Positions 1-64,000 of a DNA stretch of 64,000 nt are shown here, piece by piece; within the stretch, counting starts at the first letter, position 1, and each line of letters opens with the position of its first letter. A program made the translations under genes and the position numbers. Origin of the DNA: an uncultured Flavobacteriales bacterium (GTDB lineage: Bacteria; Bacteroidota; Bacteroidia; Flavobacteriales_G; Salibacteraceae); assembly GCA_905479105.1 (NCBI GenBank), contig CAJQLE010000003.1, positions 496,001 to 560,000 on the forward strand, in the 5' to 3' direction. The notes under the pieces were generated by a model. That model had not been told where the DNA came from and did not search any database. It saw only the letters and a list, made by a program, of their open reading frames with translations.

Positions 1-1038
1 TTTAAACTGATGGTGCGCTTATTTAGGAAGCAGTATTTGACATCACCACTGGGTGAAACTTTATCTGCAATTACCATTGCCTTGATTTTGTGGTTTGGAG
101 GCAACCTGGTGCTAGATGGTCATACATTGAATGGTGAGTTTTTCATCCTTTACATTGTCATCTTTTCTCAAATGATTTCTCCCGCTCGAGCCCTATCTGA
201 GTCATTTGTTCGTGTACAACGCGGAATTTCTGCAAGTGAACGTATCGATGAGATTTTAACGGCAGACGAACAAGTGTTAGAGTCTAATGCGGCCGAGAGT
301 ATCTCCAATTTCAAGGACCAAATCGAATTCAGAAATGTTTCGTTCAAATACGGTGATGAGCCGGTCTTGAAAAACATTAATCTAACGGTAAAACGTGGTG
401 AATCCATTGCGTTGGTCGGGCCGTCAGGTGGCGGAAAAACTACGTTGGTTGATCTTATGCCACGATTTTACGATGTTTCTGAAGGTGAGATTTTGCTAGA
501 CGGAAAAAACATCAAAGACTTTAAGGTGTATGATCTTAGAAGCTTATTCGGCATTGTGTCTCAGCAAAGTATTCTGTTTAATGATAGCGTTAAAAACAAC
601 CTTCTTATCGGTAATCAGTATGCAAGTGATAAGCAAGTGATAGATGCCTTGCACGCTGCCAATGCGCATGGTTTTGCGGTTTCCTTGTCTGAAGGATTGG
701 ATACTGGAGTGGGGGAAGCAGGGAATAAATTGTCTGGAGGTCAAAAACAGCGGTTGAGTATTGCACGGGCCATTTTAAATGATCCTCCTATCATGATTAT
801 GGATGAAGCGACATCAGCTCTAGACACAGAAAGCGAGCGTTTGGTGCAAGATGCATTGGAGAAGCTTACGGAAGGTAGAACGAGTTTTGTGATTGCACAC
901 CGATTAAGCACGGTTCAGCATGCCGATCGCATCATCGTCATCGACAAGGGCGAAATTGTAGAAATGGGAAATCACGCTGAGCTGCTAGAGAAAAATGGTC
1001 TATACAAGCGTTTGGTGGACCTTCAAGATCTTTCATAG
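1..1038 (+). CDS. ABC transporter, MsbA-type half transporter (3' part)
   Basis: This is the C-terminal part of an ABC exporter with permease and ATPase fused, probably moving lipid or another hydrophobic compound across the inner membrane. The frame is open from base 1, so the gene starts before the window; the ATG at 10 is internal. The first ~80 residues carry the last membrane helices (for example ITIALILWFGGNLVL). The nucleotide-binding domain then shows Walker A (GPSGGGKTT), the signature LSGGQKQR, Walker B followed by DEATSALD, and the H-loop AHRLSTV, all intact. A glycosyltransferase gene follows 11 bases later on the same strand, so a role in envelope glycolipid export is possible. 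The substrate cannot be read from sequence. Confidence 0.95.
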   Translation, partial: FKLMVRLFRKQYLTSPLGETLSAITIALILWFGGNLVLDGHTLNGEFFILYIVIFSQMISPARALSESFVRVQRGISASERIDEILTADEQVLESNAAESISNFKDQIEFRNVSFKYGDEPVLKNINLTVKRGESIALVGPSGGGKTTLVDLMPRFYDVSEGEILLDGKNIKDFKVYDLRSLFGIVSQQSILFNDSVKNNLLIGNQYASDKQVIDALHAANAHGFAVSLSEGLDTGVGEAGNKLSGGQKQRLSIARAILNDPPIMIMDEATSALDTESERLVQDALEKLTEGRTSFVIAHRLSTVQHADRIIVIDKGEIVEMGNHAELLEKNGLYKRLVDLQDLS

Positions 1039-1049
1039 TTGATCACCGA

Positions 1050-1973
1050 ATGAAGATTTCAGCCTTCACCATGTGCAGAAACGCGGATAAGCTCTATTAT
1101 CCGATCAAAGAATCTATCCTGTCGGCCTTGCCATTAGTGGATGAATTTGTTGTGGCGATAGGCAAAAGTGATGATGATGATCGCACATTAGAAATCATCA
1201 AATCCATTGATTCAGATAAAATTAAAATCATCGAGACCGAATGGGATGTGAACGCATTTCCGAATGGAACCGTTCATGCTCAGCAAACGGATGTAGCTAA
1301 AAGTCATTGCTCAGGAAATTGGTTGCTTTATCTACAAGCAGACGAAGTGCTGCACGAACAAGATCATCAGGAAATTAAAGCGGCTTGTGAAAAGCATTTA
1401 ATGGATCTAAATATTGAAGGCTTTCTGTTTCAATACCATCATTTTTGGGGAGATTATAACCATGTTGTTCGGTCGCACGGGTGGTATAACGAAGAGATTA
1501 GAATCATTCGAAATATTCCTGAGATTCACTCTTGGCAGAGTGCGCAATCGTTTCGTCATATTGCCGATTTTGATGGCAAAAGTTTTCGCTCCAAGGAAGG
1601 AACACGGAAACTGAAGGTCAAGAAGTTGAATGCGGCAATCTATCATTATGGGTGGGTTAGGCCTCCGAAAGTTATGACAGAGAAGATGAATGCTTTGGAT
1701 AGAAATCATTCACATGAATTGATCCAATACCAAAACGAATTCGATTTTGGAGATATGGGAAAGCTTAGCCAATTTGATTCTTCTCATCCTAAGGTGATGG
1801 GGGAGAGAATGAACATGTTGAATTGGAGCGAGGACCTAAATTTCTCTGGCAGACCTTTAGAACGAACGTTTAAGTTTAAACATGAACGGCTGCGCTATAG
1901 AATGCTTTCGTGGATTGAAAATCATTTGTTTAGCGGCAAACAGATTTTTAGGTACAAAAACTTCGATGATTAA
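1050..1973 (+). CDS. Family 2-like glycosyltransferase
   Basis: A 307-residue protein that looks like a GT-A fold glycosyltransferase. The N-terminus has a family-2 opening (MKISAFTMCRNADKLYYPI), followed by a DEFVVAIGKSDDDDRTLEII stretch typical of the nucleotide-sugar site. LYLQADEVLHE near residue 95 takes the place of the usual DxD metal motif. No membrane segment is obvious, so it is probably cytoplasmic or membrane-associated. It starts 11 bases after the ABC exporter, likely in one transcript, which suggests surface glycan or glycolipid synthesis. Acceptor and donor are unknown. The family assignment is good; the exact role is inference. Confidence 0.82.
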   Translation: MKISAFTMCRNADKLYYPIKESILSALPLVDEFVVAIGKSDDDDRTLEIIKSIDSDKIKIIETEWDVNAFPNGTVHAQQTDVAKSHCSGNWLLYLQADEVLHEQDHQEIKAACEKHLMDLNIEGFLFQYHHFWGDYNHVVRSHGWYNEEIRIIRNIPEIHSWQSAQSFRHIADFDGKSFRSKEGTRKLKVKKLNAAIYHYGWVRPPKVMTEKMNALDRNHSHELIQYQNEFDFGDMGKLSQFDSSHPKVMGERMNMLNWSEDLNFSGRPLERTFKFKHERLRYRMLSWIENHLFSGKQIFRYKNFDD

Positions 1974-2014
1974 ATTGCTTAGTTTCGTCTTATTCAATTG
2001 AAATAGAACTACGA

Positions 2015-2494
2015 ATGAGATCATTTTTTGTCCTATTGCTTTCAGCCATCATTTTTTCGTCATGCGATAAATGCAAAGATGTTAGTTGCTTTAATGACGG
2101 TGAGTGCGAAGATGGCGAATGCTTATGCAGCGAATGGTATTCAGGCGAAAGTTGCGAGACTAAAATTATTGAAGAGTACGAAGGCTCTTATGCAGGAGTA
2201 ATGTCTTGTTCTTGGTATAACCCTTATTATTTTAGATTTATTGACATTTCCAGTGAGGATAATGAAATGACAATAGAGGATCAGTCAAATATTGGTTCGT
2301 TTCGATCGTATAGAGCTGTTTTTACAAGTGAGAGAAATTTTAATATTCCTTCACAACCAATTTCATCTGGTAGTTTTGAATCGCTGCGAGCTTCGGGAAG
2401 TGGATCGTTTCAGAATTCGGGACTCGTAATGAATATTACGATTACTAGCAGCACGCAAGGCACTTCAACTCTTTGCAACTTTACAGAGTACTAA
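2015..2494 (+). CDS. Lipoprotein with one EGF-like module
   Basis: A 159-residue protein with a short hydrophobic signal and lipobox ending in SSC17, so probably a lipoprotein. Immediately after the lipidated Cys is a compact Cys-rich stretch (CKDVSCFNDGECEDGECLC) spaced like an EGF/laminin-type module, which Bacteroidota often place at the N-terminus of surface lipoproteins. The remaining ~110 residues are rich in Ser, Thr and aromatics and look like a small beta-sandwich; I do not recognise the fold. It lies 41 bases after the glycosyltransferase and may be transcribed separately. Function unknown. Confidence 0.75.
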   Translation: MRSFFVLLLSAIIFSSCDKCKDVSCFNDGECEDGECLCSEWYSGESCETKIIEEYEGSYAGVMSCSWYNPYYFRFIDISSEDNEMTIEDQSNIGSFRSYRAVFTSERNFNIPSQPISSGSFESLRASGSGSFQNSGLVMNITITSSTQGTSTLCNFTEY

Positions 2495-2531
2495 ATATTT
2501 CAAAGAAGCTTAGTTCGGTTACGAAAACCGC

Positions 2532-2684
2532 TTACCTCGGACAGCTTTTACAAGCCTTTTTTCCTTTCTTTTTGAATTTTTCACAGCACTTTTTCTTGCA
2601 TTCAAGTGGGATGATTCCTTCATGATTGAATTGCATTGCTATGCAGGGTGGAAGACTTATTTCTTGCTGAGGCTGAATGCGCAT
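2532..2684 (-). CDS. Small Cys/Lys-rich protein, 50 residues
   Basis: A 50-residue reading frame with ATG at 2684 and TAA at 2532, in the gap between two convergent genes. The C-terminal half is dense in cysteine and lysine (LECKKKCCEKFKKKGKKACK, then SCPR), with five Cys in 22 residues, a pattern that suggests metal binding or nucleic-acid contact. I have the impression that similar KKCCEKxKKKGK tails occur as short conserved proteins in other flavobacteria, but I cannot verify this here. No signal peptide is present. It would be missed by gene callers with a 60-codon cut-off. Function unknown. Confidence 0.6.
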   Translation of the reverse strand: MRIQPQQEISLPPCIAMQFNHEGIIPLECKKKCCEKFKKKGKKACKSCPR

Positions 2685-2789
2685 GCTTATCTAGAATAAT
2701 TCTAAACAAAGATAATTCCGATGACATTTTGAATCAAACAAATTGTCATGAGTTTTCCTGTTTTTTATCAACTATTGGTTTGGGTTAGT

Positions 2790-3782
2790 TTAAATCCCGC
2801 ATCCCTCAGCAGGGATTTCATTCGGAACAAAACCTGCATTCGCTGAAACTCCACCCGCAACAAAATACCCGAAAGCTTCTTTGCCAGTAGTCACGTTCTT
2901 AAGGTTTCCACGAATGGGAGCCGGTGGGGTGTCAAACGGACCGCCAACAAATGCAGTTTGATTTCTCAAAGAATTAATGAAGTTGCTGTAACCTTCATTT
3001 GTTCTCACTTGAAACACAACAATGGTGTCTCCAAGATCCAATTCGTTTCCATACACATCAAACTCAAAAAGGCACAGACCATCTATTTGAGCATCATCAA
3101 ATACGCTTATGAAAAATGGACTGTCTACATATTCATTGTTAATGTAAAACATCCATCGGTAATGATCACCTAAACCCGGTTTTTCATAAGTGTCGATACC
3201 TAGATAGTAAGCACAAGAATCTTGAATAAAATTCGAATTGTAAACTGCATTTACACCCAATAATGGAGGGACAGAGTTATAGATTTGAGGATCCGTCTCA
3301 TAGAAATTATCCAATGCCTCAATTTCTAGATGGTAGCTGGCTCCGACTTCAGGATCATGCGTGAACCTATAAGTACCTGGAATTGAAGGGTCTTCAATCA
3401 GCGTTTCAGCCAAGATGTTGTTTTTGAATAACTGAACTACAGCATTTGATACTGGGGGTGGAGCTGCATTCGAAAAATAATCAGAAGTGCTGGTAAGTAT
3501 TACTTTATTGAACGGGAAATAATCCGTCACATTCTCGATAGAGTCAATTGGAAACTGGGCTGCTAATCCAGCTGCAAGCTCAATCTCAGATTTTGGAATA
3601 GTAATAATTCCAGAACAATCTAGGTCTTGCTCAGGTATAAAGAAATCTAAATCTGTGAGGTATGCCTCAATGACCAATTCAGCTTCATTGGGGGGTAATT
3701 CTAAATCAATTACTTCTTGACAAGAATTTACTACCACTAAAGAGAGGGCTAGAAGAAAAGTATATGTTAATGATTTGAGCAT
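2790..3782 (-). CDS. DUF4249 family outer-membrane lipoprotein
   Basis: A 330-residue lipoprotein with a signal peptide and lipobox (VVVNSC, Cys about residue 21), followed by QEVIDLELPPNEAELVIEAY, a characteristic DUF4249 opening. The rest is beta-rich with a Pro-rich segment near the end (GGPFDTPPAPIRGN) and closes on a Cys-containing tail. DUF4249 proteins are typically encoded directly after a TonB receptor, as here: the start is 3 bases beyond the receptor stop at 3786. It is probably an accessory surface lipoprotein of that receptor. Substrate unknown. Confidence 0.88.
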   Translation of the reverse strand: MLKSLTYTFLLALSLVVVNSCQEVIDLELPPNEAELVIEAYLTDLDFFIPEQDLDCSGIITIPKSEIELAAGLAAQFPIDSIENVTDYFPFNKVILTSTSDYFSNAAPPPVSNAVVQLFKNNILAETLIEDPSIPGTYRFTHDPEVGASYHLEIEALDNFYETDPQIYNSVPPLLGVNAVYNSNFIQDSCAYYLGIDTYEKPGLGDHYRWMFYINNEYVDSPFFISVFDDAQIDGLCLFEFDVYGNELDLGDTIVVFQVRTNEGYSNFINSLRNQTAFVGGPFDTPPAPIRGNLKNVTTGKEAFGYFVAGGVSANAGFVPNEIPAEGCGI

Positions 3783-3785
3783 TGT

Positions 3786-6158
3786 TTAGAATTTAAAATT
3801 CAATGTCACATAAGGAATGATTGTAGCATATATAGAGAGCTGGTTCGCTTCAGTTACATCTGGATCGGTTGAACTCGCTTGGAAGAAGATCGAATAGGGG
3901 TTTTTGCGCGCGTACATGTTGTATGCTCCAAACGCCAGGTCTAATCCAATTTTGTGAGTTTCCGGATCACGCATAACCCAATAGGCAGATAAATCAAGTC
4001 GATGATATGCGGGAGTTCTCGCTCCATTTCTGTTTGTATACAGAGGAGCTGTTACTCCGCCAAATGAGAACCTTCCATCAGGATAAGTAATAGGTCTTCC
4101 TGTCATGTAGGCGAAATTTGATGATACGTTGAATCGCTTTGTAATGTCATAACTCAATACAAGACTTATATCATGTGTCTTGTCCCAATTGGCTGGGTAT
4201 GGATCTCCACCATTAATTTGCGCCACTTCTCTTTCAACTCTTGATAGCGTGTAGCTAATCCAACCGGTTAAGTTTCCGCGTTTCTTTTTAATCTGCACTT
4301 CAAGGCCATATGCCTGTCCATTTCCAGTAAATAATTCGGTTTCTAGCGTATTGTTTAACAAAAGTTCAGCCTCATCTTTATAGTCAACTAGATTTTGGAA
4401 TTGTTTGTAGTAAACTTCAACAGAGCTTTCGTATCGATTATTGAAGAAGTTTCTAAAATACCCCAAACCTACTTGGTCAGCTATTGCAGGCTGAATGAAT
4501 TTTCCTGATGGCATATATATGTCAACAGGAGTTGCGGCCGTTGTATTTGAAATGAGGTGGATATATTGTCTCATTCTATTAAAACTTGCCTTTACTGAGG
4601 AAACTTCATTAAGCTGGAAATTGGCTGAGAACCGAGGTTCAATTCCTCCAAAGGATCTTACTACGTCCCAAGCATTGTAGACTGTAGAATCGCTTGGTGC
4701 AATAACAGTTGCTGGGCGCTCAGGATCAACGGGTTGATCGTTGGGGTAGTCATAGACCGTTCCTGGTCCTATTTGAGCAAAACCACTCCATCTCAATCCA
4801 TAAACAAGTGTTAATCGAGTGCCAACCTTTTGTTCATTACTGAGGTAAAGAGCCGTCTCAAACGCTGGAATTTCAGCTACCGAAAAATTGACAGTGTCCC
4901 GTTCATCGTTGATTTCAAAGCTTGCCTCCGCTGCACCCGGAGCAAATTGATAGTATGTGTTTTGCCAACCAAATTCCACTTTGTTTTTTGGATTGAGAAA
5001 ATACGTGAAGTCTGCTTTGCCACTATAATTTCTAATGGATGCGCTCCAGTCAAAGGCAAATCCATTGTTATCTGCACCAAGGTTGTATTTATAATCACTA
5101 AAGACGGCAGTGAAGTTGGAGAAGAGTTTATCAGAAAAAAGGTGATTCCATCTAAGGGAAGCAGTTTGATTTCCCCATCTTGTACTAAATAATCCGGCTA
5201 GATCAAATACATCGTTTCCATTATAGGCAGATAGATAGAGCCTGTTTTTATCATTAATATTCCAATTGATTTTTCCATTGAGGTCGTAGAAAAAAAGCTT
5301 GCTGTCATTAATGGTTTCATTGTTAGCCAAGGGAAAGAATATGTCAAAATAGCTTCTTCGGCCTGATGCAATGAATGATATTTTGTCTTTAACAATTGGG
5401 GCTTCAATCGTTAGGCGGCTGAAGAGAAGACCTACGCCTCCCGTTACCTCAAGCTCCTTCATGTTGCCATCCTTTTGTCTGATATCTAGCACTGATGATA
5501 ACCTTCCTCCATACTTGGCTGGAATTCCACCTTTATAAAGTTTGGTGTCTTTGATCGCATCAGCATTGAAAACTGAAAAGAACCCGAATAAGTGCGATGA
5601 ACTGAAAATGGGACTTTCATCCAACAGAATTAAGTTTTGATCAATGTTTCCACCCCTCACGTTGAATCCAGTAGCTCCTTCTCCTACAGTGGTTACTCCA
5701 GGCAACAACTGGATGGAACGAATAATGTCCGCTTCACCTAAGAGTTGTGGGATCTTTTTTATTTGAGCGATGTCTAATTTTTCAACGCTCATCTCAGCAC
5801 TAGTAAGTGCTTCGTCTTCCCTTTCACCAGTGATAACAACCTCATTCAGCATTTGCTCTCCGAATGATATTTCTACGTTCTTGGTGATCGATTTAGTAAG
5901 TTCAATGGTTTCCGATTTTGTAGAGAATCCTACAAAGCTCCATTCAATGGTATATGTTCCTGGTTCAAGAGTTAATGAATAGAATCCATATTCATTCGTG
6001 GAAACACCCTGCGTTAATTCCTTTACTAGTACGGTTGCTGAAATCATTCCTTCACCAGATTCTCCGTCCTTTACGTATCCAGAAATTGTCACTTTATCCT
6101 GAGCGAATGAGGTAATAGCAAAGCAAATTAGTAATAGACTAAATATGTGTTTCATCAA
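3786..6158 (-). CDS. TonB-dependent outer-membrane receptor
   Basis: A 790-residue receptor that should import a ligand across the outer membrane using TonB/ExbBD energy. The order is signal peptide (to about residue 19), a carboxypeptidase-regulatory-like beta-sandwich (VTISGYVKDGESGEGMISAT), then the plug domain (PQLLGEADIIRSIQLLPGVT; GFNVRGGNIDQNLILLDE), and a long barrel ending in aromatic LNFKF. It shares an operon with the DUF4249 lipoprotein. This is not a SusC, since no SusD partner is present. A TACATTTG promoter element lies 18 bases upstream. Ligand not predictable. Confidence 0.93.
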   Translation of the reverse strand: MMKHIFSLLLICFAITSFAQDKVTISGYVKDGESGEGMISATVLVKELTQGVSTNEYGFYSLTLEPGTYTIEWSFVGFSTKSETIELTKSITKNVEISFGEQMLNEVVITGEREDEALTSAEMSVEKLDIAQIKKIPQLLGEADIIRSIQLLPGVTTVGEGATGFNVRGGNIDQNLILLDESPIFSSSHLFGFFSVFNADAIKDTKLYKGGIPAKYGGRLSSVLDIRQKDGNMKELEVTGGVGLLFSRLTIEAPIVKDKISFIASGRRSYFDIFFPLANNETINDSKLFFYDLNGKINWNINDKNRLYLSAYNGNDVFDLAGLFSTRWGNQTASLRWNHLFSDKLFSNFTAVFSDYKYNLGADNNGFAFDWSASIRNYSGKADFTYFLNPKNKVEFGWQNTYYQFAPGAAEASFEINDERDTVNFSVAEIPAFETALYLSNEQKVGTRLTLVYGLRWSGFAQIGPGTVYDYPNDQPVDPERPATVIAPSDSTVYNAWDVVRSFGGIEPRFSANFQLNEVSSVKASFNRMRQYIHLISNTTAATPVDIYMPSGKFIQPAIADQVGLGYFRNFFNNRYESSVEVYYKQFQNLVDYKDEAELLLNNTLETELFTGNGQAYGLEVQIKKKRGNLTGWISYTLSRVEREVAQINGGDPYPANWDKTHDISLVLSYDITKRFNVSSNFAYMTGRPITYPDGRFSFGGVTAPLYTNRNGARTPAYHRLDLSAYWVMRDPETHKIGLDLAFGAYNMYARKNPYSIFFQASSTDPDVTEANQLSIYATIIPYVTLNFKF

Positions 6159-6175
6159 TCCTTTTTTGGGAGTGC

Positions 6176-6183
6176 CAAATGTA
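6176..6183 (-). promoter_or_regulatory. Promoter -7 element TACATTTG for the TonB receptor
   Basis: On the minus strand the sequence TACATTTG fits the Bacteroidota -7 consensus TAnnTTTG and lies 18 bases before the receptor start codon. A TTG lies 15 bases upstream, closer than the usual ~19, so only the -7 element is well supported. Confidence 0.45.
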
Positions 6184-6317
6184 CTCCTCGTGATAGAGCA
6201 ATCTTTATATAATGGATAAACGGACGTTATGTTTAGAGGAACGGTTTGTTTTTTTTAGACTAAAAAAATCAGCCCTATCGATGCTGATAGTTTAGAATCA
6301 AAATTTTGTTAAAATGC

Positions 6318-6329
6318 TATGCGTGCATA
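6318..6329. promoter_or_regulatory. Possible MarR operator, TATGC-GT-GCATA
   Basis: A perfect 5+2+5 inverted repeat lies 30 bases before the marR start codon, the usual place for an autoregulatory MarR operator. Palindromes this short also occur by chance; no second copy was found before the fad genes, which follow in the same transcript. Confidence 0.35.
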
Positions 6330-6359
6330 ATAAAAATATTATATTCGTTACAATCAATT

Positions 6360-6788
6360 ATGAAATCAGAAGAAACGATAGATTTTCATGTACGCTGGGC
6401 TTGGCTTAAAATAAGCAAGATGTACAATCAAGAAGCTTCCAAACATGGAATCACTCAATCTATTGGGTTTATATTATTGAATATTGACCCTCGCCAGGGC
6501 ACACCTTCAACTCAACTTGGTCCTAAAATGGGAATGGAGCCTACGAGCCTCAGTCGCACTCTCAAAACAATGGAAGAGAAAGGCATGATTTCGAGGCTTC
6601 AAGATGAATCCGATAGAAGAATAATGCGAATACTGTTGACAGAAGAAGGAAAGCGTTTGCGAGAAATATCTAAAGAATCGGTTGTCCGATTTAACAAGAA
6701 AATATCAGAGAATGTCAGTGAAGAAAAGCTCCAAAACTTCATTGACGTAATTCAAATCATAGAACAAAATACAGTCAAAGCATCATGA
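6360..6788 (+). CDS. MarR family regulator of the beta-oxidation operon
   Basis: A 142-residue winged-helix regulator. I chose the ATG at 6360 (MKSEETIDFHVRWAWLKISK) because it gives the usual MarR length; an ATG at 6306 would add 18 residues of unconvincing sequence. The DNA-binding part is clear: GMEPTSLSRTLKTMEEKGMI is the recognition helix and LQDESDRRIMRILLTEEGK is the wing. Its stop overlaps the next start by ATGA, so it is co-transcribed with the beta-oxidation genes and probably represses them until an acyl-CoA or fatty acid binds. The ligand is inference from context. Confidence 0.9.
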   Translation: MKSEETIDFHVRWAWLKISKMYNQEASKHGITQSIGFILLNIDPRQGTPSTQLGPKMGMEPTSLSRTLKTMEEKGMISRLQDESDRRIMRILLTEEGKRLREISKESVVRFNKKISENVSEEKLQNFIDVIQIIEQNTVKAS

Positions 6789-9193
6789 GTAAAAGACGTA
6801 TCAAAAAAGTAGCCGTTTTAGGCTCTGGAATAATGGGGTCACGCATAGCGTGTCACTTTGCCAATATTGGGGTTCAAGTATTGTTGCTTGACATTGTTCC
6901 TAGAGAGCCAAATGAAAAAGAAAAGGCTAAAAACCTGACCTTGAATGACAAGGCAGTTAGAAATAGAATAGTTAACGACAGTCTTCAAACGGCTTTAAAG
7001 AGCAATCCATCACCAGTTTATCAAAAGTCAGCAGCCAAGCTCATTGAAACTGGAAATTTTGATGATGATCTTCAGCGTATCGCTGAATGCGATTGGATAA
7101 TGGAGGTTATTATTGAACGACTTGACATTAAGCAGGGCTTATTCGAGAAGGTGGAGAAGTTCAGAAAGCCGGGAACTTTAATCACCTCAAATACATCCGG
7201 TATTCCTATTCATCTAATGAATGAAGGAAGAAGCGATGATTTTAAGAAACACTTTTGTGGAACACACTTTTTTAATCCACCCAGATATCTAAAGTTACTC
7301 GAGATAATTCCGGGACCCGATACCGATAGCACCGTCATTGACTTTTTGATGGACTATGGAAAAAGGTTTCTTGGAAAAACAACAGTGCTATGTAAGGACA
7401 CGCCAGCTTTTATTGCGAATCGAGTTGGAGTCTTTAGTATAATGTGGATGTTTCACTATGTGAAAGAAAAAGGACTTAGCGTTGATGAGATTGATAGATT
7501 AACTGGTCCATTGATTGGTCGTCCGAAGTCAGCAACTTTTAGAACTGCAGATGTAGTTGGGCTTGATACGCTTGTGCATGTGGCCAATGGTCTCAAAGAC
7601 AATGTGCCAAACGATGAGCAAAAAGAGCTTTTTCAGATTCCAGATTACATCGAGCACATGTTGAAAAACAATATGCTAGGCAGTAAAACCAAGGAAGGAT
7701 TTTTCAAAAAAGTTAAAGGAAAAGACGGTAAGTCGGAAATCCTTTCATTGAACCTTGAGACATTGGAATATGGACCAAGAGTAAAAGCCAAGTTCCAATC
7801 ATTGGAATTGGCCAAGTCCGAAGATGATCTTGGGAAAAGAACTAAAATGCTTTTCAATGCCAAAGACAAAGCCGGAGAGTTTTATCGCGCTCATTTCATG
7901 AGTTTGATGGCGTACGTTTCAAATCGTGTTCCCGAAATTAGTGATGAAGTTTACCGATTGGATGATGCTCTTAAGGCTGGGTTTGGTTATGAAATGGGCC
8001 CATTCGAAACATGGGATGCCATTGGCTTTGAAAATGGATTGAATGCATTGAAATCTGATGGTGTTGCTTATTCTCCGTGGATTGATGCTATGCACGAAAA
8101 AGGCGCGAAATCGTTTTATCGTATTGAAGATGGCAAAAGACAATTCTGGAATCAAGCAACCAACAAATACTCTGATATTCCAGGACAAGAAGGTCTAGTG
8201 AATCTGCAAGTGGCAAAGAGTAAAGGTGTTTTATGGCAGAATGCTGGAACCACCATCTCTGATCTAGGAGATGGTATCTTGAATGTCGAGTTCCACACTA
8301 AAATGAACACCATTGGAGGTGAAGTTTTAGCTGGGCTTAATAAAGCCATTGATATGGCTGAAGCTGACTATGAAGGATTGGTAGTATATAATGAAGGTGG
8401 TAATTTTAGTGCTGGCGCTAATGTGGGCCTGATTTTTATGATGGCTGCCGAGCAAGAAATGGATGAACTGGATTTTGCGGTTCGTCAGTTTCAGCAAACG
8501 ATGATGCGTATGCGCTATTCAAGCATACCAGTTGTTGCAGCTCCGCACAACCTTGCGCTAGGAGGAGGTTGTGAATTATGCTTGCATGCCGATAAAGTAG
8601 TGGCGCATGCTGAGTTATATATGGGCTTAGTGGAATTCGGAGTTGGTGTGATCCCAGGGGGAGGCGGAACAAAAGAATTCGCACTTCGATTGGCTGATGA
8701 ACTCCGCGATGGTGATATCAGAAGCAATCAATTTAGACATAGGCTGATGACCATAGCGCAGGCGAAGGTGGCTACGTCAGCCCAAGAAGCTTTTGAGCTA
8801 GGTTATTTGAGAGAAGGCGTGGATGAGGTTGTCTATAATCGAGATCTGCAGCTTACAGTCGCCAAAAAGGCCGCAATGAACCTCGCTGAGAAAGGCTATA
8901 CCCAGCCAAAGCAACGAGAAGATGTTCAAGTATTGGGTAATGAAGGTTTAGGCCTTGTTTATGTTGGTGCTGAAACCATGGCAGCTGGACATTATATGAG
9001 TGAGCATGACCGATTAATCAGTGAGAAGCTAGGATGGGTTATGTGTGGTGGCGACTTGAGTTATCCGCAGCCAGTATCGGAGAAATACTTGCTTGACTTA
9101 GAAAGAAAAGCCTTTCTTGAATTGTGTTCTACTAGAAAGACACTCGAGCGGCTTCAAAGCATGGTGAAATCTGGAAAAGTATTAAGAAACTAG
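6785..9193 (+). CDS. fadN: 3-hydroxyacyl-CoA dehydrogenase / enoyl-CoA hydratase fusion
   Basis: An 802-residue bifunctional beta-oxidation enzyme. The N-terminal half is an NAD-dependent 3-hydroxyacyl-CoA dehydrogenase: Rossmann motif GSGIMGSRIACHFANIG at residues 13-29, catalytic neighbourhood FCGTHFFNPPRYLKLLEII, and a C-terminal 3HCDH domain. The C-terminal part is a crotonase: GGNFSAGANVGL and ALGGGCELCLHAD, then VIPGGGGTKE. Dehydrogenase-first order matches Bacillus FadN rather than E. coli FadB. It hydrates trans-2-enoyl-CoA and oxidises the product to 3-ketoacyl-CoA for the thiolase encoded 19 bases downstream. It overlaps marR by 4 bases. Confidence 0.94.
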   Translation: MSKRRIKKVAVLGSGIMGSRIACHFANIGVQVLLLDIVPREPNEKEKAKNLTLNDKAVRNRIVNDSLQTALKSNPSPVYQKSAAKLIETGNFDDDLQRIAECDWIMEVIIERLDIKQGLFEKVEKFRKPGTLITSNTSGIPIHLMNEGRSDDFKKHFCGTHFFNPPRYLKLLEIIPGPDTDSTVIDFLMDYGKRFLGKTTVLCKDTPAFIANRVGVFSIMWMFHYVKEKGLSVDEIDRLTGPLIGRPKSATFRTADVVGLDTLVHVANGLKDNVPNDEQKELFQIPDYIEHMLKNNMLGSKTKEGFFKKVKGKDGKSEILSLNLETLEYGPRVKAKFQSLELAKSEDDLGKRTKMLFNAKDKAGEFYRAHFMSLMAYVSNRVPEISDEVYRLDDALKAGFGYEMGPFETWDAIGFENGLNALKSDGVAYSPWIDAMHEKGAKSFYRIEDGKRQFWNQATNKYSDIPGQEGLVNLQVAKSKGVLWQNAGTTISDLGDGILNVEFHTKMNTIGGEVLAGLNKAIDMAEADYEGLVVYNEGGNFSAGANVGLIFMMAAEQEMDELDFAVRQFQQTMMRMRYSSIPVVAAPHNLALGGGCELCLHADKVVAHAELYMGLVEFGVGVIPGGGGTKEFALRLADELRDGDIRSNQFRHRLMTIAQAKVATSAQEAFELGYLREGVDEVVYNRDLQLTVAKKAAMNLAEKGYTQPKQREDVQVLGNEGLGLVYVGAETMAAGHYMSEHDRLISEKLGWVMCGGDLSYPQPVSEKYLLDLERKAFLELCSTRKTLERLQSMVKSGKVLRN

Positions 9194-9212
9194 AATTTAT
9201 ATAGAAAGAATT

Positions 9213-10385
9213 ATGGACGCATATATCATAGCTGGCAAACGTTCTGCCGTAGGTAAGGCACCAAGAGGCTCATTAAGGTTTACAAGACCAGATGATCTAG
9301 CCGCAACAATCATTGAAGCGCTCATGGAGCAGTTTCCTAATCTCGACAAAGAGAGAATAGATGATGTTATCGTTGGAAATGCAACTCCTGAGGCAGAGCA
9401 AGGACTTAACATCGGAAGGATGATCTCTCTTATAGGACTTAAAACTGATAAAGTTCCAGGAATGACGGTAAATCGATACTGTTCTTCAGGATTGGAGACC
9501 ATTGCAATAGCATCTTCAAAAATTCATTCTGGAATGGCAGATTGCATCATTGCCGGTGGAGTGGAAACCATGAGTCCAATTCCATTTAGTGGATGGCGCA
9601 TTGTTCCTAATGCAGCTGTGGCTAAAGCAAATCATGATTACTACTGGGGGATGGGTTTAACTGCAGAAGCTGTTGCTAAAGAGTACAACGTGAGCAGAGA
9701 AGATCAAGATTTATTCGGTTTCAACTCTCACATGAAAGCGCTGAGCGCTATCAAAGCGGGAGCTTTTAAGGATGAAATTGTGCCGATTGAAGTAGAAGAA
9801 GTTTTTGTAAAAGAGAATAAAAAACAATCAAGAAAATATGTTTTCGATACGGATGAAGGACCACGCCCAGGTACGAATATCGAAGCTCTTTCAAAATTGC
9901 GACCAGTATTTGATGCAAAAGGAAGTGTGACTGCAGGGAATGCTTCGCAAACAAGCGATGGAGCGGCATTTGTGCTCGTAGTTTCTGAGAAAATGTTGAA
10001 GGAACTCGGTGTTGAGCCAATTGCTAAAATCCGATCATATGCTGTGGTAGGGGTGCCTCCAAGAATCATGGGTATTGGCCCAATAGAAGCTATTCCAAAA
10101 GCACTTAAAATGGCAGGCCTTAAGCAGAGTGATATTGATTTGATTGAGTTGAATGAAGCGTTCGCCTCTCAGTCATTAGCCGTAATTCGAGAAACAGGAT
10201 TGAATCCTGATATCGTAAACGTAAACGGTGGGGCAATTTCAATTGGTCACCCGCTGGGTTGCACTGGTGCCAAGCTCACAGTTCAAATAATGAACGAAAT
10301 GAAACGAAGAGACAATAAATACGGTCTAGTTACTATGTGTGTTGGGGCAGGACAAGGTGCGGCTGGAGTTATTGAAATGCTATAA
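9213..10385 (+). CDS. fadA: Acetyl-CoA C-acyltransferase (thiolase)
   Basis: A 390-residue thiolase that cleaves 3-ketoacyl-CoA to acetyl-CoA and a shortened acyl-CoA. It carries the three expected catalytic regions: the nucleophilic Cys in VNRYCSSGLETIA (about residue 90), the His in GGAISIGHPLGCTGAK, and the second Cys in TMCVGAGQGAAG close to the C-terminus. The length is normal. It lies 19 bases after the FadN-like gene and 47 bases before the acyl-CoA dehydrogenase, forming the middle of the operon. A biosynthetic acetoacetyl-CoA thiolase role is formally possible, but the setting argues for degradation. Confidence 0.95.
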   Translation: MDAYIIAGKRSAVGKAPRGSLRFTRPDDLAATIIEALMEQFPNLDKERIDDVIVGNATPEAEQGLNIGRMISLIGLKTDKVPGMTVNRYCSSGLETIAIASSKIHSGMADCIIAGGVETMSPIPFSGWRIVPNAAVAKANHDYYWGMGLTAEAVAKEYNVSREDQDLFGFNSHMKALSAIKAGAFKDEIVPIEVEEVFVKENKKQSRKYVFDTDEGPRPGTNIEALSKLRPVFDAKGSVTAGNASQTSDGAAFVLVVSEKMLKELGVEPIAKIRSYAVVGVPPRIMGIGPIEAIPKALKMAGLKQSDIDLIELNEAFASQSLAVIRETGLNPDIVNVNGGAISIGHPLGCTGAKLTVQIMNEMKRRDNKYGLVTMCVGAGQGAAGVIEML

Positions 10386-10432
10386 GAAATAAGAAAAACT
10401 AAGGTCCGATAAGACTTTTAAAAAGATAAATC

Positions 10433-12205
10433 ATGACAGCAATTAAAGGAGGTGAATTTTTAATTCGCCAAACAAAACCAGAAGAAATATTTATTCCTGA
10501 AGAGTGGAGTGAAGAAGAAAAAATGATCGCCCAGACATGCCGCGAATTTATTGCGCAAGAAGTGTTTCCAATGGTTGATAAAATTGACTCAATGGAAGAT
10601 CCTTCGATAATGCCGACACTTCTTAAGAAAGCAGGTGAACTTGGGATACTCTCCATTTCAATTCCTACCGAATATGGCGGAATGGGAATGGATTTTAAAA
10701 CATCAATGTTGGCTGCAGAAGCTGTTGGTGGAGGGCATTCCTTCAGCGTAGCTATTTCAGCGCATTCAGGAATTGGAACTCTGCCAATTCTTTATTACGG
10801 CAGTGAAGAGCAAAAGCAAAAATACATTCCTAAATTGGCTTCTGGCGAGTGGCTTGGCTGCTATTGTTTGACTGAGCCAAGTGCAGGTTCAGATGCGAAT
10901 TCTGGAAAAACGAAGGCTGTTCTTGAAGGAGATCAGTGGAATCTGAATGGACAGAAAATGTGGATTACCAATGGCGGTTTTGCTGATGTGTTTACCGTAT
11001 TTGCTAAGATTGATAATGATGAAACACTTAGTTCTTTTATTGTGGATAAAGGAAGCGATGGTTTAACCTTAAACCCTGAAGAGAAGAAGATGGGAATTAA
11101 GGGTTCATCTACTCGCCAAGTGTTCTTTAATGATGTAAAGATTCCAAAGAACAATCAGTTGAGTGATCGTGAAAATGGATTTAAGATTGCATTGAACATA
11201 TTGAATGTTGGTCGAATCAAATTGGCCGCGGCCACTTTAGGCGCATCAAAGGATGTTGTTACATTAAGTGTGAATTACGCGAATGAACGTCAACAGTTTG
11301 GTCGACCAATTTCAAAGTACGGAGCTATTCGTTACAAGCTTGGTGAAATGGCTATGCGAACGTATGCTCTTGAAAGTGCCGTTTACCGTATCTCTCAAAA
11401 TATTCAAGATCGAATCGAAGGATTGGCTTCTGAAGGAATGGAAAAAGGCAAGGCGACTCTGAAGGGCATCGAAGAGTATGCAGCTGAATGCGCCATGATG
11501 AAAGTTTATGGATCAGAAGTACTTGATTATGTTACTGATGAAGGAGTACAAATTCATGGTGGCATGGGCTACTCTGCTGAAACAATAGTAGAGAAAGCTT
11601 ATCGAGATAGTCGCATCAATAGAATCTTTGAAGGAACGAACGAAATCAATCGCATGCTCACTGTGGACATGATTTTGAAAAAAGCAATGAAGGGTGAATT
11701 AGATCTCATGGCAGCGGCAAAATCAATTCAAGATGAATTGCTGAGCATTCCAGATTTTGGTGATAGCGATGGTGGTTTATTTGAAGAGGAGTATAAACTT
11801 ATTGAAGGATTCAAAAAGGCTGTATTGATGGTGGCTGGTTCTGCTGCTCAAAAATTGATGATGGAACTTTCAAAGGAGCAAGAGATCTTGATGAATATCG
11901 CTGATATGGCTATAGACGCCTATGTAGCAGAATCAATAGCGTTACGTGTTCACAAGCGAATCAATACTATGGGAGAAAGCGGGCAAGAAGTGTATAAAGC
12001 GATGGCGGAGCTATTCGTGCATGATGCCGCTGAAAGAGTTCATCACAATGCCAAGGATGCACTAATGAGTTTTGGTGAAGGAGATGAGTTGAGAATGATG
12101 CTCATGGGAGCTAAGCGTTTCACTAAAACAGGAACGAAGAATGTCAAGGTCTTGAGAAGAACAATCGCTCAGAAATTGATAGATGACAATGCGTATAAGA
12201 TCTAA
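10433..12205 (+). CDS. fadE: Acyl-CoA dehydrogenase, long form
   Basis: A 590-residue FAD-dependent acyl-CoA dehydrogenase catalysing the first step of beta-oxidation. The N-terminal ~400 residues hold the standard fold: CYCLTEPSAGSDANS, the flavin region KMWITNGGFADVFTVFAK, and RIFEGTNEINRML near residue 400. A helical extension of about 190 residues follows, as in Bacillus FadE-type enzymes, so the length is family-normal. It is the last gene of the operon and is followed 14 bases later by a strong hairpin terminator. Its electrons would pass through ETF, which is not encoded in this window. Confidence 0.94.
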   Translation: MTAIKGGEFLIRQTKPEEIFIPEEWSEEEKMIAQTCREFIAQEVFPMVDKIDSMEDPSIMPTLLKKAGELGILSISIPTEYGGMGMDFKTSMLAAEAVGGGHSFSVAISAHSGIGTLPILYYGSEEQKQKYIPKLASGEWLGCYCLTEPSAGSDANSGKTKAVLEGDQWNLNGQKMWITNGGFADVFTVFAKIDNDETLSSFIVDKGSDGLTLNPEEKKMGIKGSSTRQVFFNDVKIPKNNQLSDRENGFKIALNILNVGRIKLAAATLGASKDVVTLSVNYANERQQFGRPISKYGAIRYKLGEMAMRTYALESAVYRISQNIQDRIEGLASEGMEKGKATLKGIEEYAAECAMMKVYGSEVLDYVTDEGVQIHGGMGYSAETIVEKAYRDSRINRIFEGTNEINRMLTVDMILKKAMKGELDLMAAAKSIQDELLSIPDFGDSDGGLFEEEYKLIEGFKKAVLMVAGSAAQKLMMELSKEQEILMNIADMAIDAYVAESIALRVHKRINTMGESGQEVYKAMAELFVHDAAERVHHNAKDALMSFGEGDELRMMLMGAKRFTKTGTKNVKVLRRTIAQKLIDDNAYKI

Positions 12206-12218
12206 TAAGTAAGATAAT

Positions 12219-12257
12219 TAAAAAAAAAAGGGGGAGCAATTGCGCCCCTTTTTTTTA
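12219..12257. terminator. Bidirectional terminator after the beta-oxidation operon
   Basis: An A-run followed by GGGG, an 11-base loop, CCCC and a T-run can pair over 4 GC plus about 8 AT base pairs. It ends in T-runs on both strands, so it can serve fadE on the plus strand and the PD40 gene on the minus strand. Confidence 0.85.
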
Positions 12258-14222
12258 TCTCCTCACGGTTATCCAAGCATCCCATTGCCCAGCCATAACG
12301 CATTTTTGTCTTAGTGCTTCAGCTTCTTGTCTATTGGTGAATTCTTGACCCATTAGATATCGTGTAATTCCATCGGGGTAACCTTTGATTTCGACATCTC
12401 CAATGGCTCTTAAGAATTCGTACTTGAATTTCCCCGGGTTACGATAAGCACCAACTTGAACTCTAAATCGACAGCCAGCTTCTATTTCTGAACCAGTTAA
12501 CTGATCCCTTTCTTTTTCGACAATACAAATAGCATCATCCTCTTCAGAGAGGCGCACTCTAGCATCAATTTCAGCTTGTAAATTCATAGAATCCTTTCTC
12601 CTTTTCAAGTAGTCCATTGAATAGAAGTCAAAGCGATGTTCTATTCGTGTAACTCCTTCAGTAAGCGGAGGAACTTCAACGTATTCTACTTTTGGAGAAA
12701 AACCATCCGCCAATAAGCTGATTTTGTATTGACGACCCGGTAGCAGTGAGTAAACAAATTCACCAGTGGTGCTGTCCGCTATTAATGTAGCAAGTACATC
12801 ACCAGTTTTGTCATCCATGATTTTAACCAAAGCTGAACTTTCAATTTCGTCAACGTATATAGTTCCAACTAATAGAATAAGTGCGTTTAGACGCTCAAAT
12901 GTTCCAGGTTGGATTCTATAAATATCATGCAGATTTTCGCCACTAGCTCTAGCAGAACTGAAATATCCCCAGTCACCTTCCTTTGAAATATAATAGTAGC
13001 GGTCATCATCTGTTGTGTTGATAGGATATCCCATGTTCACAGGATCTTGCCACTGACTTTTTACGCTGTCATACTTGATGTAGAAAATATCATATCCACC
13101 CATCGAACCGTTAGACTCAGAAGCAAAATAGAGGGAAGAGCCATTCGAGAAAATAAATGGGGAATCTTCATTAAAAGGAGTGTTAATCTTCGGGCCTAGG
13201 TTTTCAACATTTCCAAATGTGCTATCCTCTTTCATGATCGCACGATAAATATCTCGCCCTCCATAACCACCAGGTCTGTCAGTAGAGAAATAGAGCGTTT
13301 TACCATCCGGAGCCATACTTGCATGACCTTCCCATTGTGGAGTATTTACTCCTTTTAAGTTTTGAGGCTTTGACCAAGCAGTATCCCCTTGGTTGTAGCT
13401 CGCATAAATGTCTTCGCTTTCCTTATCGCCACTCAAATACAAGAAGAGCATTTGGTTGTCATATGAAATACTCAATGACGCTTCATGTCGATCAGTCTCG
13501 TTGATGTTGTCGCTAAGATTCTTTCCATTATTGAAAGAGAATGTGTCTCCTCCTCCATTTTTTGTGGCAACAAATACATCCTCATAATAAGATCCTACAG
13601 AGTTCTTTTTGGACTTTTCATCCATCATTTCACCCTTACTTTCTGGACCACGATTCGTGTAATATAGTTTTTCACCATCAGGACTAATAACGGGGCTATA
13701 CTGTGAGTTTTGGTTGTTACTTGGAGGGGTCAAGATTTCAAGACTTAAAGCCAATCGTCTCTTCATTAACTCTATTCCATTTCGGCAATTGGATAAAAAA
13801 TGCAGGGTTTCAATTCGCCTTGTTCCAGTGGGACGATATGATGTCAAATAATCATTGTAGAGATCGATTGCATCTTCGAATTGATAATTTAAATGTTTTG
13901 CCCGCGCCAAATAGAACATTACGTCATCGTAGCCTTGCTCGCCAACTAAACTTTTAAGGATGTCATATGCCTTTTCGCGCCCGGTGGCTTGATAAATATG
14001 ACAAATACCAGTTTTATATTGAAGGTATATATCGTTTGGCCGCTTGTCCCAAAGGCTGTCATAAATAACTAATGCACGCAAATAATTGCCGTCATTATAA
14101 AGCTCGTCTGCATTGTAGAGGCTCTTTTTAAATGCCGCAGACATATTTTCTTGTGCAAAAGAGAACGAGGCTATCAGCACTAAAACAGCCGAAATCAGTA
14201 GGTTTTTTAATCTAAATTGCAT
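12255..14222 (-). CDS. TPR / PD40 beta-propeller / SPOR surface protein
   Basis: A 655-residue exported protein. After a signal peptide ending near SFSFAQ come TPR-like helices (about 30-130), then a PD40/WD40-like propeller at about 175-430 with repeated units such as SPDGEKLYYTNRG, APDGKTLYFSTDRPGGYG and SNGSSLYFASESNGSMGGYD. Next is a small beta-sandwich (about 455-530), then a C-terminal SPOR-like module (CRFRVQVGAYRNPGKFKYEF) that may bind peptidoglycan. The familiar Bacteroidota OmpA-PD40 family ends in an OmpA domain; here SPOR replaces it. It resembles gliding/T9SS PorE-like proteins, but that identity is not proven. A TACTTTTG promoter lies 22 bases upstream. Confidence 0.85.
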   Translation of the reverse strand: MQFRLKNLLISAVLVLIASFSFAQENMSAAFKKSLYNADELYNDGNYLRALVIYDSLWDKRPNDIYLQYKTGICHIYQATGREKAYDILKSLVGEQGYDDVMFYLARAKHLNYQFEDAIDLYNDYLTSYRPTGTRRIETLHFLSNCRNGIELMKRRLALSLEILTPPSNNQNSQYSPVISPDGEKLYYTNRGPESKGEMMDEKSKKNSVGSYYEDVFVATKNGGGDTFSFNNGKNLSDNINETDRHEASLSISYDNQMLFLYLSGDKESEDIYASYNQGDTAWSKPQNLKGVNTPQWEGHASMAPDGKTLYFSTDRPGGYGGRDIYRAIMKEDSTFGNVENLGPKINTPFNEDSPFIFSNGSSLYFASESNGSMGGYDIFYIKYDSVKSQWQDPVNMGYPINTTDDDRYYYISKEGDWGYFSSARASGENLHDIYRIQPGTFERLNALILLVGTIYVDEIESSALVKIMDDKTGDVLATLIADSTTGEFVYSLLPGRQYKISLLADGFSPKVEYVEVPPLTEGVTRIEHRFDFYSMDYLKRRKDSMNLQAEIDARVRLSEEDDAICIVEKERDQLTGSEIEAGCRFRVQVGAYRNPGKFKYEFLRAIGDVEIKGYPDGITRYLMGQEFTNRQEAEALRQKCVMAGQWDAWITVRR

Positions 14223-14244
14223 GCAGCAAGACGTTGATGTTTTT

Positions 14245-14252
14245 CAAAAGTA
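14245..14252 (-). promoter_or_regulatory. Promoter -7 element TACTTTTG for the PD40 gene
   Basis: The minus-strand sequence TACTTTTG matches TAnnTTTG, 22 bases before the start codon at 14222. No well-spaced -33 TTG was seen. Confidence 0.4.
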
Positions 14253-14294
14253 TCAATATATGCAAGCGAGTGAATGAGCCATAAGTCGGTTTAC

Positions 14295-14302
14295 TAACTT
14301 TG
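14295..14302 (+). promoter_or_regulatory. Promoter -7 element TAACTTTG just before the M16 peptidase
   Basis: TAACTTTG matches TAnnTTTG but ends only 8 bases before the ATG at 14311, so the transcript would have a leader of about 4-5 bases and be nearly leaderless. Confidence 0.45.
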
Positions 14303-14310
14303 AATTCTTA

Positions 14311-15540
14311 ATGGAATTCGATATAATAAGATTGACTAACGGTCTACGAGTGCTACACTTTGAGGACAAAAATATAATGACCGTGCATTGCGGCTTCATT
14401 ATAAATGCGGGTTCACGCGATGAATTATCAACAGAAAACGGAATTGCACACCTGATTGAGCACTGCCTTTTCAAGGGTACCGAAAGAAGAAAGGCCTTTC
14501 ATATTCTGACGAGATTAGACTCGGTAGGAGGCGAAGTGAATGCCTACACTACGAAGGAGGAGACAAGTATATACGCTAGTGCTTTGAAAGAACACTTCAA
14601 CAGGGCCGCTGAATTGCTTGTTGATATTACCTTTTCTTCAATTTTTCCTGAAAAGGAAATTGAAAAGGAGAAGAGTGTGATTATTGATGAGATCAATTCG
14701 TACAAGGATAATCCGGATGAAATGCTGATGGATGAGTTTGAAGAAAGACTTTTTCCTGATCATGCTCTTGGTAGATCTATTCTCGGAACAGCAGATTTAG
14801 TGAATGGATTTACTCGAGAAGACATCTTGCGCTTTGTAGAGCGAAATTATTCAACCGATCAAATTGTATTTACTTGTGTGGGGAATGTGAGCTTGAAGAA
14901 AATAGAAACGTTTTGTAATAATGTTCTTGAAAAACTTCCTACATCAACAAGCAATAGAACAAATCGCACGATACCTGAGTCCACGATGTTTCGAGAGTCG
15001 AAGAAAACAAGCGTTCATCAAGTTCATTCTTTGCTAGGATGCAAAACTATTGGCTTCGATGATGATAGAAGAAGAGCTATGGTTCTGATGAATAATATTC
15101 TAGGTGGGCCAGCTTTGAATAGCAGGCTGAATTTGAATATCAGAGAACGCTTTGGATATTGTTATTATATAGAGTCAAGTTATGCGCCATATGCAGATAC
15201 GGGTGTTTTTCAAATATATTTTGGAACGGATAAAAGGCATGAAAGGAAGGTGGCAAAGTTGATTGTAAAGGAATTGAAATCGCTTACCGATGTATCATTG
15301 AGTGATAGGGTGCTCTCCGTCTCCAAAAAACAGCTTATTGGACAGATAGCACTATCTCAAGAGAATCGCGCTAACTTAATGTTGTCACTGGGTAAGGCAC
15401 TCCTTCAGTTTGATAAAGTAGACCAATTTGAAGAAATTCAAGAACAGGTTCATGAGATTACTGCGGATGAAATTCAGGTGCTGGCTGCAGAAACGTTTGA
15501 TGATAATTCCCTTGCTTCATTAAGCTATGTCCCCGAATGA
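14311..15540 (+). CDS. M16 family zinc peptidase
   Basis: A 409-residue pitrilysin-family metallopeptidase. The inverted zinc motif HxxEH is intact (HLIEH, His47-Glu50-His51) and the third ligand is Glu127 in KSVIIDEINSYKDNP, with the standard spacing. The substrate-binding C-terminal half includes LNIRERFGYCYYIESSY, matching the family Arg-Tyr region. No signal peptide is seen, so it is probably cytoplasmic or exported by another route. Its stop overlaps the next start (ATGA at 15537), heading a five-gene run to 19983. The physiological substrate is unknown; single-domain forms often pair with a second M16 protein, absent here. Confidence 0.92.
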   Translation: MEFDIIRLTNGLRVLHFEDKNIMTVHCGFIINAGSRDELSTENGIAHLIEHCLFKGTERRKAFHILTRLDSVGGEVNAYTTKEETSIYASALKEHFNRAAELLVDITFSSIFPEKEIEKEKSVIIDEINSYKDNPDEMLMDEFEERLFPDHALGRSILGTADLVNGFTREDILRFVERNYSTDQIVFTCVGNVSLKKIETFCNNVLEKLPTSTSNRTNRTIPESTMFRESKKTSVHQVHSLLGCKTIGFDDDRRRAMVLMNNILGGPALNSRLNLNIRERFGYCYYIESSYAPYADTGVFQIYFGTDKRHERKVAKLIVKELKSLTDVSLSDRVLSVSKKQLIGQIALSQENRANLMLSLGKALLQFDKVDQFEEIQEQVHEITADEIQVLAAETFDDNSLASLSYVPE

Positions 15541-17573
15541 TTTCTTCGGTTAAGAAATTGAGCTTGAAATCTATCTGGGCTCTGCTTTGGATGGCTTGCG
15601 TCTTTCTTTATACTCCTCTTGTTTCTGATGCTGGATATCTGCCTAAATTGATAGGGTTTTCTTTGATCACTTTTTTGGGTTTTGTTTTCTTCTGGAGGTC
15701 TTTAAAGCTAGATATATCGGATAACTATGGTCTTGTACTCCTAGGTTTAATCATAGTATTTTCCTTGCCTTCAGTCTTTATTTCTACAAATTTGGGTGAT
15801 GCTCTTCTTACCATAACCCGTTGGACTTTGGTGATCTTATTGGTGTCTGTATTTTCCATTAAAATGGACACGTCAAACTTGAAAGCATTCACTATTAAAG
15901 CTGCCTCTTTAGTGCTTTTAGCTCTATCTCTTTGGGGAATGCAGGAATGGTTCTTTGCGCTTGAAGATTTCGTCTTGACGCATAAGGCGACCTATAGTGT
16001 TACGGCCTCTCTTGGACATCGAAATTTATACATTCAATACTTGGTTCTGTTAATGCCATTTGCTGCTGCTGGTCTGTTTTTAAAAGGATGGTGGCAAAAA
16101 ATATCGATGGCATCTGTTGCTCTTTCCTTGTTTCTTGTGATTGTTTTGCTGAATCGAACTGCTTGGTTTACGGTAGCCATTTATGCAGTTTCAGCATTTC
16201 TTGGTTTTGCTTGTTTAAAACAAGGCTCGCTGATAGGGCGAAAGAAAGAACTGATTGCGTTATCTGGGTTTCTTGGAGTCAGCTTAATAATTGCGGTGTT
16301 ATTGGTTGATGATGTATACACGTTTACTCATCAGTTTGAAACAGTATTTGATTTTTCAAAAGGCACTTCAAGAGACCGGTTTTTATTGGCTCAGCGCAGC
16401 TTTAGTTTATTTTTAGAACACCCATTTATTGGAGTTGGCAGCGGAATGTGGAAGATTGATATTATGGGCTTTTCACAGGAAGGTATGCTAACAACTTCTG
16501 CGAATCTTTTTTATCAAAGACCACATAACGATTATTTATGGATTCTATCTGAATCGGGCCTTTTTGCGGGAGTGTTATTTATGGCTTTACATCTATTAGG
16601 TTTTGTCAGGTCGATAAAACATTGGATAAAAAGAAGGACATTTTTCGACTTTGCCGTTGTAATGTCTTGGATTGGTTTATTGATCGCTTCTATAACAAGT
16701 TTTCCAATAGAGCGTCCAGAATACTTATTGATATTAGCCTTGCTTCTTATTTTCAGTTTTGGAGGAGGTAAGGATCAAACTAAGACAAGCTGGAGGCCAG
16801 TTTTGATTGGTTTGAACCTTTTTATTTTATTCGTTTTGTCATTCCGGTTTGCTGGAGAGCTGGATTATATGAAAGGTAAACAAGCGCAATCAGACCAGCA
16901 GTGGGAGTCTAGCATATCTCATTTGACTTCGGCTCAAAGCGCGTTCTTTCAAGTTGATGCTCTATCTCTTCCTTTGGTACATCATAAAGCACTTGCACAA
17001 TTTCAACTTGGTCAAAAAGATAAAGCTGCAGTTGGGTTTAAGAAAGCCTTGACTATTAATCCATTTCATCCAGAAACGTGGAACAACCTCGGGATTTGTG
17101 CTTTCGAAAAGAATGATTTGGATAGTGCGCTTCAGTGCTTTAAGAATGCGGTTCGGTATACTGAGTCCTATCAAGATGCGTGGCTTAATATTTCAATTAT
17201 TCAATACAATCAAGGGAACTGGCGAACTTCGTTTCGATCATTTTTGAGAGCAAATTCAGCCTTGGGATCCGACAATTATCGTCAATTGGGTACCTTGCTT
17301 TCAATAGATAGTTTGAACCGGATAATCTCACAAGTTCCGGATCGGAAAATGATGAAAACCCTAGAGGCTTTTCGCAATACACCTGAGTGGTCATTTTCGA
17401 TTATTCAAAAGTGCGCGTCAAATGATATCCCTTTTGATCATCAGGCTTACATTGATGCTTGTTTTTTCATGTTAAAGCATTGCGAGGAATACGAAGATTG
17501 CGATCTTGTAGATGAAATAATCATCAAATATTTACCAGGCGGAAAAGCCGACTTGAATTTGTTAGAAGAATGA
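15537..17573 (+). CDS. O-antigen ligase-like membrane protein with TPR tail
   Basis: A 678-residue protein with about ten hydrophobic helices in residues 10-430, including a large periplasmic loop ending near QRPHNDYLWILSESGLFAG, the Wzy_C/O-antigen ligase signature (PHNDYL). After the last helix (about 420-440) come TPR units (AQFQLGQKDKAAVGFKKAL, WNNLGICAFEKNDLDSALQC). This ligase-TPR fusion is common in Bacteroidota and is thought to join or polymerise surface polysaccharide. It is translationally coupled to both neighbours through ATGA overlaps. Exact substrate unknown. Confidence 0.85.
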   Translation: MISSVKKLSLKSIWALLWMACVFLYTPLVSDAGYLPKLIGFSLITFLGFVFFWRSLKLDISDNYGLVLLGLIIVFSLPSVFISTNLGDALLTITRWTLVILLVSVFSIKMDTSNLKAFTIKAASLVLLALSLWGMQEWFFALEDFVLTHKATYSVTASLGHRNLYIQYLVLLMPFAAAGLFLKGWWQKISMASVALSLFLVIVLLNRTAWFTVAIYAVSAFLGFACLKQGSLIGRKKELIALSGFLGVSLIIAVLLVDDVYTFTHQFETVFDFSKGTSRDRFLLAQRSFSLFLEHPFIGVGSGMWKIDIMGFSQEGMLTTSANLFYQRPHNDYLWILSESGLFAGVLFMALHLLGFVRSIKHWIKRRTFFDFAVVMSWIGLLIASITSFPIERPEYLLILALLLIFSFGGGKDQTKTSWRPVLIGLNLFILFVLSFRFAGELDYMKGKQAQSDQQWESSISHLTSAQSAFFQVDALSLPLVHHKALAQFQLGQKDKAAVGFKKALTINPFHPETWNNLGICAFEKNDLDSALQCFKNAVRYTESYQDAWLNISIIQYNQGNWRTSFRSFLRANSALGSDNYRQLGTLLSIDSLNRIISQVPDRKMMKTLEAFRNTPEWSFSIIQKCASNDIPFDHQAYIDACFFMLKHCEEYEDCDLVDEIIIKYLPGGKADLNLLEE

Positions 17574-18214
17574 ATTTTTTACCTGAAGAAATAGAGCAAT
17601 ACGCGGAACAGTTTACGTCTTCTGAGCCGAAATTATTGGCGGATCTTAATCGATTTACGCACGGTAATGTGCTGCAATCAAGAATGATTTCAGGGCACCT
17701 ACAAGGTCGTGTTATATCTATGTTGAGTAAAATGATTCGGCCTAAAACAGTCGTTGAGGTTGGGACGTACACAGGATATTCAGCGCTTTGTTGGGCTGAA
17801 GGATTGGTTGATGGAGGAGTTGTTCATACTATTGAGATCGATGATGAATTGGAGCCTAAAATTCGAAAGTTCATTAATCAATCTGAATTCACAAATAGAA
17901 TTGAGTTGCACATAGCCGATGCAATGAAGAAGTTAAACGAGTTGGAAGGACCTTTTGACATTGTTTTTTTGGATGCTGATAAATCCAATTACAGTAACTA
18001 CCTCGCATTGGTCATGGATAAGGTAAGACCAGGCGGGTATATTGTTGCAGATAATGTTTTGTGGAGCGGTAAAGTAACGGAGTCAATTGAAGAAATGGAT
18101 CCTGATACAAAGGCGCTGTATGAGTACGCGCAAATGGTTCATTCTGACACACGACTTGAAAATGTTCTTTTACCCATTCGCGATGGATTGCTAATTGCAC
18201 GAAAAATAGTTTAA
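17570..18214 (+). CDS. Class I SAM-dependent O-methyltransferase
   Basis: A 214-residue O-methyltransferase of the caffeoyl-CoA/YrrM type. The SAM motif is clear (VVEVGTYTGYSALCWAEGL at about 59-77), followed by HTIEIDDEL, then the metal-site region DIVFLDADKSNYSNYL and VADNVLWSGKV. These enzymes need a divalent metal and methylate catechol-like hydroxyls; bacterial members also include tRNA 5-hydroxyuridine methyltransferase TrmR (YrrM), which is a reasonable alternative here. It starts inside the stop of the previous gene, and the next gene starts 1 base after its stop. Confidence 0.9.
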   Translation: MNFLPEEIEQYAEQFTSSEPKLLADLNRFTHGNVLQSRMISGHLQGRVISMLSKMIRPKTVVEVGTYTGYSALCWAEGLVDGGVVHTIEIDDELEPKIRKFINQSEFTNRIELHIADAMKKLNELEGPFDIVFLDADKSNYSNYLALVMDKVRPGGYIVADNVLWSGKVTESIEEMDPDTKALYEYAQMVHSDTRLENVLLPIRDGLLIARKIV

Positions 18215-18215
18215 T

Positions 18216-19232
18216 ATGATTGATTTTAGAAGTGATACAGTAACTCAGCCCACCATGAAAATGAAGGAGGTAATGCTGAATGCTCCCCTTGGTGATGATG
18301 TTTTTCGTGATGATCCGACCATTAATATTTTAGAAGAAAAGGCGGCTGAAATGTTTGGGAAAGAAGGTGCGTTGTTTTGCCCTTCAGGAACCATGACAAA
18401 TCAGATTGCGATCAACGTTCACACCATTCCAGGTGATGATGTGATCTGTGATAAGCTTTCACACATTTATAATTATGAGGGTGGCGGAATTGCAAAAAAT
18501 TCTGGTGCCTCTGTGCGTTTATTGGAAGGAGACAGTGGTCGATTTACAGCCGATATGGTTAAAGGAGCTATTAACCCGGATGATATTCACCTACCCATTT
18601 CTAGATTGGTTTCGGCCGAAAATACCTGCAATAAAGGTGGTGGTGTTATTTGGGATTCATCTGAACTGGAGCGTATTGCAGTTTTGTGTAAAAAGAATGG
18701 ATTGAGTTTTCACTTGGATGGAGCGCGCTTGTTTAATGCGTTAGTCGAAACAAGGGAGACAACTGAGTCAGTAGGAAATACATTTGATACGATCTCTATA
18801 TGCTTGAGCAAAGGATTAGGCTGCCCCATTGGATCTTTGCTCATTGGTGATGCACAGTTTATTCATCAATCAAGAAGAGTCAGAAAGGTGTTGGGCGGTG
18901 GAATGCGTCAGGCAGGTATGCTTGCTGCAGCAGGAATTTATGCGCTGGATTATCATGTAGATAGACTCAAAGAAGATCACGAAAAGGCAAAGGAAATTGC
19001 AGACGTCCTAGCAAATTGCTCTTGGGTGAAGTCAGTAATACCTTGCCAAACAAATATCATTGTTGCTGAACTAAATGATAATGTGGATCAGACGAAAATC
19101 CTAGATAAATTGAAAAGCAAAGGTTTGTTGACGGTAGGTTTTGGAGCAGGTAAGATTCGCTTTGTCACGCATTTGAATATTTCAAACGCGATGGTAGAAG
19201 ATGCAAAACAAATATTGAAAACATTGATATAA
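18216..19232 (+). CDS. ltaE: Low-specificity L-threonine aldolase
   Basis: A 338-residue PLP enzyme of the aromatic amino-acid beta-eliminating lyase/threonine aldolase family, cleaving L-threonine or L-allo-threonine to glycine and acetaldehyde. The opening MIDFRSDTVTQPTMKM is diagnostic. The cofactor Lys is K199 in SICLSKGLGCPIGS, the Asp ligand is in FHLDGARLFNA, and the His that stacks on PLP is in CDKLSHIYNYEGGG. The length is standard. It lies 1 base after the methyltransferase, so coupling is likely, though no metabolic link is obvious. Confidence 0.94.
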   Translation: MIDFRSDTVTQPTMKMKEVMLNAPLGDDVFRDDPTINILEEKAAEMFGKEGALFCPSGTMTNQIAINVHTIPGDDVICDKLSHIYNYEGGGIAKNSGASVRLLEGDSGRFTADMVKGAINPDDIHLPISRLVSAENTCNKGGGVIWDSSELERIAVLCKKNGLSFHLDGARLFNALVETRETTESVGNTFDTISICLSKGLGCPIGSLLIGDAQFIHQSRRVRKVLGGGMRQAGMLAAAGIYALDYHVDRLKEDHEKAKEIADVLANCSWVKSVIPCQTNIIVAELNDNVDQTKILDKLKSKGLLTVGFGAGKIRFVTHLNISNAMVEDAKQILKTLI

Positions 19233-19257
19233 TGCAGATTAGATATACTTTTATAAA

Positions 19258-19983
19258 ATGATGAAAAAAGCACTTTTTGGTATGGCCCTTTTGGGTTGTT
19301 TCACTTTCACCGCTTGTGATGAACTATTAAACCTGGAGGACTTTGAGGGTGAGAGGATCGTTTTGGGCCTTAAGGAGGCGTTGGCACATGGAACTGATAC
19401 AGCAGTAGTTAATCTTTCAGCTTCAGATGGATATTTTAAAGATCAAGCGGTCAAAATATTACTACCTGCAGAAGCGCAACCGATTTATAGCAAATTGAAT
19501 AGCATTCCATTGATTAGTGATCTTCTTGATGAGACAATTTTAGCTATTAACCGTGCAGCTGAAGATGCTGCAAATGAGGCAAAACCAATCTTTATTGATG
19601 CAATAACTGAAATCACCATTGAAGACGGTTTGTCCATATTGAATGGCACAGATACGGCTGCTACCAAATACTTAAAAGACAAAACTTACTCACGGCTTTT
19701 TGATGCGTTTAAACCTAAAATTGAAACTTCACTGAGTAAGGAAATTGTATTGGGTGTCTCTGCAGAGCAGTCTTATGCTACTCTTATTGATACTTACAAT
19801 ACTGCATCCTTCAACGGGTTTTTATTTGATGAAATAGAATCTAACTCTTTGAGTGAACATACTACCAATCGTGCTTTAACTGGCATGTTTAAAAAGGTGG
19901 GCGATGAAGAAAAGTTGATTCGTGAAGACCCCGCTCACCGAGTCACTGAACTTTTGGAGGAAGTATTTGGCTCTGGAAACTAA
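19258..19983 (+). CDS. DUF4197 lipoprotein
   Basis: A 241-residue lipoprotein. The signal peptide ends in a lipobox (TFTACDELL, Cys about residue 20). The mature part matches the DUF4197 pattern: GLKEALAHGTDTAVVNLSAS near residue 38, FKDQAVKILLPAE, then a long helical region with ATKYLKDKTYSRLFDAFKPK. The fold is alpha-helical and the function is not known. It ends the run that began with the M16 peptidase. Its stop codon overlaps by 4 bases the stop of the convergent PafA-type gene, leaving no room for a separate terminator. Confidence 0.85.
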   Translation: MMKKALFGMALLGCFTFTACDELLNLEDFEGERIVLGLKEALAHGTDTAVVNLSASDGYFKDQAVKILLPAEAQPIYSKLNSIPLISDLLDETILAINRAAEDAANEAKPIFIDAITEITIEDGLSILNGTDTAATKYLKDKTYSRLFDAFKPKIETSLSKEIVLGVSAEQSYATLIDTYNTASFNGFLFDEIESNSLSEHTTNRALTGMFKKVGDEEKLIREDPAHRVTELLEEVFGSGN

Positions 19984-21602
19984 GGTTTTTTTATGGCGCC
20001 AATTATTGGTCTATGGTCAGAAAGCATTGGAAATGCTGTTGAAGTAATAATGCTAATGGTTGGTGCAATTTGAGTTATCTCAATAGGATTTAACTCAACG
20101 CCATGCTTAATGCCAAAACCATAAAAGAAGATTGGAACGTGCGAATCGTAATTGTAAGATGAACCGTGCGTGGTTCCTTGATTACCATATTCCATCCATC
20201 CTGGTAAGAATTGAATGACCATGTCTCCTGATCGTAAAGGACTCCATCCGTTTTGAGCCATAGAAGCAAATTGGTCCTGAGGTAGGGGATGTTGCAATTC
20301 CGAACTACTTAAGACAGAGGCAACTCCTGGAAAATTTATTGAGAATTTATTGATTTCCTTGAGAATATCTTCTTCGTCTACTTTTTGAGATTCTATAAGG
20401 TTCTGATTTAAGAAGATTTGCTGATTACTGTAATTTAGTATCCATTCTCCTTCCCCAAAAGTTGAGTTTAATCGAGCATCCAATTCTTTTTCGTAGCGTT
20501 CTGTTTCAAAGTAATCTGTAGGTATTTTGTGATCTTTGAGATAAGATGGCACCTGTGCAGCAGCATGATCTGCGGTCAGAAAAAGGGTGTAATTATCTTG
20601 CCCGATTCTCTCATTGAGTGATGAAATCAATTCAGCGATTTCGAGGTCGAGCCGAATGTAGGTGTCTTCAATCTCTATGGATTGAGGGCCGAATGCATGT
20701 CCAATGATATCAGGTGATGAAAACGAAATGGTCAAAAGGTCGAGGAACTCGTCATTTCCCAAATCTTCATTGATAATGGCCTGTTCGGCAAACTGCCTAA
20801 CTATTGTGTTTCCGAAAGGTGAATTGGCAAATGCGTAATAAGCTTTGTCTTTTATTAATCGAGGCAAATCGTATGGAAAAACGGGATATCCATTTTCATT
20901 ATAGATCTTCTCATATGGGGTATTATCCTCGGTACTTTCAGTGTATTTTTCGATGGCAAGTAAAGTTTGCCAGCCATCTTTTGCCAGCTTATCTGCATTC
21001 TTATGTCCGTTGAATGTTTTGACCCATTTTGGTAAATTCTCCATGTAGTGATCGCTTGAAATAAAATTCCCTGTCTCAAAGTCCATCCAATAGGCACCGT
21101 CTGCACTATGTCCTGCGGGTAAAATAGCGGCACGGTCTTTTATTGAAATCCCAATGGATTTCCCTCTAAACTGTGTAGATACTTTGAAAGCATCACCTAA
21201 TGTAGGCGCAAGAAGCCTAGAAGGCGACATTTTGCCTTGATCACTTTTAGTACCGACACCCTTCCGCGTGGAGTCTGCAACACAATAAACCATTCGATTC
21301 TCATTTCGGTCAAACCAATTATTAGCGATAATGCCATTGTTCATCGGTGTGGATCCAGTGAAAATTGATGCATGTCCAGGACCTGTGTAAGTAGGGATAT
21401 AATTGTAATGCGCGTTTTTACATAGAAATCCTTCGCGCATGAGTTTTTTAAAACCATCCTCTGAATACTTATCCCAATAGCGATAGATATAATCCATTCT
21501 CATTTGGTCTACAACAACGCCAACTACTAGTTTAGGTTGTTCCTGTGCTTCTGTGCAAAAAGACAAGAGACTAAGAAGAATTATTAATGTGAAGTTTTTC
21601 AT
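19980..21602 (-). CDS. pafA: PafA-type alkaline phosphatase
   Basis: A 540-residue secreted phosphomonoesterase of the alkaline phosphatase superfamily. I start it at the ATG at 21602 (MKNFTLIILLSLLSFCTEAQ), which gives a clean signal peptide and overlaps the crcB stop as ATGA; a start at 21677 would lie inside crcB. By spacing, the nucleophile is Thr73 in TYTGPGHASI, with Asn94, Lys155 and Arg157 (IKDRAA) corresponding to the PafA substrate-binding set. Metal ligands appear in VVDQMRMDY, DIIGHAFGP, FLTADHAA and GTTHGS. It releases phosphate in the periplasm. Last gene of the pyrG run. Confidence 0.9.
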   Translation of the reverse strand: MKNFTLIILLSLLSFCTEAQEQPKLVVGVVVDQMRMDYIYRYWDKYSEDGFKKLMREGFLCKNAHYNYIPTYTGPGHASIFTGSTPMNNGIIANNWFDRNENRMVYCVADSTRKGVGTKSDQGKMSPSRLLAPTLGDAFKVSTQFRGKSIGISIKDRAAILPAGHSADGAYWMDFETGNFISSDHYMENLPKWVKTFNGHKNADKLAKDGWQTLLAIEKYTESTEDNTPYEKIYNENGYPVFPYDLPRLIKDKAYYAFANSPFGNTIVRQFAEQAIINEDLGNDEFLDLLTISFSSPDIIGHAFGPQSIEIEDTYIRLDLEIAELISSLNERIGQDNYTLFLTADHAAAQVPSYLKDHKIPTDYFETERYEKELDARLNSTFGEGEWILNYSNQQIFLNQNLIESQKVDEEDILKEINKFSINFPGVASVLSSSELQHPLPQDQFASMAQNGWSPLRSGDMVIQFLPGWMEYGNQGTTHGSSYNYDSHVPIFFYGFGIKHGVELNPIEITQIAPTISIITSTAFPMLSDHRPIIGAIKKP

Positions 21603-21967
21603 TTGATCGATTTTGAAATCAGGAATAATATCATCAAGCACATAAAAACACTTATCAGAATATTTGCGGTTGCCCAAATAAATTGGCCGTTTTTTAAAAG
21701 TTGAAATGTTTCCAGACTGAATGTAGAGAAAGTGCTGAAACCTCCACAGACTCCAATGGCTAGAAATAAATACAGTGTCTGGTTGGAGAGAGGTGAAACC
21801 TTATAGAAAACAATTCCTAAAATGGCCGTACTTAGAATGTTAGATGCGAGAGTAGCATACGGAAGAGCACTTAATGAGATTCCCCTGATCAAATAGCTTA
21901 ATCCGAACCTCAGCAAGCTTCCCAAACCACCGCCAATAAAAACCGCTAAAGCTCCAATGAGATTCAT
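21599..21967 (-). CDS. crcB: Fluoride exporter CrcB/Fluc
   Basis: A 122-residue four-helix protein of the fluoride channel family, acting as a double-barrelled dimer in the inner membrane. The opening GGGLGSLLRFGLSYL and the central GVCGGFSTFSTFSLETFQLL, which carries the conserved Phe-box and sodium-site sequence, are diagnostic. Only one copy is seen, implying a homodimer. It overlaps both neighbours by 4 bases (PAP2 upstream, PafA downstream). No fluoride riboswitch can precede it, because its start lies inside the upstream coding sequence. Confidence 0.95.
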   Translation of the reverse strand: MNLIGALAVFIGGGLGSLLRFGLSYLIRGISLSALPYATLASNILSTAILGIVFYKVSPLSNQTLYLFLAIGVCGGFSTFSTFSLETFQLLKNGQFIWATANILISVFMCLMILFLISKSIK

Positions 21968-22527
21968 CGTATTTTGAATCTTTTAATGGAATAAACCATT
22001 GTTTTATAAATTATCCACGCAATTAACCCACCTAAGATGAATCCTCCAATTACATCAAAAAAGTAATGCTTTCCCAGATAAATACGCGAATACCCGTTTG
22101 CAAAAGCGAATGATAGCATCGCCATAGTTATCCAACGGTTTTTAAGTATCAACGACACCAACACTGCCAAACCCATTGTATTAGCTGCGTGGGATGACAC
22201 AAAACCATATTGGCCCCCACAGCCGTGTGGAAGCTTCAACAGATCGATTAATGATGCCTCGTGACAAGGCCTTAGTCTTAAAAAATATTCTTTGAACAAC
22301 ACTGAAATCTGATCCGTAAACACAAGGTTGAGAATAATGGCTATTAAAATGACAAGACTGTGCTTCCAACCAAAGACCTTGTTGAAAAGGAATAAGAGTC
22401 CTAGATAAAGAGGTATCCAAGTCTTTTTATCGCTAATCGCGATCATCAATATATCAGCAGAATCATTGCTGAAATGATTGATGATTAGAGTAAGTGCTTG
22501 ATCTATTTGAATGATTGTTTCAAGCAT
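21964..22527 (-). CDS. PAP2 superfamily membrane phosphatase
   Basis: A 187-residue integral-membrane phosphatase with the three PAP2 motifs: KEYFLRLRP (motif 1), SSHAANTMG (motif 2, catalytic His) and YSRIYLGKHYFFDVIGG (motif 3). About five hydrophobic helices are present. Such enzymes dephosphorylate undecaprenyl pyrophosphate, lipid A or phosphatidate in the periplasmic leaflet; which one applies here cannot be decided. It starts 8 bases after pyrG and overlaps crcB, so it is part of that transcript. Confidence 0.92.
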   Translation of the reverse strand: MLETIIQIDQALTLIINHFSNDSADILMIAISDKKTWIPLYLGLLFLFNKVFGWKHSLVILIAIILNLVFTDQISVLFKEYFLRLRPCHEASLIDLLKLPHGCGGQYGFVSSHAANTMGLAVLVSLILKNRWITMAMLSFAFANGYSRIYLGKHYFFDVIGGFILGGLIAWIIYKTMVYSIKRFKIR

Positions 22528-22535
22528 AGAATTCT

Positions 22536-24183
<1,648 letters not shown>

Positions 24184-24186
24184 AAC

Positions 24187-24194
24187 CAAAGTTA
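24187..24194 (-). promoter_or_regulatory. pyrG promoter -7 element TAACTTTG
   Basis: TAACTTTG fits TAnnTTTG. With the usual ~4-base distance to the first transcribed base, transcription should begin at or near the CCC at 24183-24181, giving a leader of only ~25 bases. Confidence 0.55.
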
Positions 24195-24240
24195 AGATTA
24201 GATATCGGCTAGACTATGAAAAACTGAAAATTTATTAAGC

Positions 24241-26547
24241 CTAGAAATTGACCTTTAATCCAGCAGAAGGCATAAAAGGTAATTGGTTCACCCGCTCGAA
24301 GTTAACTCTGTCGAAATAGAAAATATTCTCACGGTTATACGCATTCGTCACTCCAATATTCGCTTCAAGTGTGGAGCTAGTTGAAAGGATGATTTCACGT
24401 TTGAGTGTCATGTCAAGGCGATGATAATAAGGTAAACGACCTCCATTTAATTCGCCATACACTATTCCAAGTTCACCATTTGTGTTGATTATGTCGGTAG
24501 ATGTTCCATTTTGAAAAGTATACTGCTCATAGAAGCCTTGAGTCTGAGTGAATGGAAAGCCAGAGCCCATGTTCCAACGAACGTCAAATTCCCACAACCT
24601 GGTTTTTCCAAATTTGTATGAACCGACAAGGTTTACATTATGTCTTCTGTCAAATACAGGTGAATATTCTTGAACTCCATCCCAACGAACAGTTTTTCCA
24701 AGGGAATAAACCGCATACAAATTGATGCTTGGTAAGTCATAGTTGAACACGAAGTCCACACCGTATGCGTCACCTGTTTCAATAATATAATCTAAATAAA
24801 GATATGGGTCCAAGCCCGGCTCTGGATTGTCAAAAACCTTGTTCCGGTTAATGTTGGTCAGTTGAGTAAATCGCTTGTAATAGCCTTCCACGTTTAAGCT
24901 AAACCTTCTTGTGAAATCAATTTCGGCACCCAAAATAAAGTGGTTTGCCTTCTGAAGTGAATGCTTAACCTCTCTAACCTCTCCGTTTATATTAGTAACT
25001 TCATCTTGCAATGTACTTGGTCCTGAAATGAAACCGTTGAATAGATTAACAACGTCACGATCAGAGTTTGCAGCAATGAGGTTTTGACTATAAACACCAG
25101 CAGCTAGTTTCAATCTGAAATTGTCTGTCACATTATACTTGGCACCAAAACGAGGTTCGAATGAAGGGGTGCTCAATGATGCGTAATAATGAATGCGGAA
25201 ACTTGGGTCAATAACAAGGTTTCCAAATTTCTTCTTGTACCGAATGTAGCCAGCGAGTTCCGTGGTATTTTCTTGCTGACTAACTTCCCTATTTGCTGCG
25301 TTAAAGTAATAGAAGTCTGTGGAGAAGCCAATGATTTCAATGCCGTATTTAATTTCGTCATCGCCCTTGAAGTATGTAAATCCGAGGCCACCATTGAAAC
25401 CATTAATAGCACTTGTTCTATCTCTGAGGTTTTCCTCTTGAAGTCTTATCTGGTAAGAGGAGTATGCGAAGTTTCCTTCAATTAAAACAGGACTGCTTGA
25501 AGGTATTAAGATAAAGTTTCCTCCAACTCCCACATTGTTCCAGTTCAAGTCCGATACAGCTTGATACCTAACTTGGTCATCATAGTATAAGCCAAAGATG
25601 TTTGCTTTACTACCGTTTTCGCCATTGAAAGTAACTTTCCCATAAAGGTCAGTAAAGTTGAAGGGCAAGCCTTCTGGATCGATGTATTCATATAAAACCC
25701 TTGAGCTTTGGTCGAGGTAACTATGCTTCGCACTGAAAATAGATGTTACACCAGCGCCTCCAATTTTCTTTGGTTTGGAGATTGGGATTTGGGCGTTAAT
25801 TTTTGCTCCAAATGTGCTTACGGAAGCATTTCCCTCAAACTCATTTTGATTACCATCAATTGTGGTTACATCCATAATAGAAGAGATCCGGCCGCCATAT
25901 TCAGCACCGAAACCACCCGTGTAAATGTCAGCGTTTCGTATAATGTCAGTATCAAATACAGAGAACAAACCGATGGAGTGAAATGGGTTATAAACGATCA
26001 TTCCGTCCATCATTACCTTGTTTTGAACTGGTGAACCACCTCTAATGTATAATTGCCCACCTTGATCTCCTGTAAATACAACGCCCGGCAGTACCTGCAT
26101 GTATTGAGCAATATCTGGCTCTCCACCAATACTAGGGAGCTTGTCGATTTCTTTTGGCGTAATTTTTTGCACTGACATCTTCACTTCATTTCGTGCTTCT
26201 GCTCTATCAGCAGAGACATCGAAAGTTTCCAAAAGCTTCGCTTCTTGCGCTGCAAATAACTTTTTATTCAGTATTTGTCCAGATTTCACACTCAGGTTTT
26301 CGCTTATTTTCTCATAACCAAGTGCTTCTGCAATCAGGTTGTAATCACCAGACGGCACTTTTGTGATGGAGTAATATCCGTTAACATCTGTAGATGTTCC
26401 TAGCTGAGTGCCTTCTAAATAAACATTTATAAAGATGATCGGCTCACCCGAAGCTTTATCGTACACAAAACCTCTGATTGTTCCTGTTTGGGCTAGAGTA
26501 AGTAAACTAAAAAGTCCAAAAGAAAAAGTAAGTAACCAACGCATCAT
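24241..26547 (-). CDS. TonB-dependent receptor with regulatory-like N-domain
   Basis: A 768-residue outer-membrane receptor. A signal peptide (to LTLAQ) precedes a carboxypeptidase-regulatory-like domain (GTIRGFVYDKASGEPIIFIN), then the plug (LPSIGGEPDIAQYMQVLPGV; GQLYIRGGSPVQNKVMMDGM) and a barrel that ends in a terminal aromatic (LKVNF). There is no DUF4249 or SusD gene beside it. Its plug is close in style to the receptor at 3786-6158, pointing to one paralogous family. It is separated from pyrG by 82 bases holding the pyrG promoter, so it is likely a single-gene unit. Confidence 0.92.
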   Translation of the reverse strand: MMRWLLTFSFGLFSLLTLAQTGTIRGFVYDKASGEPIIFINVYLEGTQLGTSTDVNGYYSITKVPSGDYNLIAEALGYEKISENLSVKSGQILNKKLFAAQEAKLLETFDVSADRAEARNEVKMSVQKITPKEIDKLPSIGGEPDIAQYMQVLPGVVFTGDQGGQLYIRGGSPVQNKVMMDGMIVYNPFHSIGLFSVFDTDIIRNADIYTGGFGAEYGGRISSIMDVTTIDGNQNEFEGNASVSTFGAKINAQIPISKPKKIGGAGVTSIFSAKHSYLDQSSRVLYEYIDPEGLPFNFTDLYGKVTFNGENGSKANIFGLYYDDQVRYQAVSDLNWNNVGVGGNFILIPSSSPVLIEGNFAYSSYQIRLQEENLRDRTSAINGFNGGLGFTYFKGDDEIKYGIEIIGFSTDFYYFNAANREVSQQENTTELAGYIRYKKKFGNLVIDPSFRIHYYASLSTPSFEPRFGAKYNVTDNFRLKLAAGVYSQNLIAANSDRDVVNLFNGFISGPSTLQDEVTNINGEVREVKHSLQKANHFILGAEIDFTRRFSLNVEGYYKRFTQLTNINRNKVFDNPEPGLDPYLYLDYIIETGDAYGVDFVFNYDLPSINLYAVYSLGKTVRWDGVQEYSPVFDRRHNVNLVGSYKFGKTRLWEFDVRWNMGSGFPFTQTQGFYEQYTFQNGTSTDIINTNGELGIVYGELNGGRLPYYHRLDMTLKREIILSTSSTLEANIGVTNAYNRENIFYFDRVNFERVNQLPFMPSAGLKVNF

Positions 26548-26569
26548 AGGAAATAGAAATTAGGAGGCC

Positions 26570-26577
26570 CAAAAATA
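26570..26577 (-). promoter_or_regulatory. Promoter -7 element TATTTTTG for the TonB receptor
   Basis: A minus-strand TATTTTTG match to TAnnTTTG, 23 bases before the start at 26547. The -33 partner is not clear, and the A/T-rich context lowers its weight. Confidence 0.35.
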
Positions 26578-26659
26578 GCATTAGATCGTTTGCGCTGGTA
26601 TATCAATAAATAAGCTGTCGGTTTAATCTCGTAAAAGGCGTTATTCTTAGATAAGCGGA

Positions 26660-27205
26660 TTACTTTCTCCCTCCTTTTGAAAAGGTTTTTTGATAATATG
26701 GGTTATTCAGATCAGATATTATCACGCCCTTGCTGGTTGAGGCGTGAACGAATTTATTATTCTGCAGATAAACCCCTACGTGAGAGCTTTTTTTCTTGTT
26801 AATGTCAAAGAAAACTAGATCACCCTCGCTCAAAGAAGATTTTGAAACCTTAGAACAAGCTTCGTCAATTTCTTTCGTTGTTCGAGGTAATGATTTGTGA
26901 TAAACGTTGGAATAAAGCTGACCAATAAATCCAGAACAATCAGCACCAGATTTCGAAGTGCCGCCATATTTGTACGGCACGCGATACCAATCATCGATAA
27001 ACTCATAGAGCGTAATATTCGTGATGTTATTTGAACTAACACCTAAAGCACTAGCGTACTTGCTTTTTATGGAAGAAGAATTAGAATGAGTGATTTCAGT
27101 TTTATGCTTTGACTTTTTCTTGACGGCTCGCTTGTTTCGCGAACAAGAAACTTGTGTCACAACTGCGATCAAGAGTATAAAGCGAAAAAGGATATTTACC
27201 TTCAT
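26660..27205 (-). CDS. NlpC/P60 (C40) peptidoglycan hydrolase, lipoprotein
   Basis: A 181-residue exported cysteine peptidase predicted to cut peptide stems in peptidoglycan. A signal peptide with lipobox-like VTQVSC (Cys about residue 21) is followed by a basic linker and then the NlpC/P60 domain. The catalytic Cys is in GGTSKSGADCSGFIGQLY, His in KKSSHVGVYL, and a third polar residue in FVHAST. The length and domain order resemble E. coli Spr/MepS. It stands alone on the minus strand between the receptor and the T9SS protein. Confidence 0.92.
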   Translation of the reverse strand: MKVNILFRFILLIAVVTQVSCSRNKRAVKKKSKHKTEITHSNSSSIKSKYASALGVSSNNITNITLYEFIDDWYRVPYKYGGTSKSGADCSGFIGQLYSNVYHKSLPRTTKEIDEACSKVSKSSLSEGDLVFFDINKKKSSHVGVYLQNNKFVHASTSKGVIISDLNNPYYQKTFSKGGRK

Positions 27206-27296
27206 TTGCCAATTCTAGCCTTTAAAAGAAGAGGGTTAACAAAGGCAGATTCCTATTTATCAAACAGGACTTTTTGAAAAGCATGAGAAGTAAAGC

Positions 27297-28958
27297 TTAT
27301 TCGATAATGAGCCGTTCAGATTGAGCCTTTCCATTTAACGTTATGGTCAATATATAGACCCCTTTGGGGAAATGCCTTACATCAATCTGTTTTGGACTTT
27401 TGCAATTAGTCTCGGTCATCACTGATTGACCAAGGAAATTAAAGATGTTGACTACTTCAATGTTCTCCGAAGATTCAATATTTATGATTGAAGAACTTGG
27501 ATTTGGAAATATGCGAAGTTTGTTTTTTTGAGTGCTTTCAATGCTCAAAGGAGAAGACAGTTTGGTAAACTTTCCAGCCGAAGAACGAGCAAACCAAAGT
27601 CCAAATTCCTCTCCATTACTATTTGCTGCCGTATCCACAAAAGCAGAAGTCATAAGCGTTATGGCAGCTCCTGATAAGCTGTAATTATCTAAATTCAAAC
27701 CAGAAGAAGAGAATTTTTCTCCGTTGGAAAATAAATCTACTTTGTAATTGGCCGTGGGCAGTGAAATATAGCTTGAGAACTCACCGTAATTCACATCAGA
27801 AAATAAATCAGAATTTAATATTGAGGTTTCTTTTAGACCTGCCGATCCGAAGTCAGTGGAGGCGTTGAAGAAAATGATATCTGTATTTGAGCCTATGGAT
27901 GCAGAGGTTTGTGCCTCACTCATATAAATATCTAAAGGCACTATCGGATCGAAATTTGAACCATTAAGACCAGAAATAATCGCAATCAATTCTTCGCTTG
28001 CATTTACATTGATTGACTTGGAGAAAAACGATTCGTTCGGACCGCTTGCGCTATCGGAGCTTAATTTAATGACCAGTTCGATTCCTGACGGAAATGTTAG
28101 AGAGCCAGATGCCGATTGGAAATCAAAGCTGTTTATTCCCAAAGCCTCATTTACATAAAGGTCGATTTCGGCTAATTCAGGGTCAGCACTGTTATGCAGA
28201 AACTGGATTTTACCATTGCTAATTGGAAGGCTATATGCATTGCCTTGTGACGTTATGACGTCAACTGCGAGAGATGGCCCATTGCTGTTTGAGTCAGGGT
28301 TCTCGAATCCACTGACAAGAACAATGAGAGAGCTGTCTTCTAAGTTATTTGAGGCCAAGAAAGCATCAAATTCTCCAGCGGCAAATTGATTGTTCAACTG
28401 TTTGAGGCGAAACCTATAGTTTGAGGTTTCAATTTCACTGTATTCAGAGAACTCACTGTAGCCCAAATCAGATTCTAATTCAGTGTACAATTCCCGAGTT
28501 TCGGAAATGGAAATTCTTTCTAAGTCAGTTACGGCATGATGAAAAATTACATCTGAGTACCCCGAAAACAGTGAAAATTCTCGAGCCTCAGGTGTACGAT
28601 AGAAATTAAGTGGTTTGAAGTGCGAATAAGACACCGTAGAGTCTAAGATTCCGGAGGCAATCATGACATATTTTTCTCCTACGGTAAGACTGTCTCGATA
28701 AATGAAGATCGGGTTTAAGGTATCGGTACTCGATGAGTCACAGATTCTTAGTTCAGCTTCTATAACAGCTGGAAAAGAAATAATGCCTGTAGACTGACGA
28801 AAAGAAATATTGTCAGCAATTTTTGTATTCGAAAGCCAAATGTCAATAGTGTGGAGACTTGTATCTGCAATAGCATGAACCAATTGAACAGAAGCATTCT
28901 GTGCATTGATTAAGCCGTTGAATAAAAGAAAGGCTGTAAATGATACTGTAAACTTCAT
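27297..28958 (-). CDS. T9SS cargo protein with DUF4397 repeats
   Basis: A 553-residue secreted protein. I use the ATG at 28958 because MKFTVSFTAFLLFNGLINAQ is a proper signal peptide; an ATG 19 codons upstream would bury it. Two DUF4397-like units start at about residue 24 (VQLVHAIADTSLHTIDIWLS) and about 245 (KIQFLHNSADPELAEIDLYV). The C-terminus is a type A type IX secretion signal: LRIFPNPSSSIINIES, NIFNFLGQSV and FPKGVYILTI. It should be exported by T9SS and anchored or released at the surface. No enzymatic motif is seen. Confidence 0.9.
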   Translation of the reverse strand: MKFTVSFTAFLLFNGLINAQNASVQLVHAIADTSLHTIDIWLSNTKIADNISFRQSTGIISFPAVIEAELRICDSSSTDTLNPIFIYRDSLTVGEKYVMIASGILDSTVSYSHFKPLNFYRTPEAREFSLFSGYSDVIFHHAVTDLERISISETRELYTELESDLGYSEFSEYSEIETSNYRFRLKQLNNQFAAGEFDAFLASNNLEDSSLIVLVSGFENPDSNSNGPSLAVDVITSQGNAYSLPISNGKIQFLHNSADPELAEIDLYVNEALGINSFDFQSASGSLTFPSGIELVIKLSSDSASGPNESFFSKSINVNASEELIAIISGLNGSNFDPIVPLDIYMSEAQTSASIGSNTDIIFFNASTDFGSAGLKETSILNSDLFSDVNYGEFSSYISLPTANYKVDLFSNGEKFSSSGLNLDNYSLSGAAITLMTSAFVDTAANSNGEEFGLWFARSSAGKFTKLSSPLSIESTQKNKLRIFPNPSSSIINIESSENIEVVNIFNFLGQSVMTETNCKSPKQIDVRHFPKGVYILTITLNGKAQSERLIIE

Positions 28959-29072
28959 TTTCAAAATTGGATGGTGTGAAGATAATGAGCTTTGTGAACT
29001 ATCAATTCTTTGCAAGAACGAAAGACGAGGAGAAACAAGTAATAGTTACCTTAGAAGCTTAATTTTAAAAAT

Positions 29073-31064
29073 GTGCTGAAGTTTACAAAGCCCTTTTTCA
29101 TAGTTGTAGCCATGTTTTTATGGCAAGTTAGTGTCGGTCAGGATCAGCCGAAAATCGATAGCTTATTTCAAGTTTTGCGGACGTCAAAGCAAGACAGCAA
29201 TAAAGTGCTTCTTCTTTACAATCTGTCGCGAGAGTTTTTTAATAGTGATATAGATAGGGCTGAAAAGTATTCTAATAGAGCATTGTTTTTATCAGAGAGG
29301 CTGGGTTATAAGAAAGGAATAGCCATGTCTTATAACAACTTGGGTATTATCAATTATTATAAGGCGATTTATAATGTCGCCCTCACATACCACGATCGTT
29401 CTCTAGAAATCATGTCGGAGATCGGAAACCGAAAGGGAATGGCGGGATCGTTTAATAATAAAGGAGCTGTTTATACTCAGCAAGGGGAGTTTGCCTTGGC
29501 CATTGAACAATACTTGAACTCAATTAGAATTCTAGAAGAAGTAAATGATCAAGAAGGGGTCGGTAAGTCCTACAACAATATTGGGTTAGTTTATTATTTA
29601 CAAGGAAATTATGATCAAGCAGAAGACTATTACTCAAAGGCCCTTGAAATTTTAAAGCCACTTAAAAATCATTCTGTTATATCAGATATTATGAATAATC
29701 TGGGCATAATATCATTTGAGAAAGGAGAGTACGAAGAATCTTTAGAATATCATTTTAAATCGTTAGATGGTCGTGCCGGAACGAACAATCAAAGGGGGAT
29801 GGCTACGTCATATACCAATATTGGTGATGTGTATGCGGCTAAAGAGGTTGTTGACAAAGCGATGGAATACCAGAAAAAGGCGCTTGAAATACAGGAGGAA
29901 TTGGGAGACAAGAAAGGAATGTTAAGTTCAATCCAAGGGTTAGCTCGAGTTCAGTCACTTTCTGGTAATTCTGATCAAGCGCTAAAGTACATGGAGGATG
30001 TCATTTCCATTTCCTCTGAGATCGGAGCGAAGAAAGAACTAAGGGATGCTTACAATGAAATTAGTGAAATATATATCCGCAAAGGAGACTACAAAAAGGC
30101 ACTGAGTTTTAAGAATAGATATGCCCAAATGAAGGATACTCTGTTCAGCGAGCAAACTCAAGAAATCGCTACAAATCTTGAAACTAAATTTGAGAATGAG
30201 AAGAAAACTAAAGAAATCGAGATATTACAACGTGAGAATGAGATTCAAGAATTACAACTTGGGAGGAATAGGATTTTAATCACCTCATTTACGATAAGCT
30301 TGGTACTAGCTTTAGTATCTGTTGTGCTTTATGCCAGAACAAATCGAGATAGAAAGAAAGCTTTTAGTCTCTTGCAGAAACAAAATGAAAGCATCAAAAA
30401 GCAGAAAGAAGAAAAAGAAGTGCTTCTAATGGAGATTCATCATCGTGTTAAAAACAACCTTCAAGTAATCAATAGTTTGATTCGGCTGCAATGCGCCTAT
30501 ACAGACGATCAGGTGGCGTTGGATTTATTTGATGAATGTCAGAATCGGATTATTTCCATGGCCTTGATACACGAAAAAATGTATGAATCTCATGATTTAT
30601 CAAACGTTAATATTCAAGAGTATATCGCTGAATTGTCACAAAACCTTTTGAGAAGCTATAGACTACATAAGAATGTTGAGTTGGATATCGATGTATCAGT
30701 TAAGACGTTGACACTTGACACACTTATTCCATTGGGACTATTGCTCAATGAGTTGATATCCAATTCACTGAAGCATGCATTTTTGGATGATAAAGAAGAT
30801 GGGGTTATTACCGTAAAACTTGACCGCGATTCTAGCAGTGGTAAGTTTGTTTTGGAGATTGGTGATAACGGTATTGGATTGCCGAATGATTTCACCTTTA
30901 ATAGTGCTCTAACTTTGGGAATCGAGCTAGTGGTAACATTATCATCTCAGTTGGATGGCACCATAGAGCGCATTGAAAAACCTGGAAGTCATTTCAGGAT
31001 TGAATTTATTGGGTTGGAAAAGGAAAGGCAAGATGTTAAATCGGCTATGCAAATAAATAGCTAG
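29073..31064 (+). CDS. TPR-containing sensor histidine kinase (HisKA_2 type)
   Basis: A 663-residue membrane kinase. The start codon is GTG at 29073 (an ATG two bases earlier runs into a stop at once). A signal/TM region precedes about seven TPR units (residues 45-350, for example SYNNIGLVYYLQGNYDQAED), then a short coiled coil, a TM helix at 401-420, and HisKA_2 with the phospho-acceptor in EIHHRVKNNLQ (His456/457). A HATPase domain follows (ELISNSLKHAF, IGDNGIGLP). The periplasmic TPR portion is presumably the sensor. No response regulator is adjacent, so its partner is unknown. Confidence 0.92.
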   Translation: MLKFTKPFFIVVAMFLWQVSVGQDQPKIDSLFQVLRTSKQDSNKVLLLYNLSREFFNSDIDRAEKYSNRALFLSERLGYKKGIAMSYNNLGIINYYKAIYNVALTYHDRSLEIMSEIGNRKGMAGSFNNKGAVYTQQGEFALAIEQYLNSIRILEEVNDQEGVGKSYNNIGLVYYLQGNYDQAEDYYSKALEILKPLKNHSVISDIMNNLGIISFEKGEYEESLEYHFKSLDGRAGTNNQRGMATSYTNIGDVYAAKEVVDKAMEYQKKALEIQEELGDKKGMLSSIQGLARVQSLSGNSDQALKYMEDVISISSEIGAKKELRDAYNEISEIYIRKGDYKKALSFKNRYAQMKDTLFSEQTQEIATNLETKFENEKKTKEIEILQRENEIQELQLGRNRILITSFTISLVLALVSVVLYARTNRDRKKAFSLLQKQNESIKKQKEEKEVLLMEIHHRVKNNLQVINSLIRLQCAYTDDQVALDLFDECQNRIISMALIHEKMYESHDLSNVNIQEYIAELSQNLLRSYRLHKNVELDIDVSVKTLTLDTLIPLGLLLNELISNSLKHAFLDDKEDGVITVKLDRDSSSGKFVLEIGDNGIGLPNDFTFNSALTLGIELVVTLSSQLDGTIERIEKPGSHFRIEFIGLEKERQDVKSAMQINS

Positions 31065-31067
31065 AGA

Positions 31068-31343
31068 TTATAAAGCAATCAACCCTTCTATTTCTGTTGC
31101 TTTGGTATAACGATCAATAATTTCTTCTGGACTTATCATCATTTCTTTCACGCTTATACTTAAATATTTTCCCGTGCGACTTTTATTAATAGTTACATGC
31201 GCTTCAGCTCCAAAGAGTTTTTGGGTAAGTGCCAGTTTTTGATTGTCATTCGGAATGATAAGCTTAAACAAGTAAACAGATGGCCAATTACCTTGCTGTT
31301 TTAGTTTTTCAAGGAGGCCGGAATATAGATTGTCATCACTCAT
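31068..31343 (-). CDS. DUF493 (YbeD-like) protein
   Basis: A 91-residue cytoplasmic protein of the DUF493/YbeD family, a small ferredoxin-like (ACT-like) fold of uncertain role. The features fit: LLEKLKQQGNWPSVYLFKLI at the N-terminus, then TGKYLSISVKEMMISPEEII and a terminal helix. The start overlaps the stop of the response regulator by 8 bases, so it is co-translated with the two-component pair, an arrangement that hints at a small allosteric partner, which is only inference. Its stop lies 3 bases from the convergent kinase gene, with no visible terminator. Confidence 0.82.
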   Translation of the reverse strand: MSDDNLYSGLLEKLKQQGNWPSVYLFKLIIPNDNQKLALTQKLFGAEAHVTINKSRTGKYLSISVKEMMISPEEIIDRYTKATEIEGLIAL

Positions 31344-32043
31344 CTACAATCAATTTAAAGCCAACTCCATGAACGTTCATTATTTTAATGCGCTCATCTG
31401 CCTTTAAATATTTTCTCAGCTTTGTGATGAATACATCCATCGATCTTCCAAGAAAATAGTCATCGCTTCCCCAAACTACGGTTAAAGCCATTTCGCGCGT
31501 TAGAACTTGGTCTTTGTGTAGACAAAGCATACGCAAAAGTTCTGCCTCTTTTTTAGTGAGAGTCTTATCCTCACTCTCAATTTTCAATGATAAATTATTA
31601 TAGTCAAATTTGAAATGGCCGAGTTGAAAAATGCCTCTGTTTCCGCTTTCTTGTTCTTCCGTGGGCTTAACTCGTTTAAGAATTGCCTTGATTCTTAAAT
31701 CAAATTCATCGAAGCTAAAGGGCTTGGTCATATAGTCATCAGCTCCCAGTTTAAAGCCCTTGATTTTATCTTCCGTCATGCTTTTAGCGGTCAAGAATAA
31801 GATTGGCACGTGCTGATCAATTTTACGGATGTCTTCAGCGAGTGTAAAACCATCTTTTTTTGGCAGCATAACATCCAAAATGCATAGATCATAACCACTG
31901 TTATAAAATTTTTGGAATCCAGCGAAACCATCCTTTTCGAGGTCGGCTTGGTAGCCTTCATTTCTCAAGTGATCTTGAATTACAAATCCAAGATTGAGAT
32001 CGTCCTCAACCAAGAGAACTTTTGTTCTTTCTTTTTTATTCAT
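31336..32043 (-). CDS. OmpR/PhoB-family response regulator
   Basis: A 235-residue DNA-binding response regulator. The receiver domain has acidic pocket VEDD (13-16), phospho-acceptor Asp57 in YDLCILDVMLP, the Thr of FLTAKS and the Lys in MTKPFSFDE. The C-terminal winged helix contains LTKKEAELLRMLCLH and RSMDVFITKLRKYLKAD. It starts 5 bases after the histidine kinase stop and surely pairs with it. Its target may include the TTAAC repeats ahead of the kinase gene. Confidence 0.95.
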   Translation of the reverse strand: MNKKERTKVLLVEDDLNLGFVIQDHLRNEGYQADLEKDGFAGFQKFYNSGYDLCILDVMLPKKDGFTLAEDIRKIDQHVPILFLTAKSMTEDKIKGFKLGADDYMTKPFSFDEFDLRIKAILKRVKPTEEQESGNRGIFQLGHFKFDYNNLSLKIESEDKTLTKKEAELLRMLCLHKDQVLTREMALTVVWGSDDYFLGRSMDVFITKLRKYLKADERIKIMNVHGVGFKLIVDE

Positions 32044-32048
32044 GTCGG

Positions 32049-33338
32049 TTACTTTACAATTTCTGTTCCATAAGGAAAGAAGAGCTCAAACTGGCTTCCT
32101 TCTGCGATTTTACTATTCAGTTTTATTTTACCATTATGCGCGTCAACAATGGTCTTTACGTAATGTAGCCCCAATCCAAACCCTTTGACATCGTGCACAT
32201 TTCCTGTGGAAATTCTATAGAACTTTTCAAAAATCTCTTTCTGTTGGTCTTTCGCTATTCCGAGTCCTTTGTCGCTCACCGTAATGAAAATTCCTTTTTC
32301 TGAACTGCGCGTTTCTATGATTATTTCTGGAATGTCTCCGCCATATTTGCCGGCATTATCCAGCAAGTTGAAGATGACATTGGTGATATGCATTTCATCA
32401 CCCCAAATCATAGCATTTGATGCGTCAAGCTTTGTCTTAATCTTCAATTCCTTTTCTCCGAAATTCATTTCAATAGTTGGCACAGCTAAATCAATCAATT
32501 CATGAAGGTCAAACTGCTGTTTGGTCATTTCGAGTTCATCTTTCTCTAGACGAGCAATTTGCAGAACGCGTTCAACTTGATTTTGCAAACGTTGATTTTC
32601 GTCCTTAATTATTCTCGCGTAATTATGAAGTCGTTCAGGGTTTTCTTCAATTCCTTTTTGCATGAGGACGTCACTTGCTAATGAAATAGTAGAAATGGGA
32701 GTTTTCAGTTCGTGCGTCATGTTGTTTATGAAATCATTTTTGATTTCTGACAAACGCTTTTGGTGAAGAATAATATTGATGACGTAGGCAAAAAAGATAA
32801 GCACAGCGATGAGCACTATAGAAGAGATTACCCAAAAGCGCATTTGAGAAATAATCTCAAAATCTAAACTTGGGAAGAAAACTGAGAAATAGTGGTTGTC
32901 ATTATCCCACTTTACTGACGGAGGAATTTCAAGCTCATTCTCAGTTTCTGTATTTTTTGCATTGCCGACTAGCTTTGTATAAACAATAGAATCATTGAAG
33001 CAATTGTAAATACTATACTGGAATTTATAGTTGATTTCACGGTTGAGAAATTCTGTCTGAAGCATCGACTCTAAGTAGAACGGCTGCAATTCTTCATTAA
33101 TCTGAACTCGGAAAAAATTGGGGGAAATCATGTTCACTGGATCTACCAAAAAAGTAGAGTCTTCAGTGTGATCTTTAATGTCTTGTACTACATTGATGAG
33201 CGCTAACTCAATCTCGTGCTGCGTTTGATTTTGGGTGATTTCAAAGGCTTTTTTAACCCAGAAAATTTGAGTGGTAACCAAGCCAATAAAGAGGACAGAA
33301 GCCAAAAGAATAATAATACGAATGGTGTTTCTACTCAT
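32049..33338 (-). CDS. Two-component sensor histidine kinase
   Basis: A 429-residue inner-membrane kinase. TM helices lie at about 7-27 and 169-190 and flank a ~140-residue periplasmic sensor domain that I do not recognise. The HisKA box is NNMTHELKTPIS with His209, followed by the N, G1, F and G2 boxes of the ATPase (NVIFNLLDNAGKYG, VSDKGLGIA, FEKFYRI, GFGLGLHYVK). The gene precedes its response regulator by 5 bases. A TAGTTTTG promoter element ends 8 bases before the start, so the leader would be very short. Signal unknown. Confidence 0.94.
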   Translation of the reverse strand: MSRNTIRIIILLASVLFIGLVTTQIFWVKKAFEITQNQTQHEIELALINVVQDIKDHTEDSTFLVDPVNMISPNFFRVQINEELQPFYLESMLQTEFLNREINYKFQYSIYNCFNDSIVYTKLVGNAKNTETENELEIPPSVKWDNDNHYFSVFFPSLDFEIISQMRFWVISSIVLIAVLIFFAYVINIILHQKRLSEIKNDFINNMTHELKTPISTISLASDVLMQKGIEENPERLHNYARIIKDENQRLQNQVERVLQIARLEKDELEMTKQQFDLHELIDLAVPTIEMNFGEKELKIKTKLDASNAMIWGDEMHITNVIFNLLDNAGKYGGDIPEIIIETRSSEKGIFITVSDKGLGIAKDQQKEIFEKFYRISTGNVHDVKGFGLGLHYVKTIVDAHNGKIKLNSKIAEGSQFELFFPYGTEIVK

Positions 33339-33346
33339 GAATGTAT

Positions 33347-33354
33347 CAAAACTA
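33347..33354 (-). promoter_or_regulatory. Promoter -7 element TAGTTTTG for the two-component operon
   Basis: TAGTTTTG fits TAnnTTTG and ends 8 bases before the kinase ATG, which predicts a leader of about 5 bases. Three TTAAC motifs sit 30-50 bases further upstream. Confidence 0.45.
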
Positions 33355-33383
33355 GTTCTCTACGAAGCCTTTACTCTTAAATG

Positions 33384-33406
33384 TTAACGCGATTTTAACG
33401 ATTAAC
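33384..33406. promoter_or_regulatory. Three TTAAC repeats, possible response-regulator site
   Basis: On the plus strand TTAAC occurs at 33384, 33395 and 33402, the first two as TTAACG exactly 11 bases apart (one helical turn). They sit just upstream of the predicted kinase promoter, where OmpR-type regulators often bind direct repeats to autoregulate. Confidence 0.35.
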
Positions 33407-33410
33407 CTTT

Positions 33411-34004
33411 CTATAGAATGGTAGGAAGCTCTCTCCAAAATCGTTGAACAGGGAATCCCACTACATTGTAAAAATCGCCTTCAATACTTTTTATGCCGAT
33501 CAGACCTATAAATTCTTGAATCCCATAAGCACCGGCTTTGTCCAAAGGTTTGTAGTTTTTTAAATAGAAGTCGATTTCTTCTTCAGAAAGTGAATTGAAA
33601 CGAACCTTTGTTTCTTCAAAAAAACTCACTGTTTTGGATTGGGTTTTAAGGCAAACGCCTGTAAATACTGAATGATCGGCTTCACTTAGCTCCATGAGCA
33701 TCTTTTTAGCTTCTGCATTAGATTCAGGTTTGTTTAATGCGTGATCATTAATCCAAACAACAGTATCAGCCGTTATTACTAGTTCTTTTTCTGTCAGATC
33801 ATGCTCAAACGCCTCTGCTTTTTTTCTGGCGAGATATTCAGGAATCTCTCCTCCTTTAAGATCTGTGGAAAAAGATTCGTCTACCTCATGGATTCTAACT
33901 TTGAAAGGAAATCCAAGTGCTTCTAAAAGCATTTTCCTTCGAGGAGATTTTGATGCTAATATGATCGTGCGATCATTAAGAGATTGAATCTTTGACACAA
34001 TCAT
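33411..34004 (-). CDS. maf: Maf-like nucleotide pyrophosphatase
   Basis: A 197-residue Maf/YceF protein, a house-cleaning pyrophosphatase that hydrolyses dTTP/UTP or modified nucleotides and can delay septation. The diagnostic opening is IILASKSPRRKMLLEALGF; further conserved parts are ITADTVVWIN, FTGVCLK and GAYGIQEFIGLIGIKSIEGD, with YNVVGFPVQRFWREL at the end. It is the last gene of the long ccm operon and overlaps the UbiA stop by one base. Confidence 0.94.
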   Translation of the reverse strand: MIVSKIQSLNDRTIILASKSPRRKMLLEALGFPFKVRIHEVDESFSTDLKGGEIPEYLARKKAEAFEHDLTEKELVITADTVVWINDHALNKPESNAEAKKMLMELSEADHSVFTGVCLKTQSKTVSFFEETKVRFNSLSEEEIDFYLKNYKPLDKAGAYGIQEFIGLIGIKSIEGDFYNVVGFPVQRFWRELPTIL

Positions 34005-34969
34005 TAAGAGAAATACGTTTCTATACTGACCTTAATGAGGTACAAGCTCAAGATCATGATCACCGTGATGACATTGTTAAGATCAGAGGAATAGGAAAAG
34101 TGTTTTTTTGTTTTAGCCCTGAATATTAAAATCAACTGCAAAATCAAAAGAAGAACTACGATTGAGAAAATAGTTCCCATACCTAAATGAACATGCAAGA
34201 AACTAAAGTAAGCCCATGATAATGCAGCTCCGAATACTGCATATAAGGCAATAATTAGAGATTTTGAAGCCTTCACTCCAAACCGAATAGGAAAGGTTGA
34301 AGCGCCAAACATCCTATCGCCTCGAATATCTATAACGTCTTTCGTTACTTCTCTAATTAATGTCAATAAAAATAGAATGACGGAAAACCCAATCACCCAA
34401 TATGCAGGGATATTAAATATTGAATAACCATATTCTTTCAATAGCTCCGGGTGTGCAGCATTTTGCAATGGAATTTCAAAAAGACCAACGATCAATGGGA
34501 CAAATCCGGCCATTAAAGCGATAGCAATGTTTCCCGTCAAGATTTGATGTTGAAGGTTGGTAGAGTAAAACCAAAGAGAGAATATCACAAAAATGAAAAG
34601 TGATGACATACGCCACATTCCCAGCTTCCACGAAAGATATGATGCCAATGCAAAGCCCAGGGATGTGAGCACGATATGCAAGGTCATCGCAACTCTTCTC
34701 TTGATGTATCGATCTACAATTACCCTTTTAAGCTTATTGACCCTATCCGTTTTTACATCGAAATAATCGTTGATGGCATATCCACCTGCAGCAATTAATA
34801 CCGTACTCAGAACTAAATAGAAAAACTGTCGATCACTCATCAGTAATTCATACCCATTTATCTGAAGCATTGGCTCAAGAATAAAGTAGCGAATACAATA
34901 TTGAATGAGCGCTATTAGCGCCAAAATAGGGAGTCGAACTAGTCGAAAATATGCCAAGGTATTTACCAT
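34004..34969 (-). CDS. UbiA-family prenyltransferase
   Basis: A 321-residue membrane prenyltransferase with about nine helices. Both Asp-rich motifs are present: NDYFDVKTDRVNK (about 67-79), binding the prenyl diphosphate, and DVIDIRGDRMFGASTFPIRF. In Bacteroidota this subgroup is usually annotated geranylgeranylglycerol-phosphate geranylgeranyltransferase-like, but a menaquinone or heme O type substrate cannot be excluded. Next to cytochrome c maturation genes a heme- or quinone-linked role is attractive, though unproven. It overlaps the KdsC-like gene by 7 bases and maf by 1. Confidence 0.88.
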   Translation of the reverse strand: MVNTLAYFRLVRLPILALIALIQYCIRYFILEPMLQINGYELLMSDRQFFYLVLSTVLIAAGGYAINDYFDVKTDRVNKLKRVIVDRYIKRRVAMTLHIVLTSLGFALASYLSWKLGMWRMSSLFIFVIFSLWFYSTNLQHQILTGNIAIALMAGFVPLIVGLFEIPLQNAAHPELLKEYGYSIFNIPAYWVIGFSVILFLLTLIREVTKDVIDIRGDRMFGASTFPIRFGVKASKSLIIALYAVFGAALSWAYFSFLHVHLGMGTIFSIVVLLLILQLILIFRAKTKKHFSYSSDLNNVITVIMILSLYLIKVSIETYFS

Positions 34970-35502
34970 GTGAATTCTGCTAAGTTATCAAGGTTTTGCT
35001 CATGGTTGTACCATTTTTCGTGAGAACGCATTATTTGTTCAATGATGTCTCTTACACAACCTTCGCCACCATTCTTTTTCGAAACAAATTGGCAAATGGC
35101 TTTTATTTCAGGACTTGCATCTGATGGACAGGTTGGAAGGCTGATCATTTGCATTGCCGCGATATCTGGAATGTCATCGCCCATGTACATTATTTCTTCT
35201 GACTTCAGATCGTGACTAAACATGAAGTCTGACATTGCTTCATCTTTATGAGAGCTCTTTAAATAGATGTCGGTTATTCCTAGCGCGGTTAACCTTTCCT
35301 TTACTTGAACGCTGTTACCTCCTGTAATTATGCAAACATGATAACCCTTCTTCACCGCCAGCTGCAACGCATAACCATCTTTTGAATGCATTTGCCTCAT
35401 CTGCTGACCATCAGGTAAAAGAACCACTTGACCGTTGGTTAATACACCATCTACGTCAAAAACTAAGGCTTTTATGGAACCGAATAAGTCTAAATAACTC
35501 AT
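34963..35502 (-). CDS. KdsC-like HAD phosphatase
   Basis: A 179-residue HAD-IIIA hydrolase without a cap domain, resembling 3-deoxy-D-manno-octulosonate 8-phosphate phosphatase. The nucleophile loop is VFDVDGVLTNGQV; motif II is ITGGNS; Lys of motif III is near DIYLKSSHKDEAM; motif IV is YMGDDIPDIAAM. KdsC acts in LPS core synthesis. Stop and start overlap with neighbours (ATGA with DUF2520; 7 bases with the prenyltransferase). The exact substrate is inferred from the family. Confidence 0.88.
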   Translation of the reverse strand: MSYLDLFGSIKALVFDVDGVLTNGQVVLLPDGQQMRQMHSKDGYALQLAVKKGYHVCIITGGNSVQVKERLTALGITDIYLKSSHKDEAMSDFMFSHDLKSEEIMYMGDDIPDIAAMQMISLPTCPSDASPEIKAICQFVSKKNGGEGCVRDIIEQIMRSHEKWYNHEQNLDNLAEFTW

Positions 35503-36266
35503 GATTTCTTATAAGTAGATGAGATGTCATCACTGAACATTTTGTAATACTCAGATAAGTTGCCAGCGTTTTTTAGTAGTTCTAAATGTTTGCTAATCAT
35601 CTGATTGTCTCCTCGTCTTGCTGGCCCAGTTTGGCTGCCTGCAGGACTATGTTCAAAAGCTTTTCTTACCGTTTCTTCAAGAAGGGGCTCTAATACTGCA
35701 AAGTCTATGTTTTTTTCGTCTAGGATTGACTTGGCTAAGAAGAGAATATGATTCACAAAATTTGCTCCGAAAACTCCAGACATATGAATCGCTTGGCGCT
35801 GTTCAAAGCTTACTTCATTTGCATTGCCAGAAAGATTATTCGCGATTTTAAGTAACATATCTCGAAGTGCCTTGTCGTTGCCTTCAATAAATATGGGCAC
35901 TCCTTTCCACTCAGCAGCAAAAAATTTAGTAAAAGTTTGGAATGGATAAAAGACACCCGAAAGCTCTTTGTCTAGCAATGAAGTGCTTCCTGAGCAATGA
36001 ATCAAAGCACTTTTTGAATCTATGCTTGAAGCAGTTTCTTGTAACTGATCGTCAGGAATGCAGAGAAATATAAGATCCAGTTTTTTATCGAGTTCAGAAA
36101 CTGATTTGATCAAGTCAGCATCTAATGTCTTTGCTAGTTTTTTGCGATGGTCGTTTTTCTTGGCAACGATTTGTTGCACATCATAGCCTTTTGAATCAAG
36201 TCTATGAACCAAGTTCCAGCCAACATTCCCTAAACCAACTACTCCTATTTTGAGTGACTTGCTCAT
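35499..36266 (-). CDS. DUF2520 Rossmann-fold protein
   Basis: A 255-residue protein related to 6-phosphogluconate dehydrogenase/pyrroline-5-carboxylate reductase. The start at 36266 (MSKSLKIGVVGLGNVGWNLV) gives an N-terminal GxGNxG nucleotide site and an ATGA overlap with ccmF; an upstream ATG would place 22 extra residues inside ccmF. The DUF2520 C-terminal half has the conserved AIHMSGVFGANFVNHILFLA helix and PAGSQTGPARRGD. It probably binds NAD(P), but its substrate is unknown. Confidence 0.88.
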   Translation of the reverse strand: MSKSLKIGVVGLGNVGWNLVHRLDSKGYDVQQIVAKKNDHRKKLAKTLDADLIKSVSELDKKLDLIFLCIPDDQLQETASSIDSKSALIHCSGSTSLLDKELSGVFYPFQTFTKFFAAEWKGVPIFIEGNDKALRDMLLKIANNLSGNANEVSFEQRQAIHMSGVFGANFVNHILFLAKSILDEKNIDFAVLEPLLEETVRKAFEHSPAGSQTGPARRGDNQMISKHLELLKNAGNLSEYYKMFSDDISSTYKKS

Positions 36267-38653
36267 CTTCTTTTGATGCGGTGATAGACAGCTAGAAATG
36301 TGCCTAAAGCCATTATAATACAACCCACCCAAAGGACATTTATCCAGGGGAAAATTATCGCCTTCATCACTATGAACTCTTGGTATTTTGGATCGCTCTC
36401 TTTCAGCTTAAATGCGAAAGACTCTGTCGCTGGATCAATACCATCGAATGAAATTGAAATGCCAACATCAGGCACGCTATCAGGCACTGAGAAAGAATAT
36501 TGCTTGTCTCTAATGACAAAGAGCGGCTGAATTTGATGGGAATTGGTTTGCACATCAAACAAAGTAAAGTTCGCTCCCAATGCGAGATCGTTTTCAGTGA
36601 GTCCGCGGTTATCTTTTCTTGGGTTTCGATTCAAGGAATCCAACACCAAGAATGTATTCTTACCAAAAATTGTGTCTCCTAGATTAATGTTGTGTTCGCT
36701 TATTTCTTCTGATTTTTCTCTTTCTTCTAGTTCAGCATAAGTGATGTGCGTATAAATATCGCGATCTAAGTAATGCTGTGTAAAAGGTTCTGCAACATTT
36801 CCCATTCTTGGGTTTAACTGAACAAAAGGGTATAGTGTGAACATGCTTTCTAGCTCACCATTTTCATTTGATTGCATATAGTCAACTTCATACCGAACGA
36901 AAATCCCTTCTTTTTCTTTACCGCGATAGCAAACAAAATATTCACCTAGAAGCAAGGTGTCATCCTTCATGAGAAGGATGTTTTCATTGTTATTGAAATC
37001 CTGACCTAACACGCTAACATCATATAGGCTTGTGTTTTCGGAAATAATGTCACTTTGACTAGTTGAAATAACAGCGCCCAACATTATCAGTCCAAAACCG
37101 ATATGAGCAATGCTAGAACCTGCATGTTCTATTTTCCCAGAAACAATTCTTACTAAGTAGTCGAGATTGGCCAACACTGCAAAGAGTGAGGTGAAAATAA
37201 AGAGACTTATTAATGGATTTGTAATCGAGAAAGAAAAAGCGGTTGCGATGGTTAGGGCAAGACTTACAGAAATTGACAAAGCCAATTTCTTAAACAATTC
37301 TTTAGGGTCTGTTTTCTTGTATTTCAGGAATTGTCCTATGGCAATGATGGCTGAAAGAATGATCGCCAAAGGCAACTGCCATTTATTGTAATACTCAACG
37401 CGCTCGGCTGATTGTGCTAAGTTAGTTCCAAAGATTTTATTGATTACAGGAAAGGATGTGCTGAACTCTATTTGAAATGCTGAAATCATTAAAATTAAAG
37501 CACCCATAAACATCCAAAATTCTCTCGACCATAAGTGATCTTCTTTTTCAGTTTTTGGGAAGTCTTTCCATCTCCAAAAAATAAGCACGGCAGTCAGAAC
37601 GATATAAAAGATAAGTGAAATAGCCAGTTGACCTGTCATTCCTAAATCCGTAAATGAATGCACGCTGCTATCACCCAATACCCCACTTTTTGTCAGGAAC
37701 GATGAGTATTGAATGAGAATAAACGAGAGTGTAGTAAGCAAGAAAAGGCTGAATAATGAGGTGCCTTTTTTTCGTTGAAGGAGCATTAAATGGCCAGCGC
37801 CAACTAGAATTAGCCATGGAACCAATGATGCGTTTTCTACAGGGTCCCATGCCCAAAAACCTCCAAAGCTCAATGCTTCATAGGCCCAGGCTCCGCCCAT
37901 TAAAATACCGATTCCTAGAATACCGATTCCAACAAAGGTCCATGTGAGCGCTGGTTTCACCCATGCTGTATATTCTTTCCTCCAAAGTCCTGCAATGGCA
38001 TATGCAAATGGAATCATCGTTAATGAAAATCCCAGAAATAGGGTAGGAGGGTGAATCGTCATCCAATAGTTCTGAAGAAGCGGATTTAAACCACGGCCGT
38101 CCAATACGGATGTGTAATCTGGCATTTGAAAAATTGGCAGATTCACAAAGTCTGGGTGTTCTCTAGTTAAAACAGTAAAAGGATTGCTACCTAGTTTATA
38201 CTCAAGAATGTAGATTCCAAGTAACATAGACGTTAAGAATACCTGAACGGAAGCAATAACAGCCATTACCGGGCTTTCCCAATTGCGAATAATTAAAAGA
38301 AGAATATTGGCTACAACAACGTGCCAAAACATCCAAAGCATAAAGCTTCCTTCAATTCCCTCCCAAAAACATGAGAAAATAAAACGCAAGGGTAACTCTG
38401 TGCTGCTATGTTGCCATACATAGTGATACTCGAAGTATTGATTGAATATCATGATGAACAGTGTCGCCACCATTCCAATAACCCCAGCACTATGAATCCA
38501 AAAAGAATATCGACCGAGCAGTCGCCAATCTTCTTTCCCTTTTATTTCAGCAATAAAATAAGAAGCGGTAGAAAGAATGCCAAAAGCAAAAGCAATAAGA
38601 AGAAATAGGTTTCCTATTTCACCAATCAAAAGGTGTTCTCCGATATACTCCAT
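36263..38653 (-). CDS. ccmF: Cytochrome c biogenesis protein CcmF/CcsA type
   Basis: A 796-residue membrane protein with some 14 helices, the heme lyase component that attaches heme to apocytochrome c. The tryptophan-rich heme motif is exact: GGFWAWDPVENASLVPW (about 265-281), after conserved GILMGGAWAYEAL. Conserved His sites appear in MTIHPPTLFLGFS. A long periplasmic beta domain lies at about 560-760, and the final helix is WINVLWVGCIIMALGTFL. It follows ccmE after 2 bases and overlaps DUF2520. No CcmH is in the window. Confidence 0.93.
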   Translation of the reverse strand: MEYIGEHLLIGEIGNLFLLIAFAFGILSTASYFIAEIKGKEDWRLLGRYSFWIHSAGVIGMVATLFIMIFNQYFEYHYVWQHSSTELPLRFIFSCFWEGIEGSFMLWMFWHVVVANILLLIIRNWESPVMAVIASVQVFLTSMLLGIYILEYKLGSNPFTVLTREHPDFVNLPIFQMPDYTSVLDGRGLNPLLQNYWMTIHPPTLFLGFSLTMIPFAYAIAGLWRKEYTAWVKPALTWTFVGIGILGIGILMGGAWAYEALSFGGFWAWDPVENASLVPWLILVGAGHLMLLQRKKGTSLFSLFLLTTLSFILIQYSSFLTKSGVLGDSSVHSFTDLGMTGQLAISLIFYIVLTAVLIFWRWKDFPKTEKEDHLWSREFWMFMGALILMISAFQIEFSTSFPVINKIFGTNLAQSAERVEYYNKWQLPLAIILSAIIAIGQFLKYKKTDPKELFKKLALSISVSLALTIATAFSFSITNPLISLFIFTSLFAVLANLDYLVRIVSGKIEHAGSSIAHIGFGLIMLGAVISTSQSDIISENTSLYDVSVLGQDFNNNENILLMKDDTLLLGEYFVCYRGKEKEGIFVRYEVDYMQSNENGELESMFTLYPFVQLNPRMGNVAEPFTQHYLDRDIYTHITYAELEEREKSEEISEHNINLGDTIFGKNTFLVLDSLNRNPRKDNRGLTENDLALGANFTLFDVQTNSHQIQPLFVIRDKQYSFSVPDSVPDVGISISFDGIDPATESFAFKLKESDPKYQEFIVMKAIIFPWINVLWVGCIIMALGTFLAVYHRIKRR

Positions 38654-38655
38654 CC

Positions 38656-39057
38656 TTAAATACTCGCGGATTCTTTAGACTGAACCTCACCATCTGTATA
38701 TTTTGATGGACATTTCATGAGGATTTCATTGGCTTCAAAGATCTGATCGTTTGCGTTGCCGATCAATACAATTTGCTCAGATCGTTCAAAGTCTTGTGGC
38801 TTGCTTTTGTGAAGCAATACTTTTCTCTCAACTCCATTTACATCTTTCAACCAAAACGAGAATAAATCTGGATTGGTTATCGGGTCATAGATCATTTCTT
38901 TCTCCTTAACCAATTTCCCTACCACGTGGAATTCACTTTCAGGATTTTCAAATGCCTCTTCAAAGTTGGCATAAGAACTTGAGTCATTTATAGCTCCGAT
39001 CATCGCTCCGATCAAAACGGCAATGAGTACAACGATTACTATGTGTGTTTTTTTCAT
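38656..39057 (-). CDS. ccmE: Heme chaperone CcmE, Cys variant
   Basis: A 133-residue periplasmic heme chaperone anchored by one N-terminal helix (IVIVVLIAVLIGAMIGAI), with an OB-fold that includes FHVVGKLVKEKEMIYDP and IVLIGNANDQIFEANEIL. The heme-attachment site is LMKCPSKYTD: CxxxY instead of the classical HxxxY. The CxxxY form is the CcmE* type known from archaea and some deltaproteobacteria; it binds heme through Cys. It starts in an ATGA overlap with ccmD. The role is sure; the chemistry is inferred from the motif. Confidence 0.9.
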   Translation of the reverse strand: MKKTHIVIVVLIAVLIGAMIGAINDSSSYANFEEAFENPESEFHVVGKLVKEKEMIYDPITNPDLFSFWLKDVNGVERKVLLHKSKPQDFERSEQIVLIGNANDQIFEANEILMKCPSKYTDGEVQSKESASI

Positions 39058-39263
39058 TTTTCGTCAACTTCTTTTTCAATTCTTCTCAAACGAAAATCCA
39101 TGTAAATGAGGTAGGAGAATAGAACACTAAATATCAAAACAATCACTCCAACTACCACATAAATCTTCCCATTAGCTCTAAACTGGTCTGCCATTTCAGC
39201 GTTTTGACCAATTGCTGTAATAAACATTAAAAGCAGCGCTAAAGTTGAGGTGATTTTCTTCAT
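39054..39263 (-). CDS. ccmD: CcmD-like small membrane protein
   Basis: A 69-residue protein with two hydrophobic segments: an N-terminal signal-like stretch (LALLLMFITAIGQ) and a helix (IYVVVGVIVLIFSVLFSYLI) followed by a charged tail (RLRRIEKEVDEK), matching CcmD layout. CcmD helps release holo-CcmE from the CcmABC complex. I start it at 39263 because this ATG forms an ATGA overlap with the ccmC stop; the longer reading frame from 39332 runs through ccmC. Assignment rests mainly on size and position. Confidence 0.78.
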   Translation of the reverse strand: MKKITSTLALLLMFITAIGQNAEMADQFRANGKIYVVVGVIVLIFSVLFSYLIYMDFRLRRIEKEVDEK

Positions 39264-39922
39264 TTCTTTCTTTGTTTTAACATTTCCATGCGAAACCTCA
39301 CTTCTGTAATCCACAAACCGAGGAATATCCACCCGATGGAAGCAGGGTAAAACACCATTCTCATTGTGTTGTCAAGATCATATCCGCTAAAAGCAGGGTT
39401 GCCTCCATTCCCTGGATGCAGTGAGTCTGTCATTCTGGGTAGAATAAACACGAATAAGATCATCATCACAAATGCAAAAATATTGTACACCGCACTTACT
39501 TTTCCGCGTTGAATAGTATCCTGAAAACTGTTTCTTAACACGGCATACGCTAGGTAAGCTAACATAGCAACTGCCGCTCCATTGAGTTTGGGGTCGGGAA
39601 CCCAATAAGATCCCCATGTAAAATTGGCCCAAAGCATTCCTGTGACCATTCCTGCTGTTCCGAAAACCATTCCTACTTGAACAAATAGTCGAGCTATTAG
39701 ATCATCTATTTCGCTGCCCGATCGGAGGTGTTTTATACTGTAGACAAATGACGCCAAGAATAAAAAGACCATCGCAAACCAAGAGGTAACATGAAAAAAC
39801 AGATTTCTTATGGTTTCATTCAAAATATTAAGTGCAGGCACATCAATCAACAAGCCGGCAATTAGCGTGTAAAACACAAGAATGATCGTGATGATTTTAA
39901 AGCTTAAGGGAAGCCTTCTCAT
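39260..39922 (-). CDS. ccmC: Heme exporter protein CcmC
   Basis: A 220-residue, six-helix protein of the heme handling superfamily that presents heme to CcmE. The tryptophan motif appears as NFTWGSYWVPDPKLNGAAVA, and the conserved His near RNLFFHVTSWFAMVF. I use the ATG at 39922 (MRRLPLSFKII); the reading frame also has a TTG at 39943 that would overlap ccmB by 13 bases. It is followed by ccmD in an ATGA overlap. Confidence 0.92.
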   Translation of the reverse strand: MRRLPLSFKIITIILVFYTLIAGLLIDVPALNILNETIRNLFFHVTSWFAMVFLFLASFVYSIKHLRSGSEIDDLIARLFVQVGMVFGTAGMVTGMLWANFTWGSYWVPDPKLNGAAVAMLAYLAYAVLRNSFQDTIQRGKVSAVYNIFAFVMMILFVFILPRMTDSLHPGNGGNPAFSGYDLDNTMRMVFYPASIGWIFLGLWITEVRFRMEMLKQRKK

Positions 39923-39930
39923 AGAGCTTT

Positions 39931-40593
39931 TTATTCGCGCCAAAGGTATGGAAACAAGACAACAGAAAGTCCTAGACTTGACAGATTCAAGCCAAATAAT
40001 ACGAACAAGTATTTATACTGCACGGATAGGTCGATTCCATCGATGGCGTTTTTCATCAATGTGATTGTAACCATTAATAATGGCAATAAAATTGGCAGAC
40101 CCAAGATTGCTAAAAGTGTGAGGTTGTTGCCTGCTTTTGAAGCAATGGTTGAAAGAAGGCTCAGGATAATGGCCAATCCAGTGCTTCCGAGGAAGACAGA
40201 AGTATAAAACATCAAATGATCACCAATTTCAATTTTGAAAAAAGTGGTGTAGACCAAAATTGCGATAGTAGATAGTATCAGCATAATTATTGCATGATAA
40301 ATCATTTTAGATGCAATGAAAATAGACGGACCTGTTAGCGTATACAAGTATAGCATTCTAGCTCTGGACTCATTCATAAAGCTTTTTGCGACAGCATTGA
40401 AACTTGTGAAAAGCATGATGATCCAAAAAAGTGCAACCCAAATGGACGGGGTGTTAATGCGCTTCACAGTAATGTAACAAACAAACAAAGTGGAAAGTAA
40501 AAACAACCCCGCACCGCCAAGGACATATGGATTTCTAAAATCCGACTTAAACTCTTTGAGTAATATTGCTGTTAAGTTTTTCAATTCAGCCAC
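39931..40593 (-). CDS. ccmB: Heme exporter protein CcmB
   Basis: A 220-residue membrane subunit of the CcmAB ABC transporter, with six hydrophobic helices and the family opening KNLTAILLKEFKSDFRNPYV. Characteristic features are FTSFNAVAKSFMNESR and a GLPILLPLL helix. The start codon is GTG at 40593. The ATPase partner CcmA is not in the window, so it must be encoded elsewhere. This is the first gene of a minus-strand operon of nine genes running to 33411. It is divergent from bshB1, with only 28 bases between the starts. Confidence 0.9.
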   Translation of the reverse strand: MAELKNLTAILLKEFKSDFRNPYVLGGAGLFLLSTLFVCYITVKRINTPSIWVALFWIIMLFTSFNAVAKSFMNESRARMLYLYTLTGPSIFIASKMIYHAIIMLILSTIAILVYTTFFKIEIGDHLMFYTSVFLGSTGLAIILSLLSTIASKAGNNLTLLAILGLPILLPLLMVTITLMKNAIDGIDLSVQYKYLFVLFGLNLSSLGLSVVLFPYLWRE

Positions 40594-40621
40594 AAGTTTA
40601 GAGCTTAATCATTAATAATTC

Positions 40622-41347
40622 ATGGCATTAGAGAAAGTAAACATCTTAGCAATTGGCGTTCATCCAGATGATGTAGAATTAAGTTGCAGCGGAACCTTAA
40701 TAAAAAGCGTTCAAGCAGGAAAGAAGGTTGGTCTTTTAGATCTTACACATGGAGAGCTTGGCACGCGAGGAAGCGGAGAGCTAAGGTTGGTGGAGGCTGA
40801 GAATGCCAGAAAAGTTATTGGTGCCTCATTTCGAGTCAACCTTGGTCTTAAAGACGGGTTTTTTGAAAATAATGAGGCTGCTCAAATGAAGATAATTGAG
40901 GTGATAAGAGCGTGCCAGCCTGATATCGTTTTGTGTAATGCTTTGAGAGATCGTCATCCTGATCATGGTCGCAGCGCTGAAATGGAAAAGGTAGCTTGCT
41001 TTTTATCTGGCCTTCGAAGAATTGAAACGACTTGGGAAGGTGTTCCTCAGAAAGAGTGGCGTCCAAAGCAAGTGATGCACTACATTCAAGATTATTTTGC
41101 TGAACCAAAAGTTATTGTAGATATCACAGGGTTTTGGGAGCAAAAACTAGAGAGCATCTTAGCGTACAGTTCTCAATTTTATAATCCGGAAAGTAAGGAT
41201 CCAGAATCACCAATTTCTAGTAAAGCCTTTTTGGAAGTATTGAAAGGCAGGGCGCAGAACTTTGGGAGATACGTTAATGTTGATTTTGGTGAAGGCTTCA
41301 TGATAGATCGCCCCGTTGGAGTTCAGGATTTAAATGACGTCTTCTAA
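40622..41347 (+). CDS. bshB1: Bacillithiol biosynthesis deacetylase BshB1
   Basis: A 241-residue zinc-dependent LmbE/PIG-L family deacetylase that removes acetyl from GlcNAc-malate during bacillithiol synthesis. The zinc/catalytic motif is HPDDVELSCSGTL, followed by LLDLTHGELGTRG and LRDRHPDHGRSAEM. BshB1 is standard in Bacteroidota, where bacillithiol replaces glutathione. It is divergent from ccmB, and its stop overlaps by 4 bases the stop of the convergent flippase gene. bshA and bshC are not nearby. Confidence 0.92.
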   Translation: MALEKVNILAIGVHPDDVELSCSGTLIKSVQAGKKVGLLDLTHGELGTRGSGELRLVEAENARKVIGASFRVNLGLKDGFFENNEAAQMKIIEVIRACQPDIVLCNALRDRHPDHGRSAEMEKVACFLSGLRRIETTWEGVPQKEWRPKQVMHYIQDYFAEPKVIVDITGFWEQKLESILAYSSQFYNPESKDPESPISSKAFLEVLKGRAQNFGRYVNVDFGEGFMIDRPVGVQDLNDVF

Positions 41348-42633
41348 TTCTTCCCCAACTTTTCTTTTGCAATTTCAATCATCGTTTGAAAATCCTCTTT
41401 CCCTAGCAACAAGTCTTTGTATTGCACTTCAGTGCTTCGTTTTAACATCGCGAGTTGATAGATAGTTTGCGATACATAAACGATTGAAGCAGCAAATGCA
41501 GCTCCAATAGTCCCAAGTTGGTAGATAAGAAAGTATCCAATGATTATTGTGATTCCCAATCCAAAGATGGATGATTGTGTGTTGAATTTATGTTGACCTA
41601 CTCCTGCAAAATAATGGCTGAGTGCATTTGAAAGACTGAGTGCTAAAATGCCCGGTGCTAAAACGATAAAGTGATTTTTGATTTCACTGAATTCTGCCCC
41701 AAAAAGTGAACTATACACTGACGCTGGAATGAGCAGAAGAAAGATTATTCCTATTCCTGTTACGAAGTAATTGAGCTTTCCAAGCTTAATTGAGATATCA
41801 ATAGCTACGTTTTTATCTTTTGTGTTTGATACCTTAGAATATTGCACTGTGCTGATGCTTTTGGCAAATTGCCACAACGCCTCTGCGACTTGCAAGGATG
41901 CACTATAAATACCAATTCTCACCAAAGCCAAGGGCATCGGAGTGATGAGTAATTCTAAAAAGTAAAAGCTCAACCTGTAATTCAGTAATTGTGAAATATT
42001 TCCAATTTGCACTAAAGACCCGTATTTTAAGCAAGCTGCTATGGTAGACTTAAAATCACTTTCCTTAGGAAGTGCATCTGCCTTAGTTCTGGTTGACAAG
42101 AAAAGGGAGATCAAATAGGTAGCTTCAAGCGTTAACCCATAGGCATTTACAAACGATTTTGCATCAAGCGATTTATCTTGAAAGTAGAAGATAAATAGCA
42201 GGCCAACCGTAAGACTAGCTTTAATGATTTGTAGCCAGTTGTGTGCTTTAACCCTCTCTTGGCCTAAGAAAATCATGGAATGTGTTGCAATCAAACACTC
42301 TAATAATGCTAATGTGAAAAGCTCCAAAGAACCGAGTCCCGAAGGGAGAATATCCAATTCACTCAGCAATGCAACTAATCCAGCGGTTAAGAAGCTCCAT
42401 CCATAATTAAGGATGAGAATATTTTTCAGTCGAAATCGAGGAATCAGATACACCAAAGATGGACCACCAAACAGCCCACTGAAAATCGCAGCTAGAGAAA
42501 GGTTTAAGATGAGGAGGCTGATTTCTCCTTTGTTTTCAGCACCCATGATTCTTGTGGTGATGAAAAGCAAGACTAAATTCATGACCGATACCATGAACCT
42601 GCTGCTGAGCGTATGAATAATGTTTTTTATCAA
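41344..42633 (-). CDS. Polysaccharide flippase-like membrane protein
   Basis: A 429-residue protein with about twelve hydrophobic helices, resembling Wzx/MATE-type flippases that move lipid-linked oligosaccharides. No soluble domain is present. The N-terminus (IIHTLSSRFMVSVMNLVLLF) is typical. The apparent start is TTG at 42633, overlapping the preceding stop as TTGA; an internal ATG 13 codons later would delete part of the first helix. It follows a GT9 glycosyltransferase, which supports a surface glycan role. The substrate is unknown. Confidence 0.84.
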   Translation of the reverse strand: MIKNIIHTLSSRFMVSVMNLVLLFITTRIMGAENKGEISLLILNLSLAAIFSGLFGGPSLVYLIPRFRLKNILILNYGWSFLTAGLVALLSELDILPSGLGSLELFTLALLECLIATHSMIFLGQERVKAHNWLQIIKASLTVGLLFIFYFQDKSLDAKSFVNAYGLTLEATYLISLFLSTRTKADALPKESDFKSTIAACLKYGSLVQIGNISQLLNYRLSFYFLELLITPMPLALVRIGIYSASLQVAEALWQFAKSISTVQYSKVSNTKDKNVAIDISIKLGKLNYFVTGIGIIFLLLIPASVYSSLFGAEFSEIKNHFIVLAPGILALSLSNALSHYFAGVGQHKFNTQSSIFGLGITIIIGYFLIYQLGTIGAAFAASIVYVSQTIYQLAMLKRSTEVQYKDLLLGKEDFQTMIEIAKEKLGKN

Positions 42634-43649
42634 GGCGCTAAAAATGGTTCAACATTTTTCATGATTTCATTCACACTAATTTGAGATAAGCATTTGAAAT
42701 CAGGACACATTGATGGCACTTCAACTTTGCTGTGATTAGGTTCAATCCATCTACTGCAAGGTCCGCAACCTAGATTATAGTGGATCACTTTGTGCTTCTT
42801 GCTATTTATTTTATGCCAACCATAAAGATCTGGATCTGATCCACCCCAAACACTCACTGTTGGCGTTCCTATACAGCCAGCCAAGTGCATTATTCCGCTG
42901 TCATTTCCAATATGTACAATCGATTTAGAAACTATCCCTGGAAGATCCTTTAGCTCGGTCTTGCCGATGGCTTTAATGACCCTATCGTCTTTAGGGAGAA
43001 AAGGGATCAGATCTATTTCAGATTCATCTCCTAAAACTACAATATTGAGATCGGTGTAAGATTCTAGAATCAATGAGATAAGCTTTGTCCATTTATTTGT
43101 TGCGAGCGTCTTCCAAGGAGCAATATTGTTTCCACTGCCAGGCTGAATTGTTATGTATTTTCCTTCGGAGATACTGGTGTGTTTTTTTGCACTTAGCTTG
43201 AATAGTTTCTCATTGAGATCGGAGTCGTTAAAATCGTGATTTACATAACGCATGTATTGAGTGGCTTCATGAATTCCAATTTCAGGTTCTATTTTTCTGA
43301 TTCTGCTCTTGAATAAACTTGGCAGTTTTAATGGGATAGTATTGGTGATGATTTCCTTACTATTCATATGAGAAAGAATCATATTCTTTCTTCTAGAAGC
43401 GAAATGATCCATATAAACACCATCAAACTTTCGCTTGAAAGTGGCTGTATTCTTCATCCATTCTACGGACGTTTCCAAAGAGATGACATCATCAAACAAC
43501 TCTTCTTTGACGCCATCAAAAATGTGCCTGGCACCAAATTCAGAAGTGCTGAGTGCGGTCAATGGCCCTTGCTCCTTTAGCTTTTTGATCAAAGGAACCA
43601 ACAAGAGTGCATTTCCAATGCCAGACGATATGAAAATTGCGTTTCTCAA
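42630..43649 (-). CDS. Family 9 glycosyltransferase (heptosyltransferase-like)
   Basis: A 339-residue GT-B enzyme of the ADP-heptose:LPS heptosyltransferase family. The N-terminus shows AIFISSGIGNALLLVPLIKK. The nucleotide-sugar part has YITIQPGSGNNIAPWKTLAT and VHIGNDSGIMHLAGCIGTPT, typical of GT9. A Cys-rich tail (LGCGPCSRWIEPN, then SMCPDFKCL) matches a motif seen in several GT9 proteins. The start is TTG at 43649 in a TTGA overlap with copA. The sugar may not be heptose. Confidence 0.88.
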   Translation of the reverse strand: MRNAIFISSGIGNALLLVPLIKKLKEQGPLTALSTSEFGARHIFDGVKEELFDDVISLETSVEWMKNTATFKRKFDGVYMDHFASRRKNMILSHMNSKEIITNTIPLKLPSLFKSRIRKIEPEIGIHEATQYMRYVNHDFNDSDLNEKLFKLSAKKHTSISEGKYITIQPGSGNNIAPWKTLATNKWTKLISLILESYTDLNIVVLGDESEIDLIPFLPKDDRVIKAIGKTELKDLPGIVSKSIVHIGNDSGIMHLAGCIGTPTVSVWGGSDPDLYGWHKINSKKHKVIHYNLGCGPCSRWIEPNHSKVEVPSMCPDFKCLSQISVNEIMKNVEPFLAP

Positions 43650-45772
43650 CGAATTGAATTTGGTAGGATCATTTTTAACCGAAGAGAATTGCCGATTACA
43701 ATAACATCGCTGAAGGCCATTGAAAGAGCTGCAAGCATTGGGTCTAAATAGCCTGCAGCAGCTAAAGGTATGGCCACAAGATTGTATGCGAAAGCCCAGA
43801 ATAAATTTTGCTTGATTGTGAGCACAACTTTGTCGCTTATCTTAAATAGGTGTTGTAGCAATTCAAGTTTGTTTCCAACGATCACTACTTTGGCACTATC
43901 TACCGCTAAGGCATTTGAATTGCCTATGCTTATTCCAACATCAGCCAAAGCTAGGGCAGGTGAGTCGTTAACTCCATCGCCAACCATTGCCACCTTCGTT
44001 CGCTCTTTGAGGTGCTTAAGTTCAGCAAGCTTGTCTTCAGGTAATTGGCCTCCTTTAAAGTCAGAAATGTTTAATAACTGAGCAATAGAGGCTGTTTTTT
44101 TATGACTGTCGCCACTGAGAATAGTAGTGTTCAGATTTTTCTTGGTGAAAAAATTAATCGTTTCGCTTGCATCGGGTTTAAGCTCGTCAGTTACGTTAAA
44201 TGATGTGATGAGTTTATCGTCTAGCGTAAGAAATAGATCAGCATCATTGTTGGATACACCTGTGAATTCAGCTGAGCCGAATTGTGCATTCATATTATTG
44301 TAACGAGCTTTTAAACCTCTTCCTTTTACTTCTTCAATATTTTCCAGGGGTGTTTCCGAAATATGGTCAGTTAAAGACAAAAAACGATGGGCGATTGGAT
44401 GGTTAGAACGAAGTTCTAAGCTTTTAATTATACCCCAAACCACTTCTTGATCATATCCATCCTCTAGATCATTCATGGAAATCTGAAGATCGCCAGAAGT
44501 GAGTGTCCCAGTTTTATCAAAAACAATTGTTTTTATAGCATTCACTTCCTCAAAAACGGATGCCTTTTTAACGATGATTCCGAGCTTCGCAGCTAATCCT
44601 AACCCAACGCTTACTGCAGTTGGAGTGGCAAGACCCATCGCGCAGGGACAGGCAATGACCAATACAGCAATACTTCTAAGTATTGCATCAGACATGCTGG
44701 TATCAACAAGAGTGTAATTAATGATGAAGGTTAAGGAGGAAAGAATCAAGATGGTCGGAACAAAAATTGAACTGATTTTGTCAGCGAGTTTTTGAACGGA
44801 TGGTTTATCAGATCTGCTCTGCTTTACTAATTCAATAATTTTCCCAATCGTGCTTTCTTTTCCGGTTTTAGTCACCTTTAGTGTCCCATTTCCGTCAACA
44901 ATCAAACTTCCTGAAAACACTTCTTGTCCTTTTTCTTTCTGAAGGTGTTCTGACTCTCCAGTGAGCATAGCTTCATCTAGAGTCAGGGTTCCATGAATGA
45001 TCATTCCGTCAGCAGGAATTCGGTCTCCAGTGTTCACCAAAATAATATCATCCTCAACTAAAGAACTAGCATTCACCACTTCCAAGTCTTGGTTCAAGCC
45101 ATTTTGAACCAGCTTTTTCGCTTTTTCTGGTTGAGTTTTATACAAGTCTCTGAGAATAGTAGTTGTGCGCTGCACTGCTTTGTGTTCAATAACGTAGCCT
45201 AGCAGAACTAGCGTGATGATGGTTGAAGTGGTCTCAAAAAACAAAAAGTCATGCACTTCAGCTGATCCATAATGAGTTATTGCACCGTATATGCTGTAGA
45301 AGAAAGCGCTGCTCGATCCAATCAAAATCAAGATGTCCATGTTGATGTGGCCACTCTTTATGGATTCAAAAGTGCTTCTACCAAAATGGTAGAGTCCCAT
45401 CATGAAAACAGGCAGGCATAGAAAAAACTGCACCCAAATGTTGTTGATCAACCAATCATGTGGCGCGAACATATGAGAGAAGAGCGTCAAGGAAAACGGA
45501 AGGGTGAAAAGAAATTTCTTTTCAATATCGCTTAAGGAACCTTGCGATTGATTTTCACTCCCCTCAGCATTTGATTTGTACCCAGCCGATTCAAGTCGCT
45601 TCAGGATTTTATCCATTTTTTGAGCATTTTTCAGATCAAAATTGGCTTCACCCATCAGGTAATCTACATGGATATCACCGCCTCCTTCTTGCTTTATAAT
45701 GCCCAAAACCGTTGATGCGCAATGGTTGCAAGTCATGCCCTCTACCTTCAAATTCCTTCTTTCTTCTTCCAT
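43646..45772 (-). CDS. copA: Copper-type P1B ATPase
   Basis: A 708-residue heavy-metal exporter. I use the ATG at 45772 (MEEERRNLKVEGMTC); an in-frame TTG at 45805 would add 11 residues. One HMA domain with GMTCNHCAS is followed by TM helices, the actuator (LTGES), the transmembrane metal site ACPCAMGLATP, phosphorylation loop DKTGTLTSG, and MVGDGVNDSPALALADVGI. The CPC motif and the HMA domain point to Cu(I) export. It is the first gene of a three-gene overlapping run with a glycosyltransferase and a flippase, an odd pairing. Confidence 0.93.
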   Translation of the reverse strand: MEEERRNLKVEGMTCNHCASTVLGIIKQEGGGDIHVDYLMGEANFDLKNAQKMDKILKRLESAGYKSNAEGSENQSQGSLSDIEKKFLFTLPFSLTLFSHMFAPHDWLINNIWVQFFLCLPVFMMGLYHFGRSTFESIKSGHINMDILILIGSSSAFFYSIYGAITHYGSAEVHDFLFFETTSTIITLVLLGYVIEHKAVQRTTTILRDLYKTQPEKAKKLVQNGLNQDLEVVNASSLVEDDIILVNTGDRIPADGMIIHGTLTLDEAMLTGESEHLQKEKGQEVFSGSLIVDGNGTLKVTKTGKESTIGKIIELVKQSRSDKPSVQKLADKISSIFVPTILILSSLTFIINYTLVDTSMSDAILRSIAVLVIACPCAMGLATPTAVSVGLGLAAKLGIIVKKASVFEEVNAIKTIVFDKTGTLTSGDLQISMNDLEDGYDQEVVWGIIKSLELRSNHPIAHRFLSLTDHISETPLENIEEVKGRGLKARYNNMNAQFGSAEFTGVSNNDADLFLTLDDKLITSFNVTDELKPDASETINFFTKKNLNTTILSGDSHKKTASIAQLLNISDFKGGQLPEDKLAELKHLKERTKVAMVGDGVNDSPALALADVGISIGNSNALAVDSAKVVIVGNKLELLQHLFKISDKVVLTIKQNLFWAFAYNLVAIPLAAAGYLDPMLAALSMAFSDVIVIGNSLRLKMILPNSIR

Positions 45773-45880
45773 GACATTTAAAATCTGTTCAAATTTAGTC
45801 GTCAAATTTTGCTTGGGGTACTTCTATGTTGATTTGATGAATTATTTTCGCACCCCATTTGATAAAAATGGAATTGAAAT

Positions 45881-45955
45881 GGTGGTTGTAGCTCAGTTGG
45901 TTAGAGCATCGGTTTGTGGTACCGAGGGTCGCGGGTTCGAATCCCGTCTTCCACC
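45881..45955 (+). tRNA. tRNA-His (anticodon GTG)
   Basis: A full cloverleaf: D arm with GCTCAGTTGGTTAGAGC, anticodon stem TCGGT/ACCGA around the loop TTGTGGT (anticodon GTG), and T arm GCGGG-TTCGAAT-CCCGT. The extra 5' G at 45881 (position -1) faces C at 45955 (position 73), as required for histidine tRNA. In the acceptor, GTGGTTG against CTTCCAC leaves two T-T oppositions (5-68 and 6-67). CCA is not encoded. A terminator follows directly. Confidence 0.93.
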
Positions 45956-45961
45956 CAAAGC

Positions 45962-45993
45962 AAAACCTCTCAAATTTATTTGAGAGGTTTTTT
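45962..45993 (+). terminator. Terminator after tRNA-His
   Basis: AAACCTCTCAAA and TTTGAGAGGTTT form a perfect 12-bp stem around a four-base loop, followed by a T-run. Placed 7 bases after the tRNA. Confidence 0.9.
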
Positions 45994-46014
45994 GTTTTAC
46001 AGCCGTTGAAAATT

Positions 46015-46218
46015 TATTTTCAAAAGGATGTACAAACAAAAAACCCAACCGCGCTGAAAGCGTGGGGTTTTGGTTTGAAAGCTCAACATAAGAAGCGGGA
46101 TCAGCGGAGCTAATCCTATTTTCAAAAGGATGTACAAACAAAAAACCCAACCTCGCTGTAAGCGTGGGTTTTGCTTTGAAGGCTCAACAGAAGAACTAGG
46201 GATCAGCGGAGCTAATCC
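46015..46218. repeat. Two tandem 102-bp hairpin repeats
   Basis: Copy 1 is 46015-46116 and copy 2 is 46117-46218, the same length and differing at a handful of positions. Each copy contains a hairpin built from AAAACCC...GGGTTTT with an inner CGCT/AGCG pair, and ends with GGGATCAGCGGAGCTAATCC, which can fold on GGAT/ATCC with AGC/GCT inside (copy 1 has CGGGATC instead). Both strands have T-runs after the first hairpin. A minus-strand frame runs through both copies, but it continues antisense across the tRNA and is not believable as a gene. Confidence 0.85.
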
Positions 46219-46327
46219 CCTTTTAGTGTTAAAGCGTTAAAAAATAATCGAGATTTTCACGGTGCTTTTTTAACCGCACATTCATATCTAAATTGCGACA
46301 TTTGACGTTTTAAGGCAAAATAGTACC

Positions 46328-46534
46328 ATGACGTTTTTTCGATTATCAATCTTCTTGTTCCTTATAGCAATTATTAGTTCATGCAAAAATTGTGTGGAAT
46401 GCACCTGCACAGATGCTGCTAATGATGTGGAGAGAATCTGTTATTCTGAAGCAAAAGATTATTACTCTTCACGAAGGGAATGGCGCGATGATATTAAGGC
46501 CTATGAAAAGGTCAATGACTGCGAGTGTAAATAG
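46328..46534 (+). CDS. Small Cys-rich lipoprotein
   Basis: A 68-residue protein with a hydrophobic signal (LSIFLFLIAIISSC) and lipobox Cys19, followed at once by a Cys cluster (CKNCVECTC), one Cys near residue 38 and a CEC near the end (CECK at 65-68). The mature lipoprotein would be only 50 residues, rich in Tyr, Arg and acidic residues. It lies 7 bases before terC and could be co-transcribed. I know no named family. The clustered Cys suggest disulfides or a metal site. Function unknown. Confidence 0.65.
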   Translation: MTFFRLSIFLFLIAIISSCKNCVECTCTDAANDVERICYSEAKDYYSSRREWRDDIKAYEKVNDCECK

Positions 46535-46541
46535 TTGATTA

Positions 46542-47261
46542 ATGGAAATTTTTCTTCAACCGGAAGCTTGGATCGCCCTTCTTACACTGACTTTCTTAGA
46601 GATCGTTTTAGGAATTGACAACATCATTTTCATTTCCATTGTCTCGAATAAACTTCCTGAACATCAGCAACCACGAGCTCGAACTATAGGCTTGGCGCTA
46701 GCCTTAGGTGTGCGTATCCTTATGCTCATGGGAATCTCTTGGCTGATCGGGTTGACGGAACCACTCATTACCATTTTCGATATTCCCTTCAGCGGCAGAA
46801 ACATCATTCTGATGGCGGGCGGACTGTTTTTGCTAGCCAAAAGCACTATGGAAATAAGAGATAAGGTAACTGGAGATGAACACGAGCTTACCTCGAAATC
46901 GAAAGCAGTTTCGTTTGCCAACATTATCGCTCAGATAGTGGTGTTAGATATTGTGTTCTCTTTTGACAGCATCTTAACAGCCGTTGGAATGTCCAATGAC
47001 TTGCCTGTTATGATTGCCGCTGTATTGATCGCCATTGTCATCATGATGATTTTTGCTTCGCGCATCAGCGCATTTATCAATGGTCAGCCAACATTGCAAA
47101 TACTCGCCTTATCATTCTTGATCTTGATTGGATTTATGCTGTTGGTTGAAGGCCTTCCAATTGGCAGTGTTCATGTTCCTAAGGGTTATATTTATTTTGC
47201 AGTGTTCTTTTCCTTGTTGGTGGAGGTGATCAATTTGCGGGTGCGGAAGAAAAGGGAGTAA
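46542..47261 (+). CDS. TerC family membrane protein
   Basis: A 239-residue protein with about seven hydrophobic helices and TerC-family motifs: LTFLEIVLGIDNIIFISIVS near the start (the conserved acidic EIVLGIDN) and VVLDIVFSFDSILTAVGMS in the middle (DIVFSFDS). Members such as YkoY and Alx are linked to manganese export or metallation of exported enzymes; tellurite resistance is the historical name. It stands in the accessory segment between a tiny lipoprotein and the large unknown membrane protein. Confidence 0.9.
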   Translation: MEIFLQPEAWIALLTLTFLEIVLGIDNIIFISIVSNKLPEHQQPRARTIGLALALGVRILMLMGISWLIGLTEPLITIFDIPFSGRNIILMAGGLFLLAKSTMEIRDKVTGDEHELTSKSKAVSFANIIAQIVVLDIVFSFDSILTAVGMSNDLPVMIAAVLIAIVIMMIFASRISAFINGQPTLQILALSFLILIGFMLLVEGLPIGSVHVPKGYIYFAVFFSLLVEVINLRVRKKRE

Positions 47262-47414
47262 AGGCACGTAATGAAACGGCAGTGACTCACCCATTAAAAT
47301 CGTTTTTAATTGAATATTCTAGTGTTCGTGAGTATAATTTTTAATTAATAAAGTTGAATTCTTACAAAAAAAAGTTGTACGATTGATCTTAATCTTACTT
47401 AAAATCAAATACTT

Positions 47415-50000
47415 ATGATGTTCATCCACTACCTACTGGCCACAATCGTTGTAATTGCTGTGATTGGCTTTATAGTTTCAAAACTGCTAAATATCGCTAA
47501 TACTAGGTTGTTTGAGATTAAAAATATCACAGACGAATTAACGTCATCAACGCCATGGCTAAAGGCGCTTGCGCCATTGATTACGTTGTTTTATTTACTA
47601 AGTAATTTAATTTTTTGGACCCTTTTTGGATTTGAACAACTGCTAGTTCTTGTCTTGCTGCTAATGGGTTGGGTCAAACAGTTCTTTTTATGGATTTGGC
47701 GAATTATACTTAATCCAACTATTGTCTTTCTCATTAAAATGCTTTGGCACTATCCTGTGGTATTTACATGGAAGTTTACCCGACTTGCATTTTCCCAAAT
47801 CATTCCTTCCATGAGCTTCGGTCACCTCATTTCTGGGGCAATAGCACTATTGAGGTTTCTTTTATTTGTGATACTTCTTTATGTGTGTGACAGCCTAATT
47901 GATCAAACTTGGTTCACCTTCATCGCAGTGCCTTTTATTTCATTCGCAGCAGTCTATACACTTATTACCCTAGGCCTAGTGTTTTCAGAAAGTGAGCATC
48001 TTGTGAACGATCGTAAGGCATTGCTGACTCGGTTTTCAATTTTAATTGTCTTATCGTCCGTAGTTTCCGGAATTTTGTCTGCGCTTTACTTTAATCAGGA
48101 TAAAATAAGTGTGTCAGAATTTGGATTTCCGTTAAGTGAATTTTTGATTCCTGCATTTATCGCTTTATTGTTTATTATATTCATGTCAATTCCGTTCGGA
48201 GTTGCACACTATGTCAAGAACAAGACATTGGGTTCATTTAGTGACTACACTAAGGAGTTGCTTTTACGTTTGCCGAAATTGATTTATTCACTTCCTTTTC
48301 AGACGCTTGGAATGATGTTGGTAATGTTTCTGCCCGCGATTATTTACCTCACATTAGATAGGGGTATTAATCTTGTGACAGGCGCGTCTGTAGATGAACA
48401 TCAATCTAGGGTAGCAGCGTTTAGTGATATAGATAATGACTATTCAACGTTTTCTGATAAAATTGATTTTAATAAAATTCAGATTCTAAAAATAGACTCT
48501 ACACTCATGGCAGACTCCGTCTCTGTAACCTTAGATATTGCTGAATTAAATTTAAGAAAAGAAGTTGTGAATGCCGCAAAATCTAGTTTATCACAAAAGG
48601 AAATCTTTCATCTTGATGACGAATTTTATAGCACTGAATCTCAAATTTTCAGTTTTCCACCAGTACTAAATTGTGAAACTTTTAGTTGGGAAATTGTTGA
48701 TTCTGATGATAAAGTGGTGGCGAGAAAAGACAAAGTTGCAGACGCTGAAAATTCGTCCGTTTTTGTCCACACATGGAAAGAAGCGGGTAGTTATACAATT
48801 ACAGTGATTCCGGAAAATAGCTGTGAAAAAGGAGACCAATATTTCACCCAAGTAATTGTGTCAGAGATGCCATCCCCTCGATCTGAAAAATTGAGGATAA
48901 TAGGCCCTAATTCACTATGCTCTGGCGATACAGTGGTCTACCGGGTAAATGATAGTTATTCTTCATACATGTGGTTGGTTCCGCCAGATGCCAGTATTAT
49001 TGAAGGTATAGGAACCAATAAAATCAATGTTATTTGGGGAACCTCTTCGGGGGTTGTGGCATTAAAGGGTTCGCAAAAAAACGAGTCGAGCTCTAAATAT
49101 TCTATTCTTGAAGTTGCCGTTGTCCCAGGGCTAGATATAGCTGTTTCAGAATCATACGAATACCCAACTGAAGCGGAGGACTTCGTGATTCCAATGCATT
49201 CATTTGCATTTTATGATCTCAACAATGCGAACGATTCACTGCAAAGGCTTGATGAAATGATAGCAGATTTAGAATTGACTTACAAAGAAAAAAGAGAAGA
49301 AACCAGTCTTTATATTTCTGCTCTCCTGCTAGAAATAGATGATTTCGAATCAAGACAATCAGACTTGATTATTTTATGGTTTTCAAATCTATTTGGTATG
49401 ATTGGATTGCTGCTCCTCGCATTACTTTCTATCCCAGCATTCAGTTATTTTTTCAAGTATAATTTTAGTCTATATTCTTTTGAGGAGGATGGTGCGGTTT
49501 ATCTGTTGGAAGAGTTGAATGCTTTGAAAACTAAAGATGAACGTCAACCACTTTTCGGTTGGTTTATTCTTGTTGTAATAGGTGCAGTTTTGACCCTGAT
49601 TTCAGGAGTAACATCATTTGAGTTAAGGATTCCAGAAATAAAAATCATATCTCAAAATTTTGTTCCTCAGCCTGTGGTGTCTGAACCAATTCAAATAGAT
49701 AAATCTAAAATACAGGATTCTACAGCTTATAGAATTCAGGTTTACAGAGGTCAAATTCAGTTTGCAACTGAGTTCCGAGAGAGAATGACTGACTTAGGTG
49801 TTAGCTGTGATTTGGTAGTTAGTAAAGACGAAAGTTACAGAGTATTAACTACCATGACTTTTCCGAATGCGAAATCTGCTTGTGAAGAAGTTGAAATAAT
49901 TAGAGGGCTTAACAAACAATTGGAAGGGTCCTTTGTGGTCACGGATATAGATGGTTTTATTCAAAGTTTCGAAATGGAAAATTGTAAAACGTTTAAATAG
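47415..50000 (+). CDS. Unrecognised large membrane protein with PKD-like and SPOR-like parts
   Basis: An 861-residue protein I cannot name. Residues 5-25, 50-95, 100-190, 203-225, 241-262 and 288-315 are hydrophobic, giving about eight helices. A long soluble part follows: a PKD-like sandwich at about 405-485 (WKEAGSYTITVIPENSC) and a second at about 494-570 (IIGPNSLCSGDTVVYRV, YMWLVPPDASIIEG). A coiled-coil stretch at 605-650 leads to two more helices (652-680, 713-733). The C-terminal 90 residues (AYRIQVYRGQIQFATEFRER...) look like a divergent SPOR domain. It seems monocistronic. It may be a cell-wall-linked membrane sensor or scaffold, which is only a guess. Confidence 0.7.
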   Translation: MMFIHYLLATIVVIAVIGFIVSKLLNIANTRLFEIKNITDELTSSTPWLKALAPLITLFYLLSNLIFWTLFGFEQLLVLVLLLMGWVKQFFLWIWRIILNPTIVFLIKMLWHYPVVFTWKFTRLAFSQIIPSMSFGHLISGAIALLRFLLFVILLYVCDSLIDQTWFTFIAVPFISFAAVYTLITLGLVFSESEHLVNDRKALLTRFSILIVLSSVVSGILSALYFNQDKISVSEFGFPLSEFLIPAFIALLFIIFMSIPFGVAHYVKNKTLGSFSDYTKELLLRLPKLIYSLPFQTLGMMLVMFLPAIIYLTLDRGINLVTGASVDEHQSRVAAFSDIDNDYSTFSDKIDFNKIQILKIDSTLMADSVSVTLDIAELNLRKEVVNAAKSSLSQKEIFHLDDEFYSTESQIFSFPPVLNCETFSWEIVDSDDKVVARKDKVADAENSSVFVHTWKEAGSYTITVIPENSCEKGDQYFTQVIVSEMPSPRSEKLRIIGPNSLCSGDTVVYRVNDSYSSYMWLVPPDASIIEGIGTNKINVIWGTSSGVVALKGSQKNESSSKYSILEVAVVPGLDIAVSESYEYPTEAEDFVIPMHSFAFYDLNNANDSLQRLDEMIADLELTYKEKREETSLYISALLLEIDDFESRQSDLIILWFSNLFGMIGLLLLALLSIPAFSYFFKYNFSLYSFEEDGAVYLLEELNALKTKDERQPLFGWFILVVIGAVLTLISGVTSFELRIPEIKIISQNFVPQPVVSEPIQIDKSKIQDSTAYRIQVYRGQIQFATEFRERMTDLGVSCDLVVSKDESYRVLTTMTFPNAKSACEEVEIIRGLNKQLEGSFVVTDIDGFIQSFEMENCKTFK

Positions 50001-50123
50001 TTTGTTTTTTTAATAAGATTTAAGATTCACTACCTAAAGTTTTGATTTTTTCGGGGAATAGAAAATAAAAAAAGTTTTTAAACTGCGCTTATTAGTCTTT
50101 CTCACTATACTTGGTTGAGGTAA
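50001..50123. other. Gene-free A/T-rich spacer
   Basis: First part of a 547-base stretch without an intact gene. It is A/T-rich with several T-runs and A-runs; I see no stable terminator after the 861-residue gene and no coding trace. Confidence 0.5.
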
Positions 50124-50250
50124 TCAACTAAACGGTTAGTCCTGAAAAAAATCGCGATACACATGCTTAGATACAGTTTTGCAACTCACCTTATGGATTA
50201 TGTCACAGACACTAGGGTGATTTAACGTTTGCTAGGACATGTGGGAATGA
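50124..50250 (+). pseudogene. Decayed tyrosine recombinase (integrase) fragment
   Basis: Translation in the frame of 50160 gives KKIAIHMLRYSFATHLMD, then YVTDTRVI, a TAA stop at 50223, and RLLGHVGM. This is the C-terminal catalytic core of a tyrosine recombinase, with the box H-x-L-R-(H/Y)-S-F-A-T-H-L and the LLGH motif, but with an internal stop, no N-terminal part, and no Tyr-containing end. The catalytic His-Arg of HMLR and the His of LLGH persist. It is clearly non-functional and probably marks a lost mobile element or island edge. Confidence 0.8.
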
Positions 50251-50277
50251 TTGTTTAATGACACTTTGAGGATCATA

Positions 50278-50424
50278 TCAACTTCTGCGTTTGTAGACTG
50301 TTTCGTCTCCGGAATTGGCAACTTTCTGAAGCTGCATTCCTCTAGCGGTCATTGTAAATGGATTTTTATGGTTTTGCAAATGCTCTCCGTTTAAAAGTGT
50401 CATCATAAAGAAGTAATAACCCAT
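50278..50424 (-). CDS. Doubtful 48-residue reading frame
   Basis: ATG at 50424 to TGA at 50278 encodes 48 residues, beginning MGYYFFMMTLLNGEHLQNH and ending with a basic tail (DETVYKRRS). The open frame extends 11 codons further upstream to a TAG. It lies next to the integrase relic, so it may equally be the broken end of a larger gene. I recognise no family. Confidence 0.3.
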   Translation of the reverse strand: MGYYFFMMTLLNGEHLQNHKNPFTMTARGMQLQKVANSGDETVYKRRS

Positions 50425-50439
50425 CTTAAACTGATGGCC

Positions 50440-50459
50440 AATAGCTAGAAATAGCTATT
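50440..50459. repeat. Perfect hairpin with GAAA loop
   Basis: AATAGCTA and TAGCTATT form an 8-bp perfect stem closed by a GAAA tetraloop, about 90 bases before the solenoid-channel gene. There is no T-run, so it is not a classic terminator. It could be an RNA stability element or a remnant of the mobile DNA beside it. Confidence 0.5.
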
Positions 50460-50547
50460 CTTTAGGAATGCTAAATCTATTCAACGCTTTTCTTTCCATG
50501 CCGTTTCATGAAGAAATCGCATTTTAGTGCGCTAAACTGATTTTGCC

Positions 50548-52203
50548 TTGCCTACCCACATTGAATTAGAATTTTCAGACCAAGCTTTTGAAGAATGCAC
50601 AGAGAGTGTGATTGTGTCTATCACTGACGTGCACGGTCGACAACAAGAGCGTGTTCGGCTTGGTGTGGTGGATGCGGAAAGTGTGTATAAGAAGATTGAA
50701 GCAAAAGAGCCCGTAACGCTTGACTTGAGGTATGTGAAGGACTTTTCTTTAAAAACATACCGCGAAACGCGTTCGTTGGGCAAGGATGAAGAAATAGAAT
50801 TGCCCGATTTCAGCGCGAGCTGGGCTTATTTTGATGGTATTGAGCCAAAAGATTTCAGCCGTGCTGAGTTTACAGGCACTGTTACAAGTTTTGCTAATTC
50901 ATTGTTTGGCGATGGTCCATTGTCATTTTTCACGGCAAAGTTTAATGCGTCAATGACTGATTTTTCATTGAGTCATTTTGGCGCTGGTGCAGCAAACTTT
51001 CAATATGCTTCGTTTAAGTCAAAGACCATTTCGTTTGATCAGGCCTTGTTTAAAAAGGGAGATATTCATTTTGTAAACTGTGACTTTGGCGATTCTAACA
51101 TTAGTTTTCGCGAAGTAAACTTCGGAATAGGGAAGGTTGATTTTCACTACACGCGTTTTGGGAAAGGATTAATAACCTTCGACAAATCCATTTTTGGAGG
51201 GGGAGAAGTTTCGTTTAAAAGGGTCGACTTTGGCGATGGTAAGGTTGATTTTAAGCGCACTCAATTTGGTGATGGAGAAATTGATTTCTCTGAGGCAGAT
51301 TTCCGATCGGGTAAAGTTATTTTTCGTTCAGCGTCTTTTGGCGATGGAAACATCACGTTTCAAGAAGCAGTATCAACGTCTGACTTCATTTTTGATAATG
51401 CCACGTTTGGAAATGGGAGCTTGTCGTTCTTCAATGCTTCGGCTCGAATGCTCTCTTTTAAACTCTGCCAGTTCAATAATTATGTTGACTTGCGGGTGAA
51501 TGAAGTGGAGAAGTTAGACCTATCAGACACCATTGTTCGCGATATCATTGACCTAATGCCGACTTCCAAAGCACCTGTGCTGATGAAACAAATGGTGTTT
51601 AGCGGCATGCGAAATTTGGGTAATCTCTACATCGATTGGGAGCGCAATGAAGTCCTTAACTTAATTCTTTCCCAAGAAGAAACTTCTCAAAGACAAAAGT
51701 CAGATCAGTTTCTGGTGCTGAAAGAGACTTATAATGCCACAGGAAGGTATAGCGATGAAGATCGAGCATACATTTGGTACAAACGCTATGAGCTGAAAGC
51801 TGACTTAGAATATTCGTTGAAGCATAACCCATCCAGCGCTATTTGGGCTTATCCAACTGCTTTTTTTAAGTGGTTACTCTTCGATAAAATTGGGTTGTAT
51901 GCCACCGAACCATTACGGGTACTTTTTTCGGTTTCCATTATTTATACCCTTTTCAGTCTTTTGTATTTGGTCCTTCCGTTTGTTGCCGATACGTATATAG
52001 ATACCGGTGGAGGAGAAGTGCTGTCTGGTATGAATTCAGTCGCAAAAGCTTTTTACTACAGCGCCATTACCTTCTTGACGATTGGTTATGGAGAATTTTA
52101 TCCGGTAGGCATCATGCGCTTTTTTGCGAGTGTAGAAGGATATGTTGGGGTATTTTTAATGGGGTATTTCTCTGTGGCGTTCGTGAGAAAAGTGTTGAGG
52201 TGA
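50548..52203 (+). CDS. 12-residue-repeat solenoid fused to a potassium-channel pore
   Basis: A 551-residue protein. After an N-terminal ~95 residues, about 15 units of 12 residues run from ~110 to 310 with consensus F-G-x-G-x-h-x-F-x-x-x-x (such as FGDGKVDFKRTQ, FGDGEIDFSEAD), related to but longer than pentapeptide repeats. After a linker come TM1 (about 457-480), a pore loop with the K+ filter TIGYGEFYP (511-519), and TM2 (525-545). The solenoid likely forms a cytoplasmic beta-helix that may gate a tetrameric channel. The start is TTG at 50548, since the frame is closed by TAA at 50533 and the first ATG is far inside. Confidence 0.85.
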   Translation: MPTHIELEFSDQAFEECTESVIVSITDVHGRQQERVRLGVVDAESVYKKIEAKEPVTLDLRYVKDFSLKTYRETRSLGKDEEIELPDFSASWAYFDGIEPKDFSRAEFTGTVTSFANSLFGDGPLSFFTAKFNASMTDFSLSHFGAGAANFQYASFKSKTISFDQALFKKGDIHFVNCDFGDSNISFREVNFGIGKVDFHYTRFGKGLITFDKSIFGGGEVSFKRVDFGDGKVDFKRTQFGDGEIDFSEADFRSGKVIFRSASFGDGNITFQEAVSTSDFIFDNATFGNGSLSFFNASARMLSFKLCQFNNYVDLRVNEVEKLDLSDTIVRDIIDLMPTSKAPVLMKQMVFSGMRNLGNLYIDWERNEVLNLILSQEETSQRQKSDQFLVLKETYNATGRYSDEDRAYIWYKRYELKADLEYSLKHNPSSAIWAYPTAFFKWLLFDKIGLYATEPLRVLFSVSIIYTLFSLLYLVLPFVADTYIDTGGGEVLSGMNSVAKAFYYSAITFLTIGYGEFYPVGIMRFFASVEGYVGVFLMGYFSVAFVRKVLR

Positions 52204-52257
52204 TTTATTCAATCAGCGTTTTCTTTTTCAGATCATTTATATCCTGTTTCAAGGTCT

Positions 52258-52265
52258 TACCTTTG
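52258..52265 (+). promoter_or_regulatory. Promoter -7 element TACCTTTG for the thrS cluster
   Basis: TACCTTTG followed by CCGCCC fits the Bacteroidota -7 element, 28 bases before the thrS start. The same element with a very similar flank (TACCTTTGCCGACC) precedes uvrA. Confidence 0.55.
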
Positions 52266-52293
52266 CCGCCCTTTATTTTGAAAAAGTAAGCCC

Positions 52294-54234
52294 ATGAGCA
52301 ACATCAATATTTCATTGCCTGACGGAACTGTAAAACAGTTTGAAGCTGGCTCATCTGCTATGGATGTAGCAATGTCTATCAGCGAAGGTCTAGCACGCAA
52401 TGTGCTTTCTGCCAAGGTGAATGGCGAAGTTTGGGATGCCAATAGACCCATCAATGAAGACGCCCAGCTTAATTTATTGACATGGAATGATGAAGAGGGA
52501 AAGTCAACCATGTGGCATAGTTCTGCTCACTTGATGGCGGAGGCGTTGGAATTCTTTTATCCTGGCATCAAGCTCGCGATTGGACCTCCAATCGAAAGCG
52601 GTTTCTATTACGATATCGATTTTGAAGAGTACAACATTACGGATGAAGATCTTCAGAAGGTAGAGAAGAAGATGATCGAACTGGCGCGTGAGAAGAATGA
52701 GTTCGTTAGACAAGAAGTTTCTAAAACAGATGCTTTAGCGTATTTCCAAGAGCGAAAAGATCCTTATAAGTTGGAGTTGATCAATGACCTTGACGATGGA
52801 ACGATCACGTTTTATACCCAAGGAAATTTTACAGACTTATGTCGCGGACCGCACATTCCACATACTGGTTATATCAAAGCGGTGAAATTGCTGTCCATAG
52901 CTGGAGCTTATTGGCGTGGTGATGAAAAGAACAAGATGCTTACTCGGATTTATGGAATCACTTTTCCGAAAGCAAAAGAATTGGAAGAGCACCTTGAAAT
53001 GCTCGAGGAAGCTAAGAAAAGAGACCACCGTAAGCTTGGAAAAGAATTGGAGTTGTTTACCTTTGATGATGATATAGGACCGGGCTTGCCGTTGTGGTTG
53101 CCAAACGGTGCTTTTCTAATCGAACAACTCGAAGATTTAGCCAAGAAGACAGAGAAAAAAGCAGGTTATAAAAGAGTGCGAACTCCGCACATCGCCAAAG
53201 AGAATTTGTATTTGACCAGTGGTCACTTGCCCTATTATAAGGACAGCATGTTTCCTCCAATGGAAATGGATGGCTCTACCTATTATTTGAAGTCAATGAA
53301 CTGCCCGCATCATCATAAAATATATGATGCGCTTCCAAAAAGCTATAAGGATCTTCCTTACCGATTGGCCGAGTATGGTACGTGTTACCGATACGAAAAG
53401 TCTGGTGAATTATTTGGATTGATGCGCGTTAGAAGCTTGCAGATGAACGATGCTCATATTTACTGCACCAAAGCGCAGTTTGAGCAAGAATTCAAAGCGG
53501 TGAATGACATGTACTTGAAGTATTTTAGAATCTTCGGGATTGATAAATACATCATGCGTTTTTCAACCCATGATCCAGCGAAATTGGGTCAGAAGTATGT
53601 TGACATGCCGGAACTGTGGAAAGAAACAGAAGATATGGTGCGCGAAGTGCTTATTGCATCTGGTATTCCATACAAGGAAGTAGCGGATGAGGCGGCATTT
53701 TATGGTCCTAAGATTGACGTGCAGGTGTACAGTGTCATTGGCAAGGAGTTCACTTTAGCTACGAATCAAGTGGATTTTTCTCAACCATTGAGTTTCAACT
53801 TGACCTATACCAATGCCAATAATGACCAAGAACATCCGATCATCATACACCGCGCTCCGCTTGGAACACACGAAAGGTTTATCGGATTTTTGATTGAGCA
53901 TTATGCAGGTAAATTCCCTTTATGGTTAGCTCCAGAACAAGTTAGAATATTGCCAATCAGTGAAAAATTCAATGAGGGATGTAAAAACATTTTACAATCC
54001 CTTGAAAATTACGATATTCGCGCCTCCGTTGACGAAAGGGGAGAGAAAGTAGGGAAGAAGATCAGAGACGCAGAAATTGCTAAGGTTCCGATCATGCTTG
54101 TGATAGGTGAGAAAGAGCTAGAAGAAGGAAATGTTTCCGTAAGGAAGCAGGGAGAAGGAGATCAAGGGATAATGTCAATAGAAGAATTTGCCCATTACGT
54201 AAGTAATGAGGTGAAGAATCAGTTAGAAGTTTAA
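52294..54234 (+). CDS. thrS: Threonyl-tRNA synthetase
   Basis: A 646-residue class II synthetase charging tRNA-Thr. The domains are an N-terminal TGS (residues 1-65, INISLPDGTVKQFEAG), an editing domain with HSSAHLMAEAL and the Cys/His site LCRGPHIPHTG, the catalytic core with motif 2 and zinc-binding NCPHHHKIY, and a C-terminal anticodon-binding domain (WLAPEQVRILPI). The length is standard. It is the first gene of the translation cluster thrS-infC-rpmI-rplT, with infC beginning 15 bases after its stop. Confidence 0.97.
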   Translation: MSNINISLPDGTVKQFEAGSSAMDVAMSISEGLARNVLSAKVNGEVWDANRPINEDAQLNLLTWNDEEGKSTMWHSSAHLMAEALEFFYPGIKLAIGPPIESGFYYDIDFEEYNITDEDLQKVEKKMIELAREKNEFVRQEVSKTDALAYFQERKDPYKLELINDLDDGTITFYTQGNFTDLCRGPHIPHTGYIKAVKLLSIAGAYWRGDEKNKMLTRIYGITFPKAKELEEHLEMLEEAKKRDHRKLGKELELFTFDDDIGPGLPLWLPNGAFLIEQLEDLAKKTEKKAGYKRVRTPHIAKENLYLTSGHLPYYKDSMFPPMEMDGSTYYLKSMNCPHHHKIYDALPKSYKDLPYRLAEYGTCYRYEKSGELFGLMRVRSLQMNDAHIYCTKAQFEQEFKAVNDMYLKYFRIFGIDKYIMRFSTHDPAKLGQKYVDMPELWKETEDMVREVLIASGIPYKEVADEAAFYGPKIDVQVYSVIGKEFTLATNQVDFSQPLSFNLTYTNANNDQEHPIIIHRAPLGTHERFIGFLIEHYAGKFPLWLAPEQVRILPISEKFNEGCKNILQSLENYDIRASVDERGEKVGKKIRDAEIAKVPIMLVIGEKELEEGNVSVRKQGEGDQGIMSIEEFAHYVSNEVKNQLEV

Positions 54235-54249
54235 TTAAATTAAGAAGAT

Positions 54250-54789
54250 ATTAGAAAGCCGTTCAGAAAACCGAGAAGAGAAGAACCGGAACACCCGATC
54301 AACGAAAACATCCGGGTTCCGCGTGTAAGAATTGTTGGAGATGGGGAACCTCAAGTTCTTCCGACCAGTGAAGCGTTAACTCTAGCTAAAGAAGCTGGGC
54401 TTGACCTCGTGATCATTTCTGAAAAAGCTGATCCACCAGTTGTGAAGATTTTGGATTACAAGAAATTCTTGTATGATCAAAAGAAGAAGCAAAAGGAGAT
54501 CAAGAATAAGGCTCAAAAAGTTGTTGTAAAAGAGATTCGATTCGGTCCGAATACCGATGAGCATGATTACGAGTTTAAGAAGAAACATGCTTTGAGGTTC
54601 TTAGAGGAAGGTTCGAAGATTAAGGCGTTTGTGTTTTTTAAAGGCCGTTCTATTTTATTTAAAGACAAGGGTGAAATCTTGCTTTTGAAATTGGCCACTG
54701 AGGTTGAGGAAGTAGGAATGGTTGAGCAAATGCCAAGGTTAGAAGGGAAGCGCATGATAATGATGCTTGCACCAAAGAAGAAAAAGTAA
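54250..54789 (+). CDS. infC: Translation initiation factor IF-3 (AUU start)
   Basis: A 179-residue IF-3, which binds the 30S subunit, checks the start codon and blocks premature 50S joining. Translation begins at ATT (54250): the frame opens just after a TAA at 54241, and the N-domain [19 protein letters not shown] is encoded upstream of the first conventional start, a GTG at 54409. That GTG would remove the whole N-domain. AUU is the known autoregulatory start of infC. The linker is Lys-rich ([12 protein letters not shown]) and the C-domain is intact. It is followed by rpmI and rplT as in many bacteria. Confidence 0.95.
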
Positions 54790-54824
54790 GTAGTAGTAAT
54801 CAATAGTTTAATAAATAGGAAGCG

Positions 54825-55022
54825 ATGCCTAAAATGAAAACCAATTCCAGTGCCAAGAAGCGTTTCCGCTTGACGGGTACCGGAAAAATCAAGAGAAAGC
54901 ACGCGTTTAAGAGTCACATTTTAACCAAGAAGTCGAAAGACAGAAAGAGAAGATTGACGAAAACAACGCTTGTTCATCCAGGAGACATGAAAAACATCTT
55001 AAAGTTGTTGTCTCTTAAATAA
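54825..55022 (+). CDS. rpmI: Ribosomal protein bL35
   Basis: A 65-residue, strongly basic ribosomal protein of the 50S subunit. It begins [20 protein letters not shown] and ends with [13 protein letters not shown], all typical for bL35, and its length is normal. It lies 35 bases after infC and 101 bases before rplT in the conserved infC-rpmI-rplT order. I see no obvious L20-binding pseudoknot by eye in the spacer, though one could be hidden there. Confidence 0.97.
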
Positions 55023-55123
55023 AGGTTTGTTCATCGTAAGGTGGACATCGTGTTTAACCAGGGTGTGAGCTTAAAGTCCTTCATTGAAATGAAAGCGCTT
55101 ACAACCAAAAAGCAAAATTAGAA

Positions 55124-55468
55124 ATGCCAAGATCAGTAAACAGTGTAGCGTCCCGAGCGAGACGCAAGAAAATTATGAAACAGGCCAAAGGTTACTTTGG
55201 TCGTAGAAAAAATGTGTGGACCGTATCAAAGAATGCCGTTGAAAAAGCAATGGCTTATTCTTACGTAGGTCGTAAGCACAAGAAAAGAAACTTCCGTTCA
55301 CTTTGGATTCAGCGTATTAATGCTGGAACGAGAGAGCATGGGATGTCTTACAGTGCATTTATGGGTAAATTGAATAAGTCAGGAATCGAGCTGAATAGAA
55401 AGGTTCTTGCTGATTTAGCAATGAATAACCCGGTTGCATTCAAAGCAATCATCGAAAAGGTGAAGTAA
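55124..55468 (+). CDS. rplT: Ribosomal protein bL20
   Basis: A 114-residue basic ribosomal protein needed for early 50S assembly. The sequence [20 protein letters not shown] followed by [10 protein letters not shown] is diagnostic, and the globular C-terminal domain ([20 protein letters not shown]) is complete. In many bacteria bL20 also represses its own operon by binding the rpmI leader. This is the last gene of the cluster, and a strong terminator begins 23 bases after its stop. Confidence 0.97.
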
Positions 55469-55491
55469 GAAATCTAGTACCGTACTTTAAG

Positions 55492-55527
55492 AAACCCGCT
55501 TCTGATTTTTCAGAGCGGGTTTTTTTG
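55492..55527 (+). terminator. Terminator of the thrS-infC-rpmI-rplT cluster
   Basis: AAACCCGCTTCTGA pairs with TCAGAGCGGGTTT, 13 base pairs with one bulged T, around a T4 loop and followed by seven or more T. A strong intrinsic terminator. Confidence 0.92.
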
Positions 55528-55571
55528 TTTTGGTGTGTTGGCATTAACTATTCATGGCTTTTCTTTACTTC

Positions 55572-55597
55572 TTTCTTTTGGCTTGACCCAAAAGAAA
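55572..55597. repeat. Palindromic element, copy 1
   Basis: TTTCTTTTGG and CCAAAAGAAA form a perfect 10-bp stem around the loop CTTGAC. The same half-sites reappear at 56060-56090. Confidence 0.75.
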
Positions 55598-56059
55598 CAA
55601 AAAGTCAAGGCTTGTGCTCGCATCCTCGAAATTCACACTGTACTCCACCACCAAACACAAACTCGCAAACGCCTTTAACCGATTCCGCTTGCACGTCATC
55701 GGAAGGCTGAGCTCAAACAGTGTGTTTGGTTACGCTCCGTACAGCGGAATTTCTACGGAGAGCTGCGCAGGCCTTTCCAAGCTTCGTAGCAGTCAGGTTC
55801 AGTTGCTTTTTGTCTGCCTTTACCATTTCACCGCAATGCTGAATCTTGGGGTGAAGCCTTCACAGCAATAGCGGTGAGGCTTTGGGGCAAGAGAAATTGG
55901 CAAGCAGCCTACAAGGATCCACAACATTTGCTCACCTTAAAAGGCAAGGGCTTAATGGCACCTAAAAGCCTCATCCGTGGTGTGGTCATAAAATGATATT
56001 ACTTTTCATCCAAGTCTTGCTGACCACAATTGCCTTGAAGGCTTCGAGCCTTTTCTTTG

Positions 56060-56090
56060 CTTCTTTCTTTTGGGCACAAAAGAAACGAAG
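56060..56090. repeat. Palindromic element, copy 2
   Basis: CTTCTTTCTTTTG pairs with CAAAAGAAACGAAG, 13 base pairs with one bulge, around GGCA. The core TTTCTTTTG is shared with copy 1, 488 bases earlier. Confidence 0.75.
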
Positions 56091-56227
56091 GCGAATAAAA
56101 AACTTATTAATCGTTTCGAGAACGACTAAGACGATATCCTTCTGTTTGCTTCTCGATACAATGCTCCCTTCGCTCGCGCCACTTAGAGTGTTATGAATAT
56201 CACAGTTCAATGGGGGACTCTGTCTAT

Positions 56228-56255
56228 AAAAAAGAAGCCTAAGGCTCCTTTTTTT
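56228..56255. terminator. Orphan terminator-like hairpin
   Basis: AAAAAAGAAGCC pairs with GGCTCCTTTTTT around TAA (one mismatch), with T-runs on both strands. No annotated gene ends here: the preceding plus-strand gene already has its own terminator 700 bases earlier. Confidence 0.6.
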
Positions 56256-56293
56256 GTTAATATTGTTACTTACTAAACTTTAACCGACCTATA

Positions 56294-58045
56294 ATGAAGA
56301 GAGTTTTACTAGCGTGTGGATTGATATCAGGGATTACGTTGAATGCAACTGCTCAAAGCGAGCCTAGCAAGCCATCTTATGAAAAACAAGTTTACATCAA
56401 TGGTGATGGCGATATTTTCGTCCAAAAAGAACTTCCAATGTACCTGAAGTTCTCAACGAGTCCTGGAGGCGAGAATTATGACTTGAAGGGCAAAGTGCCT
56501 GAGTATTCAGAGCCAATGTACCTCGATACAGAAGGCCCAAATTACATCCGCAGTAAATATGCCGTTGACCCTGAAACGAAAAGAACCGTGCAGCCTGAGC
56601 AAGAAGTCTTGTACGAGGTAAACGCTGATGGTTTGTCTCCAATTACAAAGCACACTTTCACAGGAGCCCCTCGCTATTCTAATGGAGGAACGGTATTTTT
56701 TGGAAAGGACTTATCATTTTCGCTTTCTGCAAGAGACGGTGTTTCTGGTGTGAAAGGAACGCAATATGCACTTGGGAATGGCTATACCGATTATTCAAAT
56801 GCGGTAAATGCTTCTAAAGAAGGAGCTCAAACACTTTACTATTATTCTTTTGACTTTGTAGGTAACGCTGAGAAAACAAGATCTTCCTCTTTTACAGTTG
56901 ACCTGACTCCGCCTTCAACCAATTATGAAGTTGTAGGAATCAATAAAGCGGGTAATATTTTAGCTCCATCTGCTTCAGTGAAGTTGACGAGTTCAGATAA
57001 TTTATCTGGAGTTAGAACAACGTATTATGTTTTTGATGATGGGTCTTCTAGAGCTTATACTGGTCCAGTTAACGTTGGAGGCTTGGCTGATGGACAACAT
57101 ACCATCAAATATTATGCGGTGGATAATGTGAAGAACATGGAAGGTGGTGAAGGTGGAGCGAGTGCTTCTTCATTCAGCTTTTATATGGATAAGATAGCTC
57201 CAGTTCCAACACACGAAGTAAAGGGCGATCAATACAAAGGAAACTACCTCTACATATCACCAAGAACAACAATAGCACTTGCAGCAACTGATAATAAGGC
57301 TGGTGTGAAGAATATCTATTATCGAATTGATGGTGGAGAAAGAGGAACATTTGCTTCTGAGTTTAAAATGCCTTCTGATAGAGGTGTGCACTCTGTGAAG
57401 TATGATGCAAATGACCAAGTTGAGAATTTAAGCGGCAATAAATATATCAACGTATTTATGGATGCTGATGCTCCTGAAACGGGCATTATATACGCTAACC
57501 CTCAGTTCATGGATAGAGATACACTCTTCATCACAAGCCAGAGTAATATCAGCTTGAAAATGAGAGATGATGCTTCTGGAGTTCAAAAAACCGAATATCA
57601 AATAGATGGTGGAGGGTTTAAAGCATATTCTCAATTTAACTTACCATCGGAAGGTTATCATACCATTGATTTCAAATCAGTGGATAATGTAAACAACAAG
57701 GAAGATCAAAAAACTTCAAGCTGTTACATTGATAATACGGCACCTGAAATTTTCGTTAAGTTCAGTATTGAACAAATAGGATCGAAGAACGGAAAGCCAG
57801 TATATCCTAATTATACACGCATGTACGTTTCTGCAACAGATAAGAAAGTAGGAACAGAATCTATTTACTATGGCTTGGATGGAGCAGCGCTTCAATTGTA
57901 TTCTTCACCTCAAACATTAGATGCCTCTGAGGTAAGTAGATTCCGCAAGAACAAGAAATACGAGGTTAAAGTAATGGCGAAAGACAAACTTGGTAACTCA
58001 AGTGAGAAGATCGTTGAGTTCTACGTTGGTAAGGACTCAGAGTAA
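56294..58045 (+). CDS. Exported protein with OmpL47-like repeats
   Basis: A 583-residue exported protein. A signal peptide ends near LNATAQ. From about residue 140 there are four or five Ig-like units of the OmpL47 type, each with a SGV motif, a (Y/T)YYxxD or YRIDGG strand and a closing DxVxN turn: DGVSGVKGTQYAL, DNLSGVRTTYYVFDD, DNKAGVKNIYYRIDGG, DDASGVQKTEYQIDGG. These modules occur in surface adhesins and anchored proteins. No T9SS tail is visible at the C-terminus (FYVGKDSE), so it may stay periplasmic or use another route. Monocistronic, ended by a hairpin terminator. Ligand unknown. Confidence 0.82.
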   Translation: MKRVLLACGLISGITLNATAQSEPSKPSYEKQVYINGDGDIFVQKELPMYLKFSTSPGGENYDLKGKVPEYSEPMYLDTEGPNYIRSKYAVDPETKRTVQPEQEVLYEVNADGLSPITKHTFTGAPRYSNGGTVFFGKDLSFSLSARDGVSGVKGTQYALGNGYTDYSNAVNASKEGAQTLYYYSFDFVGNAEKTRSSSFTVDLTPPSTNYEVVGINKAGNILAPSASVKLTSSDNLSGVRTTYYVFDDGSSRAYTGPVNVGGLADGQHTIKYYAVDNVKNMEGGEGGASASSFSFYMDKIAPVPTHEVKGDQYKGNYLYISPRTTIALAATDNKAGVKNIYYRIDGGERGTFASEFKMPSDRGVHSVKYDANDQVENLSGNKYINVFMDADAPETGIIYANPQFMDRDTLFITSQSNISLKMRDDASGVQKTEYQIDGGGFKAYSQFNLPSEGYHTIDFKSVDNVNNKEDQKTSSCYIDNTAPEIFVKFSIEQIGSKNGKPVYPNYTRMYVSATDKKVGTESIYYGLDGAALQLYSSPQTLDASEVSRFRKNKKYEVKVMAKDKLGNSSEKIVEFYVGKDSE

Positions 58046-58069
58046 TTACTCTTTAATAATAGAAATCAG

Positions 58070-58098
58070 AAGCCTCGAATCGATTCGGGGCTTTTTTA
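58070..58098 (+). terminator. Terminator after the OmpL47-like gene
   Basis: AGCCTCGAAT and ATTCGGGGCT (one G-T pair) fold into a 10-bp stem followed by TTTTTT. It lies between convergent genes and extends onto the last bases of the TPR lipoprotein gene. Confidence 0.88.
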
Positions 58099-59115
58099 TT
58101 CATTAAGAATTCTACTGAGACCACGAGCAGCTAGATCGTATTGAGGATTGGCGGCAAGTGCCTTTTCATATTCTTTTTTTGCTTGCTCTAATTCACCGGC
58201 TCTCTCGTGGCTTAAACCCTTATTATAAATGGCTGAAACATAATTTTTCGGCCCAACCTCTATTGCTTTCGAAAAGGAAAGTGCGGCACTATCGTATTCA
58301 TTGAGTTGCTCTAAATAGACATAGCCGATATTATACCAAGCATCAAAATAGGCTTCGTTAATCGAGATGATTTCTCTGTAAGTATTAATCGCACTTCTTG
58401 AGTTTTCGGTCACTTGAAAGTGAAGTCCTTTAGCATATAAAGCTTCAAAGCTCGTAGGGCGCACTTTTAAGGCGTTATCGTAATACTCTAAGGCGATGTC
58501 ATGCTCAATGGATGAATATAGAAGCCCCAATTGTAAATACGAGTCATAGTCATTCGGATCTTGCTCAATTGCGGTCTGAAAGCTAGAAACAGCGTTCGTG
58601 GTGTCACGCAAATATTTATAGTTGAATCCTTTGAGTCTATAAGCTGTCGAATTGAATACGTCTAGTTTTAAGGCTTGGTTAAGGTATTTGAATGATTCCT
58701 CCGCATCTTGAACGACCATATAGAGTTCACCTAGTCGAATAAGCACATCTACGTTGTTTGGGTCTATTTCAAGGGCTTTTAAAAGTGCATCCCGGGATGC
58801 TCTGCTTTCTTTCTGAAGTAATTTGAGGTCAGCAAACAGCATATAGTATTCAGTATTGCTGCTGTCTAACTTTAGTGATCTTCCAATATCGCTGAGGCTG
58901 GAAACAAGATCCTTATTTCCGTAATGAGCTTTAGCTCTTTCAAAGTAAAGTTCAGGATCGTTGGGAGAAGCTAAAATAAGGCTACTAATACTATCAAATT
59001 CATTCTTGAAAGCTGACGACTGAGGTTGGTCAGACTCTAATTTGGCAGTGTTGTTTTCCTGACATGAAGCAAAAGTTAGCCCCATTACAAGAAGAAAAAT
59101 AAACTCTTTATTCAT
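58096..59115 (-). CDS. TPR lipoprotein
   Basis: A 339-residue lipoprotein. The signal peptide ends with a lipobox (LTFASC, Cys about residue 18). Almost all of the mature protein is TPR units of 34 residues (for example DVLIRLGELYMVVQDAEESF, YDSYLQLGLLYSSIEHDIAL), at least seven. The final helix ends in ARGLSRILNE. Such proteins scaffold periplasmic or outer-membrane complexes. It is downstream of recA on the same strand but separated by a hairpin terminator, so it is probably transcribed on its own. Partner unknown. Confidence 0.88.
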   Translation of the reverse strand: MNKEFIFLLVMGLTFASCQENNTAKLESDQPQSSAFKNEFDSISSLILASPNDPELYFERAKAHYGNKDLVSSLSDIGRSLKLDSSNTEYYMLFADLKLLQKESRASRDALLKALEIDPNNVDVLIRLGELYMVVQDAEESFKYLNQALKLDVFNSTAYRLKGFNYKYLRDTTNAVSSFQTAIEQDPNDYDSYLQLGLLYSSIEHDIALEYYDNALKVRPTSFEALYAKGLHFQVTENSRSAINTYREIISINEAYFDAWYNIGYVYLEQLNEYDSAALSFSKAIEVGPKNYVSAIYNKGLSHERAGELEQAKKEYEKALAANPQYDLAARGLSRILNE

Positions 59116-59131
59116 GGCTCAAACATAAAAG

Positions 59132-59160
59132 TAAAGGCCGAACAATCTGCCCGGCCTTTT
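59132..59160 (-). terminator. Terminator after recA
   Basis: On the minus strand AAAGGCCG and CGGCCTTT form an 8-bp GC-rich stem with an 11-base loop, followed by T-rich ACTTTTATG. It separates recA from the TPR lipoprotein. Confidence 0.75.
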
Positions 59161-59186
59161 GAATGATTTAGATTTTGGTGAAATTT

Positions 59187-60212
59187 CTATTTTTCGCTTT
59201 TAACCTCAGCAACTTGAGGCTTAAATGAATCAAAGATTTTATCTTCAATTTCATTCGCTAATTCTGGGTTGTCTTCAAGTAATTGCTTCACAGAATCTCT
59301 TCCTTGTCCTAGTTTAGTTTCGCCATAAGAGAACCAAGATCCGCTTTTCTTAACGATGTTTTGAAGAACACCGATATCAACCAATTCGCCTGTTTTAGAA
59401 ATGCCTCTTCCAAACATGATGTCGAATTCAGCTTTCTTAAATGGAGGTGCAACTTTATTCTTCACCACCTTCACACGAACGTTGTTTCCAACATTCTCTT
59501 CTCCAACCTTTATCTGACCAATTCTTCTGATATCTAATCGAATAGATGCGTAAAACTTGAGTGCATTACCACCGGTAGTAGTTTCTGGACTTCCGAACAT
59601 CACACCTATCTTCTCTCTTAATTGATTAATGAATATGCATGTACATTTTGTTTTGCTTATGGATCCCGTAAGTTTTCTCATTGCTTGAGACATTAACCTG
59701 GCTTGTAATCCCATTTTGCTGTCTCCCATTTCACCTTCAATTTCAGCCTTCGGTGTTAACGCAGCAACTGAGTCAATCACTACTAAATCAACAGCTCCTG
59801 ATCTAATCAAATTATCAGCAATTTCAAGTGCCTGCTCACCATTGTCTGGTTGAGAGATGAGAAGGTTTTCTGTATCAACGCCAAGGTGCTCAGCGTAAAA
59901 ACGATCAAAAGCATGCTCAGCATCAATCATGGCTGCAATGCCACCCGCTTTTTGCACTTCAGCCATCGCGTGAATAGCCAATGTTGTTTTACCAGAAGAT
60001 TCTGGACCATAAATTTCTACGACACGTCCTCTAGGATATCCGCCAACACCCAATGCTAAGTCTAGACCCAGTGAGCCGGATGAAATCACTTCCATTGGTT
60101 CAATGGCTGAATCGCCCATTCTCATAATGGCTCCTTTGCCATATGTTTTCTCCATGCGATCAAGTGTAAGTTGAAGCGCTTTGAGTTTTTCTTTTGATAT
60201 TTCTGCTGCCAT
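59187..60212 (-). CDS. recA: Recombinase A
   Basis: A 341-residue RecA for homologous recombination, strand exchange and SOS co-protease activity. Walker A is [10 protein letters not shown] (about 66-75), Walker B region [12 protein letters not shown], and L2 and the ATP-cap follow ([20 protein letters not shown]). The C-terminus is acidic, as expected. It starts 22 bases after bcp, so the two may be co-transcribed. I see no LexA-type box in the short gap, which fits a Bacteroidota background. Confidence 0.97.
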
Positions 60213-60234
60213 AGTAGTAATGTTCTAATTCTAA

Positions 60235-60702
60235 TTAATTCAAGTTTAATGCCTCTAAAATTTGTTCGGTGTGTTCTTTGGTTTTCACTTTATCAAACCT
60301 CTTGATCACAATTCCTTCTTCGTCAATAACATAGGTAACGCGATGAATTCCATCGTAAACTTTACCCATGAATTTTTTCTCTCCCCAAACTCCAAAGGCC
60401 TCGATAACCTCTTTTTCAGTGTCGGCAATGAGCGGGAAAGGTAAGCTATACTTTTCAATAAATTTCTGATGTTTGGCCTCTGTATCAGCGCTAACACCAA
60501 TTATTTGAATGCCTTTATCCATTAAAGATTTATAGTTGTCTCTTAGGTTACATGCCTCCGCCGTGCAGCCTGGTGTATCATCTTTTGGGTAGAAATAAAG
60601 AACAACTTTCTTCCCTTTAAAACCTTCTAACTTAATGGTTTTGCCGTTCTGATCTTTTCCTTCAAAGCTTGGTGCTTTTTCTCCTTCGTTAATTTTGTTC
60701 AT
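60235..60702 (-). CDS. bcp: Thiol peroxidase Bcp (peroxiredoxin)
   Basis: A 155-residue thioredoxin-dependent peroxiredoxin reducing H2O2 and organic peroxides. I use the ATG at 60702 (MNKINEGEKAPSFEG), which gives the normal Bcp length; a start at 60765 would add 21 residues. The peroxidatic Cys is in DDTPGCTAEACNLRD, with a second Cys 5 residues later as in two-Cys atypical Bcp. Downstream are FPLIADTEKEVIEAFGVWG and VTYVIDEEG, typical of the family. It precedes recA by 22 bases on the same strand. Confidence 0.94.
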   Translation of the reverse strand: MNKINEGEKAPSFEGKDQNGKTIKLEGFKGKKVVLYFYPKDDTPGCTAEACNLRDNYKSLMDKGIQIIGVSADTEAKHQKFIEKYSLPFPLIADTEKEVIEAFGVWGEKKFMGKVYDGIHRVTYVIDEEGIVIKRFDKVKTKEHTEQILEALNLN

Positions 60703-60811
60703 GTTGCAAAATAATTGGTTCTTATGTAAAAACAATTCATACTTGATTTGTTTAACGTGGTACAAAGAAAAAACCAGCAGAACGTAATCTATTTACATTG
60801 TAAAAAATACT

Positions 60812-61081
60812 ATGAAAGTACATTGGAAAATTACTCTTTTAGGCAAAGTTCAAGGCGTGTGGTTTCGAAAAAGCACACAGCACGAGGCAAGAAAACTTGG
60901 TTTGACTGGTTTTGTGAAAAATGAAAAGGATGGCAGCGTGTACATTGAAGTGGAAGGGGAGGAAGCTGCTGTTTCAGAATTTGTTGCTTGGTGCAGCCAT
61001 GGACCTGACCTCGCTAGCGTTAAGAATGTATCGATGACCAAATCAGACCTCGAAGGTTTTAATTCATTTGTAATCGCATGA
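60812..61081 (+). CDS. Acylphosphatase
   Basis: An 89-residue acylphosphatase hydrolysing carboxyl-phosphate bonds. The family signature GKVQGVWFRKSTQHEAR carries the catalytic Arg, and GLTGFVKNEKDGSVYIEVEG carries the catalytic Asn. The length is standard. The stop overlaps the start of nth by 4 bases (ATGA), a surprising partner with no clear metabolic link. The physiological substrate is unknown in bacteria. Confidence 0.94.
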   Translation: MKVHWKITLLGKVQGVWFRKSTQHEARKLGLTGFVKNEKDGSVYIEVEGEEAAVSEFVAWCSHGPDLASVKNVSMTKSDLEGFNSFVIA

Positions 61082-61719
61082 CAAGAAATCAGAAAGCAAA
61101 AGTTGTAATAGATGAGTTAGAGCGATTGTATGCTTCAGTCCCTATTCCCCTTGATCACAAAGATCCCTATACGTTAACCATTGCTGTTCTGCTCAGTGCG
61201 CAATGCACGGACATACGCGTGAATAAAATTACACCGCTATTATTTGCAAAAGCAGACAATCCAATTGATATGGTGAAGCTGTCTATAGAAGAGATTAAAG
61301 AGATTATTAGGCCTTGTGGGTTATCACCTGCGAAGTCGAAAGCCATATGGAACTTATCTGAAATCATCATAGATAAGTATGAAGGAAAAGTACCCGAGAC
61401 ATTTGAAGGCTTAGAGTCGCTGCCAGGTGTTGGGCATAAAACGGCTTCGGTAGTTATGAGTCAAGCCTTTGGAGTTCCAGCTTTTCCTGTAGACACGCAC
61501 ATACATCGATTGATGTATCGCTGGGGATTAACATCAGGAAAGAATGTAGAGCAAACAGAGAAAGACGCGAAGAAGCTTTTCCCAAGGGAATTATGGAATA
61601 AACTTCACTTGCAAATTATTTTTTACGGGCGAGAATATAGCCCTGCACGAGGTTTTAGAATAGAAAAATCCCCAATCGATCAATCGATTGGGGTTAAGAC
61701 TCGTTTGCCAAAACCTTAG
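61078..61719 (+). CDS. nth: Endonuclease III-like DNA glycosylase without Fe-S cluster
   Basis: A 213-residue HhH-GPD glycosylase/AP lyase excising oxidised pyrimidines. The helix-hairpin-helix is LPGVGHKTASVV with catalytic Lys121, and Asp139 sits in FPVDTHIHRL. Classical Nth ends in a four-Cys [4Fe-4S] loop; here residues 170-213 (PRELWNKLHLQIIFYGREYS...) contain no Cys at all, so the cluster is absent. The last codons overlap a palindrome, and the stop overlaps the stop of a convergent gene. Confidence 0.93.
   Translation: MTRNQKAKVVIDELERLYASVPIPLDHKDPYTLTIAVLLSAQCTDIRVNKITPLLFAKADNPIDMVKLSIEEIKEIIRPCGLSPAKSKAIWNLSEIIIDKYEGKVPETFEGLESLPGVGHKTASVVMSQAFGVPAFPVDTHIHRLMYRWGLTSGKNVEQTEKDAKKLFPRELWNKLHLQIIFYGREYSPARGFRIEKSPIDQSIGVKTRLPKP
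61670..61693 (-). terminator. Minus-strand terminator inside the end of nth
   Basis: CCCCAATCGAT and ATCGATTGGGG are perfect inverted arms separated by CA. Read on the minus strand they are followed by ATTTTTC, a terminator layout for the 65-residue gene at 61716-61913. The same bases encode part of the last 17 residues of nth. Confidence 0.65.
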
Positions 61720-61730
61720 TTAAGGTTTTG
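61709..61730. terminator. Palindrome holding both convergent stop codons
   Basis: CAAAACCTTA-GT-TAAGGTTTTG is a perfect 10-bp inverted repeat. It contains the TAG stop of nth and the TAA stop of the minus-strand small gene. The T-run after it is short, so it is a weak terminator at best. Confidence 0.55.
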
Positions 61731-61913
61731 CTCGTAATTTCCGAGTGTCCTTGAAGGACGTACACTTAGTTGCTTCGAAAAGCCAAGTATTTTTTGGATG
61801 GTAAATTCGGAAGGGCCATCGCGATAGAAAGATTTTAAACCCACTTTTTCAAGTTCTGAGTCCTCCTCTTTTACAAAATCCGCTAGAATATCCAGAGAGT
61901 AAGCTTTCTTCAT
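61716..61913 (-). CDS. Small conserved-looking protein, 65 residues
   Basis: A 65-residue protein beginning MKKAYSLDILADFVKEEDSE and ending in a basic stretch (QLSVRPSRTLGNYEQNLN). A motif FYRDGPSEFTIQKILGFSKQ in the middle resembles a helix-turn-helix-like element, but I cannot place it in a family. It is transcribed toward nth and has a good minus-strand terminator embedded in the nth end. It lies downstream of the sigma factor gene on the same strand, with a 71-base gap. The codon use and terminator support a real gene. Confidence 0.65.
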   Translation of the reverse strand: MKKAYSLDILADFVKEEDSELEKVGLKSFYRDGPSEFTIQKILGFSKQLSVRPSRTLGNYEQNLN

Positions 61914-61984
61914 TAAATACTGTTTTTAGGTTAAACATGCATTCAAAACGATCACTCTCTGATCTTATTGTATTCGAAACTAAT

Positions 61985-62569
61985 TTATTGAGTAAGCACT
62001 ACGTTATGCTCTTCGATTAATTTTCTAAGATTGATCAAAGCATACCGCATTCTTCCAAGTGCAGTGTTTATACTCACATTGGTGTCTTCAGCGATTTCCT
62101 TAAAACTCATGTCGTTATAATGCCTTAAGATCAACACATCTCGTTGCTCTTTGGGTAAGAATTCGATGAGCTTTTTGACGTCAGAATGTATTTGTCCGAT
62201 CACAAGTTCCTCATCGATGAGTCTATTATCGTCTTTGATAACATTGAAAATATCGAAATCAGGACCACCATCTACAGTTGGATAGCGCTTGTTTTTTCGA
62301 AATGTATCAATGACAAGATTGTGGGCAATGCGCATAATCCAAGGAAGAAACTTTCCTTCTTCGTTGTAGCTGCCTCTTTTCATGGTTAGAACTGCCTTAA
62401 CGAATACATCTTGGAAAATGTCTTCAGCCAATTGACCATCCTTGACCATCATTTTAATGCAACCGTAAACTCGTCCCTTGTGTCTGCGCAGTAAAACTTC
62501 AAATGCAGTTTCGTCACCAGCCAAATACTGACCAACTAAGACTTGGTCATCTTCTTTCTCATACCTCAT
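61985..62569 (-). CDS. ECF-type RNA polymerase sigma factor
   Basis: A 194-residue sigma-70 family factor with region 2 (FLPWIMRIAHNLVIDTFRKN, core- and -10-binding) and region 4 (LPKEQRDVLILRHYNDMSFK followed by EIAEDTNVSINTALGRMRYA, a helix-turn-helix), and no region 1 or 3, so it is an ECF type. No anti-sigma gene is next to it; the 65-residue gene downstream is a candidate only by position. It may direct an envelope or stress regulon, unknown. Confidence 0.92.
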   Translation of the reverse strand: MRYEKEDDQVLVGQYLAGDETAFEVLLRRHKGRVYGCIKMMVKDGQLAEDIFQDVFVKAVLTMKRGSYNEEGKFLPWIMRIAHNLVIDTFRKNKRYPTVDGGPDFDIFNVIKDDNRLIDEELVIGQIHSDVKKLIEFLPKEQRDVLILRHYNDMSFKEIAEDTNVSINTALGRMRYALINLRKLIEEHNVVLTQ

Positions 62570-62739
62570 ATCATTAACCTTTTAAGTTGCGCTTAGAAAA
62601 AATTCAAGGTAGATATGATGCTATAGGCTTTTGTGTTTTATGAGTTGTGATAGATTAGACGCAAACAATTAACGAAAGGTTTGGATTGTTATTGTATGAA
62701 CTAATCATTTTACTTAAGCGAATGTACAAATGAGGGCTT

Positions 62740-62747
62740 TACCTTTG
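62740..62747 (+). promoter_or_regulatory. Promoter -7 element TACCTTTG for uvrA
   Basis: TACCTTTG matches TAnnTTTG, 41 bases before the uvrA start. The shared flank CCGnCC with the thrS promoter strengthens both. No well-spaced -33 TTG is evident. Confidence 0.5.
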
Positions 62748-62788
62748 CCGACCGTTTTCTAAAAATAAGTGAAGAGCATCAATATAGT

Positions 62789-64000
62789 ATGAGAAAGATC
62801 GAAGAGCTGGATTCCAAAAAGTATATTATCATCAAAGGAGCCAAGATGCACAACTTGCGTGATGTTGATGTGGCTATAAAGCGCAATAGCTTTACGGTTG
62901 TTTCGGGATTATCTGGCTCAGGAAAGTCGTCATTGTCATTTGATACATTGTATGCCGAAGGTCAGCGCAGATACATAGAGAGTCTTTCTTCTTATGCTCG
63001 TCAGTTTCTTGGAAAGATTGAAAAGCCTAAGGTCGATTACATCCGTGGAATATCTCCGGCAGTCGCAATCGAGCAAAAGGTAAATACAAGAAACCCCAGA
63101 TCTACCGTTGGAACGAGCACTGAGATTTACGATTACATCAAGCTATTGTATGCTCGAGCTGGTCGCACATATTCTCCCATAAGCGGAGAAGAGGTGAAAA
63201 AAAATTCGGTGATGGATGTGGTAGATTTTGTGCTGAAACAAGAGGAAGGCGCAAAATTATTACTCACCATTGACATAGCTTATACTTCTTTAGAAGAGCT
63301 TAAGCAGAAGCTTGATTTATTAGAGCAGAATGGTTTTGCTAGGATTTTAATCAATGATAAAGTTGAACGTCTATCTAAAATTGAAAAGCCAAGTGAGGGT
63401 GATTATAAGTTAATCGTTGATCGAATAGTCATTAATCACGATGATGAAGGATTTAGAAATCGATTGGCAGACTCAGTAGAGTTGGCGTTTTATGAAGGAC
63501 ATGGAGTATTGCATGTACGAGAATTTGATAATCCCAACAATTCCAATGAATTTTCTAACCTGTTTGAGTTGGATGGGATTCGGTTTGAAGAGCCGGATGT
63601 TCATTTTCTAAGTTTTAATAACCCTAGAGGAGCATGCAAGAAATGTGAGGGTTTTGGAAGTGTGATTGGAATTGATGCCGATCTTGTAATTCCTGATAAA
63701 TCTTTAAGTGTCTTTCAGGACGCCATAGTTTGCTGGAAGGGAGATAAAATGAGTGTATGGAAAGAAGAGTTGTTGAGTTCAGCCTCTAAGTTTGACTTTC
63801 CTATCCATAGAGCGTATGAAGATTTAAGTAAGAAAGAAAAAGAGCTGCTTTGGAAGGGAAACAAGTCCTTTAAAGGAATCAATGCTTTTTTCACCTACCT
63901 CGAAGAAAAGGCATACAAGATTCAGTTTAGAGTAATGCTTTCTCGATACCGAGGTAAAACATTATGTCCTGAATGCAACGGCACTCGATTGCGTCAAGAT
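62789..64000 (+). CDS. uvrA: UvrABC excision subunit A (5' part)
   Basis: The first 404 residues of UvrA, the damage-recognition ATPase of nucleotide excision repair; the frame is open at the window edge. After MRKIEELDSKKYIIIKGAKM comes Walker A in SGLSGSGKSSLSFDTLYAEG, then QRRYIESLSSYARQFLGK, conserved in all UvrA. The first zinc-binding module begins with CKKCEGFG and continues with CPECNGTRL near the edge. About 540 residues, including the second ATPase, lie beyond the window. It is preceded by a TACCTTTG promoter. Confidence 0.96.
   Translation, partial: MRKIEELDSKKYIIIKGAKMHNLRDVDVAIKRNSFTVVSGLSGSGKSSLSFDTLYAEGQRRYIESLSSYARQFLGKIEKPKVDYIRGISPAVAIEQKVNTRNPRSTVGTSTEIYDYIKLLYARAGRTYSPISGEEVKKNSVMDVVDFVLKQEEGAKLLLTIDIAYTSLEELKQKLDLLEQNGFARILINDKVERLSKIEKPSEGDYKLIVDRIVINHDDEGFRNRLADSVELAFYEGHGVLHVREFDNPNNSNEFSNLFELDGIRFEEPDVHFLSFNNPRGACKKCEGFGSVIGIDADLVIPDKSLSVFQDAIVCWKGDKMSVWKEELLSSASKFDFPIHRAYEDLSKKEKELLWKGNKSFKGINAFFTYLEEKAYKIQFRVMLSRYRGKTLCPECNGTRLRQD

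What the first reader, a model, noticed from the sequence alone, without database searches (positions are those of the whole stretch)
50548..52203. 12-residue Phe/Gly solenoid fused to a potassium channel pore
Seen: about 15 units of 12 residues (F-G-x-G-x-h-x-F-x-x-x-x) followed by TM1, the filter TIGYGEFYP and TM2. Known: pentapeptide repeats form beta-helices and TIGYG is a K+ selectivity filter; cytoplasmic domains gate many such channels. Inference: a beta-solenoid sensor gates the channel. The 12-residue period differs from the classical five-residue repeat and may define its own class of channel. Sits beside a recombinase relic.
Basis: partly seen in the sequence, partly recalled or inferred. 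Interest (0 to 1): 0.65.

Follow-up and report, generated by a model that had tools for sequence, protein, structure and literature searches.

The report
Pentapeptide-solenoid potassium channel, HalA-like layout
The gene encodes a bacterial potassium channel whose cytoplasmic half is a long beta-solenoid rod; the same layout is found in uncharacterised bacterial and archaeal proteins and in the DNA-gated anti-phage channel HalA, so this is a conserved variant of a barely studied channel type and not a new class.

Summary
A 551-residue ORF (50548-52203, +) carries 15 exact F-x4-F-x6 units, then a helical linker, TM1, the filter TIGYGE and TM2. It is a real gene: intact in 11 of 12 other genomes of its genus, patchy elsewhere in Bacteroidota, under strong purifying selection. 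AlphaFold2 (mean pLDDT 87; solenoid about 95) predicts a four-faced beta-solenoid with 24 residues per turn, so two 12-residue repeats make one turn. The repeat is not its own class: 5 of 12 homologues hit Pfam Pentapeptide_3, Streptomyces pentapeptide-repeat proteins share the 12/24 period, and related channels have 11/22 or 10/20. Pentapeptide-repeat plus Ion_trans_2 fusions occur in haloarchaea, Aeromonas and Bacteroidota, sharing a linker, a pre-TM1 motif Y-[GA]-x-x-P-x-R and an end just after TM2. The top PDB fold match is HalA, the DNA-gated Hailong channel; the HalA family model matches linker and pore of relatives, though not this protein. Best reading: a cytosol-gated tetrameric K+ channel of HalA-like layout, linked to a TerC-family gene; ligand unknown, no nucleotidyltransferase seen nearby. 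New variant of a known, barely studied kind.

The parts
50548..52203 (+). Channel gene, 551 aa, TTG start
   Evidence: ORF; homologues; GTG start at the same place in L004
50548..50847 (+). N-terminal cap, residues 1-100: strands and short helices; least conserved part
   Evidence: AF2 secondary structure; conservation 0.53
50854..51426 (+). Regular beta-solenoid, residues 103-293: 15 units F-x4-F-x6, two units per 24-residue turn, four faces
51427..51633 (+). Degenerate last coils of the solenoid, residues 294-362
   Evidence: AF2 strands to residue 362
51652..51825 (+). Helical linker, residues 369-426, weakly TPR-like hairpin shared with distant channel relatives
51829..51918 (+). Pre-TM1 helix and the motif LYATEPLR, residues 428-457, equivalent of Y-[GA]-x-x-P-x-R in relatives
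   Evidence: conservation 0.90 over residues 441-457
51910..51984 (+). TM1, residues 455-479
   Evidence: hydropathy
52036..52104 (+). Pore helix and K+ filter TIGYGEFYP, residues 497-519; the filter TIGYGE is 52078-52095
   Evidence: T-x-G-Y-G invariant in 17 homologues
52114..52197 (+). TM2, residues 523-550; the protein ends one residue later, so there is no C-terminal cytosolic domain
46542..47261 (+). TerC-family gene (PF03741), directly upstream of the channel in most sister loci and in a second genus; here separated by an insertion
50145..50285 (+). Degenerate tyrosine-recombinase C-terminus with three stops (not part of the channel)

Best explanation
The gene encodes one subunit of a tetrameric, K+-selective, two-TM channel gated from the cytoplasm. 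Residues 1-362 form a pentapeptide-repeat-type beta-solenoid of 24 residues per turn. Residues 369-448 form a helical linker that leads to a pre-TM1 motif (YATEPLR), and TM1, pore and TM2 follow. Because the chain stops right after TM2, the solenoid can pull on the pore only through the linker, the pre-TM1 helix and TM1. The proposed mechanism is that a ligand or partner binding the solenoid moves the four rods and opens or shuts the pore, as reported for HalA, where DNA made by HalB blocks the channel. By gene neighbourhood its job is probably K+ flux or membrane-potential control alongside a TerC-family membrane protein, a family with Mn2+ exporters (own knowledge). Shown here: the gene, its conservation, the repeats, the predicted fold, the pore family, the shared layout and the TerC linkage. 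Inferred: tetramer, K+ conduction, gating by the solenoid, a ligand, and the link to metal export.
For: Solenoid and two-TM pore in a confident model, with strand autocorrelation peaking at 24. Ion_trans_2 above its cut-off and TIGYG/TVGYG conserved in all full-length homologues. Highest conservation in pre-TM1 (0.90) and pore/TM2 (0.84), lowest in the N-cap. Shared linker, Y-[GA]-x-x-P-x-R motif and truncated C-terminus across haloarchaea, Aeromonas and Bacteroidota. HalA 9nyi is the best PDB fold match, E 2.8e-3, probability 1.00. The HalA model NF051894 matches linker plus pore of L066 (179-328 to 204-338 of 338) and the pore parts of L067 and L071, and its positions of about 40-155 match pentapeptide-repeat proteins. 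[quoted passage not shown] TerC lies directly upstream in eight of the loci compared, including G015 where the downstream genes differ.
Against: The window protein itself does not match the HalA model by sequence, and the Foldseek match has low TM-scores (0.25/0.38). Oligomer, conduction and gating are untested. Few polar solenoid positions are invariant (4 of 99), so no obvious ligand site stands out. TerC linkage is absent in the more distant carriers, and the TerC gene itself also occurs without the channel.
Confidence: 0.6

Rival explanations
1. It is a HalA-type anti-phage effector: a nucleotide or oligonucleotide signal made elsewhere holds the channel shut, and phage infection releases it to depolarise the cell.
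For: Same layout as HalA and best fold match HalA.
Against: It sits in a conserved housekeeping neighbourhood (TerC, thrS-infC-rpmI-rplT) across the genus, and no nucleotidyltransferase family was identified among the neighbours examined. No PADLOC match and no HalA-model match in the genome. Presence throughout the genus under strong purifying selection is unlike most defence genes.
Confidence: 0.12
2. The solenoid is a passive scaffold or localisation rod, for example binding other proteins, and the pore is leak-like or gated at the filter by voltage or lipid.
For: Pentapeptide-repeat solenoids often act as rigid binding surfaces (review PMC8145042, for gyrase and SV2C). Surface residues vary more than the core.
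Against: The linker and pre-TM1 region, which would transmit force, is among the most conserved parts, and HalA is reported to be regulated by a ligand through the same layout.
Confidence: 0.2
3. It is a founding member of a separate 12-residue-repeat channel class unrelated to pentapeptide-repeat proteins.
For: The window protein alone has no Pentapeptide hit at E <= 1, and its 12/24 period is distinct from 10/20.
Against: 5 of 12 homologues hit Pentapeptide_3 at up to 3.6e-14. Streptomyces pentapeptide-repeat proteins have the same period. HetL, a solved pentapeptide-repeat protein, superposes at Z 18.3, 2.9 A over 227 residues.
Confidence: 0.04

Closest known systems
HalA, ion-channel effector of the Hailong anti-phage system (PDB 9nyi; NCBIfam NF051894)
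   Same: Pentapeptide-repeat-like N-terminal part, helical linker and C-terminal two-TM pore; best PDB fold match of the model; its family model matches linker plus pore of relatives of the window protein.
   Different: No direct sequence match; solenoid here is longer and 24 residues per turn; no nucleotidyltransferase partner seen; housekeeping location beside TerC and thrS.
Haloarchaeal and Aeromonas 'pentapeptide repeat-containing protein' / 'potassium channel family protein' fusions (L066-L071)
   Same: PF00805 and/or PF13576 plus PF07885 in one protein, same linker, Y-[GA]-x-x-P-x-R motif in most, same abrupt end after TM2.
   Different: Repeat periods 5/10/20 or 11/22 instead of 12/24 where measured; about 25% identity over linker and pore; function untested.
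Pentapeptide_3 (PF13576) proteins of Streptomyces (L064, L065)
   Same: Same 12/24-residue repeat.
   Different: No ion-channel domain hit.
KirBac3.1 and KcsA (two-TM K+ channels of known structure)
   Same: Pore module by sequence, E about 5e-5 to 2e-4 with the family profile.
   Different: KirBac has a C-terminal cytoplasmic domain (own knowledge); here the cytoplasmic domain is N-terminal and a solenoid.

Membership tests
Two-TM K+ channel (Ion_trans_2, PF07885) | Pore model over the curated cut-off | tested here: met
   40.5 bits against 22.5; all 12 members of the alignment match
Two-TM K+ channel (Ion_trans_2, PF07885) | T-x-G-Y-G filter between two helices in homologues | tested here: met
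Two-TM K+ channel (Ion_trans_2, PF07885) | Tetramer that conducts K+ | not testable with these tools
   no complex prediction or physiology available
Pentapeptide-repeat protein (PF13576 Pentapeptide_3) | Profile match | tested here: met
   met at family level: 5 of 12 homologues match, best 3.6e-14, L030 over the cut-off; the window protein itself does not match at E <= 1
Pentapeptide-repeat protein (PF13576 Pentapeptide_3) | Right-handed four-faced beta-helix | tested here: inconclusive
   four faces of about 6 residues in the model; best superpositions are beta-helix proteins and HetL; handedness is not printed by the tools
Pentapeptide-repeat protein (PF13576 Pentapeptide_3) | 20 residues per turn (classical 4 x 5) | tested here: not met
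   24 per turn; but the Pentapeptide_3 proteins L064 and L065 also have period 12/24, so this excludes only the classical subtype
HalA (Hailong effector) | Match to NF051894 over the cut-off (250 bits) | tested here: not met
   no match for the window protein; relatives L066, L067, L071 match weakly
HalA (Hailong effector) | Pentapeptide-repeat solenoid + linker + two-TM pore layout | tested here: met
HalA (Hailong effector) | HalB nucleotidyltransferase encoded next door | tested here: inconclusive
   no nucleotidyltransferase identified among neighbours examined, but not every neighbour was scanned with family models
HalA (Hailong effector) | Gated by oligodeoxyadenylate | not testable with these tools
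   binding experiment needed

The most novel reading that the evidence does not exclude
The solenoid binds a nucleic acid or nucleotide signal, as HalA does, but in a core, non-defence role: a housekeeping, nucleotide-gated K+ channel from which, or alongside which, the anti-phage channel HalA arose.
Probability: 0.12. Interest if true: 0.75.

Novelty: new variant of a known kind. Interest (0 to 1): 0.45.

Why it matters
K+ channels with a pentapeptide-repeat solenoid as the cytoplasmic half occur in archaea and several bacterial groups, but the only member with an assigned mechanism that I found is HalA. A chromosomal member under purifying selection, with a regular 24-residue-turn solenoid and a stable TerC neighbour, makes it testable whether solenoid gating is a general, non-defence channel mechanism, and what such solenoids sense.

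Tried and rejected
Own class of 12-residue channels: rejected. Defence-system membership: no PADLOC match, no HalA-model match in the genome. Phage origin: no match to the Aeromonas linker and pore in annotated phages; one viral contig (L085) has a short pentapeptide plus pore fusion at 29% identity. Direct HalA sequence match through a linker-plus-TM1 profile against the PDB: HalA not listed, only a TPR design and noise. Fold of the linker and pore alone without an alignment: useless, pLDDT 49. VIA-align rows were filled by tailspikes, lyases and other beta-helices, and HalA is not among the 50 rows shown; that says nothing about relatedness. DUF4325 hit of the N-cap (E 0.06-0.16): chance level. 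Literature: no paper found in the held library on pentapeptide-repeat K+ channels; the primary HalA paper is not held. Reading the 98 sampled Bacteroidota genomes with hits as carriers of this family was rejected because nearly all match the pore only.

Full report
WHAT IS THERE. The window holds one ORF of 551 codons at 50548-52203 (+), starting with TTG. A homologue in another species starts with GTG at the same place (L004). Residues 103-293 contain 15 exact units F-x4-F-x6. Identity at lags 12 and 24 is far above 2,000 shuffles: 55 against a mean of 16.1 (maximum 29), and 57 against a mean of 15.1 (maximum 32). Pfam finds only Ion_trans_2 above its cut-off (E 2.5e-10, residues 476-548).

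IT IS A REAL GENE. Homologues of 63-91% identity run the full length and are intact in 11 of the 12 other genomes of the genus; the copy in G010 has three stops. Forty-two genomes of the order were searched: beyond the genus, only G015, G437, G028 and G030 carry it. Two Bacteroidales contigs carry it at about 40% (L030, L031). Against the nearest relative dN is 0.053 and dS about 2.7, near saturation, so dN/dS of about 0.02 is approximate but shows strong purifying selection.

STRUCTURE. AlphaFold2 with 12 sequences gives mean pLDDT 87.3 and pTM 0.77, with about 95 in the solenoid and lower values near the C-terminus. Strands recur with peaks at 6, 12, 18 and, strongest, 24 residues. One turn therefore has four faces of about six residues and uses two 12-residue repeats. 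A helical linker (369-426), a pre-TM1 helix (428-448), TM1 (455-479), pore helix, filter and TM2 (523-550) follow, and the chain ends at residue 551. Hydropathy shows no other membrane segment and no N-terminal one. That the solenoid is cytoplasmic is inferred from K+ channel topology and not shown.

THE REPEAT IS A KNOWN KIND. The window protein alone does not hit a pentapeptide model, but 5 of 12 homologues hit Pentapeptide_3, best 3.6e-14. Streptomyces pentapeptide-repeat proteins found with this protein as query have the same 12/24 period and hit Pentapeptide_3 at 4e-28 or better. Periods form a series: 5/10/20 in L067, L070 and L071, 11/22 in L069, and 12/24 here and in Streptomyces. The solved pentapeptide-repeat protein HetL superposes with Z 18.3, 2.9 A over 227 residues, although many beta-helix enzymes and tailspikes score alike or higher, so this row alone shows the fold and not kinship.

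THE LAYOUT IS ALSO KNOWN, BUT ALMOST UNSTUDIED. Searching with linker plus pore found haloarchaeal plasmid proteins annotated 'pentapeptide repeat-containing protein' or 'potassium channel family protein', and an unannotated Aeromonas ORF. All six carry Ion_trans_2 over its cut-off, and all six carry Pentapeptide or Pentapeptide_3 over its cut-off. More haloarchaeal records and one Nostoc plasmid appear with the Aeromonas query. Aligned, they share a helical linker, the pre-TM1 motif Y-[GA]-x-x-P-x-R (with H for Y, or looser forms, in some) and an end within a few residues of TM2. Position R78 of alignment A2, the arginine of this motif, is invariant. No paper on such fusions turned up in the held library; the main text of the 2021 review of pentapeptide-repeat proteins does not contain the word 'channel'.

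HALA. The top PDB match of the model is HalA (9nyi), E 2.8e-3, probability 1.00, over 429 alignment columns, with TM-scores of 0.25 (query) and 0.38 (target). The tool does not print which residues align. Independent support comes from NCBIfam: the HalA model NF051894 (338 positions) matches Aeromonas L066 residues 179-328 at model positions 204-338 (E 1.4e-3), Halorussus L067 at 235-335 (E 1.4e-6) and Halorubrum L071 at 247-337 (E 4e-4). In 395 Bacteroidota genomes the same model, mostly at positions of about 40-155, picks up proteins of about 200 residues; the five read by eye look like Qnr-type pentapeptide repeats. HalA is thus pentapeptide repeats, then linker, then pore: the same layout. 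The window protein does not match the HalA model itself, so it is not filed as HalA. [quoted passage not shown] The primary paper is not held.

NEIGHBOURHOOD. In eight orthologous loci the match to a TerC-family protein (PF03741) ends 40-136 bases before the channel match begins, and in the genus thrS-infC-rpmI-rplT follow. In G015, a different genus, TerC and the channel are still adjacent while the downstream genes differ. In the window and its two nearest relatives about 2.3-3.3 kb has been inserted between TerC and the channel, with different content in each; in the window this is an 861-residue PKD-domain protein and the recombinase relic. TerC itself also occurs in genomes without the channel. 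In the more distant carriers G028, G437 and L030 no TerC match was found beside the channel. The association suggests a shared role, probably in ion homeostasis; the metal-export role of TerC proteins is own knowledge.

MECHANISM. Shown: layout, predicted fold, conservation and kinship of the parts. Inferred: tetramer, K+ conduction, and gating through linker and pre-TM1 helix. Two facts favour force transmission on the N-terminal side: there is no C-terminal domain, and residues 441-457 are the most conserved stretch (0.90). Only four polar positions of the regular solenoid are invariant (D198, H200, R237, K256), so any ligand site is small, uses backbone or less conserved neighbours, or differs between species.

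VERDICT. Observation confirmed; class claim rejected; gating inference plausible and sharpened by HalA. A new variant (24-residue-turn solenoid, housekeeping setting, TerC neighbour) of a known but barely studied channel layout.

Noticed in passing
window 50145-50285: Stop-broken C-terminal fragment of a tyrosine recombinase (HMLRYSFATHL...RLLGH), Phage_integrase E 7e-6.
   Followed up: partly
window 47415-50000: 861-residue multi-TM protein with a PKD-like domain, inserted between TerC and the channel; no match in sister loci L021-L031 at E <= 1e-5.
   Followed up: partly
L017 1-1677, L018 1-1677, L038-L041, L051, L084: A second Bacteroidota channel type: irregular N-terminal domain without a confident pentapeptide hit where scanned, linker ending in DYGTNP or KYGTSP, a long insert between the first TM and the pore, filter TLGFG or TLGYG.
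   Followed up: partly
L085 2086-3318: Contig in the viral collection with a short pentapeptide plus Ion_trans_2 fusion of 410 aa; whether the contig is truly viral was not checked.
   Followed up: partly
window 50548-52203: PHROG 15350 (494 positions, unknown function) matches the pore near its C-terminus (E 8.6e-5) and PHROG 25690 matches the solenoid (E 5e-28): phage families may hold similar channels.
   Followed up: no
L014 / L078 (G010:C30): The orthologue in G010 is broken by 1 TGA and 2 TAA; pseudogene or assembly error not distinguished.
   Followed up: no
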